Assembly: GCF_000814825.1 (NCBI RefSeq)
Contig: NZ_CP009302.1
Location: 248,001 to 312,000, forward strand
Length of the DNA: 64,000 bases
Source of the DNA: Berryella intestinalis
GTDB taxonomy: Bacteria > Actinomycetota > Coriobacteriia > Coriobacteriales > Eggerthellaceae
Reading direction: 5' to 3'
Under the pieces are notes generated by a model. The model did not search any database, was not told the DNA's origin, and saw nothing but the letters and a program-made list of their open reading frames with translations. Shown one piece after another: positions 1-64,000 of this stretch. Each line of letters begins with the position of its first letter. The first letter of the stretch is position 1. A program made the position numbers and the translations under genes.

Positions 1-813
1 GGCCCCGAGGGGGCGGGCGCCCACGAGTCCGCGCCGCGCGAAGGCTCGCAGGCGCGCGTGCGGCGCGAGGCGCCCGAGCAGCCCGAAGGCGCCGCGGATG
101 CCGCTTCCGACGGGGGCGATGCCGCCGTATCCGACGGCGCGGCCGAAAGCGGGGGGCCTGCCGGGTCGGAACCCGCCGAGGCTCCAGGGTCGCCTGCCGC
201 CCCGGGTTTTAGCGGCTCGGTCATCGACGGGCTGCGTGAAGAGTCGCGCGAGCGCCCGGCGAAGCGCCGCCTGCCGTTCACGTTCACCCCGCTTAAGATG
301 ACGCTGGCCATCGTCGGGCTGATATGCGCGGTGCTGATCATCCTGTCTGCGGTGTTCTGCTGGAACCGCTGGTGGCGCTACGACGATGCCGCCGACTTCA
401 AGGGCCTGTGGTTCGTGGCGGGCACCGACGTGCCGGTCGTCATCGACGAGACCACCATCGAGCTCACCGACGACGTGTCCTACACGTACGCGATCGATGC
501 GGGTGCGAAGACCATCTCGTTCGATTTCGGAAATATGAAGGGATCGGGCCGCTACTACTTCAGCGACGACCGCCGCGAGCTGGTGGTGATCGACGGGGAG
601 GGCTACACCGCGTCGTCGACGCTGGCAGAGGACGTCGGCCGCGCGTTCTCGGAGCTTTGGGCGCGGGTTTCCGGCAAAGGGCCCGAAGCCCCCTCGGGCG
701 AGGGGGTGAGCGTGTTCGAGCGCCAGCCGGCCGAAGCGCAGCAAGGGGCAGACGATGCCTCCGGCGAGGCGGCCGATGTTCAGGAGGAGGGCGCCGATGG
801 ATCGTCCGGTTAG
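1..813 (+). CDS. Single-pass membrane protein, unknown function (5' partial)
   Basis: The frame is open from base 1 to the TAG at 811-813, so the true start probably lies upstream. A GTG at 58 has no visible ribosome binding site. About 100 residues of low-complexity Ala/Gly/Glu/Pro-rich, presumably cytoplasmic, sequence lead to a basic stretch and one transmembrane helix (about residues 101-121 counted from base 1). A beta-rich extracytoplasmic domain of about 80 residues and an acidic tail follow. I recognise no family. It heads a run of tightly spaced genes: the next start lies inside its last codons, which suggests co-transcription with the aminotransferase and Ddl genes. Confidence 0.6.
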   Translation, partial: GPEGAGAHESAPREGSQARVRREAPEQPEGAADAASDGGDAAVSDGAAESGGPAGSEPAEAPGSPAAPGFSGSVIDGLREESRERPAKRRLPFTFTPLKMTLAIVGLICAVLIILSAVFCWNRWWRYDDAADFKGLWFVAGTDVPVVIDETTIELTDDVSYTYAIDAGAKTISFDFGNMKGSGRYYFSDDRRELVVIDGEGYTASSTLAEDVGRAFSELWARVSGKGPEAPSGEGVSVFERQPAEAQQGADDASGEAADVQEEGADGSSG

Positions 814-1210
814 GATCGAGCGCATCGTCGTTCGGCGCGATCGGATCGTGTGCGAGGTCGCGATCCCCGACCCTCGGATGCGGCGCACTACACCGATTCT
901 TTCCCGCCGCGCGCTGGATTCCTACCCGACCCTCGCGCATCATGCCTGTATCAATGAGAAGGGGAAGACCTTCGGTGCCGTGATCGAGGGCACCTCGGTT
1001 CCCCATCTGCTGGAGCACATGATCATCGACGAGCAGGTTCGGCGCTCATCGTGCGATGCGGCGTCGTTCACGGGGACGACGCGCTGGGTCGACGAGGACG
1101 CGGGAGTGGCTCGCATCGAGGTGAGCTTCGCCGACGACCTGTGCGCGCTGGCTTCCGCCAAAGAGGCGGAACACCGCTTAAACGACGCAATGAGAAGGTG
1201 TTTTCAATGA
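797..1210 (+). CDS. Small protein resembling the cyanophycin synthetase N-terminal domain
   Basis: A 137-residue protein. ATG 797 is chosen because AGGAGG sits at 782-787; the gene overlaps the preceding stop, and its TGA overlaps the next ATG (ATGA). The central motif GTSVPHLLEHMIIDEQ, preceded by LAHHAC and followed by FTGTT, follows the pattern seen near the N terminus of cyanophycin synthetase (H-x-C ... GT ... H-x-x-EH ... Q ... FG-x-T). The ATP-grasp and Mur-ligase domains of that enzyme are absent here. The HLLEH motif also recalls M16 zinc peptidases, but the flanks fit CphA better. Translational coupling to an aminotransferase and an ATP-grasp ligase suggests a role in amino-acid or peptide ligation. 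The homology is from memory of the family; the function is inference. Confidence 0.5.
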   Translation: MDRPVRIERIVVRRDRIVCEVAIPDPRMRRTTPILSRRALDSYPTLAHHACINEKGKTFGAVIEGTSVPHLLEHMIIDEQVRRSSCDAASFTGTTRWVDEDAGVARIEVSFADDLCALASAKEAEHRLNDAMRRCFQ

Positions 1211-2472
1211 CAAGCGCTCATCTGAAGTTCGAACGCGCGACCGAGAAGGTCTCGGCCTGCGTATCCGGGATGCGGCCCTCGGCGGTGCGCAACCTGTTCG
1301 CGGCCGCCAATCGTTCGGACATCATCTCCCTGGCCGGCGGCATGCCCGACGTTTCGCTGCTTCCCCAGTCGGCGGTGCGCAAGGCCACCAAGGCGGCCTG
1401 GTCGGACGAGATGTCGGTGGCGCTGCAGTACGGGGGCACGGACGGCCGCATCGAAACGCGCCGGGTGTTCTCGGACCTGATGCGCGACGAGGGGATCCGC
1501 TGCAAACCCGAGAACATCATCATCACCTCGGGGGCCCAGCAGGCGCTCGACCTCATCGGGAAGACGTTTCTGGACCCCGGCGACATAGTCATCACCGAAG
1601 GGCCCACGTACCTGGGGGCCCTCCAGGCGTTCTCCGCGTACGAGCCCGACATCCGCTGCATCCCTTTCGACGAGGCCGGCATGCGCATCGACCTGCTGGA
1701 AGCCGAGCTCGAGCGCATTGGGAAGGACAACCCGCGCCTGAAGTTCCTCTACACCATCCCGAACTTCCAGAACCCCGGCGGCGTCACCATGGTTCCCGAG
1801 CGCCGCAAGCGCCTGATCGAGCTGTCGAAGGAGTACAACTTCATCGTGGTCGAGGACGATCCGTACGGGCGCCTGCGCTACGACGGCGGCCATGTGCTGC
1901 CCCTCAAGGCGCTCAGCGACGACGTGGTGTATCTGGGGACGATCTCGAAGGTGTTCGCGCCGGGGCTGCGCTGCGGGTGGGTTGCCGCCCCGTCCGGCGT
2001 GCTGTCCAAGATCAACCTGGCCAAACAGGGCACCGACCTGTGCGGCAGCTCGTTCGACCAGGTGGTGGTCGAGCACTATTTCCGCGATACGCCGTGGCAG
2101 AAGACGCTGCAGAAGTTCGTGAAAACCTACCGCACGCGCCGCGACGCCATGCTGAAGGCGCTTGACGAGTACTTCCCGCCCGAGGCGACCTGGACGCGCC
2201 CCGAAGGAGGGTTCTTCGTGTGGGTGACGCTTCCGACGTACGTGGATACGTCGTCCATGCTGGCCGAGGCTTTGGCATCGGGGGTCATCTACACGCCGGG
2301 CGACGGCTTTTTCCCCGATGGGAAGCGCGGGCGCAACAGCATGCGCATCGCGTTTTGCTACGAGAGCCCGGAAAACATCGACGAGGCGATCAAGCGGCTC
2401 GCCGCCGTCATCGAAGAGAAGCTCGAACTGTACCGCGCCTTCATCGAGGCCGGCGCGCTGAAGGAGGAGTAA
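1207..2472 (+). CDS. PLP-dependent aminotransferase, class I/II (2-aminoadipate/aromatic type)
   Basis: A 421-residue fold-type I aminotransferase. ATG 1207 overlaps the upstream stop in an ATGA junction. Expected features are in order: the substrate-loop ISLAGGMPD, the cofactor loop TSGAQQALDLIG, the NPGG segment in IPNFQNPGG, the aspartate in VVEDDPYG, and the pyridoxal-phosphate lysine in TISKVFAPGLRCGW. The C-terminal arginine that binds the substrate carboxylate is in SMRIAFCY. It resembles LysN/MocR-type transaminases that use aminoadipate, aromatic or branched-chain substrates; the substrate cannot be told from sequence. It ends with TAA directly abutting the Ddl start, so the two are probably translated from one message. 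Confidence 0.85.
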   Translation: MTSAHLKFERATEKVSACVSGMRPSAVRNLFAAANRSDIISLAGGMPDVSLLPQSAVRKATKAAWSDEMSVALQYGGTDGRIETRRVFSDLMRDEGIRCKPENIIITSGAQQALDLIGKTFLDPGDIVITEGPTYLGALQAFSAYEPDIRCIPFDEAGMRIDLLEAELERIGKDNPRLKFLYTIPNFQNPGGVTMVPERRKRLIELSKEYNFIVVEDDPYGRLRYDGGHVLPLKALSDDVVYLGTISKVFAPGLRCGWVAAPSGVLSKINLAKQGTDLCGSSFDQVVVEHYFRDTPWQKTLQKFVKTYRTRRDAMLKALDEYFPPEATWTRPEGGFFVWVTLPTYVDTSSMLAEALASGVIYTPGDGFFPDGKRGRNSMRIAFCYESPENIDEAIKRLAAVIEEKLELYRAFIEAGALKEE

Positions 2473-3456
2473 ATGAAGGTTGCGGTTTTGATGGGCGGAA
2501 CGTCGTTTGAGCGGGAGTTCTCCCTGGCCAGCGGAAAGCGCGTGTGCGCCGCGCTCGAGGAGGCGGGCCATCGCGTCATCGCGCTGGACACCAACAAGGA
2601 GCTCGTCCCCACGCTGCGAAGCGAGCGCCCCGACGTGTGCTACAACGCGCTTCACGGAAAGCACGGCGAGGACGGGTCCATCCAGAGCCTGCTGGAATTC
2701 GTGGGCATCCCCTTCGTGGGGTCTCCCGCGTCTGTGTGCCAGCGCACCTGGAACAAGGACTCGCTCCATTCCGAAATGGCGACGTACCGCGCGATCACGG
2801 GGGAGGCACCCGTCGCCTCGTGGCCCCAGGGTATCTGCATCGCCCGCGACGCGTTCAAGTCCATGGGCGCCGCGACGGCGCTCGATCTGGTCGAACAGCG
2901 CGTCATCGGGGGCTATCCGGTTGCGGTGAAGCCCGCCCATGGCGGTTCGGCCCTGGGCGTGCATCGCGTCGATTCCCAGGATGATCTGGGAGAAGCCATC
3001 CTCGATGCGCTCTCCTACGACGATGCGGTGGTCATCGAGCAGTGGATAGAGGGGGTCGAGATGGCCGTCTCGATCCTCGGGACCGGGTGGGACGCCTATG
3101 CGCTGCCGCCGGTCGAGATCGTGTGCAACGATGGGCTGTACCTCACCGAGCAGCGCATCGATCCGGTCAACGTGGACTACTTCGCGCCGGTGCGCAACGC
3201 GTCTTTGGCTGATAACGAGGCGGACGCCCAGGCCATCCGCGCCGAGATCGAGCGAGCCGCCCTCGAGGTGTACCGCGCCTACCGCATATGCGATCTGGCC
3301 CGCATCGACTGCATCTGGGACGGCGGATCGGTTCGCGTGCTCGAGGTGAACGTGTCTCCCGGCATGACCGACACCTCGCTGTTCCCGGCGGCGTGCGAGG
3401 CTGCGGGGCTGTCGATGCCCAACGTGCTGAACGAGCTGGTCGAGAACTGCCGATAG
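2473..3456 (+). CDS. ddl: D-alanine--D-alanine ligase
   Basis: A 327-residue ATP-grasp ligase that joins two D-alanines for peptidoglycan precursors in the cytoplasm. Visible motifs: the N-terminal MGGTSFEREFSLASG loop, HGKHGEDGSIQ, ATP-binding VKPAHGGSALGV, and the metal-binding EVNVSPGMTDTSLFP near the C terminus (the family usually has EVNTxPGMT). Length is normal. It starts on the base after the aminotransferase stop. Its operon with a CphA-like small protein, rather than with mur or van genes, is unusual. No vanH or vanX lies nearby, so I see no reason to call it a D-Ala-D-Lac ligase. Confidence 0.88.
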   Translation: MKVAVLMGGTSFEREFSLASGKRVCAALEEAGHRVIALDTNKELVPTLRSERPDVCYNALHGKHGEDGSIQSLLEFVGIPFVGSPASVCQRTWNKDSLHSEMATYRAITGEAPVASWPQGICIARDAFKSMGAATALDLVEQRVIGGYPVAVKPAHGGSALGVHRVDSQDDLGEAILDALSYDDAVVIEQWIEGVEMAVSILGTGWDAYALPPVEIVCNDGLYLTEQRIDPVNVDYFAPVRNASLADNEADAQAIRAEIERAALEVYRAYRICDLARIDCIWDGGSVRVLEVNVSPGMTDTSLFPAACEAAGLSMPNVLNELVENCR

Positions 3457-3460
3457 CGGG

Positions 3461-3488
3461 GACGGGCCTTCGGGCGCGTCTTCGTTTG
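3461..3488 (+). terminator. Rho-independent terminator after ddl
   Basis: The arms GACGGGCC and GGCGCGTC enclose a TTCG tetraloop (3469-3472), with one internal G-G mismatch. A T-rich run follows at 3481-3488. It sits 5 bases after the ddl stop and closes the first operon. Confidence 0.7.
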
Positions 3489-3564
3489 TGCCGAGGGTGT
3501 GGAAGATGCGCACCCTTTTGGCTGCGTCTGGGCGCCTGCGCGCGCCACGTCGGCGGCGCTTGCG

Positions 3565-3570
3565 TATAAT
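3565..3570 (+). promoter_or_regulatory. -10 element for the YtxH gene
   Basis: A perfect TATAAT lies 33 bases upstream of the ATG at 3603. No convincing -35 is seen at the usual distance. It follows the ddl terminator, as expected for a new transcription unit. Confidence 0.5.
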
Positions 3571-3602
3571 GGAGCCATCGTTTCCGTTCATAGGAGGAAA
3601 TC

Positions 3603-4121
3603 ATGGGCAAGCTCTCCACACTCATCATCGGCGGTGCGATCGGCGCTGCCGCCGCCCTTCTGTACGCACCTCGCCGCGGTGAGGAAACGCGCGCTATGGT
3701 CAGCGAGAAGGTCAACGCCATCTGGGGAGAGGCCAAGGACTTCACCGCCCGCGCCCCTCAGGGCGTCCAGGCCGCCTACGATAGCGCCCAGACGCGCGGC
3801 GAGTCGGTGTTCCACGGCGCTGCCGCGAAGGGTCAGGAATTCGCCCAGACCGCGAAGGTTCAGGCGACCGAATTCGCCCATAAGGCAACCGAGAAGGGCC
3901 AGGAGGCGTACAACGCCGTGGCTTCGCGCGTGCAGGAAGCGGTTTCGGCGGGCCCCGAGCATCCCGCTGCGGCCTCCGACGAGCTGCGCGAGAAGATCGA
4001 GGCCGCTCGTCAGCGCATCGCGGCCCAGGTCGTGAAGAACGCCGAGGAAAGCCGTCCCGCCCCGGTCGAGATCCAGGCGGATGCGGTGTCCGACGTCAAA
4101 CCCGATGACACCCGGGAGTAA
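3603..4121 (+). CDS. YtxH-domain protein
   Basis: A 172-residue protein with AGGAGG at 3591-3596. The N terminus carries the YtxH signature: a short glycine/alanine hydrophobic segment (about residues 7-21) followed by LLYAPRRGEETR. The rest is charged, Ala/Gln/Glu-rich and predicted helical, with repeated segments such as AxxKGQEFAQT and ATEKGQEAYN. YtxH proteins are small envelope-associated, general-stress-type proteins of unknown biochemical role. The PRC-barrel gene follows at 4231 with its own likely promoter. Confidence 0.75.
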   Translation: MGKLSTLIIGGAIGAAAALLYAPRRGEETRAMVSEKVNAIWGEAKDFTARAPQGVQAAYDSAQTRGESVFHGAAAKGQEFAQTAKVQATEFAHKATEKGQEAYNAVASRVQEAVSAGPEHPAAASDELREKIEAARQRIAAQVVKNAEESRPAPVEIQADAVSDVKPDDTRE

Positions 4122-4134
4122 TGCGCTTTATACT
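4105..4134 (+). promoter_or_regulatory. Candidate promoter of the PRC-barrel gene
   Basis: A -35-like ATGACA (4105-4110) and a -10-like TATACT (4129-4134) are 18 bases apart. They lie over the last codons of the YtxH gene and about 100 bases before the next start. Confidence 0.45.
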
Positions 4135-4230
4135 GAGTTTCAGAGGCGTCGGCTGCGGTTATCGAGGGGGCTCTGACCGCGCCGGCGCCTTTTGTCTGCC
4201 AGCGCCTGCGGGGCGCTCCGAGGAGGATCC

Positions 4231-5292
4231 ATGGCAAGCTCCATCGCAACCACCGACGACATAGCCGGTTCGCGCGTCATCGTCCAGGGCCGCAAGGGGA
4301 AAGAGCGGCGCGTGGGCAAGGTGTCGCGCTTCGTGTTCCACCCCAAAGAGAAGCGCATCGTCGGCTTTCTGGTGAAGCGCCCCGACCTGGCGCTGATGTT
4401 TCACAGGAAAGACCTGTTCGTGGCCTTGGACGGCTATACGGTCGAAGACGGGCGCATCGTTGTGGACGATGACGACGGCGCTTGCGGGAAGAAGGCCGAG
4501 AAGTCGCTGGGCGTCGATTTCGATCGCTGCGTTCTGTGGTCGGGCATGCCCGTGGTCACCGCTTCGGGCGAAACGCTGGGCGTCGTGGGCAACGTGAGCT
4601 TCGACCGGTTTTCCGGATCCCTGGTATCGCTCGAGGTCAACGATGGAGCGGCCAACGACGCTATCGTCGGCAGGAGAACCGTTCCCGCCGATTTGGTGAA
4701 GGGGTTCAGGTTCGGTATCGGCGCACCGCTGTCTGATCACGGCCCCGACGCCTCCGAACGCGAGGAAGAGGAGGTCGTGCGCGGCGCCATACTCGTGTCC
4801 GACGAGGCAGCCCGCATCGAGACCGAGGGCGGCGCCGCGGATGCGGCGGGCAAGGCCGCCGCTAAGGCGACCGAAGCGGTGCGCAGCGCGGTAAGCGACC
4901 TGAAGCCGGGCGTGGCGGATGCGACCAAGGCCGCCGGCGACGCCATCAACAAGGGCGCCTACGCAACCGGGCGCCAGATCGGCCGCGCGAGCGGCATGTT
5001 CGGCGCCTTCAAAGAGGAGTACCGCAAGGAGGTCGGCCAGCCCGCACCGGCTTCGAAACCCCGACCGGCGGCTTCCAGCGCCGCTTCTCCGTCGAAGTCG
5101 AACGCAGGTCAGAGCGCTTCTCCACATTCCTCACAGAAAAAGTCGGATAAAAAAGCAACTTCTGCGAAGCCTGGCGTAAGGAAGAAGCCCCAGAATGAGA
5201 CACTCGGCCACGCGGTTGGCAAACAGCTGGGCCGAGCGGGCGGCATGTTCGCCGCTTTCAAGGAAGAGTACGACAAGGCTCGGAAGGAATAG
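4231..5292 (+). CDS. PRC-barrel protein with duplicated C-terminal motif
   Basis: A 353-residue protein; ATG 4231 is chosen for AGGAGG at 4221-4226. Residues about 1-80 and 95-160 look like two PRC-barrel beta domains (GKVSRFVFHPKEKRIVGFLV; SGETLGVVGNVSFD). A helical Ala/Lys-rich region follows. A 20-residue motif occurs twice, at residues 247-266 and 330-349, sharing 15 positions (G-Q-GRA-GMF-AFKEEY-K). A Ser/Pro/Lys-rich linker separates the copies. PRC-barrels act in RNA processing (RimM) and photosynthetic reaction-centre assembly, and occur in many stress proteins. The role here is unknown. The repeated motif may be an amphipathic membrane or partner-binding helix (inference). Confidence 0.7.
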   Translation: MASSIATTDDIAGSRVIVQGRKGKERRVGKVSRFVFHPKEKRIVGFLVKRPDLALMFHRKDLFVALDGYTVEDGRIVVDDDDGACGKKAEKSLGVDFDRCVLWSGMPVVTASGETLGVVGNVSFDRFSGSLVSLEVNDGAANDAIVGRRTVPADLVKGFRFGIGAPLSDHGPDASEREEEEVVRGAILVSDEAARIETEGGAADAAGKAAAKATEAVRSAVSDLKPGVADATKAAGDAINKGAYATGRQIGRASGMFGAFKEEYRKEVGQPAPASKPRPAASSAASPSKSNAGQSASPHSSQKKSDKKATSAKPGVRKKPQNETLGHAVGKQLGRAGGMFAAFKEEYDKARKE

Positions 5293-5346
5293 GCCTGCGG
5301 GCGTGTTCCGCTCATCGGGTGCAACGGGAAGGCGCTTTTAGGTTTT

Positions 5347-6126
5347 ATGGGCGATTGCAAAAAAACAGTTCGTGAGAAGGTGCAGAGCGAGACGACGGTG
5401 CGCGGCCGCACTATGGAGAAGGGCGACGTCTACCGCTTCATAGCCCTCATCGCCATATTCGCCGCCGTGGTCGTGGCCGTGGTGCTGATGTGGCCCACGC
5501 TGAAGGACCTGTTCTCCGAAGGCGGCGTGAATCGCCTGGTCGAGCACGTGCGCGGGGCGGGTGCGGCAGGTGTGGTCATCCTGCTGGGCTTGCAGCTGTT
5601 CCAGGTGATCGTGGCCTTCATTCCCGGCGAGGTGGTCCAGATAGCCGCCGGGCTGATGTACGGCCCATGGCTGGGCGCGCTTATCATGGTGGTGGGCGCT
5701 CTCATGTCCTCGGCGCTGGTGTACCAGCTGGTCCACAAGCTGGGCGCGCCCTTCGTCCAGAAGATGGCCCCCCAGAAGTACCTCGAGAAGATCTCCAAGT
5801 TCGAGGAATCCAACAAGTTCGAAGTCGTCGTCTTCCTGCTGTTCCTCATTCCGGGGCTTCCCAAAGACGCCTTCACGTACCTGCTGCCGCTCACCAGGAT
5901 CAGGATGAAGCCGTTTTTGGTCCTGACCACCATCGCGCGCACGCCCGCCATCCTGGCGTCCACCGTCGCGGCTTCGGGTTTCGCTGACGGAAACATAGCC
6001 CTCAGCGTAGTCATCATGGTAGTGGTCGGCGGTATCGCCGTGGTCGGCATCATCTTCCAGAACCGCATCATCGATTTCGTGAGCAGCCGCGTCAAAGGCG
6101 AGAGGGGAACGTCCAGTGGAAGCTAG
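5347..6126 (+). CDS. TVP38/TMEM64 family (VTT-domain) membrane protein
   Basis: A 259-residue inner-membrane protein of the DedA/VTT superfamily. A first helix spans about residues 29-49. The two re-entrant signature segments are PGEVVQIAAGLMYG (93-106) and PGLPKDAFTYLLP (169-181), with two or three further helices towards the C terminus. Relatives act in lipid or small-molecule movement across the membrane; the substrate is unknown. ATG 5347 has only a weak ribosome binding site (AGGTTTT). ATG 5413 just before the first helix is an alternative start. The end overlaps the TM2 gene by 11 bases. Confidence 0.8.
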   Translation: MGDCKKTVREKVQSETTVRGRTMEKGDVYRFIALIAIFAAVVVAVVLMWPTLKDLFSEGGVNRLVEHVRGAGAAGVVILLGLQLFQVIVAFIPGEVVQIAAGLMYGPWLGALIMVVGALMSSALVYQLVHKLGAPFVQKMAPQKYLEKISKFEESNKFEVVVFLLFLIPGLPKDAFTYLLPLTRIRMKPFLVLTTIARTPAILASTVAASGFADGNIALSVVIMVVVGGIAVVGIIFQNRIIDFVSSRVKGERGTSSGS

Positions 6127-6403
6127 CCCCGCTGCGGTCGACTTCCGACCCCCGAAAAAACGCGTCACCGCCGCGCTTTTCGCCGTGTTCGGAGGCGCGT
6201 TCGGGCTGCACAAGTTCTACCTGGGCTATTACCAGACCGGGTTCATGATGCTCGCCTGCAGCGTGGTGGGCGGCATCCTCACGCTGGGTTTGGGGACGGG
6301 CATCAGCCTCATCATCTCCCTCATCGAGGGCCTCATCTACCTGATGGATTCCGACGAGGCGTTCCAGAAAACCTACGTCCGCTCGGTTCGCGAGTGGTTC
6401 TAG
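6116..6403 (+). CDS. TM2-domain membrane protein
   Basis: A 95-residue protein with a GTG start at 6116, preceded by GAGGGGAACG. The TM2 signature KKRVTAALFAVFGGAFGLHK followed by FYLG and two hydrophobic hairpin helices is plain (residues about 14-75). TM2 proteins are small bacterial membrane proteins of unknown role. The overlap with the TVP38 gene suggests translational coupling. Confidence 0.75.
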   Translation: MEASPAAVDFRPPKKRVTAALFAVFGGAFGLHKFYLGYYQTGFMMLACSVVGGILTLGLGTGISLIISLIEGLIYLMDSDEAFQKTYVRSVREWF

Positions 6404-6455
6404 CCGCCGCGGCGCTGCGTGCTGCGGATGCGCCCAGGGCGCTTCCCCGCGCGAT

Positions 6456-6471
6456 CCGACCGCTTGGTCGG
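6456..6471 (+). terminator. Possible hairpin after the TM2 gene
   Basis: CCGACC-GCTT-GGTCGG forms a perfect 6-bp stem with a 4-base loop. Outer GAT/ATC bases could extend it. The T-tract that follows is weak, so termination is only possible. Confidence 0.35.
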
Positions 6472-6521
6472 CGATCCTCCCCGTTTGCTCGACTTCGCGC
6501 TTGCGCGCTTGCCGCGTTCGC

Positions 6522-6527
6522 TACAAT
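6522..6527 (+). promoter_or_regulatory. -10 element for the aldolase gene
   Basis: TACAAT lies 48 bases before the ATG at 6576. A TTGCGC at 6501-6506 is the only -35-like hexamer, but the spacing is short (15 bases). Confidence 0.4.
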
Positions 6528-6575
6528 GAATCGTAACCGTGTCGTAAATTCGACCGTCGAACCAAGGAGGAACGA

Positions 6576-7511
6576 ATGCCTACTATTACCCGTGATCAGG
6601 TGAGGGTGCCGCTCGATGTCGCTCCCGACATGCGCGAGACGTACGTCGACAACTTCATGAAGGCGACGCGCGGTACCGGGCGTCTCATGCTGTTCGCGTG
6701 CGACCAGAAGTTCGAGCACCTCAACGGCGACTTCTACGGAGAGGGCATCGATCCGGCCGACAACGATCCCGAGCATCTGTTCCGCATCGCCGATCAGGGC
6801 GTATGCGGCGTCATGGCTGCCCAGCGCGGCTTGGTTGCGCTGTATGGAGCCGACTATCCCCAGGTCAACTACCTTGTGAAGATGAATTCGAAGACCAACC
6901 TGGTGGGCACCGCCCAGGAAGACCCCTATTCGGGACTGCTGTGCGACCTCGACCACGTTTTGGCCATGCGCGACAACGGCGTGAACATCGTCGGCTTGGG
7001 CTATACGGTCTATCTGGGCAGCGAGTACGAATCGACGATGATCTCCGAGGCGGGCGAGCTCATCGCGCGCGCCCATGCCGAGGGCCTCATCGTGGTTCTG
7101 TGGATCTACCCGCGCGGCAAGGCCGTCACGGCGGAGAAGGATCCGGCGCTCATCGCCGGCGCGGCGGGGGCGGCCCTGTGCCTGGGCGCCGACTTCGTGA
7201 AGGTCAATCCCCCGAAACCCACCGAAGGGACCTCTGCCGAGGCTTTGGCCGTTGCCTCGCAGGCCGCAGGCCGCTGCGGCCTGGTGTGCGCGGGCGGATC
7301 GACGGTCGATGCCGCCACGTTCCTCACCCAGCTGCATGACCAGATCCATGTGGGAGGCGCCTGCGGAAACGCGACGGGCCGCAACATCCATCAGCGTTCG
7401 CTGGACGAGGCGGTGCGCCTGACCAAGGCCATCAGCGCCATCACGCTGGCCGACGCCGACGTCGAGCGCGCTCTGGCGGTTTTCAACGGTGATGAGGATT
7501 TCTCCCTGTAG
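6576..7511 (+). CDS. Class I (DhnA/DeoC-type) fructose-bisphosphate aldolase family protein
   Basis: A 311-residue TIM-barrel aldolase with AAGGAGG before ATG 6576. The Schiff-base lysine is probably K209 in GADFVKVNPPKP. The aspartate of ACDQKFEH (about 43) and the tyrosine of WIYPRG (about 178) match the catalytic positions of archaeal-type class I fructose-1,6-bisphosphate aldolases. The expected reaction is reversible cleavage of fructose-1,6-bisphosphate to dihydroxyacetone phosphate and glyceraldehyde-3-phosphate. Related enzymes act on other sugar phosphates, so the substrate is inferred. It appears monocistronic. Confidence 0.78.
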   Translation: MPTITRDQVRVPLDVAPDMRETYVDNFMKATRGTGRLMLFACDQKFEHLNGDFYGEGIDPADNDPEHLFRIADQGVCGVMAAQRGLVALYGADYPQVNYLVKMNSKTNLVGTAQEDPYSGLLCDLDHVLAMRDNGVNIVGLGYTVYLGSEYESTMISEAGELIARAHAEGLIVVLWIYPRGKAVTAEKDPALIAGAAGAALCLGADFVKVNPPKPTEGTSAEALAVASQAAGRCGLVCAGGSTVDAATFLTQLHDQIHVGGACGNATGRNIHQRSLDEAVRLTKAISAITLADADVERALAVFNGDEDFSL

Positions 7512-7525
7512 TTTTTCCCCTGTGG

Positions 7526-7531
7526 TAGAAT
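7526..7531 (+). promoter_or_regulatory. Extended -10 for the yebC gene
   Basis: TAGAAT is preceded directly by TGG, giving a TGn extended -10. It lies 37 bases before the ATG at 7569 and after the aldolase stop. Confidence 0.5.
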
Positions 7532-7568
7532 CACCCGTTGGAAATGCACTATTTCGGAAGGAACACGT

Positions 7569-8330
7569 ATGTCGGGACATTCAAAGTGGGCGACCACCAA
7601 GCATCGCAAGGCAGCCCAGGACGCCAAGCGTTCTGCCTTGTTCTCCAAACTCACGCGCGTCATCACGGTGGCGGCGAAAGAGGGCGGCGACCCCAACCCC
7701 GACAACAACGCAGCGCTTGCCGCCGCTATCGAGAAGGCGAAGGGCTACTCGCTTCCCAACGATAAGATCAAAACCGCCATCGACAAGGCGTTCGGTGCGG
7801 GCAAAGACGCCGCCAACTACGAGTCGGTCGTGTACGAGGGCTACGGCCCGGCCGGGGTCGCCGTGTACTGCGAGGCCCTGACGGACAACCGCAACCGCAC
7901 CGCCGCCGACGTGCGCGCCGCGTTCAATCACAGCGGCGGCAACCTTGGCACGTCGGGCTCGGTGGCGTTCCAGTTCGAGCGCCGCGGCCAGATCACCATC
8001 CAGAAAGAGGTGTGCGCCGACGAAGACGAGCTCATGCTGGCCGTGGCCGAGGCCGGCGGCGACGATTACGAGGACGCCGACGAGTCCTGGATCGTGTACA
8101 CGGCTCCCACTGCGCTGATGGCGACGAAGAAAGCCCTGGAAGAAGGCGGTATCGAGACCCACGGCGCCGAGCTCACCATGATCCCCACCACGCCGACGGC
8201 GATCGAGCCCAAAGACGCCCCGAAGGTCATGCGCCTCATCGACAAGCTGGAGGATCTGGAGGATATCCAGAACGTGTACCACACGATGGACATGACCGAC
8301 GAGGTCGTGGCGGCTCTGGAATCCGAGTAG
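7569..8330 (+). CDS. YebC/PmpR (TACO1) family regulator
   Basis: A 253-residue protein of the YebC/TACO1 family. It begins MSGHSKWATTKHRKAAQDAK, close to the family's MAGHSKWANIKHRK. Other family segments are YEGYGPAGVAVYCEALTDN and FNHSGGNLGTSGSVAFQF. Members have been described both as DNA-binding regulators and as translation factors that relieve stalling on poly-proline-like stretches; the sequence does not separate these. YebC often neighbours ruvC, and here ruvCAB begins about 1.2 kb downstream with one gene between. Confidence 0.88.
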   Translation: MSGHSKWATTKHRKAAQDAKRSALFSKLTRVITVAAKEGGDPNPDNNAALAAAIEKAKGYSLPNDKIKTAIDKAFGAGKDAANYESVVYEGYGPAGVAVYCEALTDNRNRTAADVRAAFNHSGGNLGTSGSVAFQFERRGQITIQKEVCADEDELMLAVAEAGGDDYEDADESWIVYTAPTALMATKKALEEGGIETHGAELTMIPTTPTAIEPKDAPKVMRLIDKLEDLEDIQNVYHTMDMTDEVVAALESE

Positions 8331-8355
8331 CCAGCCGCTGGACGAACGAACCCGA

Positions 8356-8385
8356 GATGCGCCGCACCGTCGGCGCATCTTTTTT
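8356..8385 (+). terminator. Rho-independent terminator after yebC
   Basis: GATGCGCCG (8356-8364) pairs perfectly with CGGCGCATC (8371-8379) across a CACCGT loop, and six T residues follow at 8380-8385. Confidence 0.85.
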
Positions 8386-8448
8386 ATATCGGAAGGCCCC
8401 GCGCGGCGGCTCTGAGGCGCGGGGCGTCGGAACGATGAGGGGAGGAAC

Positions 8449-9507
8449 ATGGCATACGGAGTGCGGGACGACTTCTTCGAGGCTCCCGGCCATTTCGCAT
8501 CGGGCGAACGGTATTGGCAGATAGGCTCCAACCCCGACGTGTACCTCGTTTCGGTGCCGTTCCCCAACGTCATCACCAAGCAGACGAACTGCTACGTGGT
8601 CAGAGACGGGGACGAGGCGCTGCTGATCGACACCGGCGCCCCCTCCGACGAGAGCTTCCGTGCGCTTCTCGACACGCTCGACGAGCTGCGCATCGACGTC
8701 GGGTCGATGTCGCTGTTCCTCACCCACCTCCACCTCGACCACGCCGGGCTGGTCGATCGGATCATCGGCACCCATCAGCGCATATATCTCAGCGAGGTCG
8801 ACTTCGACTACATGTGCGCGGCTCAGAAGAACTCGTTTCACGGGGCTTTGGCCGCCCGCCTGCGTGCCGAGGGGTGCCCGCCCGAATACGCCGACATCGC
8901 GCGCAGCTACGGCATGGGCGTCAAGAGCTTCGACGATCGCGGGCGCAACCTGGTGTTCGTGGGGGACGGGGATGTGATCAAGGTGGGGTCGCATCGCCTG
9001 GTCGTCGTCGATGTCGAAGGCCACACGCCGGGGCACCTCGCTCTGTACGAGCCGCAGGCGGGGCTTCTGTTCAGCGGCGATCACGTGCTGTACCCCATGT
9101 CGCCCGGGTTGGGTTTCAGGTGCGACCGCCCTCGGACCATGGCCCGCTACCTTTCCAACCTCGACAAGGTGAACACCCTGGGCGTTTCTTTGCTGTGCCA
9201 CTCCCACGGGAGGCTTCGCCGAACGTTCGACGAACGCGTGGACTGGCTGAAAGACCATCACGGCCAGCGCATCGAAGCGGCCGCGGCGCTGATCGCGCAG
9301 CGTCCGGGCCTCACCGGCTACGAGGCGGTGCGCTCGATGCGGTGGAACACGAGGGGAAAGGGCTTTTCGGGCCTGCTTCCCGTGCAGCGCTGGGTTATCC
9401 TCGAGAACGGCCTGGTAGTCCTCGATCACGTGGTGGGCGAGGGGCTTGTTCGGCGGGAAGTCGACGAAGAGGGCGCCTATCGGTATCTGCCTCCGGCCCG
9501 TTTGTAA
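8449..9507 (+). CDS. MBL-fold metallo-hydrolase
   Basis: A 352-residue metallo-beta-lactamase-fold protein. The metal ligands are THLHLDHAG (H93, H95, D97, H98), the histidine in VEGHTPGHLALYEP, and the aspartate in FSGDHVLY. GLLPVQRW and a winged-helix-like C-terminal region follow, as in glyoxalase II- or LACTB2-like hydrolases. The substrate is unknown. GAGGGGAGGAAC precedes ATG 8449. It ends inside the ruvC promoter region (TAA at 9505-9507). Confidence 0.8.
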   Translation: MAYGVRDDFFEAPGHFASGERYWQIGSNPDVYLVSVPFPNVITKQTNCYVVRDGDEALLIDTGAPSDESFRALLDTLDELRIDVGSMSLFLTHLHLDHAGLVDRIIGTHQRIYLSEVDFDYMCAAQKNSFHGALAARLRAEGCPPEYADIARSYGMGVKSFDDRGRNLVFVGDGDVIKVGSHRLVVVDVEGHTPGHLALYEPQAGLLFSGDHVLYPMSPGLGFRCDRPRTMARYLSNLDKVNTLGVSLLCHSHGRLRRTFDERVDWLKDHHGQRIEAAAALIAQRPGLTGYEAVRSMRWNTRGKGFSGLLPVQRWVILENGLVVLDHVVGEGLVRREVDEEGAYRYLPPARL

Positions 9508-9530
9508 TATACAAACAAATGTTCTATAAT
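9502..9530 (+). promoter_or_regulatory. Promoter of ruvCAB
   Basis: TTGTAA (9502-9507) and TATAAT (9525-9530) are exactly 17 bases apart. The inverted repeat TTTGTA-ATA-TACAAA covers 9501-9515. The promoter starts within the stop codon of the upstream gene, 43 bases before ruvC. Confidence 0.75.
9512..9525 (+). promoter_or_regulatory. Candidate LexA (SOS) box
   Basis: CAAACAAATGTTCT matches the Gram-positive SOS box CGAAC-N4-GTTCG at all but the two outer G positions. It sits in the spacer of the ruvCAB promoter and touches the -10, where a repressor would block RNA polymerase. ruv genes are SOS-induced in many bacteria. Confidence 0.6.
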
Positions 9531-9572
9531 CGGCACGGCATCGCAGATTGATCGAGCGAGGAGGGTCCGCGT

Positions 9573-10079
9573 ATGCAGCAAAGACGGATCATCCTGGGCA
9601 TCGACCCCGGGCTTGCGAACACCGGGTGGGGCGTCATCGAGCGCAACGGCTCGAAGCTTTCCTGCGTCGCCTACGGCTGCGTGTCCACGGGTGCCGATCG
9701 CGAGCTGGCATGGCGGCTGGGCAAGATCCACCAGCAGATAACCGCGGTCGTGCAGCGGTTCTCGCCCGAAGCGGTGGGAATCGAAACCGTCTGGTTCGGC
9801 CAGAACGTCTCGGCGGCGTTCGCAACGGGGCAGGCCCGCGGGGCCGCGCTGGTCGCTTGCGCCCAGGCGGGGCTTTCGGTGGGCGAGTTCTCCCCCCGTC
9901 AGATAAAGCTTTCGGTGGTGGGGACGGGCTCGGCCGACAAGTCCCAGGTTCAGTACATGATGAAGCAGCTGCTCGGGCTCGACGAGGCTCCTCGGCCCGA
10001 TCATGCGGCCGACGCGCTGGCGGCGGCCGTCTGCTACGTAACGCACGAGGGGTCGCAAAGTGCGGGAGGTGCACGATGA
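9573..10079 (+). CDS. ruvC: Holliday junction resolvase RuvC
   Basis: A 168-residue endonuclease that cuts four-way junctions held by RuvAB. The RNase H-fold acidic residues are visible: D11 in GIDPG, E71 in GIETVWFGQN, and D143/D147 in DHAADA. Length is normal. A GAGGAGGG site precedes ATG 9573. The stop overlaps the ruvA start (ATGA), so the two are translationally coupled. Confidence 0.95.
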   Translation: MQQRRIILGIDPGLANTGWGVIERNGSKLSCVAYGCVSTGADRELAWRLGKIHQQITAVVQRFSPEAVGIETVWFGQNVSAAFATGQARGAALVACAQAGLSVGEFSPRQIKLSVVGTGSADKSQVQYMMKQLLGLDEAPRPDHAADALAAAVCYVTHEGSQSAGGAR

Positions 10080-10663
10080 TCGCGTTTCTCAAGGGTGTCC
10101 TTGCGGGCAAGACGCTCACGGCGGCCTATATCGACGTGAACGGGGTCGGCTACGAGGTGGGCATGTCCTCGGCATCGCTTTCCAAGCTTCCCGCGGCGGG
10201 CCAGCCCGTGCAGGTGTTCACGCATCTGCAGGTGCGCGAGGACGATATGTCGCTGTTCGGGTTCGTCACGGCAGACGAGAAGCGCTTCTTCGAGAAGCTC
10301 ATCACGGTAAGCGGCGTCGGAGCGAAGGTGGCGCTCGCCGCCCTGTCAACTTATGCGCCGCACGAACTGGGAGCCCATATCGCGAACCAGGATATCGCGG
10401 CGATCCAGCGCATACCCGGCGTGGGCAAGAAGGGTGCGTCCCGCATCGTGCTGGAGCTGAAGGGGTCGCTGGACGATTTCGGGGGCGCATCCGGCTCCGA
10501 CCAGTCCGCCCCCGTCGGCGCGGCGTCGCTGCCCGCGGCGACCGAGGCCCTGCTCTCCATGGGCTTCACCTCGGCAGAAGCGGAAGTTGCGTTGAAGGGT
10601 GCGCCCGAAGCGGCCTCGGAAATGGCGCTGATACAATATGCGTTGAAACGACTGGGCGGTTAG
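10076..10663 (+). CDS. ruvA: Holliday junction branch migration protein RuvA
   Basis: A 195-residue junction-recognition subunit. The order is an N-terminal OB-fold (MIAFLKGVLAGK ... YEVGMS), a helix-hairpin-helix pair (ITVSGVGAKVALAAL; IQRIPGVGKKGASRIVLELK), a short linker, and the C-terminal three-helix domain III (ATEALLSMGFTSAEAEVAL) that contacts RuvB. The start is the ATG overlapping the ruvC stop; GGGAGG lies just upstream. Confidence 0.95.
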   Translation: MIAFLKGVLAGKTLTAAYIDVNGVGYEVGMSSASLSKLPAAGQPVQVFTHLQVREDDMSLFGFVTADEKRFFEKLITVSGVGAKVALAALSTYAPHELGAHIANQDIAAIQRIPGVGKKGASRIVLELKGSLDDFGGASGSDQSAPVGAASLPAATEALLSMGFTSAEAEVALKGAPEAASEMALIQYALKRLGG

Positions 10664-10681
10664 GCGCGCGGATAGGCTGAT

Positions 10682-11782
<1,101 letters not shown>

Positions 11783-11808
11783 ACCGCCATCCGTTCGAAG
11801 GGGAGCAT

Positions 11809-12228
11809 GTGTACGAGCAAGACTACCTTATGAGGCAGATCCTCCAGTTCGTCGAGGCTCTGACGAAGACCCGCATCCAGGAGGAGCGCAAGCTCGATCC
11901 GCTCGACAGCGCGCGCTCCATCGAAGACGCGTTTTCCCGCGCCACCGACCTCGACGGGAAGGCGATGCTGTCGCTTGCCCCCGAGTCGATGGCCTCGGTG
12001 ATGGACGTGTCGGGCATCGAGCCGCGCATCGTGCGCTACCTGGCTCACGGGCTGCTGCTCGAATCGGTGTACCTTCAGCAAGGGGGAGAGGGAGATCTGG
12101 CCGATCTGCGTGCGGCCCAGGCTCGCGCGCTTGCCGGGCGCTTCGGCATCGAGCTGCCCGACGATCCCACCGACTTCTCCGCTTTGGAGGACGCAGCGCT
12201 CAGTCAGTACGATCAAGAGGACCGATAA
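11809..12228 (+). CDS. Conserved protein of unknown function (DUF6483-like)
   Basis: A 139-residue soluble, acidic, helical protein. GTG 11809 is supported by GGGGAG just upstream; the overlapping ATG at 11807 runs into a stop after eight codons. The opening MYEQDYLMRQILQFVEAL recalls the DUF6483 family (DYxMRxI), in which no function is known. It follows ruvB by 26 bases and may be co-transcribed with the SOS-type operon. Confidence 0.6.
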   Translation: MYEQDYLMRQILQFVEALTKTRIQEERKLDPLDSARSIEDAFSRATDLDGKAMLSLAPESMASVMDVSGIEPRIVRYLAHGLLLESVYLQQGGEGDLADLRAAQARALAGRFGIELPDDPTDFSALEDAALSQYDQEDR

Positions 12229-12305
12229 GCGGTGTTTTTCACCGATGGGCGGCCAGAATCAACAGGTTAGTTGCATTCCTCGACAGAATCGGGTTCATGT
12301 TAGCG

Positions 12306-12311
12306 TATAGT
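12306..12311 (+). promoter_or_regulatory. -10-like element for the cold-shock gene
   Basis: TATAGT lies about 95 bases before the csp start. This leaves a 5' untranslated region of about 85-90 bases, which is typical of cold-shock mRNAs whose leader refolds with temperature. No clear -35 is seen. Confidence 0.35.
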
Positions 12312-12405
12312 TATCTACGTTGCTCTCGAGGTGAGGGCGAGTGCTGATGCCATGCAGCACGAGTGTTACTCGTCGGCCCTGCCGGGGAGAGAAAAGAGGA
12401 ATGAA

Positions 12406-12609
12406 ATGGCGCAAGGTACTGTTAAGTGGTTCAACCCCGAGAAGGGCTACGGCTTCATCTCCCAGGCTGATGGCGAGGATCTCTTCGTCCATTTCTCTGA
12501 GATCAAGATGGACGGCTTCAAGACTCTTGACGAGGGAGCCGCCGTTACGTTCGACATCACTACCGGTCAGAACGGCAAGCTGCAGGCCAGCAACGTCGTG
12601 AAAGCTTAA
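12406..12609 (+). CDS. Cold-shock protein, CspA family
   Basis: A 67-residue single OB-fold nucleic-acid-binding protein. Both RNA-binding motifs are present: [12 protein letters not shown] (RNP1) and DLFVHFS (RNP2). ATG 12406 follows AGAGGA; the in-frame upstream extension lacks family sequence. CspA-type proteins act as RNA chaperones. A separate transcription unit is indicated by the strong terminator downstream. Confidence 0.93.
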
Positions 12610-12637
12610 CTCCTGAGTCATTCAGATATAAAGCTGG

Positions 12638-12667
12638 AAACGGTCCGCGCAAGCGGATCGTTTTTTT
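12638..12667 (+). terminator. Rho-independent terminator after csp
   Basis: The stem AAACGGTCCGC / GCGGATCGTTT (one G-U pair) encloses a GCAA loop, with seven T residues from 12661. Confidence 0.85.
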
Positions 12668-12679
12668 GTTGGCCCAAGT

Positions 12680-12796
12680 AGGTTCGAGTAAAACCTGCGG
12701 TTTTCGAGGATCCGCAGGTTGAACGTTCCTTCTGAGGTTGAACCTGAGGTTCGAGTAGGTTCGAGTAGGTTCGAGTAGGTTCGAGTAGGTTCGAGT
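12680..12796. repeat. Tandem 10-bp repeats AGGTTCGAGT with flanking hairpin
   Basis: Five perfect head-to-tail copies of AGGTTCGAGT run from 12747 to 12796, and a sixth copy stands alone at 12680-12689. Between them, AACCTGCGG (12692-12700) and CCGCAGGTT (12712-12720) form an inverted repeat, and AGGTT-G-AACCT is a further small palindrome at 12735-12745. The block lies between the convergent csp and queA genes. It has no CRISPR-like spacers and no credible coding frame. Confidence 0.85.
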
Positions 12797-12853
12797 AACC
12801 AGCGATCTTCGTGGCGTCGGCCGCGCGCAAAGGAGCGGCCGGCACCCCCTCTG

Positions 12854-13939
12854 TTATCGGACGAACATCGCGTCGCCGAAGGACAGCAGGCGATAGCGCT
12901 GCTCGATGGCGTGTTCGTAGGCCCTCATAACATTGTCGCGCGTTGAAAAGGCGCTCACCAGCATCATGAGGGTCGAGCGGGGGACGTGGAAGTTCGTCAC
13001 GATCGCATCGACCACGTTGAACCGATATCCGGGCAGGATGAACAGCGAGGTGGCCTCCCTGTCGCGCGCTCGGGGGGCCTGGGCCTGCGCGTCCCAGCAG
13101 CTCTCGAGGCTGCGCATGCTGGTGGTCCCCACGGCGATCACGCGTCCCTTCGCAGCGCGGGTCTCCGCGATGGCGCGGATGGTCTGCTCGGGCACGGTGT
13201 AGAACTCGGTGTGCATCTCGTGATCGGCGGGATCGTCCTCATCGACGATGCGGAAGGTGTCGAGTCCCACTTCCAGCTCGACCGTTTCCCATCGCGCGCC
13301 CTTCTCCTTGATGCGCTCGATCAGCTCGGGCGTGAAGTGCAGGCCGGCGGTCGGCGCCGCGGCCGAGCTCTCGCGCTTGGAGTACACGGTTTGGTACAGC
13401 TCCTCGTCGCCCGCGTAGTTTTTGATGTAGGGGGGCAACGGCGTGTGTCCGACGCGGTGAAGCGCCTCGTCAAGCGAGGGAAGCTCGGTGGAAAGCCGCG
13501 CGATGCGCTCTCCTTTGCCCGCGCCGTCCACCCAATCGACGATCTCGGCCGACAAAGCGACGTTTCCGTCCGCGTCGCGCACGTCGACGACGGCTCCCGA
13601 CCCGGGCTTCAGGCGCTTTCCGGGCCGCACCAGCACTTCCCACAGCGCGCTCTTGTTGGTTTTCGGCTCGCGATCGAACACCTCGCGCAGCAAAAACACC
13701 TCGGCCGCCCCGCCGGTTCCCCGCTTGCTGCCCAGAAGGCGGGCGGGAAGCACGCGCGTCTCGTTCACCACCAGCAGGTCGTTCGGGTGCAGGTAGTCGA
13801 CGATGTCGCGGAAGATGCGATCTTCCAGGTCGCCGGTTTCCCGATCCATCACCAGCAACCGGCAGCCATCGCGGTCGGCCGCGGGCTCTTGGGCGATAAG
13901 TTCGGCGGGAAGGTTGTAATCGAAATCGCTAGTTCTCAT
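12854..13939 (-). CDS. queA: S-adenosylmethionine:tRNA ribosyltransferase-isomerase QueA
   Basis: A 361-residue enzyme that transfers and isomerises the ribosyl part of SAM onto preQ1 in tRNA, giving epoxyqueuosine. Family segments include DFDYNLPAELIAQEPA at the N terminus, LLVVNETRVLPARL, PTAGLHFT and a C-terminal NFHVPRSTLMMLVSAF. Length is normal. It is the downstream member of a minus-strand pair with queH, 205 bases away, and tgt lies on the opposite strand nearby. Together these cover the last steps of queuosine synthesis. Confidence 0.95.
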   Translation of the reverse strand: MRTSDFDYNLPAELIAQEPAADRDGCRLLVMDRETGDLEDRIFRDIVDYLHPNDLLVVNETRVLPARLLGSKRGTGGAAEVFLLREVFDREPKTNKSALWEVLVRPGKRLKPGSGAVVDVRDADGNVALSAEIVDWVDGAGKGERIARLSTELPSLDEALHRVGHTPLPPYIKNYAGDEELYQTVYSKRESSAAAPTAGLHFTPELIERIKEKGARWETVELEVGLDTFRIVDEDDPADHEMHTEFYTVPEQTIRAIAETRAAKGRVIAVGTTSMRSLESCWDAQAQAPRARDREATSLFILPGYRFNVVDAIVTNFHVPRSTLMMLVSAFSTRDNVMRAYEHAIEQRYRLLSFGDAMFVR

Positions 13940-13948
13940 GGGATGCTT

Positions 13949-13999
13949 TCGGATCGGATCGGGTCGGATCGGGTTCGGTCGGTTGGCTCCGACCGAGCC
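13949..13999. repeat. GGATCGG direct repeats and strong hairpin between queH and queA
   Basis: Short imperfect TCGGATCGG/TCGGGTCGG repeats fill 13949-13980. They run into the inverted repeat GGTTCGGTCGG (13972-13982) / CCGACCGAGCC (13989-13999), an 11-bp stem with one wobble and a TTGGCT loop. On the minus strand the hairpin lies in the queA leader. It has no T-tract, so it looks like a stability or translation-control structure rather than a terminator (inference). Confidence 0.6.
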
Positions 14000-14144
14000 G
14001 GATCGGGCGGACGGGGATGCGGGACGCGCGGCGGACCTGGCTGGCGAAGAGGCGATGCGCTGGCGCCGGGCCGGCGCGGGCGGGGTCTTCGGCCGTCATG
14101 TCGAGGCGGGGTTTTGCCCGGCTGCCTCGGAGGCGCTTGCGCCC

Positions 14145-14927
14145 CTAGGCGCCGCCTTGCGCGCGCAAGGCCTTCAGAACGGCTTTCTTGCGCGCCTGCT
14201 TGTCGGCGTAGGCGCGCTTCAGACGGGCTTTCTCCGCCCGTTCGGCAGCCTGGCGGGCATCCTCGCCTGCGCGCTCGCGAGCCGATGCGGCCTGCTTCAG
14301 AGCCCGCTGCCGCTTGAGCCACGCGCGCGTCGCCTCCCCTTCGGCGATGGAGAAGCGGCATCCGCAGTAGCTTTGGCGGTACATGCCGGCTTCGCGGCTG
14401 CGCCTGGTGGCTTCGTCGTAATAGGGACGGAAGTCCTCGAACAGCGCCTCGATCCCCTCCGCGGCGCCGGCGCGCTCGAGTTCTTGGCGAATAACGTCGG
14501 TGAACTGGTAGGGGCTTACCGATAACGTGGTGGAGAACGCGTCGAACCCGCCCTCGCGCGCCGCTGCGGCCGCCTCCCGCAGGCGCTGGCGGTAGCAGGC
14601 GCGGCAGCGTTTCTGGCGGTTGGCGTCGTCCAGCAGTTCGCTTACGGATCGCGCCTGGTCGATGCGGGTGGCGTAGTCGACGGCAAGCCGGTCGCCCAGC
14701 GCTCCCGCGCTCGCCTCCCAGGCTTCGGGATCGTAGGCGCCCTCGACAACCCGAACGCCCGCCGAATCGGCGAATGCGCGCAGCTCGGAAAGGCGCCTCT
14801 CGTACTCGTCGCGCGGGGCGATGTTGCTGTTCGAGTAGAAGATGACGATGTCGTGCCCCGCTTCGGCAAGCAGCCTGACGGGTTCGAGCGAGCAGGGCCC
14901 GCAGCACGCGTGCAATAGCAATTTCAT
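14145..14927 (-). CDS. queH: Epoxyqueuosine reductase QueH
   Basis: A 260-residue QueH-type reductase that makes queuosine from epoxyqueuosine, non-homologous to QueG. The metal/cluster cysteines are in HACCGPC (C8, C9, C12), CRACYRQR (C108, C111) and SYCGCRFS (C188, C190). A Lys/Arg/Ala-rich helical tail of about 60 residues after position 200 is longer than the core needs and may bind tRNA (inference). It starts at ATG 14927 and is probably co-transcribed with queA. Confidence 0.92.
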   Translation of the reverse strand: MKLLLHACCGPCSLEPVRLLAEAGHDIVIFYSNSNIAPRDEYERRLSELRAFADSAGVRVVEGAYDPEAWEASAGALGDRLAVDYATRIDQARSVSELLDDANRQKRCRACYRQRLREAAAAAREGGFDAFSTTLSVSPYQFTDVIRQELERAGAAEGIEALFEDFRPYYDEATRRSREAGMYRQSYCGCRFSIAEGEATRAWLKRQRALKQAASARERAGEDARQAAERAEKARLKRAYADKQARKKAVLKALRAQGGA

Positions 14928-14957
14928 CGGGTTTCGAGCGCTCCTTTCGATGTGCCC

Positions 14958-14963
14958 TATACT
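14958..14963 (+). promoter_or_regulatory. -10-like element for the HAD/tgt pair
   Basis: TATACT lies 43 bases upstream of the HAD-hydrolase start, in the short divergent gap between queH and this gene. No good -35 is visible. Confidence 0.4.
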
Positions 14964-15005
14964 ACCTCAATGGACGAATCTCCCGACAAGGGTTAGGGAA
15001 GAGCT

Positions 15006-15863
15006 ATGAATGAACAGAGCTGCGGCTTTAAGGCCCCCGAGGATATGGATCTGCGTGCGGTGTTCTTCGATCTGGACGGCACGCTCCTGCCGATGGACCT
15101 GGACGAATTCCTGAAATGTTATTTCGGGAGCATCGCGGGGTTCATGGCGCGCTCCGGCGCCGATCCGGCCGATTTCGAGCGCGGGCTTTCCGCGGGAATC
15201 GCCGCTATGCGCGACCACGGGCTCGACACCACCAACGACCAGGAGTTCTGGGGCGCTTTCATGCGCTACAACGACGGCTACTGGTCGGATTGGGTCGACC
15301 GGTTCGACGCGTACTACCGCGAGGTATTCCCCGAGGTGGGCCGTATGGTTTCGCCCGATCCGAACGCTGCGCGCGCCGTGAGGGTTCTGGCCGAGAAGGG
15401 CTACCCCTTGCTGCTGACCACCATGCCTCTGTTCCCTCCGGCGGCGGTCGACGAGCGCCTGAGGTGGGCGGGGCTCGATCCGGCGCTGTTCAAGCGCACG
15501 ACGTGCTTCGACAACTCGCGCTCCACCAAACCCCATGCCGCGTACTTCGTCGAGAACATGCTGGCTGCCGACGTGCCTGCTGAAAAGGTGCTGATGGTGG
15601 GCAACAACACCGTCGAGGATCTCGCCTGCTGCGCGCTCGGATCCGACGCGTTTTTGGTTACGGACAACCTGCTGAACCCCGACGGGTTCGATGTGGCGTC
15701 GGTGCGCAACGGGACGCTTGAGGAGTTCGCTTCCTGGGTCGAGAGGCTTCCCGTCTGCTCGAACCCCGCCGCGCCGATCGAGCGGGGGGCGGTCGACCCG
15801 ACGTTTACCGGGGCGGCGCTCGCGCGGCTCGATATGGCTCGCCGCGAAGGGGCGGATGCGTAG
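15006..15863 (+). CDS. HAD-superfamily hydrolase
   Basis: A 285-residue haloacid-dehalogenase-type phosphatase. Motif I is FFDLDGTLLP (nucleophile Asp), motif II LLLTTMP, motif III the lysine in STKPH, and motif IV the acidic MVGNNTVEDL, a variant of the usual GDxxxxD. A large helical cap is inserted after motif I. The substrate is unknown. Its TAG is directly followed by the tgt ATG, and queH/queA diverge from it, so a phosphatase step linked to queuosine metabolism is possible but unproven. Confidence 0.8.
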   Translation: MNEQSCGFKAPEDMDLRAVFFDLDGTLLPMDLDEFLKCYFGSIAGFMARSGADPADFERGLSAGIAAMRDHGLDTTNDQEFWGAFMRYNDGYWSDWVDRFDAYYREVFPEVGRMVSPDPNAARAVRVLAEKGYPLLLTTMPLFPPAAVDERLRWAGLDPALFKRTTCFDNSRSTKPHAAYFVENMLAADVPAEKVLMVGNNTVEDLACCALGSDAFLVTDNLLNPDGFDVASVRNGTLEEFASWVERLPVCSNPAAPIERGAVDPTFTGAALARLDMARREGADA

Positions 15864-17012
<1,149 letters not shown>

Positions 17013-17212
17013 GAAGCCGCGAGGGGCGAAACGATGATGCTGGAAGTTTGATAATGCGTCTAACTTTTCGTTCCCAGAAGGTTTTTCTTTGTTCCTGTGG
17101 CAAAATAATCAGGTTCGCATAAAACAATGCCGGCCGCCGCATGAGGACAGGCCGGAGCCGAGTTCCCCGTGCTCGCGCGGGTCCGGAACCAAGGGATGGA
17201 AGAGGAAGTTCG

Positions 17213-19777
17213 ATGGCCACCACTAAAGCCGGTCAAGCCAAAAGTCGCAAGAAGAAGGCGGGGGCTCCTGTCGAGCGCCGCAATATCTGGCTGCTCGTCA
17301 TCACCACGCTGCTGATCGTCGCGTCGGTGTTCGCATTCACGCCACCCGCGCAGCGCATCAACCAGGGCCTGGACATCCAGGGTGGCCTGTCGGTCGTCCT
17401 GACCGCGAAGAGCACCGACGGAAGCGCGATCACCGACGAGGACATGGAAACCTCGCGCGCCATCATCGAAAGCCGCGTGAATGCGCTGGGAGCAAGCGAA
17501 GCGGTGGTCCAGCGTCAGGGATCCGACCAGATCCTCGTCCAGATCCCCGGCCTCACCGACACCGAGGCCGCCCTTGAGACCATCGGGAAGACCGGAAAGC
17601 TCGAGTTCGCCCGCCTCGACTCCTTCACCGACTCGACGCTGCGCAGCAAGATCGATTCGGGCAACTACGGCGAAAACGCCACGGTCACCGACGCGTTCGG
17701 CAACTCGCTTCCCGCGCAGGACAGCGGCAACCTCAAGGTGACCTCCGACCAGTACACCGCGATGATCACGGGTGCGAACATCACCGGCGTCTCAGTGGAC
17801 CGCGCATCCGAGGCGGGAACCGACTACGCCGTCAACGTCACGCTCGACGGAGAGGGAAGCCAGGCGTTCGCCGACGCGACGCGCGAGCTGGCTCCCACCA
17901 AGGGCAAGATCGTCATCATCCTAGACGGGGAGGTGCAGTCCGCCCCCGCCGTCCAGTCCGAGATCACCGGTGGGAAGGTGTCCATCACGGGCAACTACAC
18001 GCTCGACGGCGCCAAGGGCCTGCAGACGGTTCTGCAGAGCGGATCGCTTCCCGTGAGCTTCGAGTACGCGCAAAGCCAGGTGGTCGGCCCGACGCTCGGA
18101 CAGGGCGCGCTTGCCGCCGGCGTTCTGGTGGCCCTCGTCGGTCTGGCGCTGGTCATGCTGTACCTGCTGTTCTTCTACCGCGGCCTCGGCCTGATCACGG
18201 CGGGCGCCATGGTGGTGTTCGCGGTGTTCTACCTGGGCGTTCTGGCGACCCTTTCCCACTTCGGCCTGTTCAGCCTGTCGCTGTCGGGCGTTGCGGGCAT
18301 CGTGCTCACCATCGGCATGGCCGCGGACTCGTCGGTGCTGACCGTCGAGCGCTTCCGCGAGGAAGTGCGCATGGGCCGCAGCGTGCGGGCCTCTTCGATC
18401 ACCGGCGTGAGGCACGCCATCCTCACCTCTATCGACGCCGACCTGGTTACCCTGGTCAGCGCCCTGTCCCTGTTCTTCCTGGCCTCCGCTTCGGTGAAGG
18501 GCTTCGGCCTTACCCTGGCGCTCGGCATCATCTGCGACATCGTCATGATGCTGCTGTTCAAGGCGCCGCTCATCCGCCTGCTCGCCCCGCGCGTGATCGC
18601 GCGCCATCCCGGCTTCTGGGACCTCAAGGACAGCCAGGAGGCCCACCGCGCCTACGCCGCGCTCGCCGAGGCCGAGAACGTCTCTACGTCCGACGCCGAG
18701 ATCGGCGAGGCCATGAACCCCTCCATCACCGACCGCGTGGCTGCAAAGCGCGAGGGGGGCTCGCAGGCCGTGGCAGCGGTCCGCGCGCTGAAGGGCCGCT
18801 TCATCAAGCACGATATCGGCTTCATGAAGGCCCGCAAGATCCTTCTGGCCGTATCCGCCGTGCTGGTGGCCGCCTCCATCGCGGTGGTGGGCGTGAAGGG
18901 CATGAGCTTCGGCATCGAGTTCGTGGGAGGTACGTCCATCACGTTCTCGAACACCGAGGGTGTTACGTCTGACCAGATGAACCAGGCTCTGCGCAATGCG
19001 GGCATCGCGGACGCGACCGTCCAGACCACGCAGGCCGACGGCCAGGAGGGCTTCCTGGTGCGCACCACCGAAACCGACGCGAAGGTTTCGAGCGCCGCCG
19101 CCGACAGCGTGGCTGCCGAGCTGGGGCTGTCCACTTCCGACATCCAGGTGTCTACCATCGGTCCCGACTGGGGCACAAGCGTCATCCGCGCATCGCTCAT
19201 CGCGTTTTTGGTCTCGCTCCTGCTGATCATCGTATACATCGCCATCCGCTTCGAGTACAAGATGGGCATCGTCGCCGTGGTGGCGCTTCTGCACGACCTG
19301 ATCATCGTGATGGGCGTCTATGCGCTTGTGGGCCGCGAGCTTACGCCCAACACCATCGCCGCCCTGCTTACCATCCTGGGGTACTCCCTGTACGACACGG
19401 TGGTGGTGTTCCATCGCATCAACGAGAACGCCAAGGAGCTCAGCATCAAGTGCTCGTTCATGACGATGGCGAACCATTCGCTGAACCAGGTGTTCCTGCG
19501 CACCGTCAACACGACGCTCACCTCCATCATCCCCGTGATCGCCATGCTGCTGTTCGGCGGCGAGACGCTGCAGGACTTCGCGTTCCCCATGGTCATCGGC
19601 CTGATCGCCGGATCGTACTCTTCGATCGCGGTTGCGACGCCGCTGTTCGCCATGTGGAAGACCCGCGAGGAGCGCTACGCCAAGCTCGAGAAGAAATACG
19701 GTCCCGAAGTGGGGACGTTCGAGTTCGACCATTCGGCTTCCGTTTCGGTGACGGGCTCGTCCAAGCGCAAGAAATAG
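17213..19777 (+). CDS. secDF: Protein translocase SecDF fusion
   Basis: An 854-residue membrane protein fusing SecD and SecF, which use the ion gradient to help pull secreted proteins across the membrane. The SecD half has GLDIQGGLSVVLT after helix 1, a large periplasmic P1 domain (about 60-290) and five helices from about residue 300, with GMAADSSVLTVERFREE in place of the common GMAVDANVLIFERIREE. A cytoplasmic linker follows. The SecF half starts near KHDIGFMKARK, with FVGGTSITF and LGYSLYDTVVVFHRINEN. ATG 17213 follows GAGGAAG. No yajC lies between tgt and this gene. Confidence 0.93.
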   Translation: MATTKAGQAKSRKKKAGAPVERRNIWLLVITTLLIVASVFAFTPPAQRINQGLDIQGGLSVVLTAKSTDGSAITDEDMETSRAIIESRVNALGASEAVVQRQGSDQILVQIPGLTDTEAALETIGKTGKLEFARLDSFTDSTLRSKIDSGNYGENATVTDAFGNSLPAQDSGNLKVTSDQYTAMITGANITGVSVDRASEAGTDYAVNVTLDGEGSQAFADATRELAPTKGKIVIILDGEVQSAPAVQSEITGGKVSITGNYTLDGAKGLQTVLQSGSLPVSFEYAQSQVVGPTLGQGALAAGVLVALVGLALVMLYLLFFYRGLGLITAGAMVVFAVFYLGVLATLSHFGLFSLSLSGVAGIVLTIGMAADSSVLTVERFREEVRMGRSVRASSITGVRHAILTSIDADLVTLVSALSLFFLASASVKGFGLTLALGIICDIVMMLLFKAPLIRLLAPRVIARHPGFWDLKDSQEAHRAYAALAEAENVSTSDAEIGEAMNPSITDRVAAKREGGSQAVAAVRALKGRFIKHDIGFMKARKILLAVSAVLVAASIAVVGVKGMSFGIEFVGGTSITFSNTEGVTSDQMNQALRNAGIADATVQTTQADGQEGFLVRTTETDAKVSSAAADSVAAELGLSTSDIQVSTIGPDWGTSVIRASLIAFLVSLLLIIVYIAIRFEYKMGIVAVVALLHDLIIVMGVYALVGRELTPNTIAALLTILGYSLYDTVVVFHRINENAKELSIKCSFMTMANHSLNQVFLRTVNTTLTSIIPVIAMLLFGGETLQDFAFPMVIGLIAGSYSSIAVATPLFAMWKTREERYAKLEKKYGPEVGTFEFDHSASVSVTGSSKRKK

Positions 19778-19892
19778 CACGCACGGGGTGCATCGCGGTC
19801 TTTCCGATGCGCCCCGCAATCTGACCTTCGATTCAAGCGAACGGCCTTTTCCGGTGCCTTCGGGCGTCGGGAGGCGAAGAACAGGAGACGAC

Positions 19893-20213
19893 ATGCGCGA
19901 AGCCAGCGCCCCCAATTTCTGCCCGCCCACCGAGGAGGGCGTGACCATCGAGCTTCAAGACGAGAACGGTGATTCCGTCGAGCTGGAGTTCTTGGGCAGC
20001 GTCATTATCTCCGAGCGCGAGTACGGGTTCTTCTTCCCGGCGGGCGAGGACGAGTTCCAGCAGTCCGGCGAGGTGCTGGTGCTTGAGGTCGTGGAAACCG
20101 ACGAGGAGGGCCAGCCCTCCGAGTTCGAGATGGTCGAAGACGAAGCTATCGCCGATCAGGCTTACGAGGAGTTCCGCAAGGTCGCCAAGGACCTGTACGA
20201 CTTCGAGGACTAG
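19893..20213 (+). CDS. DUF1292 family protein
   Basis: A 106-residue very acidic protein; ATG 19893 is chosen for AGGAG at 19883-19887. The pattern ITIELQDENGDSVELEFLGS ... EYGFFFPAGEDE ... VLVLEVVE ... YEEFRKV fits DUF1292/UPF0473, small conserved proteins without known function that elsewhere neighbour genes such as yrrK. It ends 21 bases from the convergent ecfT gene. Confidence 0.75.
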   Translation: MREASAPNFCPPTEEGVTIELQDENGDSVELEFLGSVIISEREYGFFFPAGEDEFQQSGEVLVLEVVETDEEGQPSEFEMVEDEAIADQAYEEFRKVAKDLYDFED

Positions 20214-20234
20214 TTTTCTTTTCGCCCGTCGTCC

Positions 20235-21041
20235 TTACCACGGCAGCAGGTTGGCCGCAACCGTGCAGGCAAGCGCGACGAGAAGGGCGGCTGCGCACAC
20301 CGCATCGGCCGAACCGAACGCGAGGGGAACCAGGCGCGTTCGGCCGCGCTCGCCGTGGTAGCAGCGCGCCTCCATGGCGTTCGACAGCGTTTCGGCATGA
20401 CGGAAGGCGCTGGTGAACAGGGGGACGGCGATCGACCCCAGCGCGTTGGCCCGCCCTCTGCCCCCGCCTCGGGAAAAGGCGGCCCCGCGGCTGATTTGCG
20501 CGAGGTAGAGGGTCTTCGCCTCGAACACGAACTGGGGGAGGAACCGCAGCGCTATACCCATCATCATGCTCAGCTCGTGGACGGGCGCGCCTATGCGCCG
20601 CAACGGCTTCAGCACGCGCTCGAACGCCTCGGTGATGTCGAGGTTCGCCGTGGTGAGGGTGAGCAGGCTCACAGCCATGAGCAGCAGGATCATGCGGTAT
20701 CCGAAAAACGCGGCCGTGCGCACGCCGTGCTCGCTTACGGTGACGAACCCCCACTGCAACAGCACGGCGCCTCCCTGCGTCCAAAACAGGTTGATGAGCG
20801 CGGTGACCACGGCGAAGAACGAGAGGGGCGCGATCGATTTCAGGGCGTCGCCTATCGGGATCTCGGCCAAAAGGACGCAGGCGAGGACGAACAGCGTCAG
20901 GGCCCCGAGTGCGGAAAACGTCTGAGCGGCGAACGTGATGAAGATGAGGGCCAGCGCGGCGAGCAGCTTGGTGCGCGGATCGAGCCGGTGTATGACGCTC
21001 GAACCCGCCCGGTAGTTGCCGAGGACGGGGATATCAGGCAT
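20235..21041 (-). CDS. ecfT: ECF transporter transmembrane subunit EcfT
   Basis: A 268-residue integral membrane coupling subunit of an energy-coupling-factor vitamin transporter. ATG 21041 starts MPDIPVLGNYRAGSSVIHRL; it overlaps the end of ecfA2 by 8 bases. Hydrophobic helices cover about residues 30-115 and the C terminus. The cytoplasmic coupling helices carry SRGAAF and AMEARCY, matching the two Ala-Arg-Gly-type motifs that contact the ATPases. Last gene of the riboflavin operon. Confidence 0.9.
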   Translation of the reverse strand: MPDIPVLGNYRAGSSVIHRLDPRTKLLAALALIFITFAAQTFSALGALTLFVLACVLLAEIPIGDALKSIAPLSFFAVVTALINLFWTQGGAVLLQWGFVTVSEHGVRTAAFFGYRMILLLMAVSLLTLTTANLDITEAFERVLKPLRRIGAPVHELSMMMGIALRFLPQFVFEAKTLYLAQISRGAAFSRGGGRGRANALGSIAVPLFTSAFRHAETLSNAMEARCYHGERGRTRLVPLAFGSADAVCAAALLVALACTVAANLLPW

Positions 21042-22062
21042 GGGCCGCGCCGTCCGATCGGTCCTCGCCGGCGTCGCGCACCTGCGCTTGCGGCTCGGCC
21101 GCCTGCCCGTGGCGGCGGGCCCGGTACCGTTCCGCCAGCGCTGCGGCGAGTCCCTCGATATCGTAGAGCCCCCGGTCGAGGGCGACGCCGCGCGTTCGCA
21201 GCGCTTCGGCCATGTTCTGCGCGAAAGGCGCATCCAGTCCTATCGAGCGCAGCTCGTCTCCGCGCGAGAACACCTCGTCGGGCGTTCCCAGCATGAAGAC
21301 GCTTCCCTGGTTCAGCACGAGGATGCGGTCGCTGAGGCGCGCGAGGTCGTCCATGTTGTGCGAGGCCATGAGGATGGCCATACCCTCGCGGTGCAGGCGT
21401 GCGACCAGGTTGAGCATCTCGTCGCGCGCCTGGGGATCGAGCCCGGCCGCCGGTTCGTCCAGCACGAGCACGGAAGGGCGCATGGCGATCACCCCGGCCA
21501 GCGCGACGCGGCGCTGCTGGCCGCCCGACAGCTCGAAGGGGCTCTTGTCCGCAACGGCGTCGGCGTCCAGCTCGACCGCCTGCAGCGCCTCGAAGCTGCG
21601 CTCGGCGGCTTCCTCTTCCGACAACCCGAGGTTGCGCGGGCCGAACGACACGTCGGCCAGCACGGTTTCGGCGAACAGCTGGTGCTCGGGGTATTGGAAC
21701 ACCACGCCGATGTCGGCCCGGCAGCGCTGGGCCGCCTTCTTGTCGGAAAGGTCGGCCCCGTTAGCGATCACGCGCCCGTCGGTAGGGGTGAGCAGCCCGT
21801 TCATGTGCTGGATGAGGGTGCTCTTCCCGCTTCCCGTATGCCCGCACAAACCGAGGAACTCGCCGTCTCCCAAGGTGAAGGACACGTCGCGCAGCGCCCA
21901 CTCCTGCTGGGCGGTCGAGCCCCACGCGGGTTGTTCCCGCAGCTCTTCCCCCTGGTCGCTCGATCGCTTTCCCGCGCGGAGCCGCGCGGCGATCCCGCGT
22001 TTGCGGGCCGTCTCGCGCTTCTCGTCGTATGAGTAGCTTACCTGGTCGAAAACAATCGGCAC
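21034..22062 (-). CDS. ecfA2: ECF transporter ATPase EcfA2
   Basis: A 342-residue ABC ATPase. Walker A is GHTGSGKST, signature LSGGQQRRVAL, Walker B VLVLDEPAAGLD, and the switch histidine is in MASHNMDDL. An insertion of about 35 polar residues (about 18-52) separates the first strand from the rest of the ATP-binding core, and a long C-terminal tail rich in Ala/Arg extends past the usual end. It overlaps ecfA1 by 25 bases and ecfT by 8. Confidence 0.9.
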   Translation of the reverse strand: MPIVFDQVSYSYDEKRETARKRGIAARLRAGKRSSDQGEELREQPAWGSTAQQEWALRDVSFTLGDGEFLGLCGHTGSGKSTLIQHMNGLLTPTDGRVIANGADLSDKKAAQRCRADIGVVFQYPEHQLFAETVLADVSFGPRNLGLSEEEAAERSFEALQAVELDADAVADKSPFELSGGQQRRVALAGVIAMRPSVLVLDEPAAGLDPQARDEMLNLVARLHREGMAILMASHNMDDLARLSDRILVLNQGSVFMLGTPDEVFSRGDELRSIGLDAPFAQNMAEALRTRGVALDRGLYDIEGLAAALAERYRARRHGQAAEPQAQVRDAGEDRSDGAAHA

Positions 22063-22859
22063 AGCTCGTCCTCCAATGCGCGCTCGTCGATGGAAACGGA
22101 TACGGGAACCCCTTGTCGGCGCAGCTCGATCGCCAGCTTGGCGGCGGGGGGGACGTCGAGGTGCAGATGCTCCAGCTCCTCGGCGCGCACCAGCACGTCG
22201 GCGGGCGAGCCGTCCGCGACGATGCGCCCGCGATCGAGCACCACCACGCGATCGGCCTGCGACGCCTCCTCCATGAAATGGGTGATCATGACGATGGTCA
22301 TGCCCGCGTCGTTGAGCTTCCGGCAGATCTTCATGAGGCCCTTGCGCCCGCGCGGGTCGATCATGGCGGTCGCCTCGTCGAGCACGAGGATCTGCGGCTC
22401 CATGGCCAGGACGCCCGCCAGGGCGACGCGCTGCTTCTGCCCGCCGGACAGCGCGGCGGTATCGCGTTTCTCGAAGCCCATCAACCCCACCTGGGCAAGC
22501 GCGGCGGTGACGCGTTTGCGCAGCTCATCGGGCTTCACGCCCAGGTTCTCGGGCCCGAAGGCCACGTCGTTTTCGATGATGCTGGCGACGATCTGGTCGT
22601 CGGGGTTCTGGAACACCAGGCCGGCGGTCGAGCGGATGAGGTAGAGCGCCGTCAGGTCGGACGTGTCCCATCCGTTAACGGTCACGGTTCCCTCGTCGGG
22701 CTGCAGGAGCGCGTCGATGTGCTGGGCGAGGGTCGATTTCCCCGACCCGTTTCCGCCGAGGATGCAGACGAACTCCCCTTTCCCGATGGAAAGGTCGATG
22801 CCTTCGAGGACGAATCGCTCGCCGTCGTAGGTGAATCCGACCTGTGAGAAATCGATCAT
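22038..22859 (-). CDS. ecfA1: ECF transporter ATPase EcfA1
   Basis: A 273-residue ABC ATPase that forms the motor with EcfA2. ATG 22859 (MIDFSQVGFTYDG) follows GAGGTAA. Walker A is GGNGSGKST, the Q-loop is VFQNPDDQIV, the signature LSGGQKQRVAL, Walker B ILVLDEATAMID and the switch histidine is in MITHFMEE. It lies 80 bases downstream of ribU in the same orientation. Confidence 0.92.
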   Translation of the reverse strand: MIDFSQVGFTYDGERFVLEGIDLSIGKGEFVCILGGNGSGKSTLAQHIDALLQPDEGTVTVNGWDTSDLTALYLIRSTAGLVFQNPDDQIVASIIENDVAFGPENLGVKPDELRKRVTAALAQVGLMGFEKRDTAALSGGQKQRVALAGVLAMEPQILVLDEATAMIDPRGRKGLMKICRKLNDAGMTIVMITHFMEEASQADRVVVLDRGRIVADGSPADVLVRAEELEHLHLDVPPAAKLAIELRRQGVPVSVSIDERALEDELCRLFSTR

Positions 22860-22939
22860 GGCGTTACCTCGGGGTTCGTAGTCGTTCAGGGGATCGCGCG
22901 CCGGATCGCTTTCGGCGCGCGCGATGCGCGCGGCGGTTC

Positions 22940-23527
22940 CTAGCGCCCCCGTACCTGCTTTTTCTTGGGAGTGAGCAGGTTCGAGACGCTTTTGTACACG
23001 ATGAGGGTGAGGACGGCGTTCACGATGGTCTTCAAGATGTTGAAGGGAAGCAGCACGGGGACGATCATGCCCATGACCGCTTCCACGCTGATGCCCGAAT
23101 ACAGGGGCGTGACCAGCAGGTTGCCGACGATGGCGAAGGCCACCATGCATACCGCTCCCAGCACGAGGCCGACGACGGCGCTTTTGAACGTGCGGCTCCT
23201 CTTGTAGATGAGGGCGGCGGGCAGCACGAAGGCGGTGGTGCAGATGAACACCATGATGGTTCCCCAGAAGTTGCTGGTGAGCAGGCCGTGGATCAGCCCC
23301 GTCACGATTCCCACCGCAACGCCGGCCACCGGGCCGAAGGAAAAGCCGCTCACCATGGCGGGGACGGCCGAAGGGTCGTATTTCAGGTAGGGAACCCCGG
23401 GCATGATCGGGATCTCGATGAACGACAGGAGCACGCCGATGGCGGCCAGCAGCGCCATCGTGACGATCTGGCGGGTCTCCCATCGGTTGGTGTTCTCGAA
23501 TTCGAGTTCGGTTTCGGTGGCGGACAT
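22940..23527 (-). CDS. ribU: Riboflavin ECF transporter substrate-binding protein RibU
   Basis: A 195-residue S-component with six hydrophobic segments. The segment PGVPYLKYDPSAVPAMVSGF followed by SFGP is the RibU signature around the riboflavin site. ATG 23527 follows AAGGAGG, upstream of which an FMN riboswitch is directly visible, confirming the substrate. It pairs with EcfA1/A2/T in the same operon. Confidence 0.93.
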   Translation of the reverse strand: MSATETELEFENTNRWETRQIVTMALLAAIGVLLSFIEIPIMPGVPYLKYDPSAVPAMVSGFSFGPVAGVAVGIVTGLIHGLLTSNFWGTIMVFICTTAFVLPAALIYKRSRTFKSAVVGLVLGAVCMVAFAIVGNLLVTPLYSGISVEAVMGMIVPVLLPFNILKTIVNAVLTLIVYKSVSNLLTPKKKQVRGR

Positions 23528-23594
23528 GGCTCCTCCTTGCGCGAGGCGAACGGTTCGTTCGGGTCCGCTTCCCTTCGCCCCGCACAGCAAGGAA

Positions 23595-23628
23595 AGGCCC
23601 GCATGAATTCCTCGGTTCATACGGGCCT
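23595..23628 (-). terminator. Terminator/expression platform of the FMN riboswitch
   Basis: On the minus strand AGGCCCGTATGAA pairs with TTCATGCGGGCCT (one wobble, 8-base loop), followed by UUUCCUU. It lies between the riboswitch aptamer and the ribU start, where FMN binding would be expected to favour termination. Confidence 0.7.
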
Positions 23629-23663
23629 GTAACCACATGCGAAGACGGTGCGATCGCGTGCGA

Positions 23664-23816
23664 TTTCTGCCTCTTCCATCCGGACTGTAACCGTTGGTTC
23701 CGGGATCTCACCGGATCGGCCCTGCGAAAACGCAGGGTTCGCGGACTCTCGGGAAGCACGGCCTGCTGCGGCCGGCTCCGATTACCGCCAGTGAGGATTT
23801 TCACCTCGCCCTGAAA
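23664..23816 (-). ncRNA. FMN riboswitch (RFN element)
   Basis: On the minus strand the aptamer starts GGGCGAGGTGAAAATCCTC, contains ACTGGCGGTAATC and GAGAGTCCGCGA, then a GCAGGG-type stem, CCGGTGAGATCCCGG and CCAACGGTTACAGTCCGGA, ending GGATGGAAGAGGC. These are the conserved RFN blocks in the expected order. It precedes ribU-ecfA1-ecfA2-ecfT and should lower their expression when FMN is plentiful. Confidence 0.95.
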
Positions 23817-23833
23817 CAGAATTCATGGGACGC

Positions 23834-23862
23834 ATTCTAGTTCGCGCGGCCGTTCGGCGCAA
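23834..23862 (-). promoter_or_regulatory. Promoter of the riboswitch-ribU operon
   Basis: On the minus strand TTGCGC (23857-23862) and TAGAAT (23834-23839) are 17 bases apart, placing the start point a few bases before the aptamer. The divergent tetR-family gene starts at 23960. Confidence 0.6.
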
Positions 23863-23959
23863 GGGGCTGTTTTCGGGCCGCTTCCCCGTCTGTGCATCGG
23901 CAGGATCGGTGATACTATGATCAGATTGCTATCGGTTGCGCGATGGGAGGAATCGGCTC

Positions 23960-24640
23960 GTGCGGTCACATGCTTCCGAAAAATCCGAAGATATCGCCCT
24001 TCACCCCCGCTCGGCGCGTGCGCGGGCCCTGCGCGAGGAGGCCATCGTCGAGGCGGCGGCCGACCTGTTCATGGTCAAGCCCATCGAGGATGTGAAGATG
24101 ACCGACATCGCGGAGCGGGCGAACGTCGGGGTGGCGAGCATCTACCGCTACTTCGACACGAAGTCCAACGTTGCCCTCAGGGCGGGGTCGGTTCTGTGGA
24201 AGCGGTTCGGCGACGGGTTCGACGAGGTCATCGATCGGCTCGACCCCGACACGCCGGCCATCTCCCGCATTCGGGCGATCCTGGGGCAGTACCTCGAGAT
24301 GTCCAAGCGCAACCTGCGCTTCATGGCGTTTCTCGACGAGCTCGACCGCATCATACTCGCCGGCGATTTCGACATCGCGCAGGTCGAAGAGTACGAGGCC
24401 AGCTTCGCCCGCTTCCGCCGCGTGTACGATCAGCTGTGCCGCGACGGCATGGAGGACGGGACCATCCGCAGCGATATCGACCACAACCTGGTGTACGACA
24501 CTGCGCTCCACGCCCTCATGAACGAGGCTCAGAAGCTCGAGCGGGGAAACGTGGTGCCCTCCGATGATTTCTCGACCACGCGCGAGTTGGAGTGCCTGAT
24601 GGAGATGAGCATATTCTATCTGGAAGGATCCGGCAGATGA
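23960..24640 (+). CDS. TetR/AcrR family transcriptional regulator
   Basis: A 226-residue regulator. GTG 23960 is chosen because GGGAGG lies at 23945-23950. The helix-turn-helix is at about residues 28-65 (MTDIAERANVGVASIYRYFDTKSN). The C-terminal ligand domain is helical and has no recognisable pocket signature. It ends 34 bases before the glycosidase gene, so it probably controls its own operon (inference). Confidence 0.85.
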   Translation: MRSHASEKSEDIALHPRSARARALREEAIVEAAADLFMVKPIEDVKMTDIAERANVGVASIYRYFDTKSNVALRAGSVLWKRFGDGFDEVIDRLDPDTPAISRIRAILGQYLEMSKRNLRFMAFLDELDRIILAGDFDIAQVEEYEASFARFRRVYDQLCRDGMEDGTIRSDIDHNLVYDTALHALMNEAQKLERGNVVPSDDFSTTRELECLMEMSIFYLEGSGR

Positions 24641-24674
24641 GTCGTTCGCTGATCGGGGAGGAAGGCCGCGCATC

Positions 24675-26156
24675 GTGGGGAAGGGGCGTCGCGTGATGGA
24701 GTTGGTCCCCGCGTTTTGCTGGATGCGCTACCGGTTGGCGACCGGCGAGGGCTACGACGTGCGCCAGGTTCCGTTCGAATCGTTCGATGCGGGCGAAGCG
24801 GAGGTCGAGGCCTCGTTTGACGGAGAGGTGCTGGAGCTGGCGGTGACGCCCCGGGCCGAGCTTACCCTGGCGGCCTGCTCGGTCGGGTTCCGCCACGATT
24901 ACGCCGCCGACGAGCGGGTGCTGCTGAACGGGTACCAAAGCTGGACCAACACCGCCGAGCGGTCCGTATGGGGAAGGCTGCACGGGATGAACCGCATCCC
25001 GGGGTTCGTGAAGAAGCGCTGCGGCATCGACGGCGTGGGCGATTACCGTTTCGTGGAGTACACGGGCCGCGCGGGCGAGATGCATGCGTTCACGTACGCG
25101 GTGTTCAGGAGGGGGGACCGGCATCTTCTGCTGGCCTCGCTCGACGAGCGTCAGGGACTGACGCTGATCAGGACGGATGCCGCCGGCGGGGTCGTGACGG
25201 CGGATACCGAGGTGCCCGAGCGCGCGATCGCGGCGGGAACGCGCACGGTGCTTGCCCGCTACTGCGTGGTTTCGGGTTCGCTCGACGACGTGTACGATCG
25301 CTGGTTCGAGCTGGCCGGCATCTCGGCGCGCACTGATCGGCCCCTGGTAGGCAGCGCCGGTCCTCATCGCCGTTTCGACACGGTGGACGAGCGCGCGGTT
25401 TCGGCGGATCTCGATAGAGCGGCGGCCCTTGCCGAGGGCGGGACGGCTCCCGACGCTCTGCACGCGTTCCAGGTCGGCGGCGGGTACTGCTGCGTGGGAG
25501 ACTGGCTCGAGGTCGATCGGCGGCGCTTTCCCTCGGGGTTGGGCGAACTGGCGCGGCGCATCCGCCGGGCGGGCTTCGAGCCGGGGCTGTGGGCCGCACC
25601 GTTCGCATGCTCGCGAACATCGCGGCTGGCGGCGCAGCACCCCGATTGGCTGCTGCGCGACGACGAGGGCCGCGAGGTGTCGGCGGGCCCGTTCTGGGGC
25701 GGCGCGTTGGCGCTGAACAGCCGCCATCCCGAGGTGCGCGATTACGTGCGCCTTTACGTCTCCACCATGACGGGCGACTGGGGTTTCTCCCTCCTGAGGG
25801 CCGACTTCCTCTATGCCGCCTGCATGTTTCCCCACGACGGGATGAACCGCGGGCAGCTGATGGCCGACGCGCTGGGCCTGCTGCGCGAAGCCGCCGGCGA
25901 GACATGCGTTCTCGTGGGCGACGGGGTGCCGCTGGGCCCGGCGTTCGGGATGCTCGACTACGCGCGCGTCGGATGCGACGGAGATCCGGGACGGGGCGCA
26001 ACCGCCTTCGCGCGGATACCCCACCGCGAGCGGGCCGGTGCGGAAAGCAGCAGGGCAAGCGCGCGCGGCCGCGCCCCGCTCGACGGTCGGGCGTTCGGCA
26101 ACGATTCCGGCTCGTTGCCGCCGATTTCCCCCGCGTGCCCGGACGCGGGGGCCTAG
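24675..26156 (+). CDS. GH36-like alpha-galactosidase, C-terminally short
   Basis: A 493-residue protein (or 486 from ATG 24696). An N-terminal beta-sandwich contains LLNGYQSWTNTAE. The barrel region has GDWLEVDRRRFPSGL and GFEPGLWAAPF. The nucleophile aspartate is probably in LLRADFLYAA (about residue 376) and the acid/base aspartate in ARVGCDGD. The tail reaches HRERAG and DGRAFGND, where homologues continue for roughly 100 or more residues. Here the frame diverges and stops, overlapping the end of the convergent symporter gene. It may be a degraded enzyme or a short variant; activity is uncertain. Confidence 0.65.
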   Translation: MGKGRRVMELVPAFCWMRYRLATGEGYDVRQVPFESFDAGEAEVEASFDGEVLELAVTPRAELTLAACSVGFRHDYAADERVLLNGYQSWTNTAERSVWGRLHGMNRIPGFVKKRCGIDGVGDYRFVEYTGRAGEMHAFTYAVFRRGDRHLLLASLDERQGLTLIRTDAAGGVVTADTEVPERAIAAGTRTVLARYCVVSGSLDDVYDRWFELAGISARTDRPLVGSAGPHRRFDTVDERAVSADLDRAAALAEGGTAPDALHAFQVGGGYCCVGDWLEVDRRRFPSGLGELARRIRRAGFEPGLWAAPFACSRTSRLAAQHPDWLLRDDEGREVSAGPFWGGALALNSRHPEVRDYVRLYVSTMTGDWGFSLLRADFLYAACMFPHDGMNRGQLMADALGLLREAAGETCVLVGDGVPLGPAFGMLDYARVGCDGDPGRGATAFARIPHRERAGAESSRASARGRAPLDGRAFGNDSGSLPPISPACPDAGA

Positions 26157-27643
26157 CGCGTCGCCGGTTCGGCCACAGGCTGTGCAGCCGGCGTGAAACG
26201 GCTGATCAGCGGGACGATTATGAGCGACAGCACCATGGCCGCCGCCCCGCAGTTGATGGCCGAGGCGAAGATCGGCATCCCGAAGGATCCCAGCACCATG
26301 TTCCCGACGGTCAGGCCCACGCCGACGGCGAAGCTGGCCCATACCGCCGCGCGCGATACGCGCTTGGAGTAGAGCCCCCAGAAAAACGGACCGAGGAACG
26401 ACCCGGCCAGCGCTCCCCAGGATATGGACATGAGCTGGGCGATGAACGTGACCGAAGACGTGTACTGGACAAGCGCGATAGCAGCGGACACGGCCACGAA
26501 CACCGCCAGCAGCACGCGCATGCACGCCACTTTGCGCTCGGGCGTTTCGAAGTCGACCAGGTTGCGGTCGATGAGGTCGAGGGTGAGCGTCGACGACGAG
26601 GTGAGGACAAGCGATGACAGCGTGCTCATCGAGGCGGACAGCACCAGTACGATGACCAGGCCGATGAGGATATCGGGCAAGCCCGACAGCATGGTGGGGA
26701 CGATGCTGTCGTAGATGGGAAACCCGTTCACCCCGCGCTCGATCTGATCGCTGTAAAGCCGTCCGAAGCCGCCCAGGAAGTAGCTTCCGCCGGCGACGAC
26801 GAAGGCGAACAGAGTGGAGATGATCGCGCCTTTCTGCACGGCCGAATCGGTTTTGATGGCGTAGAACTTCTGGATCATCTGCGGCAGGCCCCAGGTGCCG
26901 AGGCTGGTGAGCACCACGACCCCAATCAGGTTCGGCAGATCGGGCCCGAACAGGCTGGTGAACGGGGCGGTCATGGCGATGGCGGGGTCGGACACCTCCG
27001 AGAGGCCCTGTATCGCCTGGGCGATCCCGCCGTTTCCGTTCAGCACGCCCAAGATGACCGCAGCGATGCCGAACAGCATGACGAGGCCCTGGACGAAGTC
27101 GTTCACCACGGTGGCCGTGTACCCTCCCAGCACTACGTAAGCGCAGGTGGCGATAGCCATGATGACGACGCAGGCTTCGTAGGGGATGCCGAAGGCCATG
27201 CCGAACAGGCGCGAGAGCCCGTTGTAGACGCTGGCGGTGTAGGGGATGAGGAACACGAAGATGATGGCGGCCGAGGCGATGCGCAGCGCGTTCGATCCGA
27301 AGCGCTTCCCGAAGAATTCGGGCATGGTGGCCGCGTTCAGCTCGCGGGTCATCGCGCGGGTCTTCGGGCCCAGCACCCACCAGGCAAGCAGGCTTCCCAG
27401 GATGGCGTTTCCCACGCCGATCCAGGTGGCGGCAAGGCCGTACTTCCATCCGAACTGCCCGGCGTACCCGACGAAGATGACGGCGGAGAAGTAGCTGGTG
27501 CCGAACGCGAACGCCGACATCCAGGGGCCGACGTTGCGCCCGCCCAGCACGAACCCGTCCACACTGCGCGACGCTGCGCGCGTGGCGAAGCCGATTCCGA
27601 TGGCCGAAGCCAGGAAAACGAGGACCATCAGTATTTTTATCAT
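26153..27643 (-). CDS. Sodium:solute symporter (SSS family)
   Basis: A 496-residue membrane protein with about 13 helices. SSS-family features: GFVLGGRNVGPWMSAFAFG in helix 1-2, YVVLGGYTATVVNDFVQG, and LVLSASMSTLSSLVLTSSS, which holds the sodium-site serines. Substrates in the family include proline, pantothenate and other small molecules; the substrate here is not evident. The gene has a leader of about 215 bases with a small open frame and competing hairpins. Its 3' end overlaps that of the glycosidase by 4 bases. Confidence 0.85.
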   Translation of the reverse strand: MIKILMVLVFLASAIGIGFATRAASRSVDGFVLGGRNVGPWMSAFAFGTSYFSAVIFVGYAGQFGWKYGLAATWIGVGNAILGSLLAWWVLGPKTRAMTRELNAATMPEFFGKRFGSNALRIASAAIIFVFLIPYTASVYNGLSRLFGMAFGIPYEACVVIMAIATCAYVVLGGYTATVVNDFVQGLVMLFGIAAVILGVLNGNGGIAQAIQGLSEVSDPAIAMTAPFTSLFGPDLPNLIGVVVLTSLGTWGLPQMIQKFYAIKTDSAVQKGAIISTLFAFVVAGGSYFLGGFGRLYSDQIERGVNGFPIYDSIVPTMLSGLPDILIGLVIVLVLSASMSTLSSLVLTSSSTLTLDLIDRNLVDFETPERKVACMRVLLAVFVAVSAAIALVQYTSSVTFIAQLMSISWGALAGSFLGPFFWGLYSKRVSRAAVWASFAVGVGLTVGNMVLGSFGMPIFASAINCGAAAMVLSLIIVPLISRFTPAAQPVAEPATR

Positions 27644-27705
27644 GGGTGATTCCTATCGATACTGCCGCTGTCTGGAGCGGTCGCCGAAACAAAGGGGTCG
27701 GAGGC

Positions 27706-27760
27706 GCACACGGTTGTTGCCGCACGGGCAGCGCAGCGCGAAGGGGCCGCGCCCGTGTGC
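27706..27760 (-). promoter_or_regulatory. Competing hairpins in the symporter leader
   Basis: On the minus strand GCACACGGGC (27751-27760) can pair either with GCCCGTG (27723-27729) or, as an 8-bp perfect stem, with CCGTGTGC (27706-27713). The two structures exclude each other. This is the layout of an attenuator or other RNA switch, but no known riboswitch core is recognised. Confidence 0.4.
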
Positions 27761-27858
27761 TATAGGTATCGGTAGGAATAGGGGGAGGGGACGACAACCG
27801 CGCCGACCCGCGCCCCGAGGGCGTCGGTCGAGGATACGTATGTCGTCGAAGTGTTCAT
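27760..27858 (-). CDS. Possible leader peptide upstream of the symporter (32 aa)
   Basis: A short frame beginning ATG at 27858 and ending TAG at 27760-27762. It encodes a 32-residue peptide that ends PSPYSYRYL, with three tyrosines in the last six residues. Its stop codon overlaps the shared arm of two competing hairpins. A TATAGT -10 at 27868-27873 would make it nearly leaderless. A regulatory leader peptide sensing translation, perhaps of tyrosine codons, is an inference; it could be fortuitous. Confidence 0.3.
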   Translation of the reverse strand: MNTSTTYVSSTDALGARVGAVVVPSPYSYRYL

Positions 27859-27867
27859 GGCGTGGAA

Positions 27868-27873
27868 CTATAG
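27868..27873 (-). promoter_or_regulatory. -10 element for the symporter leader
   Basis: TATAGT on the minus strand, about 225 bases upstream of the symporter start. No consensus -35 is seen at the expected distance. Confidence 0.4.
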
Positions 27874-27885
27874 CAGAACGAAAAG

Positions 27886-27944
27886 CGGGCCGGCAGGAGA
27901 AATCGCCTTGAAACATGTCGTTAGCAAAATCTCCTGCCGGCCCG
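27886..27944 (-). terminator. 15-bp perfect inverted repeat after the zinc-ribbon gene
   Basis: CGGGCCGGCAGGAGA (27886-27900) and TCTCCTGCCGGCCCG (27930-27944) form a perfect stem with a 29-base loop. On the minus strand a TTTT run follows at 27881-27884. It lies 40 bases after the zinc-ribbon stop and before the symporter leader, so termination is the likely role, although the loop is unusually long. Confidence 0.6.
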
Positions 27945-27984
27945 TCGAGGGGCTTCGAGTCTTCGTTCGGGAGGCTGTCGAGCT

Positions 27985-29067
27985 CTAGCCCCGCGTGATC
28001 ATTAAGCTGTAATCTCCTGCGACGCTGGATACCAGTGCATTGTACACGTTTCCGTCGAGGTCGGTCACCTCGTAGATGCGGGTCAGCCCGTCATCGGAGC
28101 GGAACTCGAGGTTCTGGGCGTCCGTATTGACGACGGAACTCGCGAACGAGTCGAGCGAGTCATATGATTTTCCGCAGCTCACAAAGAAATCTCCACTCTC
28201 AAGCAACTCGGTTGACGAGAGCGATCTGATCGTATCGAGAGGCACGTCATTGGAGAGGGAATCGTACAGGTCGACGCTGCGCGACATATCGTCGTTGATC
28301 CAACCCTGCCACTGCCGGTCGAACTTCAGGCCGCAGGATTGAAGGAGCCCGTCGAGATCGGAGCCGTCGATGTTGATGAGGGCGTAGACCGTGGGGTTGT
28401 CCTTCGCGTCTTTCAGGCGGCTGCTGTCGAGGGTGCCGGTGGAGGGAGCGGGCGTGCCCTTGGACGTGTCGGGAGCGCTCTTCGAGTTGCTGCCGGCATC
28501 GGGCAGCGAGCTTTTCGGCGCGCTGGGCGCGGTGATGGCCGTATCGGACCTGGCGATGTCGTTCGACGCCTGGCTGAAGGCGTTGAACATTGCGATGACC
28601 ATGAAGACGTAGGAAACGACGCAGAGTCCCAGGATAACGGAGACGACGACCTTGACGACTTTCGACCAGGTGCAGGACTTCAGCCACATGAGCACGATGC
28701 CGACCGGCCAGAAGAAGAGGAGGAACAAGACGATGACCCAGGTCTTGCCGTACCAGGGCGTGCTCGAAGCCTGGTTGTAGATGGGCTGGCCGTAGGGAGC
28801 CTGGGGCTGTCCCACAGGAGGGACAGGCTGCTGGCCCGGGGCCGATTCGGGCTGGGGGCTTGCCGCGGCGGGTTGCGCGACCTCGCCGGCAGGTTGCGGT
28901 GCGGCGGCAGGTTGCTGGTAGCCTGCGGGTTCGGGCTGCGTTTCTGCGGGCTGGGGTGCGCTGGGCTGTTGGGGCGCGTCTGCGGGCGCTGCGGGCAGCG
29001 CCGTGCCGCATTCCGTGCAGAAAAGGGCGTTATCCGGGCATTCCGAACCACACTGAGGGCACTTCAT
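27985..29067 (-). CDS. Zinc-ribbon membrane protein, unknown function
   Basis: A 360-residue protein. An N-terminal zinc ribbon has four cysteines (C3, C6, C17, C20; MKCPQCG ... FCTECG). A Pro/Ala/Gln-rich linker runs to about residue 108, two transmembrane segments lie at about 109-128 and 138-160, and an external C-terminal domain of about 190 residues begins with a Ser/Asp/Thr-rich stalk. ATG 29067 follows AAGGATC. The build resembles zinc-ribbon membrane proteins of Gram-positive bacteria without known function; the tail domain is not recognised. Confidence 0.7.
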   Translation of the reverse strand: MKCPQCGSECPDNALFCTECGTALPAAPADAPQQPSAPQPAETQPEPAGYQQPAAAPQPAGEVAQPAAASPQPESAPGQQPVPPVGQPQAPYGQPIYNQASSTPWYGKTWVIVLFLLFFWPVGIVLMWLKSCTWSKVVKVVVSVILGLCVVSYVFMVIAMFNAFSQASNDIARSDTAITAPSAPKSSLPDAGSNSKSAPDTSKGTPAPSTGTLDSSRLKDAKDNPTVYALINIDGSDLDGLLQSCGLKFDRQWQGWINDDMSRSVDLYDSLSNDVPLDTIRSLSSTELLESGDFFVSCGKSYDSLDSFASSVVNTDAQNLEFRSDDGLTRIYEVTDLDGNVYNALVSSVAGDYSLMITRG

Positions 29068-29104
29068 AGGGGATCCTTTGATCGAAGAAATAAAACCTGG
29101 GTAA

Positions 29105-29110
29105 ATAATA
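29105..29110 (-). promoter_or_regulatory. -10 element for the zinc-ribbon gene
   Basis: TATTAT on the minus strand, 37 bases upstream of the ATG at 29067. The -35 region (TAGATG, 17 bases away) is weak. Confidence 0.4.
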
Positions 29111-29302
29111 CCCGATGAGTCGGGATGCATCTACCGTGCACCTCGGATTCCACCGACTATCGGGCTCGCGTGCCGTCTGGCTGCCGCGCCCCGACGCTTC
29201 AGAGCTTCGGCCTCCCTCGGGCTCGGCGGCGCGAAGGGGGCTTGTCGGGGCATCTTTCGAGGGGGTTGCCCGCGCCCGCGCGCATCGGGGCGGCTTGCGG
29301 GG

Positions 29303-29308
29303 TACAAT
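29303..29308 (+). promoter_or_regulatory. -10 element for the addB-addA operon
   Basis: TACAAT lies 33 bases before the ATG at 29342. AAGGGGG at 29326-29332 is the ribosome binding site. No clear -35 is seen. Confidence 0.4.
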
Positions 29309-29341
29309 CTCGTCCGAGCATTCGTAAGGGGGTTAGCCATC

Positions 29342-32050
29342 ATGTCGGCCGATATCGTGATCGTCGAGGGATTCGCCGAGGCGGATGCGTTCGTCAAGCG
29401 GGAAACGGAAGCGGGATCGTCCCTGTTCGGCGTCGAGGTGGTTCCCTGGGCCGCCTGGGTTTCCTCGCTATGGGACCTGTTCGGCGACGAGCGCAGGCTG
29501 GTCGACGGCACCCAGCGCGACCTGCTGCTGGGCCGCCTTGTGCGCGAGCGCCGCAAACGCGCGGAGGGCTCGGGCGCTCCGAACGACGGCGAAGCCGCGA
29601 TGTGGTCGGAAGGTTACGTGCGCTTCGCAGGCGAGCTCGCTTCCTCCGGCTTCGGCGTGCCTCTGTTCGAGCAGGGGATGTCCGATCTGGCGAAACGCTC
29701 GGCCCGCTTCGCCTGCGTGCGCGACCTTCTGTCCGACTATCGCAGCGCATTGGGAAAGATCGGTTTCGTGGAACCCGGTGACGCGCTGTCCTTCCTGGTC
29801 CAGCGCCAAGACGAGGTGTTTCCCCGCAAAAGGGCCGTGCGCTTCTCGGGGGGCGCGGCGATGACGCATCAGCAGCGCTGGTTCTTCGAATCGTGCGGCA
29901 ACCTCGAGCTGGACGAGACGGGCGCCGATGGCGGCCGGGACGAAGGCCGGGCCATGATCGGGCGTTTGCCCGAGGGCATCGAGCTGCGATTCGTGTTCCC
30001 CTCGGGGGCCTACGCCCAGGCGGCCGCCATCGCGGATGCCCTGCGCGCGCTTCCGGACGGATGCGATGTCGTGGTGGCATGCGACGATCCGATCGGCCTG
30101 TTCGAGAAGCTGGTCGATGTGCTGGAACCTCCCCTGTTCGCGTCTGCGAAGCTGCCGTTTTTCAGGACGGCGTTCGGGGCTGCGGTCAAGGGGCTGAACC
30201 GCCTTTCGTCCGACGATGCATCGTGGGTGCCGTGCCTGGTCGACGTGGTGGGAAACCCCCTCCTGGGCTTTCCCGAGTGGCGCTCGCAGCGCTTGGACGC
30301 GCAGCTGAGGGCCGACCGTTTGTCGGACAAGGGCCGGGTGCTGTCCGAGCTGCGCGCCGAAAGCGAGCTGTTCGGGCGGTTCGAGGAGGTCGCGCTCGAT
30401 CCCGAAGCCGACGTGCTGCTCGATTCGATCCGCGACGGCATTCGGGGTCAGCGCCGCAACGGTGAGCACTTCGAAGCCGACCAGATCGCGGCGACCTACG
30501 CGTTCCAATCGGTTACGTCGGCGGCTCGCCGGGCGCAGGCGGATATGCGGGACTGCATGAGGGCGCTTGAGTCGGTGCGCGTTCCCGTTTCGAGGTCGCG
30601 CTCGGAAGGCTCGGCTTCGGGAAGCGTGCGGTTCTTCGAGCACCGCGAGGCGGCGCGCCTCGGGGCTGGTTCGTGCGACGTCGTGCTGGTGTGCGACATG
30701 GACAGCGTCTCCCAATCGGTGTCCGACCACGCCTCGGCGGCCCAGGCGGTTCTTTCCGATTTGGGGATGCCGCCGTGCGAATCGTCCCTCGATCGCGCTC
30801 GGCGCCGGTTCGCCCGCCTGCAGCGCCTTCCCCGTCGCGTCTTCGCGGTCGAGCGCGCGTTGAACGACATCGATGCGGCCGAGGCGTACCCGTCGGTGGT
30901 TCTGGAGGAGTTCGTCGATGCCTACCGCGACGATCCCACCGATATCGACGAGGTGAAAAACGCCTTCCACCTGCCGCCCGACCTGCACGGACTCGCATCC
31001 GAGCGCGGCGAGGAGACGCTGTTCGAAAACGAGCGCCCGTCTTCGGGGGGCGCCGAGCTGGCGGAGTGCCCGGATGCAGGCGGGCCTTTGGGGTGCGTGC
31101 CCGCCTCGTCGGCGGCCCTCGTTCACCCCGAGAGGCCGGGCCCGTACCGATGGTGCCCGTCTCCCTCCCAGATCGAGATGTACCTGGAGTGCCCCTACCG
31201 ATGGTTCGTCGAGCGGCGGCTGCGACTCGTTTCCCCTGCCGAGCTGTTCGGGCCGTCTGAGCAGGGGACGTTCGCCCATGCTGTGCTCGAGTCCTTCTAC
31301 CGGCGGTTCCAAAGCGAAGTGGCGCCCAAGGTGAGCGGGGACAACATCGAGCGCGCGCGCCAGATCATGCGCGAGGAAGCGGACCGGGCAGCCGAGCTGC
31401 AGCCCTCCCTCGAGCCGGGGCGCCGCCTGGTGGCCCTCGACCACTTCGAGCGGCGCCGCCTGGAGGAGCTGAAGGGCTTCCTCGTGGGCTATCTGGACAC
31501 CGAGGCGGCGCTCCTCGCGCGGTTTCATCCCGCTTACCTGGAATACGCGCTTCCCGAGGATCCGCCGGTCACGTACGCGGGCCGCGCGATCCGCGGGCGC
31601 GTCGACCGCATCGACGTGGACGGGCACGGCAACGCGGTGATCATCGACTACAAGGGGTCGCTCTCCGCGCGCTACAACGTCGAGGCCGCCCGCGAAGAGG
31701 GGTCGTGCAAGGTCCAGGCGCTCGTATACGCCCAGGCGGTGAAGCGCGCGCTGGGTTTGAACGTGGTGGGCGCGCTGTTCGTGCGCTATCGTCGTGCGGC
31801 GGGGGATCGCGTCGCCGGCTTGTACGACCCTGCGGTTATCGGTGGTGCGGACCTTCCCGTGTCGAAGCCCGAGAAGCTGTCCTGCGACGTGGAGGGGCCC
31901 TTCGGGTTCGCGGAGCTGATGGACGAGACGGAGGCGCGCGTTGAAGAGGCCCTCGCGCGCCTGGAAGCGGGCGAGATAGGCCCCGAGCCGCTGCATGCGG
32001 ACGTGTGCGCGTACTGCCCGGTTCCCCGATGCCCGAAGCGAGGTGCGTAA
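29342..32050 (+). CDS. AddB-like nuclease subunit (PD-(D/E)XK)
   Basis: A 902-residue partner of AddA in a double-strand-break resection complex. The C-terminal nuclease has GRVDRIDVDG and the active-site IIDYKGS (about residue 767). Iron-sulfur cysteines flank it: one in LECPYRWF (about 616) and three in CAYCPVPRC (about 889-897), as in AddB and Cas4. The N-terminal helicase-like region lacks a recognisable Walker A (GxxGxGKT), so ATP binding is probably lost here. The stop lies 4 bases before the AddA start. Confidence 0.8.
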   Translation: MSADIVIVEGFAEADAFVKRETEAGSSLFGVEVVPWAAWVSSLWDLFGDERRLVDGTQRDLLLGRLVRERRKRAEGSGAPNDGEAAMWSEGYVRFAGELASSGFGVPLFEQGMSDLAKRSARFACVRDLLSDYRSALGKIGFVEPGDALSFLVQRQDEVFPRKRAVRFSGGAAMTHQQRWFFESCGNLELDETGADGGRDEGRAMIGRLPEGIELRFVFPSGAYAQAAAIADALRALPDGCDVVVACDDPIGLFEKLVDVLEPPLFASAKLPFFRTAFGAAVKGLNRLSSDDASWVPCLVDVVGNPLLGFPEWRSQRLDAQLRADRLSDKGRVLSELRAESELFGRFEEVALDPEADVLLDSIRDGIRGQRRNGEHFEADQIAATYAFQSVTSAARRAQADMRDCMRALESVRVPVSRSRSEGSASGSVRFFEHREAARLGAGSCDVVLVCDMDSVSQSVSDHASAAQAVLSDLGMPPCESSLDRARRRFARLQRLPRRVFAVERALNDIDAAEAYPSVVLEEFVDAYRDDPTDIDEVKNAFHLPPDLHGLASERGEETLFENERPSSGGAELAECPDAGGPLGCVPASSAALVHPERPGPYRWCPSPSQIEMYLECPYRWFVERRLRLVSPAELFGPSEQGTFAHAVLESFYRRFQSEVAPKVSGDNIERARQIMREEADRAAELQPSLEPGRRLVALDHFERRRLEELKGFLVGYLDTEAALLARFHPAYLEYALPEDPPVTYAGRAIRGRVDRIDVDGHGNAVIIDYKGSLSARYNVEAAREEGSCKVQALVYAQAVKRALGLNVVGALFVRYRRAAGDRVAGLYDPAVIGGADLPVSKPEKLSCDVEGPFGFAELMDETEARVEEALARLEAGEIGPEPLHADVCAYCPVPRCPKRGA

Positions 32051-32054
32051 AGCC

Positions 32055-35000
32055 ATGGGACTGATGCCCGGACAGCGGGAATGCGTCGATACCCTCGATC
32101 GGCCGGTGGCGGTGGCCGCCGGGGCGGGATCGGGCAAGACCTTCACCCTCACCAAGCGCATCGCGCATGCGGTCGAGTCGGGGTTCGTGGGCGGCATCGA
32201 CGAGGTGCTGGCCATCACCTTCACCACGAAGGCCGCCGGCGAGCTGAAGGCGCGCATCAAAAACGAGTTGCGTGCGATCGGCCGCATCGACCAGGCTCTT
32301 TTGGTGGACGATGCGTGGATATCGACGATCCACGGCATGTGCGCCCGGCTGCTGCGCGCCCATGCGGTCGAACTGGGGATCGACCCGTGCTTCTCGATGG
32401 CCGACGAGCCCTCGGTCGCGCGGTTGAAGGGCGAGGCGCTCGAAGGGGCGCTGCGCCGTGCCGAGGACCGTTTCGGATCGGAAGCGGTAGGCGCCCTGCA
32501 CGACGAGTACGGAGCGGCGGACGGCGGGGTCGCGGCCTTGGCGTCCGAGCTGATGGGCATGGCGCTCGCCTCCGAGGGCGGGGTGTCGTCGCTGGTGGCT
32601 CGCACGCCGCGGCTGTCGGTCCATCAGGCGATCGCCTACCTGGGGGAATGCGCGGCCTCGGTGGCCGAGGTGTGGGTCCAGCTGCCCGAAACCGACAAGC
32701 GCATCGCGCCGAAGCTCGCGACTCTCGAGGCGGCGGAGCGCCTGGAGAAGCTGTCGTGTGCGCCCGATCCGTCGCTGATCGAGGCCCTGTCCATCGCGCG
32801 CGACGTGGTGCGCGTGCCGGGAAACTGCGGTGCGAAGTTCAAGGACCGCGCGCAGCGGGTCGACGCCGATTTCGCCTACGCGGTCCAGACCGCCCGCCTG
32901 CTGCATGCCGCCGGCTCCCTCTCCATGCTGATCGCGATCGCCGAGGACGCATCCGCGTCGTTCCAGCGCGCCAAGGCCGAGCTGGGCGTTCTGGACAACG
33001 ACGACCTGCTGGTCATGGCGCATAGGGCCCTGGTCGAGCGCCCCGAGATCGCCGCGCGCTACGAGGACCGGTTCAAGCTGGTGATGATCGACGAGTTCCA
33101 GGACACCGACCAGATGCAGGTCGATATGATCAAGCGCCTGGCGGGCCCGGGTGCGCGCCGCCTGTGCACGGTGGGGGACTGGCAGCAGAGCATCTACCGG
33201 TTCCGCGGGGCAGACGTGTCGGTGTACCGCGATCATCTGGAAAAGGTCGGGACGGAAGGCGAAGGGAAGGTCATCGAGCTGGCCGACAACTTCCGCAGCC
33301 ATGCCGACGTGCTGGCGTTCGTCGACCGCGTTTTCGAGCAGCCGCAGGTGTTCGGCGGCCGGTTCATGAGCCTCAAGCCCGGCCGCGACGAAAGCCGCGT
33401 CGGTCGCGCGCTGCCCGCGGGCATGCCGCGCGTCGCGGTCGACCTGTTCAGCACGCAAGCGCGGGTGACGCACGGAACCGATGTGGCGGCCCGTCTGCGG
33501 GCCCGTCGCATAGCCGAGCGCTTCGCCGCCTATCGGGAGGCGGGGTGCGCCGCCTCCGACATGGTGCTGCTGTTGGGCCGCATGCCGAAGGCCTCGATGT
33601 ACGCCGACGAGTTGCGCGCGCTCGGTTTCAACTGCGTGGTGGCGGGCGGATCGGTGTTCTCGTCCTCGCTCGAGGCGCTCGAAGTCGCCTCGCTGCTCGA
33701 CGCGCTGGCCGACGAGCACGACACGCAGGCGCTGTACCAGGTCCTCACCGGGACTATGTTCGAGGTTTCCACGGCCGACCTGCTGTATCTGGGAACCGCG
33801 TGCGACGAGGGGGAAGTGCGGCCGCGCGGCATCGATCGCGGCCTGTCCGACCTTGTGCGCGGCGTCGAGCCCGAGGGCGCCGTCGTGTCGGAGCGCTTGG
33901 AAAACGCCCGGTACGTGCTTGGCGCGGCGCGCTCGATGCTGGGTGCGCACGGGGTGGCCCAGGCCGTCCGCTTCGCGTTCGTGGAGTCGGGTCTGGCCTC
34001 CCGCCTCCAGCAACGGGGCGGGGAAGGCCTGGCCAGCGCGGGAAACATGTACAAAGCCATCCGCATCGTCGAGGGGTTGGAGGCTTCCGGCGCGGGTGCG
34101 GCGGAAGTGGCCGGACTGTATCGCGCGACCATCGAGGGCAGCCGGCTTTCCCCCGGCGCGCTCTCGGCGCGGGTGGGCGACTTCGTCCGCATCATGACCG
34201 TCCATGCTTCGAAGGGTCTCGAGTTCCCGATCGTGGCCATCTCCGAAATGGACGAGAGGCGCCGTTTTTCGTCGCCGCTGCGGTGGGTGAGGCTGGGCGG
34301 GCGCATGTACCTGTCGCTGCTCGCCAAGGACGATCGCCTGGCGGTTCCCTATGCGGCCGATCTGGCCGCCGCATCATGCGATTTCTTCGACGCCGACGAC
34401 GACGAGGACGGGCTCGCCCGCCTCGTGATGGAAGGCGACGACGCCGTGGCGGCCTGCGAGGCCATGGTCAGGTTGAACGATGTGGGCGAAACGGAGGAGG
34501 CCAAGCGGCTGCTCTACGTGGGCATCACGCGGGCCAAGGAGGCCGTGATCCTATCCATGAGGGGCGCGCGCACCAAGGAGCGCCCCGAGGGATCGCCCGG
34601 TGCGGGAGACCCCATGAGCGCCGTCGTCCCCGCGCTGGCGGGGCCGGGCGGTTTCTTCGACCAGGGCGAAACGATGCTTTCGTATCGCGGGTCGCAGCCT
34701 GCGGTGGTGGTCCACCAGAGCGTCCCCGAGAAGGAGGTGGCGCTCGACGAGATATTCCCGCCCCGCGATGAAGACGGCGTCGATACAGCCGAAGATGCTT
34801 TCATCGTGCCTGTTCACAAGCCATTCAAGCTGCCTTCGTACGGGACGTTCGAACCTGTGCGCTCGGGGTTTTTCAGCTACTCGTCGCTTGCCCACGATGC
34901 TGCCGACGGTGCGCCGGGCGCGGTCGACGTCGCGGCGCGCTACGCCGTATCGGTCGATGGGAGAAAACCGGTTGAGGGCGACCTCATCGACGCTGCCGAC

Positions 35001-35711
35001 CAGGGCCTGTTCGCCAGCGCGGACGGACAGGGTAAGGCGCGGGAGCGGTTCGGGCTGTCGTGGAGCGAGGGTTTCCTCGAATCAGAGGACGATCGGGCGG
35101 GCTTCTCGGTTTCCGATTCCGACAAGGCGACCGATTTGGGCTCGGCATTCCACCTGCTGGCGCAATACGCGGTGGATACACGCGGCGCGGACGGCATAAC
35201 GCCCCCCGCGCCCGGGCTCGTGAGGGCCCGCGCGGATCGCTTCGGCCTCGACCGCGCCGAAACCGCGCGGATCGAAGCGGCCCTGGGGCGGTGGGCGCGC
35301 AGCGACGTCGCGCGCGAGGTCGAGGCGTTCGACCGGGTGAGAAGCGAGGTTCCGTTCGCCTGCCCCCTCGATCTCGCCGACGGGTCCCGTGCGATCCTCG
35401 AGGGTGCGATCGACCTTCTGGCCGAGGATGCAGCTTCGGGACGCGCCCTCATCGTGGACTACAAGACGGGCGGCCGTCCCGACGAGGCGCCCGACGCCCT
35501 TTCCCGCAAGCATGCGCTTCAGGCGCTCTGCTATGCCTTCGTGGTGCTGGGTCAGGGATATAGCGAGGTCGAGGCCGTGTTCGTGCGCGTCGAGCAGCCG
35601 CGCGAGGGCGCGCCCGACACGCCCCAGTGCGTGCGCTACCGATTCACGCGCGACGACGCGGAGGATCTCGGGGTCGTGGTGCGCGGGCTAATCGAGCAGG
35701 CGTCCGTCTAG
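32055..35711 (+). CDS. addA: AddA-type UvrD/Rep helicase-nuclease
   Basis: A 1218-residue protein that unwinds and degrades broken DNA ends for recombination. Helicase motifs in order: Walker A AAGAGSGKTF (21-30), AITFTTKAAGELK, MIDEFQDTD (about 343), GDWQQSIYRFRGAD, MTVHASKGLEFP and LLYVGITRAKE. The C-terminal PD-(D/E)XK nuclease carries GAIDLLA and IVDYKTGG (about 1132). ATG 32055 is the first start after the addB stop. Its 3' end overlaps the convergent ferredoxin gene by 24 bases. Confidence 0.9.
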   Translation: MGLMPGQRECVDTLDRPVAVAAGAGSGKTFTLTKRIAHAVESGFVGGIDEVLAITFTTKAAGELKARIKNELRAIGRIDQALLVDDAWISTIHGMCARLLRAHAVELGIDPCFSMADEPSVARLKGEALEGALRRAEDRFGSEAVGALHDEYGAADGGVAALASELMGMALASEGGVSSLVARTPRLSVHQAIAYLGECAASVAEVWVQLPETDKRIAPKLATLEAAERLEKLSCAPDPSLIEALSIARDVVRVPGNCGAKFKDRAQRVDADFAYAVQTARLLHAAGSLSMLIAIAEDASASFQRAKAELGVLDNDDLLVMAHRALVERPEIAARYEDRFKLVMIDEFQDTDQMQVDMIKRLAGPGARRLCTVGDWQQSIYRFRGADVSVYRDHLEKVGTEGEGKVIELADNFRSHADVLAFVDRVFEQPQVFGGRFMSLKPGRDESRVGRALPAGMPRVAVDLFSTQARVTHGTDVAARLRARRIAERFAAYREAGCAASDMVLLLGRMPKASMYADELRALGFNCVVAGGSVFSSSLEALEVASLLDALADEHDTQALYQVLTGTMFEVSTADLLYLGTACDEGEVRPRGIDRGLSDLVRGVEPEGAVVSERLENARYVLGAARSMLGAHGVAQAVRFAFVESGLASRLQQRGGEGLASAGNMYKAIRIVEGLEASGAGAAEVAGLYRATIEGSRLSPGALSARVGDFVRIMTVHASKGLEFPIVAISEMDERRRFSSPLRWVRLGGRMYLSLLAKDDRLAVPYAADLAAASCDFFDADDDEDGLARLVMEGDDAVAACEAMVRLNDVGETEEAKRLLYVGITRAKEAVILSMRGARTKERPEGSPGAGDPMSAVVPALAGPGGFFDQGETMLSYRGSQPAVVVHQSVPEKEVALDEIFPPRDEDGVDTAEDAFIVPVHKPFKLPSYGTFEPVRSGFFSYSSLAHDAADGAPGAVDVAARYAVSVDGRKPVEGDLIDAADQGLFASADGQGKARERFGLSWSEGFLESEDDRAGFSVSDSDKATDLGSAFHLLAQYAVDTRGADGITPPAPGLVRARADRFGLDRAETARIEAALGRWARSDVAREVEAFDRVRSEVPFACPLDLADGSRAILEGAIDLLAEDAASGRALIVDYKTGGRPDEAPDALSRKHALQALCYAFVVLGQGYSEVEAVFVRVEQPREGAPDTPQCVRYRFTRDDAEDLGVVVRGLIEQASV

Positions 35712-36479
35712 CGAGAAGGTGGCAACCTGCCAGGGGATGAACTTCCCGCTTGCCATCAGCGCGTTTTTCGTCATCTGCTCGAGGCCCCCGCAGCAGGGCA
35801 CCTCCATGCGCGCGATGGTGACGCTGCGCACGTCGTTCGAGCGGATGATCTCGGCCAGCTTCTCGCTGTAGTCGGTTGCGTCCAGCTTCGGGCATCCGAT
35901 CAGGGTCACCTTGCCGCGCATGAACTCGGCGTGGAAGTTCCCGTAGGAAAACGCGCAGCAATCGGCGGCGACGAGCAGGTTGGCCCCGTCGAAGTACGGC
36001 GCCTGGGCGGGCGCCAACTTGATCTGGATCGGCCAGTTCTTAAGCTGGGAGGGTACGTTCGGGGCGTGGGCCGTGTGGGTGCGGGCGGCATCTTCTGCGG
36101 CGGGTGCGAGGGATCGCGCGCGGGCCCCGGGGCATCCGGCGTGGTCGTGATGATGGGTCGATGCGTCCATGGGCGATGCCTCTCTCTTCTCGGTTGGGGT
36201 TTCGCGCTGTGCTGCGGGGGCTGCATGGCCAGCGGCGTTGCGGGCCTCCAGATTCTTCCTGACGGCCTCTTCGTCGTAGGCCGCAGCCTCGCGTTCCACG
36301 AAGGTTATGGCGTGCGCGGGGCAGGCGGGCAGGCAGTCGCCTAGGCCGTCGCAGTAGTCGTCGCGCAACAGCTTCGCCTTGCCGCCCACGATGCCGATCG
36401 CCCCTTCGTGGCATGCGTTGACGCAGATCCCGCAGCCGTCGCATTTCTCTTCGTCGATGTGGATGACCCGTCTGATCAT
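35688..36479 (-). CDS. Ferredoxin-like iron-sulfur protein with CCGG C-terminal domain
   Basis: A 263-residue protein. The N-terminal 2[4Fe-4S] module has CDGCGICVNAC and CDGLGDCLPACP. A linker holds STHHHDHAGCPGA, and the C-terminal domain (from about 150) has NWPIQIKLAPAQAPYF, AADCCAFSYGNFH, LIGCPKLDATDYSEK and MEVPCCGGLEQ. This architecture is common in anaerobes beside Crp-family regulators and hybrid-cluster proteins; a redox role is likely but unproven. ATG 36479 follows GAGGGGG. It diverges from the Crp/Fnr gene across 173 bases containing a palindrome. Confidence 0.75.
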   Translation of the reverse strand: MIRRVIHIDEEKCDGCGICVNACHEGAIGIVGGKAKLLRDDYCDGLGDCLPACPAHAITFVEREAAAYDEEAVRKNLEARNAAGHAAPAAQRETPTEKREASPMDASTHHHDHAGCPGARARSLAPAAEDAARTHTAHAPNVPSQLKNWPIQIKLAPAQAPYFDGANLLVAADCCAFSYGNFHAEFMRGKVTLIGCPKLDATDYSEKLAEIIRSNDVRSVTIARMEVPCCGGLEQMTKNALMASGKFIPWQVATFSLDGRLLD

Positions 36480-36552
36480 GATGCCCCCTCGCATCCGCGT
36501 TTCGATAGGTTCGCGTTCATGCGCTCATGGTAACGGCTCGCAGGCTCTGCGT

Positions 36553-36570
36553 ATGTTGTGGATCCAACAT
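36553..36570. promoter_or_regulatory. Crp/Fnr-type operator between ferredoxin and regulator genes
   Basis: ATGTTG-TGGATC-CAACAT is an 18-bp inverted repeat. Read as TGTTG-N6-CAACA it has the exact half-site spacing of Crp/Fnr-family sites (for example TGTGA-N6-TCACA). It sits in the divergent intergenic region next to a gene for such a regulator. Confidence 0.55.
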
Positions 36571-36652
36571 GGATCGGGTCTGCGCAGGGACTTCGCGGCG
36601 TATAAACGAAGCGCGACGATCGACGCGGCCGACGGGATGGAAAGGAGCGCAT

Positions 36653-37336
36653 ATGGGATCGACCGAGGAGTTCATAGCGACTACGCCTCTGTTCAGGGGG
36701 ATTGCATCAGACGAGGTGGAGTCCATGCTGGGATGCCTGGGCGCGCGCCGCAAACGCTACCCGAAGGGCGCGTATCTGCTGCATCGGGGCGATCGGACGT
36801 CGTCTTTGGGCTTGGTCCTGTCGGGGGCGGTGGTGATGCAGGCCGTCGACGTGTGGGGCAATACCAGCATCCTGGGCCGCGCGTCGCGCGGCAGCGTGTT
36901 CGCCGAAACCTACGCCGCGGTGAAAGACGAGCCGCTGATGGTGGATGTGGTGGCGCTCGAAGAGTGCGAGGTCCTGTTCCTGAACGTCGAGCGCATCCTC
37001 ACCACCTGCTCCAGCACGTGCGCCCACCACGCGCTCATCTCGCGCAACCTGCTGGCCATATTCGCGCAGAAGAACCTCGCCCTGTCGCGCCGCGCCTTTG
37101 CGGCAGCTCCCAAAACGATTCGGGGCAAGCTTTTGGCGTACCTGTCGTTCGAGGCGGGCCGCTGCGGATCCGACGAGTTCACCATTCCGTTCAACCGCCA
37201 GGAACTTGCCGATTACCTGGGAGTCGATCGCTCGGCGATGTCGGCCGAGCTGGGGCGGATGCAAAAAGAGGGGATCCTGGAAACCCAGCGGTCGCGCTTC
37301 AAACTGCTCGACGCCGATCGTGTGAGAAATATGTAG
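36653..37336 (+). CDS. Crp/Fnr family regulator (HcpR-like)
   Basis: A 227-residue regulator; ATG 36653 follows AAAGGAG. A cyclic-nucleotide-type beta-roll fills the first half (VLSGAVVMQ ... GSVFAE), and the DNA-binding winged helix is at the C terminus (RQELADYLGVDRSAMSAEL). The N terminus lacks the FNR cysteine cluster, but TTCSSTCAHH lies just before the dimer helix. Similar cysteines occur in Crp-type regulators paired with ferredoxin or hybrid-cluster genes, suggesting a redox or nitrosative signal (inference). Confidence 0.8.
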   Translation: MGSTEEFIATTPLFRGIASDEVESMLGCLGARRKRYPKGAYLLHRGDRTSSLGLVLSGAVVMQAVDVWGNTSILGRASRGSVFAETYAAVKDEPLMVDVVALEECEVLFLNVERILTTCSSTCAHHALISRNLLAIFAQKNLALSRRAFAAAPKTIRGKLLAYLSFEAGRCGSDEFTIPFNRQELADYLGVDRSAMSAELGRMQKEGILETQRSRFKLLDADRVRNM

Positions 37337-37352
37337 ACTGCGCAATATTTAA

Positions 37353-37381
37353 TTGTACACAATCGAATATCGTGCAATACT
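37353..37381 (+). promoter_or_regulatory. Promoter-operator of gpx
   Basis: TTGTAC (37353-37358) and AATACT (37376-37381), 17 bases apart, form a promoter. AATTGTACA-N12-GTGCAATAC (37351-37380) recurs with identical spacing upstream of the ohrR gene. ATTGT-AC-ACAAT within it is palindromic. This is probably an OhrR-binding site. Confidence 0.65.
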
Positions 37382-37434
37382 GAATCCGCAATCAGACGGG
37401 GGGATGCACCCGTCGTTTCGAGAGGAGCTATCCT

Positions 37435-37974
37435 ATGAGCGTGTACGATTTCGAAGCAAAGAACCCCGACGGAAGCACGACCTCGCTTGGCGAGTACCAA
37501 GGCAAGGTTCTGCTGGTAGTGAACACGGCAACCGGATGCGGCTTCACCCCGCAGTACGAAGAGCTCGAGGCCATGTACAAGGAATTCCGCGACCAGGGCT
37601 TCGAGATCCTCGACTTCCCGTGCAACCAGTTCGCCAACCAGGCTCCCGGCGATGACGAGGAGATCCATCAGTTCTGCACGCTGAAGTTCGGAACCGAGTT
37701 CCCCCAGTTCTCCAAGATCGAGGTCAACGGCGACAACGCCCATCCGCTGTTCGTCGAGCTGGCCGAAGCCAAGCCCTTCCAGGGATTCAGCGGCTTGAAG
37801 AAGCTCGTGCTGGACAAGGTGTCCAAATCGGTCGAGAAAGAGTTCGGCGACAAGACCTACATCCGCTGGAACTTCACCAAGTTCCTCATCGACCGCGAGG
37901 GCAACGTGGTTGAGCGCTTCGAACCCACGGACAAGATGGACGAGGTCCGTCGCCGCGTGTCCGAACTGCTGTAA
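37435..37974 (+). CDS. Glutathione peroxidase family protein
   Basis: A 179-residue thioredoxin-fold peroxidase. The active-site cysteine is in NTATGCGFTPQYEELE, where the family usually reads NVASKCGFTPQ. Partner residues are FPCNQF and KTYIRWNFTKFLID. Such cysteine homologues usually take electrons from thioredoxin and reduce organic hydroperoxides and hydrogen peroxide. AGAGGAG precedes ATG 37435. It shares a promoter-operator with the downstream ohrR-like gene. Confidence 0.9.
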   Translation: MSVYDFEAKNPDGSTTSLGEYQGKVLLVVNTATGCGFTPQYEELEAMYKEFRDQGFEILDFPCNQFANQAPGDDEEIHQFCTLKFGTEFPQFSKIEVNGDNAHPLFVELAEAKPFQGFSGLKKLVLDKVSKSVEKEFGDKTYIRWNFTKFLIDREGNVVERFEPTDKMDEVRRRVSELL

Positions 37975-38023
37975 CGATTGCCGGCTCCATCACCGGGCGC
38001 TTCCAATTGAAGGTTTGTCAACA

Positions 38024-38049
38024 GTGGCTGCGCAAATTCGCGCAGCCAC
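38024..38049 (+). terminator. Hairpin after gpx
   Basis: GTGGCTGCGC / GCGCAGCCAC is a perfect 10-bp stem with an AAATTC loop, 50 bases after the gpx stop. The following T-tract is weak. Confidence 0.55.
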
Positions 38050-38076
38050 GAGTATTTCAATTGGGTACATGGTAAA

Positions 38077-38105
38077 TTGTACAGCCTGCGATTTAGTGCA
38101 ATACG
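38077..38105 (+). promoter_or_regulatory. Promoter-operator of ohrR
   Basis: AATTGTACA (38075-38083) and GTGCAATAC (38096-38104) are 12 bases apart, as upstream of gpx. This gives TTGTAC and AATACG boxes. The regulator probably represses itself and gpx through this shared element. Confidence 0.65.
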
Positions 38106-38138
38106 ATTGTCCGATTCAGCCCAGTAAGAGGTTCCGAT

Positions 38139-38615
38139 ATGTCCGAAGCAGTGGTCGACGATTTCCCCCTGAGCCCCGAAGAGAGGCTCAAACTGGGAAA
38201 CCAGCTGTGCTTTCCCCTCTATGCCGCCGCGAAGGAAGTGGTGCGCCGCTACACCCCCCTGCTCGACCTGCTGGGCCTGACCTACACGCAGTACCTGACG
38301 ATGATGGTTCTCTGGGAGAAGGAGACCGTCTCGGTAAGCGAGCTGGGCGCCGAGCTGTACCTTGACTCCGGCACGCTCACGCCGCTTCTGAAGAAGATGG
38401 AGTCGAAGGGCCTCATCACGCGTCGCCGCAGCAGCGCCGACGAACGCCGGGTGGAAGTGGCCGTCACCGAAGAGGGCGCCGCTCTGCGCGAGAAGGCGCT
38501 GGGCGTTCCGCCGCAGATGGCCTCGTGCATGGACCTCGACGCCGACGAGGCGGCCCTTCTGGGCTCTCTGCTGCACAAGCTGCTGGACAACGTGCGCGAA
38601 TCCGAGCGCGAGTAG
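38139..38615 (+). CDS. OhrR-like MarR family regulator
   Basis: A 158-residue winged-helix regulator of organic-peroxide sensing. It has the OhrR pattern GNQLCFPLYAAAKEV, with the reactive cysteine near the N terminus, LGLTYTQYLTMMVLWE, and LDSGTLTPLLKKMESKGLI, with RRSSADERRV in the wing. Peroxide oxidation of the cysteine normally releases DNA. AAGAGG precedes ATG 38139. Here the regulated neighbour is a glutathione peroxidase rather than Ohr. Confidence 0.9.
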   Translation: MSEAVVDDFPLSPEERLKLGNQLCFPLYAAAKEVVRRYTPLLDLLGLTYTQYLTMMVLWEKETVSVSELGAELYLDSGTLTPLLKKMESKGLITRRRSSADERRVEVAVTEEGAALREKALGVPPQMASCMDLDADEAALLGSLLHKLLDNVRESERE

Positions 38616-38638
38616 CGCTTCTTTTGCCGATCCGCGCT

Positions 38639-38708
38639 CGAGCCGGCGCTTCCCTCCGATTCGTTTCCGTTCGGTCGATGTGGGGAAGCGCCGGCTCGTT
38701 TCGTTTCT
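38639..38708 (+). terminator. Terminator after ohrR
   Basis: CGAGCCGGCGCTTCCC (38639-38654) and GGGAAGCGCCGGCTCG (38683-38698) form a perfect 16-bp stem with a 28-base loop. The T-rich TTTCGTTTCT follows. Confidence 0.75.
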
Positions 38709-38712
38709 GCCC

Positions 38713-38718
38713 TATAAT
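38713..38718 (+). promoter_or_regulatory. -10 of a probably leaderless transcript
   Basis: TATAAT lies 6 bases before the ATG at 38725, so transcription would begin at about the start codon. No ribosome binding site is present. This fits a leaderless mRNA, as is common in Actinobacteria. Confidence 0.55.
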
Positions 38719-38724
38719 GGGGCC

Positions 38725-40038
38725 ATGAAGACAATCGTGATCATAGGCGGCGGGGCAGCGGGGCTTGCAGCTGCTGTTTCCGCAGGTGAATACATCAGAA
38801 ACAACGAGCTTGACATCGAAGTGGCGCTGTTCGAGCAAGACGAGCGCGTGGGCCGCTCCATCTTGGCGACGGGCAACGGGCGCTGCAACGTGTCGAACTC
38901 CCGCGCCGAAGCCGATGCGGCTTCGGCGTTCTACAACGGCGAGTTCGTCGCGCGCGTGCTCGCGGGCCTGCGGGATCGCGCCGGCGGATCGGGCGAGGAC
39001 GGCGGCGCGCCCACCCGTTTCGGGGCGTCGGAGCCCACCGATCCCGTCCTTCGCTTCTTCTCCGATCGCGGCCTGGCGTTTCGGGAAGAGTCCGACGGAC
39101 GCCTCTACCCGGCGGCGAACAAGGCGACCAGCGTGCTGGACGTGCTGCGCGCTGCCGCCCGCCGCGCCGGGGTGGTCGAGCGGTGCGGATGCCGGGTCGC
39201 CGCCGTCGAGCCGCCGCGTGCGCTGTCGGGGCGCTTCACGCTGCGCATGGCCGACGGCGCGTTCGAACGGGCCGATGCGGTAGTGATCGCGGTCGGGGGC
39301 CGCGCGTTGGACTCCCTGTCCGTCGAAGGGGCGAGGGTCCTGCGCACACGCCCGGTCCTAGGGCCGCTCAAAACCGATCCCACCTGGACCCGCGAGTTGG
39401 ACAACATTCGCCTTCGCTGCAAGGTTTCCCTGTTCAGGCCCCAGCGTTCGACAGAGCGCCGCATGATCGCGCCGCCCGCTGCGGGCGAGGTGCTGTTCCG
39501 CAAGTACGGGTTGTCGGGGATCGTGGTGTACGACCTGTCCCGCTTCGCGTGGGCGGGCGATACCGTGGAGCTGAACATGCTGGGATGCGACCCGTCCGGG
39601 GCGCTTGCCTATCTGCTCCGCCGCCGCGGGCGCCTCTCCCGTGCGCTTAGGGGCGGTCCCATCACCTGCGACGATATGCTGCGGGGTTTGGTGCTTCCCC
39701 AGATCGGGCATGTCGTGCTGAAGCGCTGCGGGCTTGCGGGGGAATCGGCGTGCTCCGATGATGCGCTGGGTGCGCTCTCTGCGATGATCTCGGCGTTTCC
39801 CCTCGAAGTGCAGGGCATGGGCGATCCGGCCCAGTGCCAGGTGCGCCGCGGGGGCATCGACGTCGCGTCCGTATCCGATATCGACCTGCGCATGGACGGC
39901 GCCGAGGGCCTGTTCTGCGCGGGCGAGGCGCTGGACGTGGACGGGCCGTGCGGCGGGTACAACCTTCATTGGGCGTGGGCGTCGGGCCTGGTCGCAGGAC
40001 GGGCGGCAGCCCGGTTCGCGGAAGGGGAGGGCGCATGA
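38725..40038 (+). CDS. HI0933/BaiN-family flavoprotein
   Basis: A 437-residue NAD(P)/FAD-dependent oxidoreductase. The Rossmann dinucleotide site is IVIIGGGAAGLAAA at the N terminus, followed by GNGRCNVSN. Near the C terminus, GLFCAGEALDVDGPCGGYNL closes the FAD site. Relatives include BaiN of bile-acid metabolism and many proteins of unknown role; no bai genes lie here, so that function is not implied. A start before 38725 would place the -10 box inside the gene. It overlaps the next flavoprotein by ATGA. Confidence 0.82.
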   Translation: MKTIVIIGGGAAGLAAAVSAGEYIRNNELDIEVALFEQDERVGRSILATGNGRCNVSNSRAEADAASAFYNGEFVARVLAGLRDRAGGSGEDGGAPTRFGASEPTDPVLRFFSDRGLAFREESDGRLYPAANKATSVLDVLRAAARRAGVVERCGCRVAAVEPPRALSGRFTLRMADGAFERADAVVIAVGGRALDSLSVEGARVLRTRPVLGPLKTDPTWTRELDNIRLRCKVSLFRPQRSTERRMIAPPAAGEVLFRKYGLSGIVVYDLSRFAWAGDTVELNMLGCDPSGALAYLLRRRGRLSRALRGGPITCDDMLRGLVLPQIGHVVLKRCGLAGESACSDDALGALSAMISAFPLEVQGMGDPAQCQVRRGGIDVASVSDIDLRMDGAEGLFCAGEALDVDGPCGGYNLHWAWASGLVAGRAAARFAEGEGA

Positions 40039-41825
40039 TCGAAGTTTCCAACGTCTCGCTTCCCCTCGATGCGGGATTGCCCGGCGCAGAGCGCCTGGTG
40101 CGGCGCGCGCTTTCCCGTGCGCTTGCCTGCAGGACCTCCGATATCGCTTCGTTCGAGCTGCTGAAGCGCAGCGTCGACGCGCGCAGGAAAAGCGACGTCC
40201 ACTTCATCGCCTCGTTCGCAGTCGCCCTGGCCGATTCCGACTTGGAGCGCCGCCTGGCGTCGGGCGAGCGGAAGCCGGCGCGCGGCGTGCGCGTCAAGGT
40301 CCACGAGCCCTACGAGCGCATGCGCATCCCCCGTTTCCCGCAGACGGGCGGCGCGTCCGGCGGCGCTTCGGGCATGGATCGTCCTGACGGGGCCGGTGGC
40401 GCGCCCCGCCCGATCGTGGTGGGGTTCGGTCCTGCGGGCATGTTCGCGGCGCTGTACCTGGCCGAGGCGGGCCTGCGGCCTCTGGTGATCGAGCGCGGCT
40501 CGAGCATCGAGCGGCGCAGGGCGGCGGTTGACGCGTTCGACGCGGGCGGCCCCCTCGATACGGGGACGAACATCCAGTTCGGGGAAGGGGGAGCGGGGAC
40601 ATTTTCCGACGGGAAGCTCACCACGGGAACGAAGAGCCCGATCGCCCGCCATATACTGCGCTGGCTCATCGACGCGGGCGCTCCCGAGGAGATCTGGTGG
40701 CAAGCGAAGCCCCATGTGGGAACCGATAAGCTGGCATCGGTCGTGCGCCGATTGCGCGAGCGCATCGTCTCGCTGGGCGGGGAGGTGCGCTTCGATGCGC
40801 GCCTGTCGGACTGGCGCATCGAGGACGGTTCGCTGCGCAGCGTCGCAGTCGAGGACGCGGCAACCGGATCGACCGAGGTGATCGCCGCCGACCAGCTGAT
40901 CCTCGCGTGCGGGCACTCGGCCCGCGACACTTTCCGGCTGGTGCGCGATTCGGGCGCGCGCATGGAGCGCAAGGCGTTCTCCATCGGCGTGCGCATCGAG
41001 CATCCGCAACATGCCGTCGACTTCTCCCAGTACGGGAGGGCCTGCGCGCATCCTGCGCTGGGCGCCGCCGACTACAAGCTGGTCGCGCACCTTCCCAGCG
41101 GGCGCAGCGTCTACACCTTCTGCATGTGCCCCGGAGGCACGGTGGTGTGCGCCGCGAGCGAGGAAGGGGGCGTGGTGGTCAACGGCATGAGCCGGTTCGC
41201 CCGCGACGAGGCTAACGCCAACAGCGCCCTTCTGGTGTCGGTGTCCCCCGATGATTTCGGCGAGGGGGACGTGCTGGCGGGCGTCGATCTGCAGCGGCGC
41301 GTGGAGCGCGCGGCGTTCGATCTCGCGCGCGCGGCCGGCGGGGATGCCTACCAGGCTCCCGCCCAGACGGTGGGCGATTTCCTGGCCTGCTCGCATGATC
41401 CTTCGCACGCGTGCGCCCCTTCGCGCACGGTGGAGCCCTCGTACGCGCGCGGCGTGGTGTGGTGCGATCTGCACGGGTGCCTGCCTCCGTTCGCGACGCG
41501 CGCCCTGGCCGAAGCGCTTCCGCTGCTCGATCGCAAGCTGGGCGGGTTCGCAAGCCCCGACGCGGTGATGACCGGGGTGGAGACGCGCAGCTCCAGCCCG
41601 GTGCGCATCGTGCGCGACGAGCGCTTCCAGGCGTCGTTTCGCGGGTCCGAGGCGGAAAGCGGCGTGTATCCGGCGGGCGAGGGGCCGGGGTACGCGGGCG
41701 GCATCATGAGCGCGGCGGTGGACGGCGTGCGCGTCGCCCAGGCGCTCGCCCGCCATCGCTCGGACCGGTACGGAATCGATATCGAGCGCCTTCCCGTGTC
41801 GTTCGGCCGGGGCGCCCAAGGATAG
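40035..41825 (+). CDS. FAD-dependent dehydrogenase, COG2509 type
   Basis: A 596-residue flavoprotein. A small N-terminal domain of about 100 residues contains the conserved RRKSDVHFIASF. The FAD Rossmann motif is PIVVGFGPAGMFAAL at about residue 126, then FGEGGAGTFSDGKL, and the C-terminal YPAGEGPGYAGGIMSAA. This family of uncharacterised dehydrogenases is widespread in anaerobes; the substrate is unknown. The start overlaps the preceding stop. Confidence 0.82.
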   Translation: MIEVSNVSLPLDAGLPGAERLVRRALSRALACRTSDIASFELLKRSVDARRKSDVHFIASFAVALADSDLERRLASGERKPARGVRVKVHEPYERMRIPRFPQTGGASGGASGMDRPDGAGGAPRPIVVGFGPAGMFAALYLAEAGLRPLVIERGSSIERRRAAVDAFDAGGPLDTGTNIQFGEGGAGTFSDGKLTTGTKSPIARHILRWLIDAGAPEEIWWQAKPHVGTDKLASVVRRLRERIVSLGGEVRFDARLSDWRIEDGSLRSVAVEDAATGSTEVIAADQLILACGHSARDTFRLVRDSGARMERKAFSIGVRIEHPQHAVDFSQYGRACAHPALGAADYKLVAHLPSGRSVYTFCMCPGGTVVCAASEEGGVVVNGMSRFARDEANANSALLVSVSPDDFGEGDVLAGVDLQRRVERAAFDLARAAGGDAYQAPAQTVGDFLACSHDPSHACAPSRTVEPSYARGVVWCDLHGCLPPFATRALAEALPLLDRKLGGFASPDAVMTGVETRSSSPVRIVRDERFQASFRGSEAESGVYPAGEGPGYAGGIMSAAVDGVRVAQALARHRSDRYGIDIERLPVSFGRGAQG

Positions 41826-41833
41826 GAGCGTCG

Positions 41834-43441
41834 ATGGATATCGGAAGCTTTCCCCAGGCGGTGAGGGCCCTGCACGAGGGTCGGGCCGTCATCTTCCCCA
41901 CCGATACGGTATGCGGCCTGGGAGTGGCGGTGGCGTTCTCGCCCAGCCCCCGCGTCCTCTACGACCTGAAGCGCCGCGACGAGGGCAAGCCCGTCGCCTG
42001 GCTGGTCGGTTCCGCCGAAGACCTGACGCGTTTCGGGAAAGACGTGCCGGCGTTCGCGCGCGCGGCCGCCGAACGCTTCTGGCCCGGCGCCCTCACGCTG
42101 GTGGTGAAGGCGTCGGACGAGGTTCCCGAGGCGTATCGCAGCGCGCAGGGCACGATCGGCCTGCGCATGCCCGCCGCGGCGACGGCCCGCGCGCTGATCG
42201 AGGCTACCGAATCGCCGCTCGCCACCACGTCGGCGAACGTGTCGGGAGCCCCCGACACGCCGACGCTCGAGAACGTGGACGCCGAGGTGGCGGCGAAGGC
42301 GGGGGCCGTCTTGGACGATCCGTCGGTCGACCCGTGCGGGCGCGCCTCCACGGTCGTCGACTGCACGGGCGAGGCGCCTGTGGTGCTGCGCGAGGGTTCG
42401 ATCGCAGAATCCGATCTGTTCGCAGCCTTATTCGGAGAAGCTGTCGAACCCGGCGGCGCGAAGGGACGGGAGCGCGGCGCCTCGGAGGGCCGCACGGGCG
42501 AGGGCCCGGCGTCCGAATCGTTGGCGTTCGCGTCGCATGGCGGCGGTTGCCGGGTGAACGCGCTTCTGTGGGCTCCGCCCTCCCGGCCGGTTCGCGGCGT
42601 GGTCCACCTTGTCCACGGCATGGCCGAATACATCGAGCGCTACGAGCCCCTCGCCAGGTTCCTGGTGGATCGGGGCTTCGCGGTGTGCGGCATGGACATG
42701 CTGGGGCACGGGCGCACGGCGCCGTCTGCCGACGAGAGGGGCCACATCCCGCCCGACTGCGGATACCGCGCCATCCTCGACGACGTGCACGAGGTGCGCC
42801 GTTCCGTTTCCCAGCGCTTCCCGGAGGCGCCCTACTTTCTGTACGGCCATTCCATGGGGAGCTTCATCGTCCGCACCTACCTGGCCGAACACCCCGAAGG
42901 CGTGGCGGGGGCGGTGCTGTCGGGCACGGGCAACCCCCCGGCGGCCCTCGCGGCCTTCGGCGGCGCGGCGGCGCGTGCGATCATCGCGGCCAGGGGCCCG
43001 GCGCATCGCAGCGCGCTGCTCGATCGCCTGGGCGTGGGGGGTTACAGCCGTTCGGTGAAAAACGCGCGCACGCCCCTCGACTGGATATCCGCCGACGAGC
43101 GCGAGGTCGATGCCTACCTGGCAGATCCTCTGTGCGGCTTCATGTTCTCGGCGGGGGGATACGCGGTGCTCTCCCAGTTCGTCGCGAGCGCCGTCTCCCC
43201 TGAAACCGCCCGTCGCATCCCCTCCGACCTGCCCGTCCTTTTCGTGTCGGGCGACGAGGACCCGGTGGGGGAACGCGGTCGGGGCGTGAGGCGCGCTGCG
43301 GCTCTGCTGGCGGATGCCGGCGTGCGCGACGTGCGCGTGAAGCTGTACGCCGGCGCGCGGCACGAACCCCACAACGACCACGTGCGCGCGCGGCTGTTCG
43401 CCGACGTGCTGGACTTTCTCGAGGAGAGGATCGATGGCTAA
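41834..43441 (+). CDS. Fusion of TsaC/Sua5 threonylcarbamoyl-AMP synthase and alpha/beta hydrolase
   Basis: A single uninterrupted 535-residue frame. Residues about 1-195 are a TsaC/Sua5/YrdC domain that makes threonylcarbamoyl-AMP for tRNA t6A: PTDTVCGLG, YDLKRRDEGKPVAWLV and TTSANVSGAP. After a charged linker (about 200-232), residues about 235-535 form a monoacylglycerol-lipase/lysophospholipase-like hydrolase: LVHGMAEYIERYE, nucleophile YGHSMGS, aspartate in FVSGDEDPV, histidine in AGARHEPHND. The fusion is unusual. The glpK start lies inside its last codons, suggesting glycerol supply from lipids. No internal stop or obvious second start splits it. Confidence 0.8.
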   Translation: MDIGSFPQAVRALHEGRAVIFPTDTVCGLGVAVAFSPSPRVLYDLKRRDEGKPVAWLVGSAEDLTRFGKDVPAFARAAAERFWPGALTLVVKASDEVPEAYRSAQGTIGLRMPAAATARALIEATESPLATTSANVSGAPDTPTLENVDAEVAAKAGAVLDDPSVDPCGRASTVVDCTGEAPVVLREGSIAESDLFAALFGEAVEPGGAKGRERGASEGRTGEGPASESLAFASHGGGCRVNALLWAPPSRPVRGVVHLVHGMAEYIERYEPLARFLVDRGFAVCGMDMLGHGRTAPSADERGHIPPDCGYRAILDDVHEVRRSVSQRFPEAPYFLYGHSMGSFIVRTYLAEHPEGVAGAVLSGTGNPPAALAAFGGAAARAIIAARGPAHRSALLDRLGVGGYSRSVKNARTPLDWISADEREVDAYLADPLCGFMFSAGGYAVLSQFVASAVSPETARRIPSDLPVLFVSGDEDPVGERGRGVRRAAALLADAGVRDVRVKLYAGARHEPHNDHVRARLFADVLDFLEERIDG

Positions 43442-44942
43442 CTACGTAGTGGCGCTCGACGAGGGGACCACGTCGGCCCGCGCGATGCTGGTGGATGCCC
43501 GGGGGCGCATATGCGGGGTGGCCCAGAACGCCTTCGCCCAGCACTACCCGCGGCCCGGATGGGTCGAGCACAACCCCCGCGACATCCTGTCCGCGCAGCT
43601 GGGAGCCTTGACGGAGCTTCTGGTTTCCCGCGGTTTGGGGGCGGCCGACATCGACAGCATCGGCATCACGAACCAGCGCGAGACCACGGTGGTATGGGAC
43701 CGCGAAACGGGCGAGCCCGTGTACAACGCGATCGTGTGGCAGTGTCGGCGAACGGCACAGATCGTCGATGTGATCTGCGGCGATCCGGTGGTTGCTCGGG
43801 AGGTGCGCGCGAAGACGGGGCTGATACCCGACGCGTACTTCTCGGCCAGCAAGATCAAGTGGATCCTCGACAACGTGGAGGGCGCGCGCGAGCGGGCCGA
43901 GGCGGGGCGCCTCGCGTTCGGCACCATCGACTCGTGGCTCATCTGGACGCTCACCAACGGCGCGGTCCATGCCACCGACGTCACGAACGCCAGCAGGACC
44001 ATGCTGTTCGACATCCATTCCATGAGCTGGGATCCGTGGCTGTGCGACCTGTTCGGGGTCCCGATGTCGATGCTTCCCGAGGTGAAGCCCTCGGCCAGCG
44101 TGTTCGGGAAGACCGCCAAAGACGGCGTGGTGTCCGGCGTTCCCATCTGCGGGGTGGCGGGCGACCAGCAGTCGGCCCTGTTCGGGCAGTGCTGCTTCGA
44201 GACGGGGCAGGCGAAGAACACCTACGGAACCGGCTGCTTTCTGCTCATGCACACCGGATGCGAGGCGTGCTCGTCGACGCACGGCCTGGTCACATCGGTT
44301 GCGGCGAGCGCTCCCGGGGTGGCCGCGCCCGAATACGTGCTGGAGGGCAGCGTGTTTGTGGGCGGGGCCCTCATCCAATGGCTGTGCGACGAGCTGGGGC
44401 TCATCGAATCGTCGGCGGACGCCGAGGCGGTGGCGCGCAGCGTCGAGGGGACCGACGGCGTGGTCGTGGTGCCGGCGTTCACGGGCTTGGGCGCCCCGTA
44501 CTGGGACGCCGATGCGCGCGGGGCCATCTTCGGGCTGACGCGCGGGACGAAGGCCGCCCACATCGTGCGGGCTGGCGTGGAGGCCCTGGCCTATCAGGTG
44601 TACGACCTGGTAGACGCCATGCAGGCAGACTCGGGCATCCAGCTGCGCACGCTCAACGTCGACGGAGGGGCCGCCTCCAACGACTTCCTGCTGCAGTTCC
44701 AAAGCGACATCCTGCGCACCCCGCTGCGCCGCCCGCAAAACACCGAGACCACGGTTTTGGGCGCGGCCTACCTGGCAGGTCTGACCACGGGTTTCTGGGC
44801 GTCGCCCGGACAGCTGCACGACCTGCGCCGCGCCGACTCGGTGTTCATGCCCGACATGGACGACCGGACCCAGGCGTCGCTTCTGGCCCGCTGGCACCGC
44901 GCGGTCGAGCGCACGATGACGGTCGCCCCCCGCGAGCGCTAA
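43434..44942 (+). CDS. glpK: Glycerol kinase
   Basis: A 502-residue FGGY-family kinase that phosphorylates glycerol to glycerol-3-phosphate. It begins NYVVALDEGTTSARAMLVD (the family usually has DQGTTS). Other motifs are GITNQRETTVVWD, VWQCRRT, GVAGDQQSALFGQ, and GLGAPYWDADARG; the C-terminal sugar-binding signature includes VDGGAASNDFLLQ. It overlaps the hydrolase fusion by 8 bases (ATGGCTAA). No glpF or glpD is present in the window. Confidence 0.94.
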   Translation: MANYVVALDEGTTSARAMLVDARGRICGVAQNAFAQHYPRPGWVEHNPRDILSAQLGALTELLVSRGLGAADIDSIGITNQRETTVVWDRETGEPVYNAIVWQCRRTAQIVDVICGDPVVAREVRAKTGLIPDAYFSASKIKWILDNVEGARERAEAGRLAFGTIDSWLIWTLTNGAVHATDVTNASRTMLFDIHSMSWDPWLCDLFGVPMSMLPEVKPSASVFGKTAKDGVVSGVPICGVAGDQQSALFGQCCFETGQAKNTYGTGCFLLMHTGCEACSSTHGLVTSVAASAPGVAAPEYVLEGSVFVGGALIQWLCDELGLIESSADAEAVARSVEGTDGVVVVPAFTGLGAPYWDADARGAIFGLTRGTKAAHIVRAGVEALAYQVYDLVDAMQADSGIQLRTLNVDGGAASNDFLLQFQSDILRTPLRRPQNTETTVLGAAYLAGLTTGFWASPGQLHDLRRADSVFMPDMDDRTQASLLARWHRAVERTMTVAPRER

Positions 44943-45086
44943 GCGGCCAAGGCGCCCGACTGCGATTGCGATGCGGCCCGCAAACCGCGGTTTTGGTGGA
45001 TTTCGCGCCATCGGTGCGAAGCCGATCCGCGCCGATGCGTACCATGGGGCCGACAGACGGTTCGCTTTCGTTGGGAAGGGGCGCGC

Positions 45087-45521
45087 ATGAAGGTCAGCAT
45101 CGCCGGCGACCATGCGGGATTTGAGGGAAAAGAGCTCGTGAAGCGGCATCTTGCCGCATTGGGCCACGAGGTGATCGATCGCGGCCCCGACAACGAGGAC
45201 CGGGTGGACTACCCCGATTTCGCCGCGCTGGTCGCCCAGGACGTCCAGTCGGGGCGGGCCGACCGCGGCGTTTTGGTGTGCGGGACGGGCATCGGGATGG
45301 CCATCGCGGCGAACAAGTGCGCGGGTATCCGCGCCGCCAACGTGGTTTCAGTCGAGTTCGCCCAGCTGGCGCGCGAGCATAACGACGCCAACGTCATCGC
45401 GCTGTCGGGCCGTTTCGTCGATACCGAAACCAACCTCGCCATCGTCGAGGCGTTCCTCTCCACGCCCTTCGGCGGCGGCCGCCATACCGGCCGCGTCGAG
45501 AAGATCATGGCGCTGGACTAG
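45087..45521 (+). CDS. rpiB: Ribose-5-phosphate isomerase B
   Basis: A 144-residue RpiB/LacAB-type isomerase converting ribose-5-phosphate and ribulose-5-phosphate. It starts [15 protein letters not shown]. The catalytic cysteine loop is [15 protein letters not shown], and the histidine and arginines of [15 protein letters not shown] follow. The gene stands alone with an own upstream gap of 144 bases. Confidence 0.93.
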
Positions 45522-45546
45522 GGTTCTTTCGAGAGGGGTTCCGCTG

Positions 45547-45574
45547 GCCCGCGCTTTCAACCAGTGGGCTTTTT
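45547..45574 (+). terminator. Terminator after rpiB
   Basis: GCCCGC (45547-45552) pairs with GTGGGC (45564-45569; one wobble), followed by five T residues. Confidence 0.55.
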
Positions 45575-45667
45575 CCTCGGCGTTTTCTCCGATGTTGCGC
45601 TAGGGTAGACGTTTATATACGCGGCCACAGCGTAGGAAGTGGCAGGTACCGAGTCAAGGAGGCATTC

Positions 45668-46921
45668 ATGACGCTGAATTACGTACCACAGACGGACCCT
45701 CAGGTAGCCGACGCGTTGAGGCAGGAGCTTTCACGCCAGCGCGGCACGATCGAGCTGATCGCATCTGAGAACATCGTCTCACCAGCTGTCATGGAGGCTA
45801 TGGGCACGGTTCTCACCAACAAGTACGCGGAGGGCTATCCGGGCAAGCGCTATTACGGCGGATGCGAGAAGGTCGATATCGTCGAGAACCTGGCCATCGA
45901 GCGCGCAAAGCAGCTGTTCGGCGCCGAGTTCGCCAACGTTCAGCCCCATTCGGGCGCCCAGGCGAACTACGCGGCCTACGCGGCGCTCATCAAGCCCGGC
46001 GACACCGTTTTGGGCATGAGCCTGGACAACGGGGGGCACCTCACCCACGGCTCCAAGGCGAACTTCTCGGGCAAGCTGTACAACGTTATCCCCTACGGCC
46101 TCACCGCCGACGAGCAGATCGACTACGACGAGATGCAGCGCTTGGCCGAGCAGCATAGGCCCCAGCTCATCGTGGCGGGCGCCTCGGCCTACCCCCGCGT
46201 GATCGATTTCGAGCGCATCGCGGCGATCGCGCGCGGCGTCGGCGCCCTGTTCATGGTCGATATGGCTCATATCGCCGGCCTGGTGGCGACGGGCGCGCAT
46301 CCCAGCCCCGTCCCGCATGCCGACGTGGTCACCACCACGACGCACAAGACCCTGCGCGGCCCGCGCGGCGGCCTCATCCTCACGAACAGCGAGGAGCTGG
46401 CCAAAAAGCTCAACTCCGCCGTGTTCCCCGGATCCCAGGGCGGCCCGCTCATGCACGTCATCGCCGCCAAGGCCGTCGCCTTCGGCGAGGCTTTGCAGCC
46501 GTCGTTTTCCGACTACATCGCCCGCGTGGTCGAGAACTGCGCGGCTATGGGCCGCGGCATGACCGAAGGGGGCCTGCGCCTCGTGACGGGCGGCACGGAC
46601 AACCATCTGTGCCTGGTCGACCTGACCCCGGCGGGCGTGACCGGCAAGGACGCCGAGAAGCTCCTGGAATCGGTGGGCCTGACGGTGAACAAGAACACCG
46701 TCCCCAACGAGCAGCTCTCCCCGTTCGTCACGTCGGGCATTCGCGTGGGCACCGCCGCGGGCACGACGCGCGGCTTCGATGCCGACGAGTTCTACCAGAT
46801 CGGGAAGTTCATCGCCGAGGCGGTGTTCAACGCCGGGAACGAAGCCAAGCTCGCCGAGGTCAAAGCGGGCGTCGATGCGCTCATCGCCGCGCATCCCCTG
46901 TACGAGGGCATCGAGTACTAG
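45668..46921 (+). CDS. glyA: Serine hydroxymethyltransferase
   Basis: A 417-residue PLP enzyme interconverting serine and glycine with one-carbon units on tetrahydrofolate. The PLP lysine is in [16 protein letters not shown], and the family segments [27 protein letters not shown] and [13 protein letters not shown] are plain. AAGGAGG precedes ATG 45668. A TATATA at 45614-45619 may be part of its promoter. Confidence 0.95.
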
Positions 46922-47020
46922 GTTTCGGCGAATCGCCGGCGAGAAGGGGCGACCCGGTGGGGCGGGGCATCGGCCACCGCTCCGAACTCGGAACCGCGTC
47001 GCATCTCTTGAAGAACTTGC

Positions 47021-47048
47021 AAGGAGCCCGCATATGGCGGGCTCCTTT
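47021..47048 (+). terminator. Terminator after glyA
   Basis: AAGGAGCCCGC (47021-47031) and GCGGGCTCCTT (47037-47047) form an 11-bp perfect stem with an ATATG loop; the T-tract is short. Confidence 0.65.
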
Positions 47049-47120
47049 GTTGTATCCTCGTTCGGATAGATAAAAACCGCCTGGGACGGCTGCCCAGCCC
47101 GCACACGAAAGGTCGAACCT

Positions 47121-47771
47121 ATGAGCTTCACCGAAGAGTTCGGTACCCGCGTAACCGTCGTCGATCACCCCATGGTCCAGCACAAGCTCGCCATCCTGCG
47201 CGACGAGGGCACGTCGTCCAAGCAGTTCCGCGAGCTGGTGCGCGAGCTGGCCCTGTTCGAGGGCTACGAGGCCACGCGCGACCTTCCCCTGGAAGACGTG
47301 CGGGTGAAGACCCCGATCACCGAGGCGACCTGCAAGATGGTCCAGGGCAAGAAGCTCGCGATCGTTCCCATCCTGCGCGCGGGCCTCGGGATGGTCGAGG
47401 GCATGCTCGAGCTGATGCCGGCCGCCAAGGTGGGCCATCTGGGCATGTACCGCGACGAGACCACGCACGAGCCCCACGAGTACTACGCCAAGATGCCCGA
47501 GGATATCGCCTCGCGCGAGGTCCTGGTGGTCGATCCCATGCTGGCGACGGGCGGGTCGGCCATCGCCGCCCTGCACTACCTGCGCAAGTGCGGCGTGAAG
47601 AACCTCAAGCTGGCGGTCATCGTCGCCGCTCCCGAGGGTATCCGCGCCGTTTTGGCGGCCGACCCCGAGGTCCAGGTGTTCACCTGCGCGATCGATCAGG
47701 GCATGAACGAGGCCTGCTACATCGTTCCGGGTCTGGGCGACGCGGGCGACCGCATCTTCGGCACGAAGTAG
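47121..47771 (+). CDS. upp: Uracil phosphoribosyltransferase
   Basis: A 216-residue type I phosphoribosyltransferase salvaging uracil to UMP. The PRPP-binding loop is [18 protein letters not shown]; the substrate loop is [13 protein letters not shown] and the uracil-recognition tail [16 protein letters not shown]. Length is normal. A weak AAAGG precedes ATG 47121. Confidence 0.95.
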
Positions 47772-47834
47772 GGGATCTGAACCGGGGCGTCCGGTCGGAG
47801 AGGGCCGGGCGCTTTCGAGACGAGGGGGCTCATC

Positions 47835-48308
47835 ATGGCGCAGCAGGCGCGCCGTCCTTCGTGGGACGAGTACTTCATGCAGCTCGCTGACCAGGTGAGT
47901 TCGCGCACGACGTGTTTGCGCCGCGCGGTGGGCGCGGTCATCGTGAAGGACCACCGCATCCTCACCACGGGGTACAACGGGGTTCCTTCGGGCATGCGCC
48001 ACTGCGCGCAGGCGGGCTGCCTGCGCGAGCAGATGGGCGTGCCCTCGGGTCAGCGGCAGGAGATCTGCCGCGGCCTGCATGCCGAGCAGAACGCCATCAT
48101 CCAGGCGGCCCGCTACGGCATCGACATCGCGGGCAGCTCGATCTACATCACCACGCAGCCCTGCATCACCTGCGCCAAGATGCTTGCGAACGCGGGCATC
48201 GTCGAGATCGTGTACAAAAACCCCTATCCCGATGAGCTGTCGCTGGGCATTCTGGACGAAGCGGGGCTTTCGCACCGGGTTTTCCGACCCGAGGGGGACC
48301 CGTGCTAG
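47835..48308 (+). CDS. dCMP deaminase (ComEB family)
   Basis: A 157-residue zinc cytidine/deoxycytidylate deaminase feeding dUMP synthesis. The catalytic HAEQNAI and the zinc cysteines in QPCITCAKM are present, with [11 protein letters not shown] typical of the dCMP branch. It follows upp by 63 bases, a pyrimidine-salvage pair. Confidence 0.9.
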
Positions 48309-48379
48309 CCCGCCTTGTGTGCAAAATCAGTTCTTCACCGACGATTAGGGCCTTTGCGGGGTCTATTAGCGGATAACGT

Positions 48380-48408
48380 TTAACGAATACGCATCGTTCC
48401 GCTATCAT
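48380..48408 (+). promoter_or_regulatory. Promoter of the ATP synthase operon
   Basis: TTAACG (48380-48385) and TATCAT (48403-48408) are 17 bases apart, in the gap between the dCMP deaminase gene and the first atp-operon gene. Confidence 0.5.
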
Positions 48409-48459
48409 ATCGATGGTTTATGTACGTACGCGAATCGCCGCGCACAAAGAAAGAGAGAC

Positions 48460-48741
48460 ATGGTTGTAGCTATCGTACTCGGCGCTCTGGCCGGTGTCGC
48501 GGGTTTCCTCCCGCTCATGGGCGCCCAGCGCATCGCGCGAAAGGCTACTCCCACGAGCAACTTCGGGTTCCTCGGCGCGCTTCTGCTCGGGGTGCTCGTT
48601 TCTTTTTTGGTTGTGGCAGTCGCGGTCGTCGTTTGCATCGCGGTTGCGCGCGATGCGGCGCTGCCCTTCGTTCTGGCCGAGTTCTTCGCCCTCATCGGAT
48701 CGGCGGTCGCTTTCAACGTATACAAGCTTGTTCGCAAGTAG
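48460..48741 (+). CDS. Small hydrophobic protein preceding atpB (AtpI position)
   Basis: A 93-residue protein with about three transmembrane helices (residues 2-24, 38-60, 66-88). AAAGAGAG precedes ATG 48460. It occupies the place of atpI at the head of the ATP synthase operon, 16 bases before atpB, but its sequence is not clearly AtpI-like. An assembly role is inferred from position only. Confidence 0.6.
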   Translation: MVVAIVLGALAGVAGFLPLMGAQRIARKATPTSNFGFLGALLLGVLVSFLVVAVAVVVCIAVARDAALPFVLAEFFALIGSAVAFNVYKLVRK

Positions 48742-48757
48742 GGGAAAGGGTAGTTTC

Positions 48758-49546
48758 GTGAATCCACTAGACTTGGTCAATCACCACGTACCGGAGCTTA
48801 AGGAGTCGTTCGACTCGGCGTTCGTCGCCAATTTCGGGTCCGGCATCGGCATCACCCAGTACGTGCTTTGGCTGTGCATCACGTGCGCCCTCACCCTCAT
48901 CGTCGTCCTGGTCGCCGCCCAGCGCCTCACCCTGGTTCCGAACAACCGGTTCGTCAACATGATCGAGACCGGCTACCAGTTCGTCCGCCGGGACATGGGC
49001 GAGGGGACCATCGGGCACGGCTACAAGAAGCACGTGCCGTTTCTGGCCACCATGTTCTTCTTCATCCTGATCTCCAACATGGTCGGACTCATCCCCGGCT
49101 GCAAGACGCCCACCGGGTCCATCAGCATCACCTGGGCGCTTTCCCTCATCGCGTTCGTCTACTTCAACTACTGGGGCGTCAAGGCCCACGGCGGCTGGGG
49201 CTACATCAAGTCCATCGCCCCGTCCGGGCTGCCCGCGCCCATGGTTCCCGTCATCTGGTTCTTCGAGTTTCTGTCGCTCGTGCTGCGCGCGCTGACCCTC
49301 GCGGTTCGACTCTACGGCAACATGTTCGCCGGGCATATGGCCCTCGGCGTGTTCTCCATCTTCGCGTTCTCGTTCATCCAGTCCGTCATCGAGGGAGCCA
49401 TGCCCCTCGTCGGCGGCGTTTCCATTCTCTGGATGGCCTTGCTGGTGGCCATGTACGCCCTCGAGACGCTGGTCGCGTTTCTCCAGGCGTACGTCTTCAC
49501 GGTGCTGTCGGCCGTCTACATCCAGCTGGCCACGTCCGAGCACTAG
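48758..49546 (+). CDS. atpB: ATP synthase F0 subunit a
   Basis: A 262-residue membrane subunit forming the ion channel with the c-ring. The essential arginine is in ALTLAVRLYGNMFAGH, and the C-terminal helix AYVFTVLSAVYIQLA is typical. GTG 48758 follows GGGGAAAGGG. First core gene of a canonical a-c-b-delta-alpha-gamma-beta-epsilon operon. Confidence 0.94.
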   Translation: MNPLDLVNHHVPELKESFDSAFVANFGSGIGITQYVLWLCITCALTLIVVLVAAQRLTLVPNNRFVNMIETGYQFVRRDMGEGTIGHGYKKHVPFLATMFFFILISNMVGLIPGCKTPTGSISITWALSLIAFVYFNYWGVKAHGGWGYIKSIAPSGLPAPMVPVIWFFEFLSLVLRALTLAVRLYGNMFAGHMALGVFSIFAFSFIQSVIEGAMPLVGGVSILWMALLVAMYALETLVAFLQAYVFTVLSAVYIQLATSEH

Positions 49547-49649
49547 GCCGCTCGAACAGGGAGGCACCTTCCCCGAAACGGTGCGTTTACCCAGGTCTCA
49601 TCGGCTCTCTTCCACGGCCGTTGGCGCATAGTAAAACCGGTGTCTTTGA

Positions 49650-49901
<252 letters not shown>

Positions 49902-49957
49902 CCTTCGCCTTCATCGGAACAGTTTTGCCGTACAAGGCTTTTAAAGGAGGTTACTCA

Positions 49958-50566
49958 GTGAATAAGAGAGCAAACGGAGCATCCGCTCTCCTGGCCCGCG
50001 TCGCGGCCGGTACGAGCATGGCTTTTGCTTTCCCTGCGCTCGCATTCGCGGAGTCCAAGGAGGGCGTGGCGGTTATCCTGCCCGACATGGTGGAGTTCAT
50101 CCCCATGCTGATCGCCTTCCTGATCTTGGTCGTCATCCTCGGCAAGTTCGGCTGGCCCCTGTTCGAGGGCATGCTGGAGAAGCGCGAGGCGACCATCGCC
50201 GAGGCCCTTAAGAAGTCCGAAGAGTCGCGCATCGAGTCCGAGCGCGTGCTCGAGGAGTACAAAAAGGAGCTTGCCGAAGCGAAGGCCCAGGCCGCTAAGA
50301 TCGTGGCTGACGCCAAGCAGACGGGTGAGGCGGCAAAGGCCGAAATCACCAACCAGGCGCAGAGCGAGGCTTCTGCGATGATCGAGAAGGCGCGCGTTGC
50401 CATCGAGGCCGAGAAGAAGGCCGCCATGGCCGAGCTTCAGGGCTCCATCGCCGACATCTCGGTGTCCGTCGCATCCCGCCTCGTGGGCGAGGATCTGTCT
50501 GACGACGAGCATCGCCGTATCATCGAGCGCTACGTGAACGAGGCGGGCAGCTTCAATGCCAACTAA
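49958..50566 (+). CDS. atpF: ATP synthase F0 subunit b with signal-like N terminus
   Basis: A 202-residue stator subunit. GTG 49958 follows AAAGGAGG (49943-49950). The first 31 residues look like a signal peptide (MNKR, hydrophobic ALLARVAAG ... AFAFPALAFA) before the usual membrane helix (about 47-64). A long charged coiled coil then follows. An extra cleavable-looking leader is unusual for subunit b. It overlaps atpH by 11 bases. Confidence 0.9.
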   Translation: MNKRANGASALLARVAAGTSMAFAFPALAFAESKEGVAVILPDMVEFIPMLIAFLILVVILGKFGWPLFEGMLEKREATIAEALKKSEESRIESERVLEEYKKELAEAKAQAAKIVADAKQTGEAAKAEITNQAQSEASAMIEKARVAIEAEKKAAMAELQGSIADISVSVASRLVGEDLSDDEHRRIIERYVNEAGSFNAN

Positions 50567-51116
50567 CCGTCTTGTCGTAAAAGAGCAGATCGCCACATAC
50601 GCGCAGATCCTGTTCGACGCCGCGTTCAACGCGGGCGGGCAAGACGGCGTGCTCGAGGTGCGCGACCAGGCGACCAAGGTCGTCTCCGCGATCCGCGAGA
50701 ACGCCGAGCTCAGGAGCGTCCTGGCGGACTCCGCCTACACGCCCGAGCAGCGTGCGAGCGTGATCAAGGGCGTCTTCGCGGATGCGAATCCCGCCTTGGT
50801 CGAGGTGCTGGGCGTTATGGCCGAGCGCTGCGAAACCGCGCTTCTTTCGCGCATGTGGGATGTGTACGAGGGCCTGATCGCCAGCAAGCTGAAGGTGTGC
50901 GTGGTGTCCGTCACCACCGCCGTCGCGCTTGACGATCGCCTTCGCGAGGTAATTAAACGGAAGGCCGAATCGGAACTGGGCATGAGCGTCGTGCTTGACG
51001 AGCGCATCGACGAGTCCATTCTGGGCGGCATTGTAATGAGCGCCAACGGCGAGCGCATCGACGCAAGCGTGCAAACGAAGGTCGAAAACGTTCGCGAAGC
51101 GCTCAAACGAGCATAG
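50556..51116 (+). CDS. atpH: ATP synthase F1 subunit delta
   Basis: A 186-residue stator protein joining b to the F1 head. An N-terminal six-helix bundle (YAQILFDAAF) and the C-terminal conserved segment LGGIVMSANGERIDASVQTK are present. It starts inside atpF, indicating coupled translation. Confidence 0.92.
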   Translation: MPTNRLVVKEQIATYAQILFDAAFNAGGQDGVLEVRDQATKVVSAIRENAELRSVLADSAYTPEQRASVIKGVFADANPALVEVLGVMAERCETALLSRMWDVYEGLIASKLKVCVVSVTTAVALDDRLREVIKRKAESELGMSVVLDERIDESILGGIVMSANGERIDASVQTKVENVREALKRA

Positions 51117-51135
51117 AAGACGGAGGTGAATGCTA

Positions 51136-52701
<1,566 letters not shown>

Positions 52702-52713
52702 GGCAGGGAGCAT

Positions 52714-53643
52714 ATGCCTAACCTTCACGACATAGAACGACGCATCAACTCCGTCACGTCGACGAAGCAGATCACGCGCACCATGGAAATGGTCGCCGCT
52801 GCGAAGATCCGCCGTGCGACGGTGCGCATGGAGCAGTCGGTGCCCTGGGCCAACGCCCTGTCCGACGCCCTCATGAGCACCGCGAAGTACGCGCCCCTCA
52901 CCTCCGAGCCCCTGCTTCAGAGGCGCGGGGAAGTGAAGCGCAGCGCCATCGTGGTCGTGACGTCCGATCGAGGGCTTGCCGGCGGCTTCAACAGCAACAT
53001 CCTGCGCGCCGCCGAGAAGCTCATCCGCGAGAAGGAGCGGCAGGGCATCGAGGTCGAGGTCGTTTCCTGCGGCAAGAAGGGGACCGGATACTTCGAGTAC
53101 CGCGGCATCAAGCCCGTGCTGAAGTTCGCGAACCTTTCCGCGGATCCCACCTTCGAGCAGGCGGCCCAGATCGCCGGGTACGTGAGCGAAGGCTACCGTG
53201 CGGGCTCCCTCGACGAGGTGATCGTCCTGTTCAACCACGCTAAGAACAGCGCTGAGCAGCGACTGGTGACCGAGACGGTGCTTCCCGTTCCCGAAGAGCG
53301 CTTTTCCGAGGTCCTGGGCATCAAAGCCAAGGACGAGGACATCTACTACGACTTCCGCGACCATGCGGACGACGTGCATATGGGAGACGTCGATTTCGAG
53401 CCCGACGCGGAGACGGCCATGGCCTACCTTCTGCAGTCGTTCTTGAACACGACCATGTATTTCGCGCTGGTTGATTCGGCCGCCGCAGAGCAGGGCGCCC
53501 GCCGCACTGCGATGAAGTCGGCGACCGATAACGCCAACGAGATGGTCGAGACGCTTACCAGGCTGTATAACCGTGAACGTCAGGGCGCCATCACCACCGA
53601 GATCAACGAGATCGTCGGCGGCGCCGCTGCTTTGGAGGATTAA
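52714..53643 (+). CDS. atpG: ATP synthase F1 subunit gamma
   Basis: A 309-residue rotor shaft subunit. The N-terminal coiled coil has RRINSVTSTKQITRTMEMVA and the C-terminal partner AMKSATDNANEMVETLT ... YNRERQGAITTEINEIVGGA. TSDRGLAGGFNSN is the central fold motif. Its TAA abuts the atpD start. Confidence 0.95.
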   Translation: MPNLHDIERRINSVTSTKQITRTMEMVAAAKIRRATVRMEQSVPWANALSDALMSTAKYAPLTSEPLLQRRGEVKRSAIVVVTSDRGLAGGFNSNILRAAEKLIREKERQGIEVEVVSCGKKGTGYFEYRGIKPVLKFANLSADPTFEQAAQIAGYVSEGYRAGSLDEVIVLFNHAKNSAEQRLVTETVLPVPEERFSEVLGIKAKDEDIYYDFRDHADDVHMGDVDFEPDAETAMAYLLQSFLNTTMYFALVDSAAAEQGARRTAMKSATDNANEMVETLTRLYNRERQGAITTEINEIVGGAAALED

Positions 53644-55525
<1,882 letters not shown>

Positions 55526-55555
55526 CCTTCGGCCACCGCGCAGAATCGCATCCAC

Positions 55556-55605
55556 GACGCCCCGTGCCGCATTGCGGTGCGGGGCGTCTTCGTTGTTTGC
55601 TTTAA
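55556..55605 (+). terminator. Terminator of the ATP synthase operon
   Basis: GACGCCCCGTGCCGC (55556-55570) and GCGGTGCGGGGCGTC (55574-55588) form a 15-bp stem with two wobble pairs and an ATT loop, followed by a T-rich stretch. Confidence 0.8.
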
Positions 55606-55662
55606 GCCTGGCGCGTGCGCAGCCGCGCCAAGGAAGCACGCTCGCGGTCGTGTCATCGACCG

Positions 55663-56031
55663 CTAGATCTTGAAGCTGCGCTTGAGGACGGGTTTGTCGA
55701 AGGTGACGATGGGGTTGCCCGCGACCGCGTTGCGGGCGAGCAGCATGCAGTCGTTGTAGTCGAGCACCGTCGAAGCGAACAGGCGCACCGAATACTCGAC
55801 GATGGCCTGGTCGTTGATATGCACGTCTTCGAGCAGGTACAGCAGCGCCGTGCCGATCATCGTGCGGGGGACGCGGTAGACGTCGCGCAGGGTGATGGCC
55901 ACGCGCGCTATGGATTCGGGGTAGGTCTGGGCCTGCCCGGTGGAGATGACGTCGTAGGCCTGCTTCGATTCGACCTTGTCGTCGTCGAGCAGGTAGCGCA
56001 GGATCACCGATTCGTCGATAACGGTATGCAT
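55663..56031 (-). CDS. PIN-domain toxin (predicted RNase)
   Basis: A 122-residue PIN-fold protein. The acidic metal-binding set is D6 (VIDES), E39 (YPES), D91/D94 (LDYNDCML) and D112 (TFDK). ATG 56031 lies 10 bases after the antitoxin stop, giving the usual antitoxin-toxin order. PIN toxins of this kind cleave RNA when not bound by their partner. The module sits between the atp and formate-hydrogenlyase operons. Confidence 0.8.
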   Translation of the reverse strand: MHTVIDESVILRYLLDDDKVESKQAYDVISTGQAQTYPESIARVAITLRDVYRVPRTMIGTALLYLLEDVHINDQAIVEYSVRLFASTVLDYNDCMLLARNAVAGNPIVTFDKPVLKRSFKI

Positions 56032-56041
56032 GAGCGGGCTC

Positions 56042-56383
56042 CTAGTATCCGATGCGGTAGGCTTTGTCGCCGCCGATATTGGTGGTTCCGTCAACGTTTC
56101 CGATCAGAACGTCGGGTGCGGATATGAGCGAATTGATCCACGCCTCGCGCTCGCTGCCGCGCTGGGCCGCGCTCGCGTACGATTTCAGCATGCCGAACCC
56201 TCTTCCCTTCGTCTCCTTCACCGACGGTTGGATTTCGAAGGGGAAGCGCTGCCGAGCAACGCAGTGCGACACGAAAATGCGCACTCCGTCGGAAAGCGAC
56301 ATGCCCATCGCCTCGAAGAAAGCCTCGGCCTGCCTCTTTTTTTCGGCGTCTATGCGCACCTGTATGAGTGCATCTTTTCCCAT
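56042..56383 (-). CDS. RelB/DinJ-like antitoxin
   Basis: A 113-residue protein. The N terminus (ALIQVRIDAEKKRQAEAFFE ... MGMSLSDGVRIFVSH) is a ribbon-helix-helix antitoxin fold, and the C-terminal half should wrap the toxin. ATG 56383 is chosen by family length and a GAGC-type site; longer in-frame sequence upstream is AT-rich and unlike the family. RelB antitoxins usually pair with RelE, so pairing with a PIN toxin is a mixed module. Confidence 0.78.
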   Translation of the reverse strand: MGKDALIQVRIDAEKKRQAEAFFEAMGMSLSDGVRIFVSHCVARQRFPFEIQPSVKETKGRGFGMLKSYASAAQRGSEREAWINSLISAPDVLIGNVDGTTNIGGDKAYRIGY

Positions 56384-56766
56384 GATCTGCTCTTTCTTAT
56401 GTAACGGCGTAATTACCTGTAATGCAATTATAGTACAAAAAAGCTGTTTAAGTTTTGTAACAATAAAAAACCGGTTCATAACACGGCTTTGAAATCGATC
56501 GGAATCGACTGATTTACCCTTCCAATTTCAGCTTCTGATATGCACTTTCGTTTAAAATCTCTACAGAATCTTCTTTCAAATCGGGGAAACAATCCGGCGT
56601 CGAATGCTTAAAATAGGCTCACTCCGTATATGTAAAGAATTCGTGAATCCATCATTGCTCGATAAGTTCATGAAAGGGGGAACATGCGGAGTTCCGATGC
56701 GTGGGGGCATCGGATCGAGTCAATGGCTCTGGTTACAAGGCGACGAGAGAGACGAAAGGGGGAATC
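56384..56766. other. AT-rich intergenic region between antitoxin and formate-hydrogenlyase operon
   Basis: This stretch is visibly richer in A/T than its surroundings, with runs such as AAAAAA and TTTTGTAAC. It holds the antitoxin promoter (TATAAT on minus at 56427-56432) and ATTAC-CT-GTAAT (56412-56423), a small inverted repeat that may be the operator for autoregulation. The rest, 56480-56766, should hold the formate-hydrogenlyase promoter. I see no convincing -35/-10, sigma-54 or Fnr site. A 71-codon frame from 56604 has no ribosome binding site and looks fortuitous. Confidence 0.6.
56412..56432 (-). promoter_or_regulatory. Antitoxin promoter and operator-like palindrome
   Basis: On the minus strand TATAAT (56427-56432) lies 44 bases before the antitoxin start. 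The inverted repeat ATTAC-CT-GTAAT (56412-56423) covers the probable transcription start, a usual place for antitoxin autorepression. Confidence 0.5.
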
Positions 56767-57288
56767 GTGGTTTCCGTAGCACCTACCCAACGCATCAAAA
56801 GCGTTATGGCCGATCCTGATGTTTGCATTGGTTGCCGTACGTGCATGGCCGCCTGCCTGTCCAAGCACGATGTGCTCGACGACATCGCGGTTGCGCGGTT
56901 GAATCTGGTTTCGACCATGAAAATCTCAGCACCGATCGTTTGCCAGCACTGCGCCGACGCGCCGTGCGCCCAGGTGTGCCCGACGCGCGCGCTGTACCGG
57001 GACGGAGGTCGCATCGCCGTGAACGAGGCCGCCTGCATAGGCTGCCGCGGCTGCGTGGCGGCATGTCCGTACGGTGCGGTCAACGTGGTCACGCGCACCG
57101 TCACCACCAAGCTGGGCGACCTGGTCATCGAGCAGCACGAGAAGCCTACGGTGATCAAGTGCGACCTGTGCGCCGACCGCCCGGAGGGTCCCGCGTGCAT
57201 CGCGGCGTGCCCGACCAAGGGGCTGGTTTTGGTGGACAAGGTCGAGCTTGCTCGACGCCAGATCAAAGCGGAGAAGCAGGCAAGCTGA
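56767..57288 (+). CDS. HycB/HydN-family 4Fe-4S ferredoxin
   Basis: A 173-residue electron-transfer protein. Sixteen cysteines in four groups (CIGCRTCMAAC, CQHCADAPCAQVCP, CIGCRGCVAACP, CDLCADRPEGPACIAACP) indicate four [4Fe-4S] clusters. GTG 56767 follows GAAAGGGGG. It precedes fdhF and probably carries electrons from formate dehydrogenase to the hydrogenase arm. A second, similar ferredoxin follows fdhF. Confidence 0.85.
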   Translation: MVSVAPTQRIKSVMADPDVCIGCRTCMAACLSKHDVLDDIAVARLNLVSTMKISAPIVCQHCADAPCAQVCPTRALYRDGGRIAVNEAACIGCRGCVAACPYGAVNVVTRTVTTKLGDLVIEQHEKPTVIKCDLCADRPEGPACIAACPTKGLVLVDKVELARRQIKAEKQAS

Positions 57289-57306
57289 TCGGGGAGGCTT
57301 GCGCTT

Positions 57307-57382
57307 GTGCGGCCCGAAGGGCCGGGGCGCATCGGCGGGGGAGAGGCCCCGCACCTGATCGCGAAGGCCGAATCGAGCGATC
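57307..57382 (+). repeat. Structured intergenic RNA between ferredoxin and fdhF
   Basis: GTGCGG (57307-57312) can pair with CCGCAC (57349-57354) around an inner GGCCC-GAA-GGGCC hairpin (57311-57323). GATCGC (57357-57362) pairs with GCGATC (57377-57382). The folds occupy much of the 142-base gap before fdhF. A role in mRNA stability or translation is only a guess. Confidence 0.4.
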
Positions 57383-57430
57383 GCCCTCGGATGAAGAGGG
57401 TGCTCGCATGCAACGAAAGAAGGAGGGGAA

Positions 57431-59641
57431 ATGGAGAGGCATATGGCGGTCTGCCCGTATTGCGGGGCCGGCTGCAAACTTGACCTCGTCGTTGACGACA
57501 GCGGAAAAGTAGTCGCTGCCGAGGGCCTCGACGGAATCACCAACCAAGGTGAGCTCTGTCTGAAGGGCCTACACGGGTTCGACTTCATCAACGACACCAA
57601 AATTTTGACCCCGCGTATCTACCACCCGATGATCCGCCGCACCAAGGGCGCGGATCTCGAGCGCGTGACGTGGGACGAGGCGCTTGACTTCACGGCTAAG
57701 AAGCTTCTGGAGATCAAGGAGAAATACGGTCCCGACTCGATTATGCTCACGGGTTCCTCCCGTGGCCCCGGAAACGAAGCGAACTTCGTGATGCAGAAGT
57801 TCACCCGCGCATGCATCGGTACGAACAATATCGATAACTGCGCCCGTACTTGACACGGTCCCACTGTCATCGGTCTGATGGACACAGTTGGTTCCGGTTG
57901 CATGAGCGTCAGCATCCCGGGCATGGAAGAAGCGAAATGCATCATGCTGTTCGGGTACAACCCGAGCGCATCGCACCCCATCGTCTCCCGCCGCATCGTC
58001 AAGGCGAAGGAGAAGGGCGCCAAGATCATCGTCTGCGACCCGCGCGTCATCGAAACGGCCCGCATCGCCGACATGCACCTTCAGATTAACAACGGCTGCA
58101 ACATCGCGTTCTTGAACGCGTTTGCGAACTCCATCGTTAATCAGGGTCTCCACAACAAGGAATTCATCGCGGAGCACACGCATGGGTTCGACGAGTGGTG
58201 GGAGACCATCAAAGACTACACCCCCGAGTCGGTCGAGCACATCACCGGCATTCCCGCGGAGCGCATCCACGAGGCCGCCCGCATCTACGCCACCGCCGAG
58301 ACCGCGATCATCGGATGGGGCATGGGCGTCGCCCAGCAGAAGCAGAACGTCCCCACGGTCCACACCATCGCGGCGATCGCCTGCATCACCGGGCAGATCG
58401 GCAAGCCCAACGCCGGCCTGGCCCCCGTGCGCGGCCAGAACAACGTTCAGGGCTCGTGCGACATGGGCATGCTGCCGAACCTCTATCCGGGCTACCAGAA
58501 GGTCACCGATCCTGCGGCCCGCGAGAAGTTCGCGAAGGCCTGGAACGTTCCCGTCGAGCGGCTCTCCGACCACGAGGGCTACAAGCTCACCGACGTGGGC
58601 CATCTTGCCGAAGAGGGCAAGGTCCGCGCGTTCTACAACTTCGGCGAAGATCCCCTGCAGACCGAGCCCGACGCCATCGACCTGGCGCGTCAGCTGGGCA
58701 TGCTCGACCTCTTCATCTGCCAGGACATCTTCATGACGCAGACCACGATGCTCGCCGACGTCATCTTCCCGGGCACGTCCTGGGGCGAGCACGACGGCGT
58801 GTTCTCCGCGTCCGACCGCACCTTCCAGCGCTTCACGGCCGCCGTTCCCCCCAAGGGCGAGTGCCGCCACGACTGGGAGATCTTCCAGGACCTCTCGACG
58901 CGCATGGGATACCCCATGCACTACAACGACACCGAGGAGATCTGGAACGAAGTGCGCGAACTGTGCCCGACGTTTTACGGCGCCACCTACGAGAAGATGG
59001 CCGGCGTGGGGCACGCCCAGTGGCCGATCCCCACGATCGAGCACCCGGGCACGCCCGACATGTTCCTGGGCGGCAAGTTCACCACCCCCGACCAGCATGC
59101 GCTGCTCATGGCGCACGAGTGGGAGCCTCCCACCGAGCTTCCCGACGACGAGTACCCGCTCATCCTGTGCACGGTGCGCGAGGTCGGCCATTACTCCTGC
59201 CGCTCGATGACGGGCAACTGCCGCGCCCTGTCCCTGCTGGCCGAAGAGCCGGGCGAGATCCACATCCATCCCGACGACGCGATCGCGCGCGGCATCGGCG
59301 ACGGCGAGCTGGTGCGCGCCCACTCGAGGCGCGGCGAGGCGATGAGCCGCGCGGTCCTCGACGAGCGCATCAACAAGGGCACGGTCTACATGACCTACCA
59401 ATGGTGGATCGGCAAGTGCAACAACCTCACGCTCCATGCGACCGATCCGCGCTCGCATACGCCCGAGGACAAGTTCAGCGCCTGCCAGGTGGAAGCCATC
59501 GAGGACCAGGTATGGGCCGAGCGCAGGCTCCAGGAGATGTACGACGAGCTGAAGGACAACCTGGCGAACACCGCCGCAGCTCAGGACATCGAACCTGGCC
59601 AAGCTCGTTCCTCCCGCCAAGCCGAAGCCGTCATGGCCTAG
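57431..59641 (+). CDS. fdhF: Selenocysteine-containing formate dehydrogenase alpha subunit
   Basis: A 736-residue molybdopterin enzyme oxidising formate to carbon dioxide. The frame is interrupted by one in-frame TGA at 57851-57853; the context NCART-U-HGP matches the Sec site of formate dehydrogenase H. An SECIS hairpin follows. The N-terminal [4Fe-4S] cysteines are C8, C11, C15 and C43; MGD-binding segments such as GWGMGVAQQKQN and APVRGQNNVQGSCDMGMLP are present. Sec141 would coordinate molybdenum. ATG 57431 follows AGGAGGGG. It sits between two ferredoxin genes in a formate-hydrogenlyase operon. Confidence 0.95.
57851..57891 (+). promoter_or_regulatory. UGA selenocysteine codon and SECIS element
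   Basis: After the TGA (57851-57853), ACTGT (57863-57867) pairs with ACAGT (57884-57888) and CATC (57868-57871) with GATG (57877-57880). The GAC at 57881-57883 is bulged, and the apical loop is GGTCT (57872-57876), the same loop as in the E. coli fdhF SECIS. This directs SelB to insert selenocysteine. Confidence 0.88.
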
Positions 59642-59650
59642 GCGCCGCAC

Positions 59651-59683
59651 AAACCCGGCCCGCCACCCTTGCGGGCCGGGTTT
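59651..59683 (+). terminator. Hairpin between fdhF and hyfA
   Basis: AAACCCGGCCCGC (59651-59663) and GCGGGCCGGGTTT (59671-59683) form a perfect 13-bp stem with a 7-base loop. The T-tract is only the three T of the stem end. It may cause partial termination or mark RNA processing, giving less hydrogenase-arm than fdhF message. Confidence 0.5.
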
Positions 59684-59701
59684 AAGGGATGAGGAGTAAA
59701 C

Positions 59702-60301
59702 GTGAACCGATTCATTGCTATAAACCCCGATAGGTGCATAGGTTGCGGCACCTGTCGTGCGGCTTGCAGCGAGGGTCACAAACTAGTCGGCCTTCAAGGC
59801 GAGCCGCGTCTGTCGATGGTCATGACCAGAGACGTCTCAGCAGCCGTAACGTGTCACCACTGCGAGGGCGCTCCGTGTTTGGAGATCTGCCCCGTGAATG
59901 CAATCACCAGGGAGAACGGATCGATACAGGTCAACGAGCAGACGTGTATCGGTTGCAAGCTGTGCGGGATCGCCTGCCCCTTCGGCGCGATCCACCCCTC
60001 GGGCACCTCGATCGCCGGCGTGGCCGGCACGATGGTGTCCACTCCGACGTTCCCCAAATCGCTCAGCCCGCTCCTTCAGTGGGAGATCGGCGTGTATACC
60101 TGCGCCGTCAAGTGCGATCTGTGCTCGTACGATCCGGAAGGCGGCCCGCACTGCGTGCCGGCCTGTCCGACCAACGCGCTTACGTACGTGGTCGACGAGG
60201 GGCTTTCCGAGCAAGTCAAGGATCGCCGCATCGAAGCGGCGGTTAACCAAGGGGCCGTGCAGGCGGCTCTGTCCGAGTTGAGGAAGGAGGCGCAGCAATG
60301 A
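59702..60301 (+). CDS. hyfA: Formate hydrogenlyase ferredoxin subunit HyfA/HycB-like
   Basis: A 199-residue polyferredoxin, close in length to HyfA/HycB. Sixteen cysteines lie in four groups (CIGCGTCRAAC, CHHCEGAPCLEICP, CIGCKLCGIACP, CDLCSYDPEGGPHCVPACP). GTG 59702 follows GATGAGGAG. It should carry electrons from FdhF to the hydrogenase large-subunit complex. Its stop overlaps the hyfB start (ATGA). Confidence 0.88.
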   Translation: MNRFIAINPDRCIGCGTCRAACSEGHKLVGLQGEPRLSMVMTRDVSAAVTCHHCEGAPCLEICPVNAITRENGSIQVNEQTCIGCKLCGIACPFGAIHPSGTSIAGVAGTMVSTPTFPKSLSPLLQWEIGVYTCAVKCDLCSYDPEGGPHCVPACPTNALTYVVDEGLSEQVKDRRIEAAVNQGAVQAALSELRKEAQQ

Positions 60302-62313
60302 CGTCTACGGGACTGTTCCTGTTCTCGATAGCGCTCTCATGTGCGGGAGCCCTCCTTTCGTTGGCCTTCTTCCGCTCCGAGGGCACCTCGAAGGTCCTCG
60401 GTTGCTTCTTCGGGATCCTGTCCGCTTTGGCGGGCGCCGGCTCGGGGCTTTCGGCCCTTACCGGCTCGGCCGAGCTCACGTCGGTGGCGACGCCGTTCTC
60501 GTTCGCGGACTTCAGCCTCATGCTGAACCCGCTTTCCGGCCTTTTGATGCTGGTCATCTCGCTTCTCGCGCTGGCGGCCTGGATCTACGGCCTGAACTAC
60601 TTCGACGAGTACAAGGGTCACGGCCTGGGCACGGCGGGCTTCTTCATGAACCTGTTCGTCGCATCGATGGGCTTCGTGATCTGCGTCGATAACGCGTTCT
60701 GGTTCCTGGTGTTCTTCGAGCTGATGTCGCTGACCTCGTATTTCCTCGTGGTCATCGAGCAGAACGAGAGCTCCATCAAGGGAGGGTTCCTCTACCTGAT
60801 CATGGCCCATGTGGGATTCTTCCTCATCATGATCGCGTTCTTCGTGATGTACGGCATCACGGGGTCGTTCGAGTTCGAATCCTTCCGCCACACGGCGTTC
60901 AGCCCGGCTATCGCCTCGCTGGTGTTCGTGCTGTGCTTCGTCGGCTTCGGCTGCAAGGCCGGCATGGTGCCCTTCCACTCGTGGCTGCCCCAGGCGCACC
61001 CCGCGGCTCCCTCGAACGTGTCGGCGCTCATGTCCGGCGGCATGATCAAGATCGGCGTCTTCGGTATGGTGAAGGTCGGCCTCGACATGCTGCAGTCCTG
61101 CAACGTCGAGCTGTGGTGGGGCGTTCTGGTGCTGGTGTTCGGCGCGGTCTCGTCGGTTCTGGGCGTGGTGTACGCTTTGAACGAGCACGACATCAAGCGT
61201 CTGCTGGCCTACCATTCGGTCGAGAACATCGGCATCATCCTTCTGGGCGTGGGCACCGGGTTCATCGGATTGGCCGTGGGCAACACGCCCGTCGCTGTCC
61301 TGGGCTTCCTCGCCGGGTTCTACCATCTGCTCAACCATGCGATGTTCAAGGGCCTGCTGTTCCTGGGTGCCGGCTCGGTCCTGTACTCCACCGGGACGCG
61401 CAACATGGAGGCCATGGGCGGCCTGGCCCGCGTCATGCCGGTCACGGCCCTGTGCTTCCTCATCGGGTCGCTGGCCATCTCGGCCATCCCGCCTCTGAAC
61501 GGCTTCGTGTCCGAGTGGTTCACCTACCAGTCCATGATCACCGTTGCGTTCGAGGGCGATGCGGTGGTGAAGGCGTTCGCCGCCTTCGGCGCCGTGTCCC
61601 TGGCCATAACCGGCGCGCTCGCCGTGACCTGCTTCGTGAAGGCCTACGGCGTGACCTTCCTGTCGGCTCCGCGCTCCGCGGTTGCCGCCGAGGCGAAAGA
61701 GGTGCCCGGCCCCATGCGGTTCGGCATGATCCTCATCGCCGCCATCTGCGTGTTCCTCGGCGTGGGCGCCCCTGCGGTCGCGCCCGTCATGCAGAACGCC
61801 GCCGCCGCGATGGTGAAGGCCTCGTCCGCTTCGGTCGTAAGCGGCGCCTCGATGGTGAACGCCACCACCGAGGGCGTGGTGTCCACCCCGCTCATCGCCG
61901 TGCTGCTGATCGGCGCGGTTGCCCTGGCCTGGGGTCTTCGCTCGGCGCTCTCGTCCTCGCAGGCCGGCGTGCGCGAGGATCCGTGGGCATGCGGCTACCA
62001 GCCCAACGCCCACATGCCGGTCATCGCAACCAGCTTCGCGTCCCAGGTCGATATGGTGCTCGGCCCCCTGTACCGCATCCGCACGGCCTGCGCCTCGCTT
62101 GCGCCGCGCTTCGTGTCGGCTTTCGGCAAAACGGTCGAGGGCACCAAGGTCGCCGAGACGCTGGGCGACCGCTACATAGTCGATACCGCTGCTCGCTTCG
62201 TTGATTGGGTGAGCGCGAAAGTCCAGAGAATCGAGGGCGGCGACTTCCGTTCGTACATCTTGTACATCGTGGTCGCGCTGGTAGCGCTCCTCGCTCTCGC
62301 GGTATTCAAGTAA
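60298..62313 (+). CDS. hyfB: Hydrogenase-4 membrane subunit HyfB
   Basis: A 671-residue NuoL/M/N-family subunit with about 15 or more helices, matching HyfB in length. The proton-channel motif region includes FFELMSLTSYFLV, GFGCKAGMVPFHSWLPQAHP and LNEHDIKRLLAYHSVENIGI. It starts in the hyfA stop. HyfC follows after 11 bases with AAGGAGGTG. Confidence 0.92.
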   Translation: MTSTGLFLFSIALSCAGALLSLAFFRSEGTSKVLGCFFGILSALAGAGSGLSALTGSAELTSVATPFSFADFSLMLNPLSGLLMLVISLLALAAWIYGLNYFDEYKGHGLGTAGFFMNLFVASMGFVICVDNAFWFLVFFELMSLTSYFLVVIEQNESSIKGGFLYLIMAHVGFFLIMIAFFVMYGITGSFEFESFRHTAFSPAIASLVFVLCFVGFGCKAGMVPFHSWLPQAHPAAPSNVSALMSGGMIKIGVFGMVKVGLDMLQSCNVELWWGVLVLVFGAVSSVLGVVYALNEHDIKRLLAYHSVENIGIILLGVGTGFIGLAVGNTPVAVLGFLAGFYHLLNHAMFKGLLFLGAGSVLYSTGTRNMEAMGGLARVMPVTALCFLIGSLAISAIPPLNGFVSEWFTYQSMITVAFEGDAVVKAFAAFGAVSLAITGALAVTCFVKAYGVTFLSAPRSAVAAEAKEVPGPMRFGMILIAAICVFLGVGAPAVAPVMQNAAAAMVKASSASVVSGASMVNATTEGVVSTPLIAVLLIGAVALAWGLRSALSSSQAGVREDPWACGYQPNAHMPVIATSFASQVDMVLGPLYRIRTACASLAPRFVSAFGKTVEGTKVAETLGDRYIVDTAARFVDWVSAKVQRIEGGDFRSYILYIVVALVALLALAVFK

Positions 62314-62324
62314 GGAGGTGCGAA

Positions 62325-63254
62325 ATGGCTGAAATCATCGTTGCAATACTGCAGGCGCTCGTTCTGGTTCTGATAGCGCCGCTGTTCTCGGGAATCGCCC
62401 GCTGGCTGCGCGCGAAGATACACACGCGCCGCGGTCCGTCGATCTTCCAGGACTACTACGACATCTTCAAGCTGCTCACGCGCGAAGATCTGCGCACGGC
62501 GAATTCGAGCTTCGTCTCGCGCCTTATGCCGCCGCTGTACTTCGCGACCATGCTCGTGCTTGCGTGCGGGGTCCCCATGTTCACGCGCGCGTGCCCCGTT
62601 CCCGCGCTCGGGGACATCATCACCATCATCTATCTGCTGGCCATCCCGCGCTTCTTCTTCGCGCTGGCCGCCGTCGACAGCTCCAGCGCCTATGGCGGCA
62701 TCGGCGGCATCCGCGAACTCATCATCGGCGTGCTGGTCGAGCCGTCCATGATGCTCGCGCTGTTCGTGGCGGCGCTCGCCACGGGCACCACCAACATCGG
62801 CGGCATGGGGGAGGCCATCGGCTCTCTGATGCAGTCCTCTCCGGTCGCCGTCATCGTGGCCGGCGTCGCGTTCGCCATCGCCTGCTACATCGAGCTGGGC
62901 AAGCTTCCCTACGACGCGGCCGAGGCCGAGCAGGAGATCCAGGAAGGTCCGCTGCAGGAGTACTCCGGTCCCTCCCTGGCCATGCTCAAGGTCGCCATGT
63001 CGATGAAGCAGATCCTCGTCATCGCCTGGTTCCTGGCGATATTCGCGCCCTTCGGAAGCGCGGTGGAGTTCGCTCCGCTCGCCGTCTTGCTGGGCGCCTG
63101 CGCGTTTTCAACCAAAGCCGGCGTCGTCGGCATCGTGTGCTCGCTTATCGAGAACTCGGTGTCCCGCGTGCGCTGGAAGTACATGGGACGGCAGACATGG
63201 ATGGTCGTCGGCGTTTCCGTCGTGGCCCTCGTGTTCTGCGTCCTGGGAATTTAA
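62325..63254 (+). CDS. hyfC: Hydrogenase-4 membrane subunit HyfC
   Basis: A 309-residue NuoH-like subunit anchoring the hydrogenase. Features: APLFSGIARWLRAKIHTRRG, SIFQDYYDIFKLL, ELGKLPYDAAEAEQEIQEG and about eight helices. ATG 62325 follows AAGGAGGTG. HyfD begins 19 bases downstream. Confidence 0.92.
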   Translation: MAEIIVAILQALVLVLIAPLFSGIARWLRAKIHTRRGPSIFQDYYDIFKLLTREDLRTANSSFVSRLMPPLYFATMLVLACGVPMFTRACPVPALGDIITIIYLLAIPRFFFALAAVDSSSAYGGIGGIRELIIGVLVEPSMMLALFVAALATGTTNIGGMGEAIGSLMQSSPVAVIVAGVAFAIACYIELGKLPYDAAEAEQEIQEGPLQEYSGPSLAMLKVAMSMKQILVIAWFLAIFAPFGSAVEFAPLAVLLGACAFSTKAGVVGIVCSLIENSVSRVRWKYMGRQTWMVVGVSVVALVFCVLGI

Positions 63255-63272
63255 GGGGAGGTGGAAGCGAAT

Positions 63273-64000
63273 ATGATGGCTACATTGAACGCCCTTTCCC
63301 TCCTCTCCCTTGCCTCGGTGCTGGTGCCGTTCGTTGCGGCGCTGATCATCGTGGTGAGCCCGAGGCGATTCGCGAAGGGCATCTGCATCTCGGCTGCGGC
63401 TATCGCCACGGCGCTCACGCTGGGCGTGTGGTCCCAGCTCGCCGGTTCGGGTAGCGACTCTCTGGTCGTGAACTTCCTGGCGCTGAACGACGTTGCCATT
63501 TTCGGTTTCGTGTTCGACAAGGTAAGCGTCCTTCTGGCTCCGTGTTTCGTCGGCATCGGCCTGCTCATCTCCATCTACTCGGTGGGCTACCTCAACGCCG
63601 GCAACCGCGAGCACGCCGATGCGCCGCGCCGCCGGTTCTACGCGTTCTTCACCGTGTTCATCGGCGCGATGGCCGGCTTGGTGTACTCGTCCACCGTGCT
63701 GGGACAGCTTGTGTTCTTCGAGGTCACGGGCGCTTGCTCGTGGGCCCTCATCGGCTACTACGACACGGAGACGGCCCGCAAGTCCGCCATGAAGGCCCTC
63801 ATCCTCACGCATATCGCGTCGTTGGGCCTGTACGCGGCCGCCGGCATCCTGTTCTTCAACACCGGCACGTTCGAGACCTCGGCCATCGCCGGTCTGGGCG
63901 AGTCGGCGAAGACGGCCTGCCTGATCCTCATCCTCATCGCGGCATGGGGCAAATCGGCGCAGCTGCCGTTCTACATGTGGCTGCCCTCCGCCATGGAGGC
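63273..64000 (+). CDS. hyfD: Hydrogenase-4 membrane subunit HyfD (3' partial)
   Basis: A NuoL/M-like antiporter-type subunit, of which 242 residues lie in the window. Matching segments include VSVLLAPCFVGIGLLISIYS, NREHADAPRRRFYAFF, GQLVFFEVTGACSWALIGYY and AAWGKSAQLPFYMWLPSAME. The order hyfA-B-C-D is that of the E. coli hyf operon, so hyfE-J and maturation genes are expected downstream. GGGGAGGTGG precedes ATG 63273. Confidence 0.9.
   Translation, partial: MMATLNALSLLSLASVLVPFVAALIIVVSPRRFAKGICISAAAIATALTLGVWSQLAGSGSDSLVVNFLALNDVAIFGFVFDKVSVLLAPCFVGIGLLISIYSVGYLNAGNREHADAPRRRFYAFFTVFIGAMAGLVYSSTVLGQLVFFEVTGACSWALIGYYDTETARKSAMKALILTHIASLGLYAAAGILFFNTGTFETSAIAGLGESAKTACLILILIAAWGKSAQLPFYMWLPSAME

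Follow-up and report, generated by a model that had tools for sequence, protein, structure and literature searches.

A widespread stand-alone relative of the cyanophycin synthetase N domain in Coriobacteriia, probably a metallohydrolase

The closest described relative of the protein considered here is the N domain of the cyanophycin synthetase CphA1 (PF18921; PDB 7txv, 7lg5 and 7wac), for which catalysis, by a site hidden within the synthetase, was reported in 2022. According to that report (PMC9262961), residues equivalent to those discussed below form, in the N domain of SuCphA1, a metal site that cleaves cyanophycin, the excised domain is active in trans, and the domain is distantly related to the M16 peptidases. 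This catalytic site did not figure in the first-pass annotation of the DNA analysed here, a stretch of 64,000 nucleotides from Berryella intestinalis (contig NZ_CP009302.1), referred to as the window.

The window encodes a 137-residue protein, hereafter NDOM (Table 1), which matches PF18921 (Cyanophycin synthase-like N-terminal domain) with 30.5 bits (E 3.9e-7), above the Pfam gathering cut-off of 27. Its motif residues, H49-x-C51, G65-T66, H70-L-L-E-H74, Q80 and F91-x-G93-T94, make up the pattern that the first-pass annotation had recognised by eye as a CphA N domain devoid of catalytic domains. Indeed, the Pfam scan found neither an ATP-grasp nor a Mur-ligase domain in NDOM, and with TIGR02068, the model of the full-length cyanophycin synthetase, NDOM scores 24.2 bits, short of the 850-bit cut-off; 9 of 9 long frames from outside Coriobacteriia score 1142-1179 with the same model. 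Of two relatives, L157 scores 48.6 bits with PF18921 and the tailed L144 scores 25.8, just under the cut-off. Given that the gene is present in 130 of the 138 genomes of the window's family and displays a dN of 0.060 against a dS of 0.337 relative to a congener, it does not represent a chance reading frame. We reject, for the window, a reading of NDOM as the remnant of a broken CphA gene lying next to its other domains, since the six genes scanned there lack a Mur-ligase domain and the sole ATP-grasp protein among them is a Ddl homolog. PADLOC gave no anti-phage defence match for the 2 proteins tried.

Table 1. Features of the NDOM locus in the window
Feature	Positions	Strand	Basis or remark
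UP, upstream membrane protein	58..813	+	first start codon seen; frame open at the 5' end of the window
NDOM, stand-alone CphA-N-domain protein, 137 aa	797..1210	+	PF18921, AF2 model, VIA match
H49-A50-C51, second-shell His and predicted metal-ligand Cys (H57, C59 of SuCphA1)	941..949	+	conservation
F59 (F67 of SuCphA1)	971..973	+	conservation
V62, where CphA1 has the cyanophycin-contacting R70	980..982	+	row comparison
H70-L-L-E73-H74, HxxEH motif with predicted metal ligands and general base (H79, E82, H83 of SuCphA1)	1004..1018	+	
PLP aminotransferase, class I/II	1207..2472	+	PF00155, 117.7 bits
Ddl2, second Ddl-family ATP-grasp ligase	2473..3456	+	PF07478, 128.5 bits; PF01820, 73.2 bits
YtxH-like protein, recurrent downstream neighbour	3603..4121	+	PF12732, 58.9 bits
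PRC-barrel protein, recurrent downstream neighbour	4231..5292	+	PF05239, 43.1 bits

The predicted structure points to the same relationship. With the AF2 model of NDOM (pLDDT 97.6), Foldseek returns CphA1 at ranks 1-4 (E 3.0e-4 to 6.8e-4), and VIA aligns this predicted model to residues 1-141 of CphA1 7txv_A over 128 of 137 residues (Z 15.1, rmsd 2.5), the best non-CphA row among the matches listed reaching Z 8.3. A search of PDB sequences with the single NDOM sequence produced no match, and a profile was needed; a class-wide profile retrieved CphA alone at E up to 1 (7wac, 2.1e-14).

The suggested joining of NDOM to an aminotransferase and a ligase is equally apparent in the window: the NDOM stop and the aminotransferase start share 4 nt (ATGA, 1207-1210), and Ddl2 starts right after the aminotransferase stop (2472/2473). 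The order NDOM-aminotransferase-Ddl2 recurs across Coriobacteriia, from other families of the class to that of the window. Conservation of this order had been set beforehand as a test of the first-pass annotation, alongside a structure search for the CphA N domain; because the homology is right and the order recurs class-wide, neither of the outcomes that were to count against it was found. Upstream, the 3' end of UP overlaps the NDOM start by 17 nt, and UP directly precedes NDOM in 45 of 49 loci. The Pfam scan assigned UP to no family over cut-off; the modelled part (pLDDT 90.8) consists of one long N-terminal helix followed by a lipocalin-like domain, for which VIA gives Z 8.9 to potempin E and at most 7.0 to the other families listed. 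Downstream, the YtxH-like gene recurs in 39 of the 49 loci from the family and in 23 of the 41 named loci, and the PRC-barrel gene in 39 and 22, respectively.

All residues corresponding to C59, H79, E82 and H83 of SuCphA1 are retained in 100 of 100 aligned rows, that is, in 12 CphA and 88 stand-alone sequences. H49 and C51 are invariant in the 47 family rows, and the equivalent of H57 is a His in 85 of the 88 stand-alone rows. F59 is likewise invariant within the family (47/47); elsewhere in the class, Phe occupies this position in 27 of 39 rows and another residue in 12. E87, which supports H83 in CphA1, has given way to D, S, H or T in all but 2 of the 47 family rows. The spacing Cx18HxxEH characterises NDOM and 65 of the 88 stand-alone rows, as opposed to Cx19HxxEH in CphA1; of the other stand-alone rows, 15 could not be fitted to the pattern and 8 had other spacings.

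We consider NDOM likely to be an autonomous His2Cys metallohydrolase, probably a peptidase, which is related to the CphA N domain and acts on a changed substrate; both catalysis and substrate are inferred. NDOM would be a cytosolic enzyme that shares its predicted fold and active site with the CphA1 N domain; C51, H70 and H74 would hold a single metal ion (Zn or Fe), H49, F59 and T66 would position the site, and E73 would activate a water molecule for attack on a peptide carbonyl. The replacement of E87 and the variation at F67 outside the family count against this reading, and the conserved Cys, His and Glu could instead form a structural metal site or support non-peptidase chemistry. In the former case, NDOM might be a regulatory protein or one that binds peptides, stabilised by a metal and retained because of its surface, and, in line with such a role, its sequence outside the site is more variable than those of the aminotransferase and Ddl2, while the CphA1 N domain also binds the polymer via charged patches (PMC9262961). 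However, every one of the 88 stand-alone rows has the same Glu at the general-base position, a constancy that metal binding by itself would not demand, and a non-catalytic NDOM seems unlikely. As to non-peptidase chemistry, LuxS, which carries HxxEH plus a Cys, appears directly below the four CphA1 rows in Foldseek (E 0.065), but with TM-scores (query) of only 0.25-0.29. Furthermore, although the site of the CphA1 N domain has been likened to that of peptide deformylase (PMC9262961), the relative with demonstrated activity is a peptidase, and we regard a deformylase-like or LuxS-like reaction other than peptide hydrolysis as decidedly unlikely.

If NDOM is a metallopeptidase, cyanophycin is hardly its substrate. 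The Arg70 equivalent, which each of the 12 actinomycete CphA rows has, is found in none of the 88 stand-alone rows, the Y110 equivalent is retained in 9 of 86 class rows and replaced in 77, and the N-terminal loop (RGPN-WSY-type) seen in every one of the 12 CphA rows has no counterpart in any of the 86 stand-alone rows that could be assessed; together, these changes argue for a different substrate. In a tree that is unrooted and whose bootstrap is unsettled, a long branch (100/100) separates the 12 CphA rows from the remainder. Full-length CphA is absent from the matches listed for 396 Coriobacteriia genomes, and cyanophycinase (TIGR02069) scores above cut-off in none of 24 class genomes, 7 of which contain matches of 19-22 bits (cut-off 126.6), whereas both CphA-bearing controls are positive. 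Thus, an endo-cyanophycinase acting on imported cyanophycin, as the fold and the SuCphA1-like metal site might suggest, appears very improbable, and cyanophycin catabolism is disfavoured. Given that Coriobacteriia seem to lack cyanophycin, NDOM probably cuts some other peptide. Because several recurrent neighbours resemble envelope genes, namely, those for a lipocalin-like or holin-like membrane protein, an RlpA-type protein and Ddl2, the gene neighbourhood suggests a peptide released by cell-envelope turnover as the most likely candidate; the PRC, YtxH and DedA neighbours provide no pointer to peptide chemistry.

The distribution of NDOM bears on its relationship to the adjacent enzymes. The gene is present in 376 of the 396 Coriobacteriia genomes searched, 367 of which gave just one match; genomes with a second match include G365, G411 and G217. 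Since NDOM is absent in all 3 genomes of family f14 and 17 further class genomes lack a match, some members of the class evidently manage without it. A collection of 72,556 plasmid records yielded 7 matches, all annotated cphA, and no stand-alone copies. By contrast with the near-ubiquity of NDOM, an aminotransferase orthologue is absent in 26 of 50 genomes, all of which were chosen as NDOM carriers, 20 of them for lacking the pair beside NDOM, so that the sample is non-random and includes some incomplete genomes. The Cys-HxxEH site is kept in all 23 of these 26 carriers that are represented in the alignment, and in several genomes the aminotransferase-Ddl2 pair is located away from NDOM. These patterns support the independence of NDOM and speak against the first-pass proposal of a split ligase or an accessory factor, in which NDOM would bind and assist Ddl2 as the N domain assists the G domain of CphA. 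Such a proposal draws on the recurrent gene order and the start-stop overlap in the window; however, Ddl2 has both Ddl domains of its own, and the N-terminal loop of CphA is missing in every stand-alone row that could be assessed, so we reject an accessory role, which retains a very slim probability, on grounds of co-occurrence and anatomy.

On the preferred reading, the aminotransferase and Ddl2 form a separate unit that often resides within the same cluster as NDOM. In 23 of the 24 genomes with an aminotransferase orthologue, a Ddl homolog lies within about 1 kb on the same contig. Among solved structures, the aminotransferase sequence is closest to Pyrococcus aminotransferases, followed by a Thermus 2-aminoadipate aminotransferase and others; its matches include 1x0m (E 2.1e-112), 3aov (3e-112) and 2egy (1.6e-73). 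For Ddl2, the best solved relative is 4zqi (E 1.8e-42). The first-pass designation of this protein as an ATP-grasp D-Ala-D-Ala ligase holds at the level of the Ddl family, whereas the specific function is not backed by the curated NCBIfam models, the scores being under cut-off for both PRK01372 (219.7 against 243) and TIGR01205 (195.4 against 245.65); the same genome encodes another Ddl with a higher score. Furthermore, the omega-loop Lys is replaced by R or M in 68 of 71 Ddl2 rows, some genes being counted twice, unlike in the four canonical copies compared. The joint travel of the pair and this replacement would fit a three-enzyme module, in which Ddl2 would join an amino acid provided by the aminotransferase into a dipeptide or other short peptide and NDOM would hydrolyse incorrect or excess products, with an additional role for NDOM where the pair has been lost. 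VanH-VanA-VanX offers an analogue, although the enzymes are unrelated. However, NDOM persists without the pair, and the solved structures closest to the aminotransferase look like general L-amino-acid enzymes; we give such a module little credence. A comparably speculative extension would make NDOM a class-defining enzyme of a new peptidase family, which would have diverged from the CphA lineage and would trim a non-ribosomal peptide made, in full clusters, by the aminotransferase and the altered Ddl2. If so, it would represent an unlinked form of the make-and-cut logic internal to CphA1.

Under the preferred reading of NDOM as an autonomous metallohydrolase, a natural single-domain version present in most sampled genomes of the class suggests that the His2Cys metallopeptidase-like fold has an independent life. 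Searches of an open-access library yielded no published account of this stand-alone family. NDOM is a compact, directly testable enzyme candidate, encoded by a widely kept gene, and might lead to an uncharacterised peptide of Coriobacteriia, many of which live in the gut.

NDOM has the HxxEH motif in common with the M16 peptidases (inverzincins); however, the third ligand of the latter is a downstream residue (PMC9262961), whereas the candidate in NDOM is the upstream Cys, and NDOM comprises only 137 residues. Ddl2, for its part, resembles D-alanine-D-alanine ligases in both Pfam domains and in the site His, Ser, Arg and Ser (68-69 of 71 rows), with the first-site Glu kept in 55 of 71 rows, and differs from them in its sub-threshold NCBIfam scores and altered omega loop. 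With the CphA1 N domain, NDOM shares the predicted fold, the upstream Cys, the HxxEH helix and the conserved T preceding it, but it is encoded by a separate gene without ATP-grasp or Mur-ligase domains, is one residue shorter between Cys and HxxEH, and lacks R70 and the N-terminal loop, Y110 being mostly lost among the stand-alone proteins.

It is close to certain that NDOM, the stand-alone 137-residue protein, is homologous to the N domain of cyanophycin synthetase (CphA) and carries an intact site. The homology, proposed in the first-pass annotation, is borne out by PF18921 (30.5 bits, cut-off 27), by structural comparison of an AlphaFold2 model built from 47 Eggerthellaceae (hereafter, the family) sequences (mean pLDDT 97.6), and by a profile covering the class Coriobacteriia. 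The best 4 Foldseek matches of the model in the PDB are all CphA1 (E 3.0e-4 to 6.8e-4), and VIA aligns 128 of its 137 residues with 7txv_A residues 1-141 (Z 15.1), the top row other than cyanophycin synthetase reaching Z 8.3. Among PDB sequences, the class-wide profile matched CphA alone (7wac, 2.1e-14; 7lg5, 2.4e-10; 7txv, 6.8e-9).

The gene lies in a 1.97-Mb single-contig genome, where it is the single match to NDOM found by genome search. It overlaps the upstream membrane-protein gene by 17 nt at its start and the aminotransferase gene by 4 nt at its stop, and Ddl2, a Ddl-family ATP-grasp ligase, starts at the base directly after the aminotransferase stop. The other Ddl of the genome scores 198.8 bits against PF07478, versus 129.5 for the operon copy.

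Coordinates of the features (window, G000:C1:248001-312000; G, genome; L, locus; C, contig)
Feature	Position	Strand
Membrane protein, lipocalin-like	window 58-813	
NDOM	window 797-1210	+
Aminotransferase, PLP class I/II	window 1207-2472	+
Ddl2	window 2473-3456	+
YtxH-like protein	window 3603-4121	
PRC-barrel protein	window 4231-5292	
Small protein, resembling a TM2-domain membrane protein by eye	window 6116-6403	
Second Ddl of the genome	C1:1958791	
N domain with long charged tail	L144:4740-6104	
N domain with long charged tail	L150	
N domain with long charged tail	L283:1673-3346	
N domain with long charged tail	L284:1535-3169	
Phage_holin_3_6 protein (G702)	L265:10136-11211	
Stand-alone N domain and Zincin_2 (G771)	L278:311-1877	

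We aligned 12 CphA N domains from other actinomycetes with 88 stand-alone rows: 47 from the family, 39 from elsewhere in the class and 2 from beyond it. In SuCphA1, C59, H79, E82 and H83 belong to the metal site cleaving cyanophycin (PMC9262961). Nine of the 12 CphA frames were scanned, all passing TIGR02068 (1142-1179 bits, cut-off 850); one of the remaining 3 is broken (235 aa). C59, H79, E82 and H83 (SuCphA1 numbering) are identical in 100/100 rows, and H57 is kept in 47/47 family rows, 37/39 other class rows and 1/2 stand-alone rows outside the class; in NDOM numbering, H49, C51, F59, T66, H70, E73, H74 and D114 are invariant in the 47 family rows. The substrate contacts present another picture. 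R70 is R in 12/12 CphA rows and in 0/88 stand-alone rows, its position holding V in 42/47 family rows and E in 23/39 other class rows; Y110 (Y in 12/12 CphA rows) is A in 44/47 family rows and F in 25/39 other class rows, and S60 is likewise replaced in stand-alone rows. E87 is E in 37/39 other class rows but in 2/47 family rows (D in 37), F67 is F in 27/39 other class rows, and position 90, R or Q even among the 12 CphA rows, says little. The Cys-His spacing is 19 in 12/12 CphA rows and 18 in 65/88 stand-alone rows (8 have other values and 15 fall outside the pattern). Judged from this alignment, the active site of NDOM is kept and the substrate contacts are not.

NDOM is present in 130/138 family genomes (91/92 of high quality) and in 376/396 class genomes (307/314 of high quality), two profiles giving the same class tally, with one match in 367 genomes and two in 9. 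Coordinates were available for 6 of these 9: in G044, G087, G096, G135 and G136 the matches are neighbouring pieces resembling one gene; in G084, the second match is a short piece on a different contig. No CphA-length open frame occurs among the class matches listed, and two class frames checked by eye (701 and 554 aa) consist of the N domain and a charged low-complexity tail. Across the phylum, 62/396 genomes have a match, 38 within the class and 24 outside; 20 of the 24 lie within frames of 924-1334 aa, two are stand-alone (G702 and G771; PF18921, 52.4 and 51.8 bits), one is in a seemingly broken frame and one runs into N. A cyanophycinase over the cut-off was found in 0/24 class genomes and 0/1 for G702, and in 2/2 CphA-bearing controls, close to CphA. 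The class genomes with no NDOM match comprise 3/3 of family f14 (G148, G160, G165) and 17 others; the f14 genomes could be used to find what is lost along with NDOM.

The gene order was examined in 49 family loci, one from each of 46 other genera and three from the genus of the window. NDOM is followed, as the next recognised gene, by the aminotransferase in 27, by YtxH in 13 and by a Ddl homologue in 5, 4/49 having none in the available stretch, and the lipocalin-like membrane protein is directly upstream in 45/49. The NDOM-aminotransferase-Ddl2-YtxH-PRC order thus recurs widely, but its middle pair is optional. The upstream protein has no Pfam family above cut-off; its long N-terminal helix is followed by a lipocalin-like domain, and the best VIA row for its model is potempin E (Z 8.9, 78 residues). 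Among 41 named loci, with the gene names taken from single representatives, the aminotransferase follows NDOM in 22, a holin-like membrane protein is directly upstream in 35, and an RlpA-type gene (DPBB_1) and UPF0182 lie farther upstream in 35 and 30, respectively. The holin-like representative scores 24.2 bits, under the Pfam cut-off of 28.4; the G702 copy passes at 32.1 bits and is oriented divergently to the adjoining stand-alone N-domain gene. In G771, a small genome outside the class, the stand-alone N-domain gene extends into the start of a Zincin_2 metallopeptidase gene (PF10103, 195.3 bits), the product of which was found only in G771 and G702 among 36 genomes searched from the class to which G771 belongs. 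In families f2 and f3, an NDOM with a long acidic tail usually follows a CorC-like gene and precedes YtxH and then PRC; GPHRVR, GPQRVR or a similar motif closes several of the tails, and for L144 the Pfam scan found no domain besides the sub-threshold N-domain match.

To establish whether the aminotransferase-Ddl2 pair had merely moved, we searched 50 NDOM carriers: 20 family genomes picked for the lack of an adjacent aminotransferase, 5 with one, and 25 from other families. An orthologue (at least 47% identity; a 39% match in G078 was counted as another aminotransferase) occurs in 3/20, 5/5 and 16/25, respectively, 24/50 overall. In 23 of these 24 genomes, the aminotransferase gene has a Ddl homologue on its own contig at a distance of no more than about 1 kb (divergent, 27%, in G371); the exception is G073, where the two are on different contigs. 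Genomes in which the pair sits apart from NDOM include G188, G285, G282, G110, G198, G174 and G171; in G016, G037, G071 and G096, a divergent Ddl sits beside NDOM with the aminotransferase absent. The Cys and HxxEH are kept in 23/23 rows aligned from genomes without the aminotransferase. This distribution contradicts the earlier suggestion that NDOM is an accessory factor of the Ddl protein.

The nearest matches of the aminotransferase among solved structures are 1x0m, 3aov and 1wst, with the 2-aminoadipate aminotransferase 2egy farther down. Ddl2 was compared across 71 rows of at least 44% identity, some genes appearing twice and a few rows being misaligned. At what we take to be the Ddl-site positions, going by E. 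coli residue numbers, His, Ser, Arg and Ser are kept in 68-69/71 rows and the first-site Glu in 55/71, R or M replaces the omega-loop Lys in 68/71, and the following Tyr is Y in 28/71; the four canonical Ddl copies listed have K-Y. Possibly, the Ddl2 acceptor is changed, perhaps to one other than D-Ala. In a comparison with a congener, dN and dS are 0.060 and 0.337 for NDOM, 0.014 and 0.50 for the aminotransferase, and 0.024 and 0.462 for Ddl2; all three look to be kept by selection, NDOM least strictly.

We propose that NDOM would act as an autonomous His2Cys metallohydrolase, with E73 as the putative base, on a substrate other than cyanophycin. Hydrolytic activity is likely because NDOM is kin to an enzyme of shown activity; the protein is probably a peptidase, and its substrate, at a guess from the neighbours, may derive from envelope peptides. 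Visual inspection of NDOM revealed no signal peptide, and we infer it to be cytosolic.

In the tree, a branch with 100/100 support separates the 12 CphA rows from the rest, and another (99/88) sets the 47 family rows apart, the root being arbitrary and the bootstrap not settled. An eight-residue loop near the N terminus, RG(P/G)N-x-(W/F)-S-Y, is present in 12/12 CphA rows and matched by 0/88 stand-alone rows; its eight columns hold just two residues in the 86 stand-alone rows reaching there, 2 rows beginning too late. Going by the numbering, this is presumably the Y14/I17 loop of SuCphA1. NDOM looks built to stand alone. In SuCphA1, Y14 and I17 are reported to be in a hydrophobic loop touching the M domain, and the excised N domain was insoluble until both were mutated, whereupon it was active in trans (PMC9262961). 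In the Foldseek search with the NDOM model (m6637513469bf), LuxS structures rank after the 4 CphA1 rows (E 0.065, TM 0.27). LuxS combines an HxxEH motif with a Cys ligand, and either a distant link to NDOM or convergence is possible.
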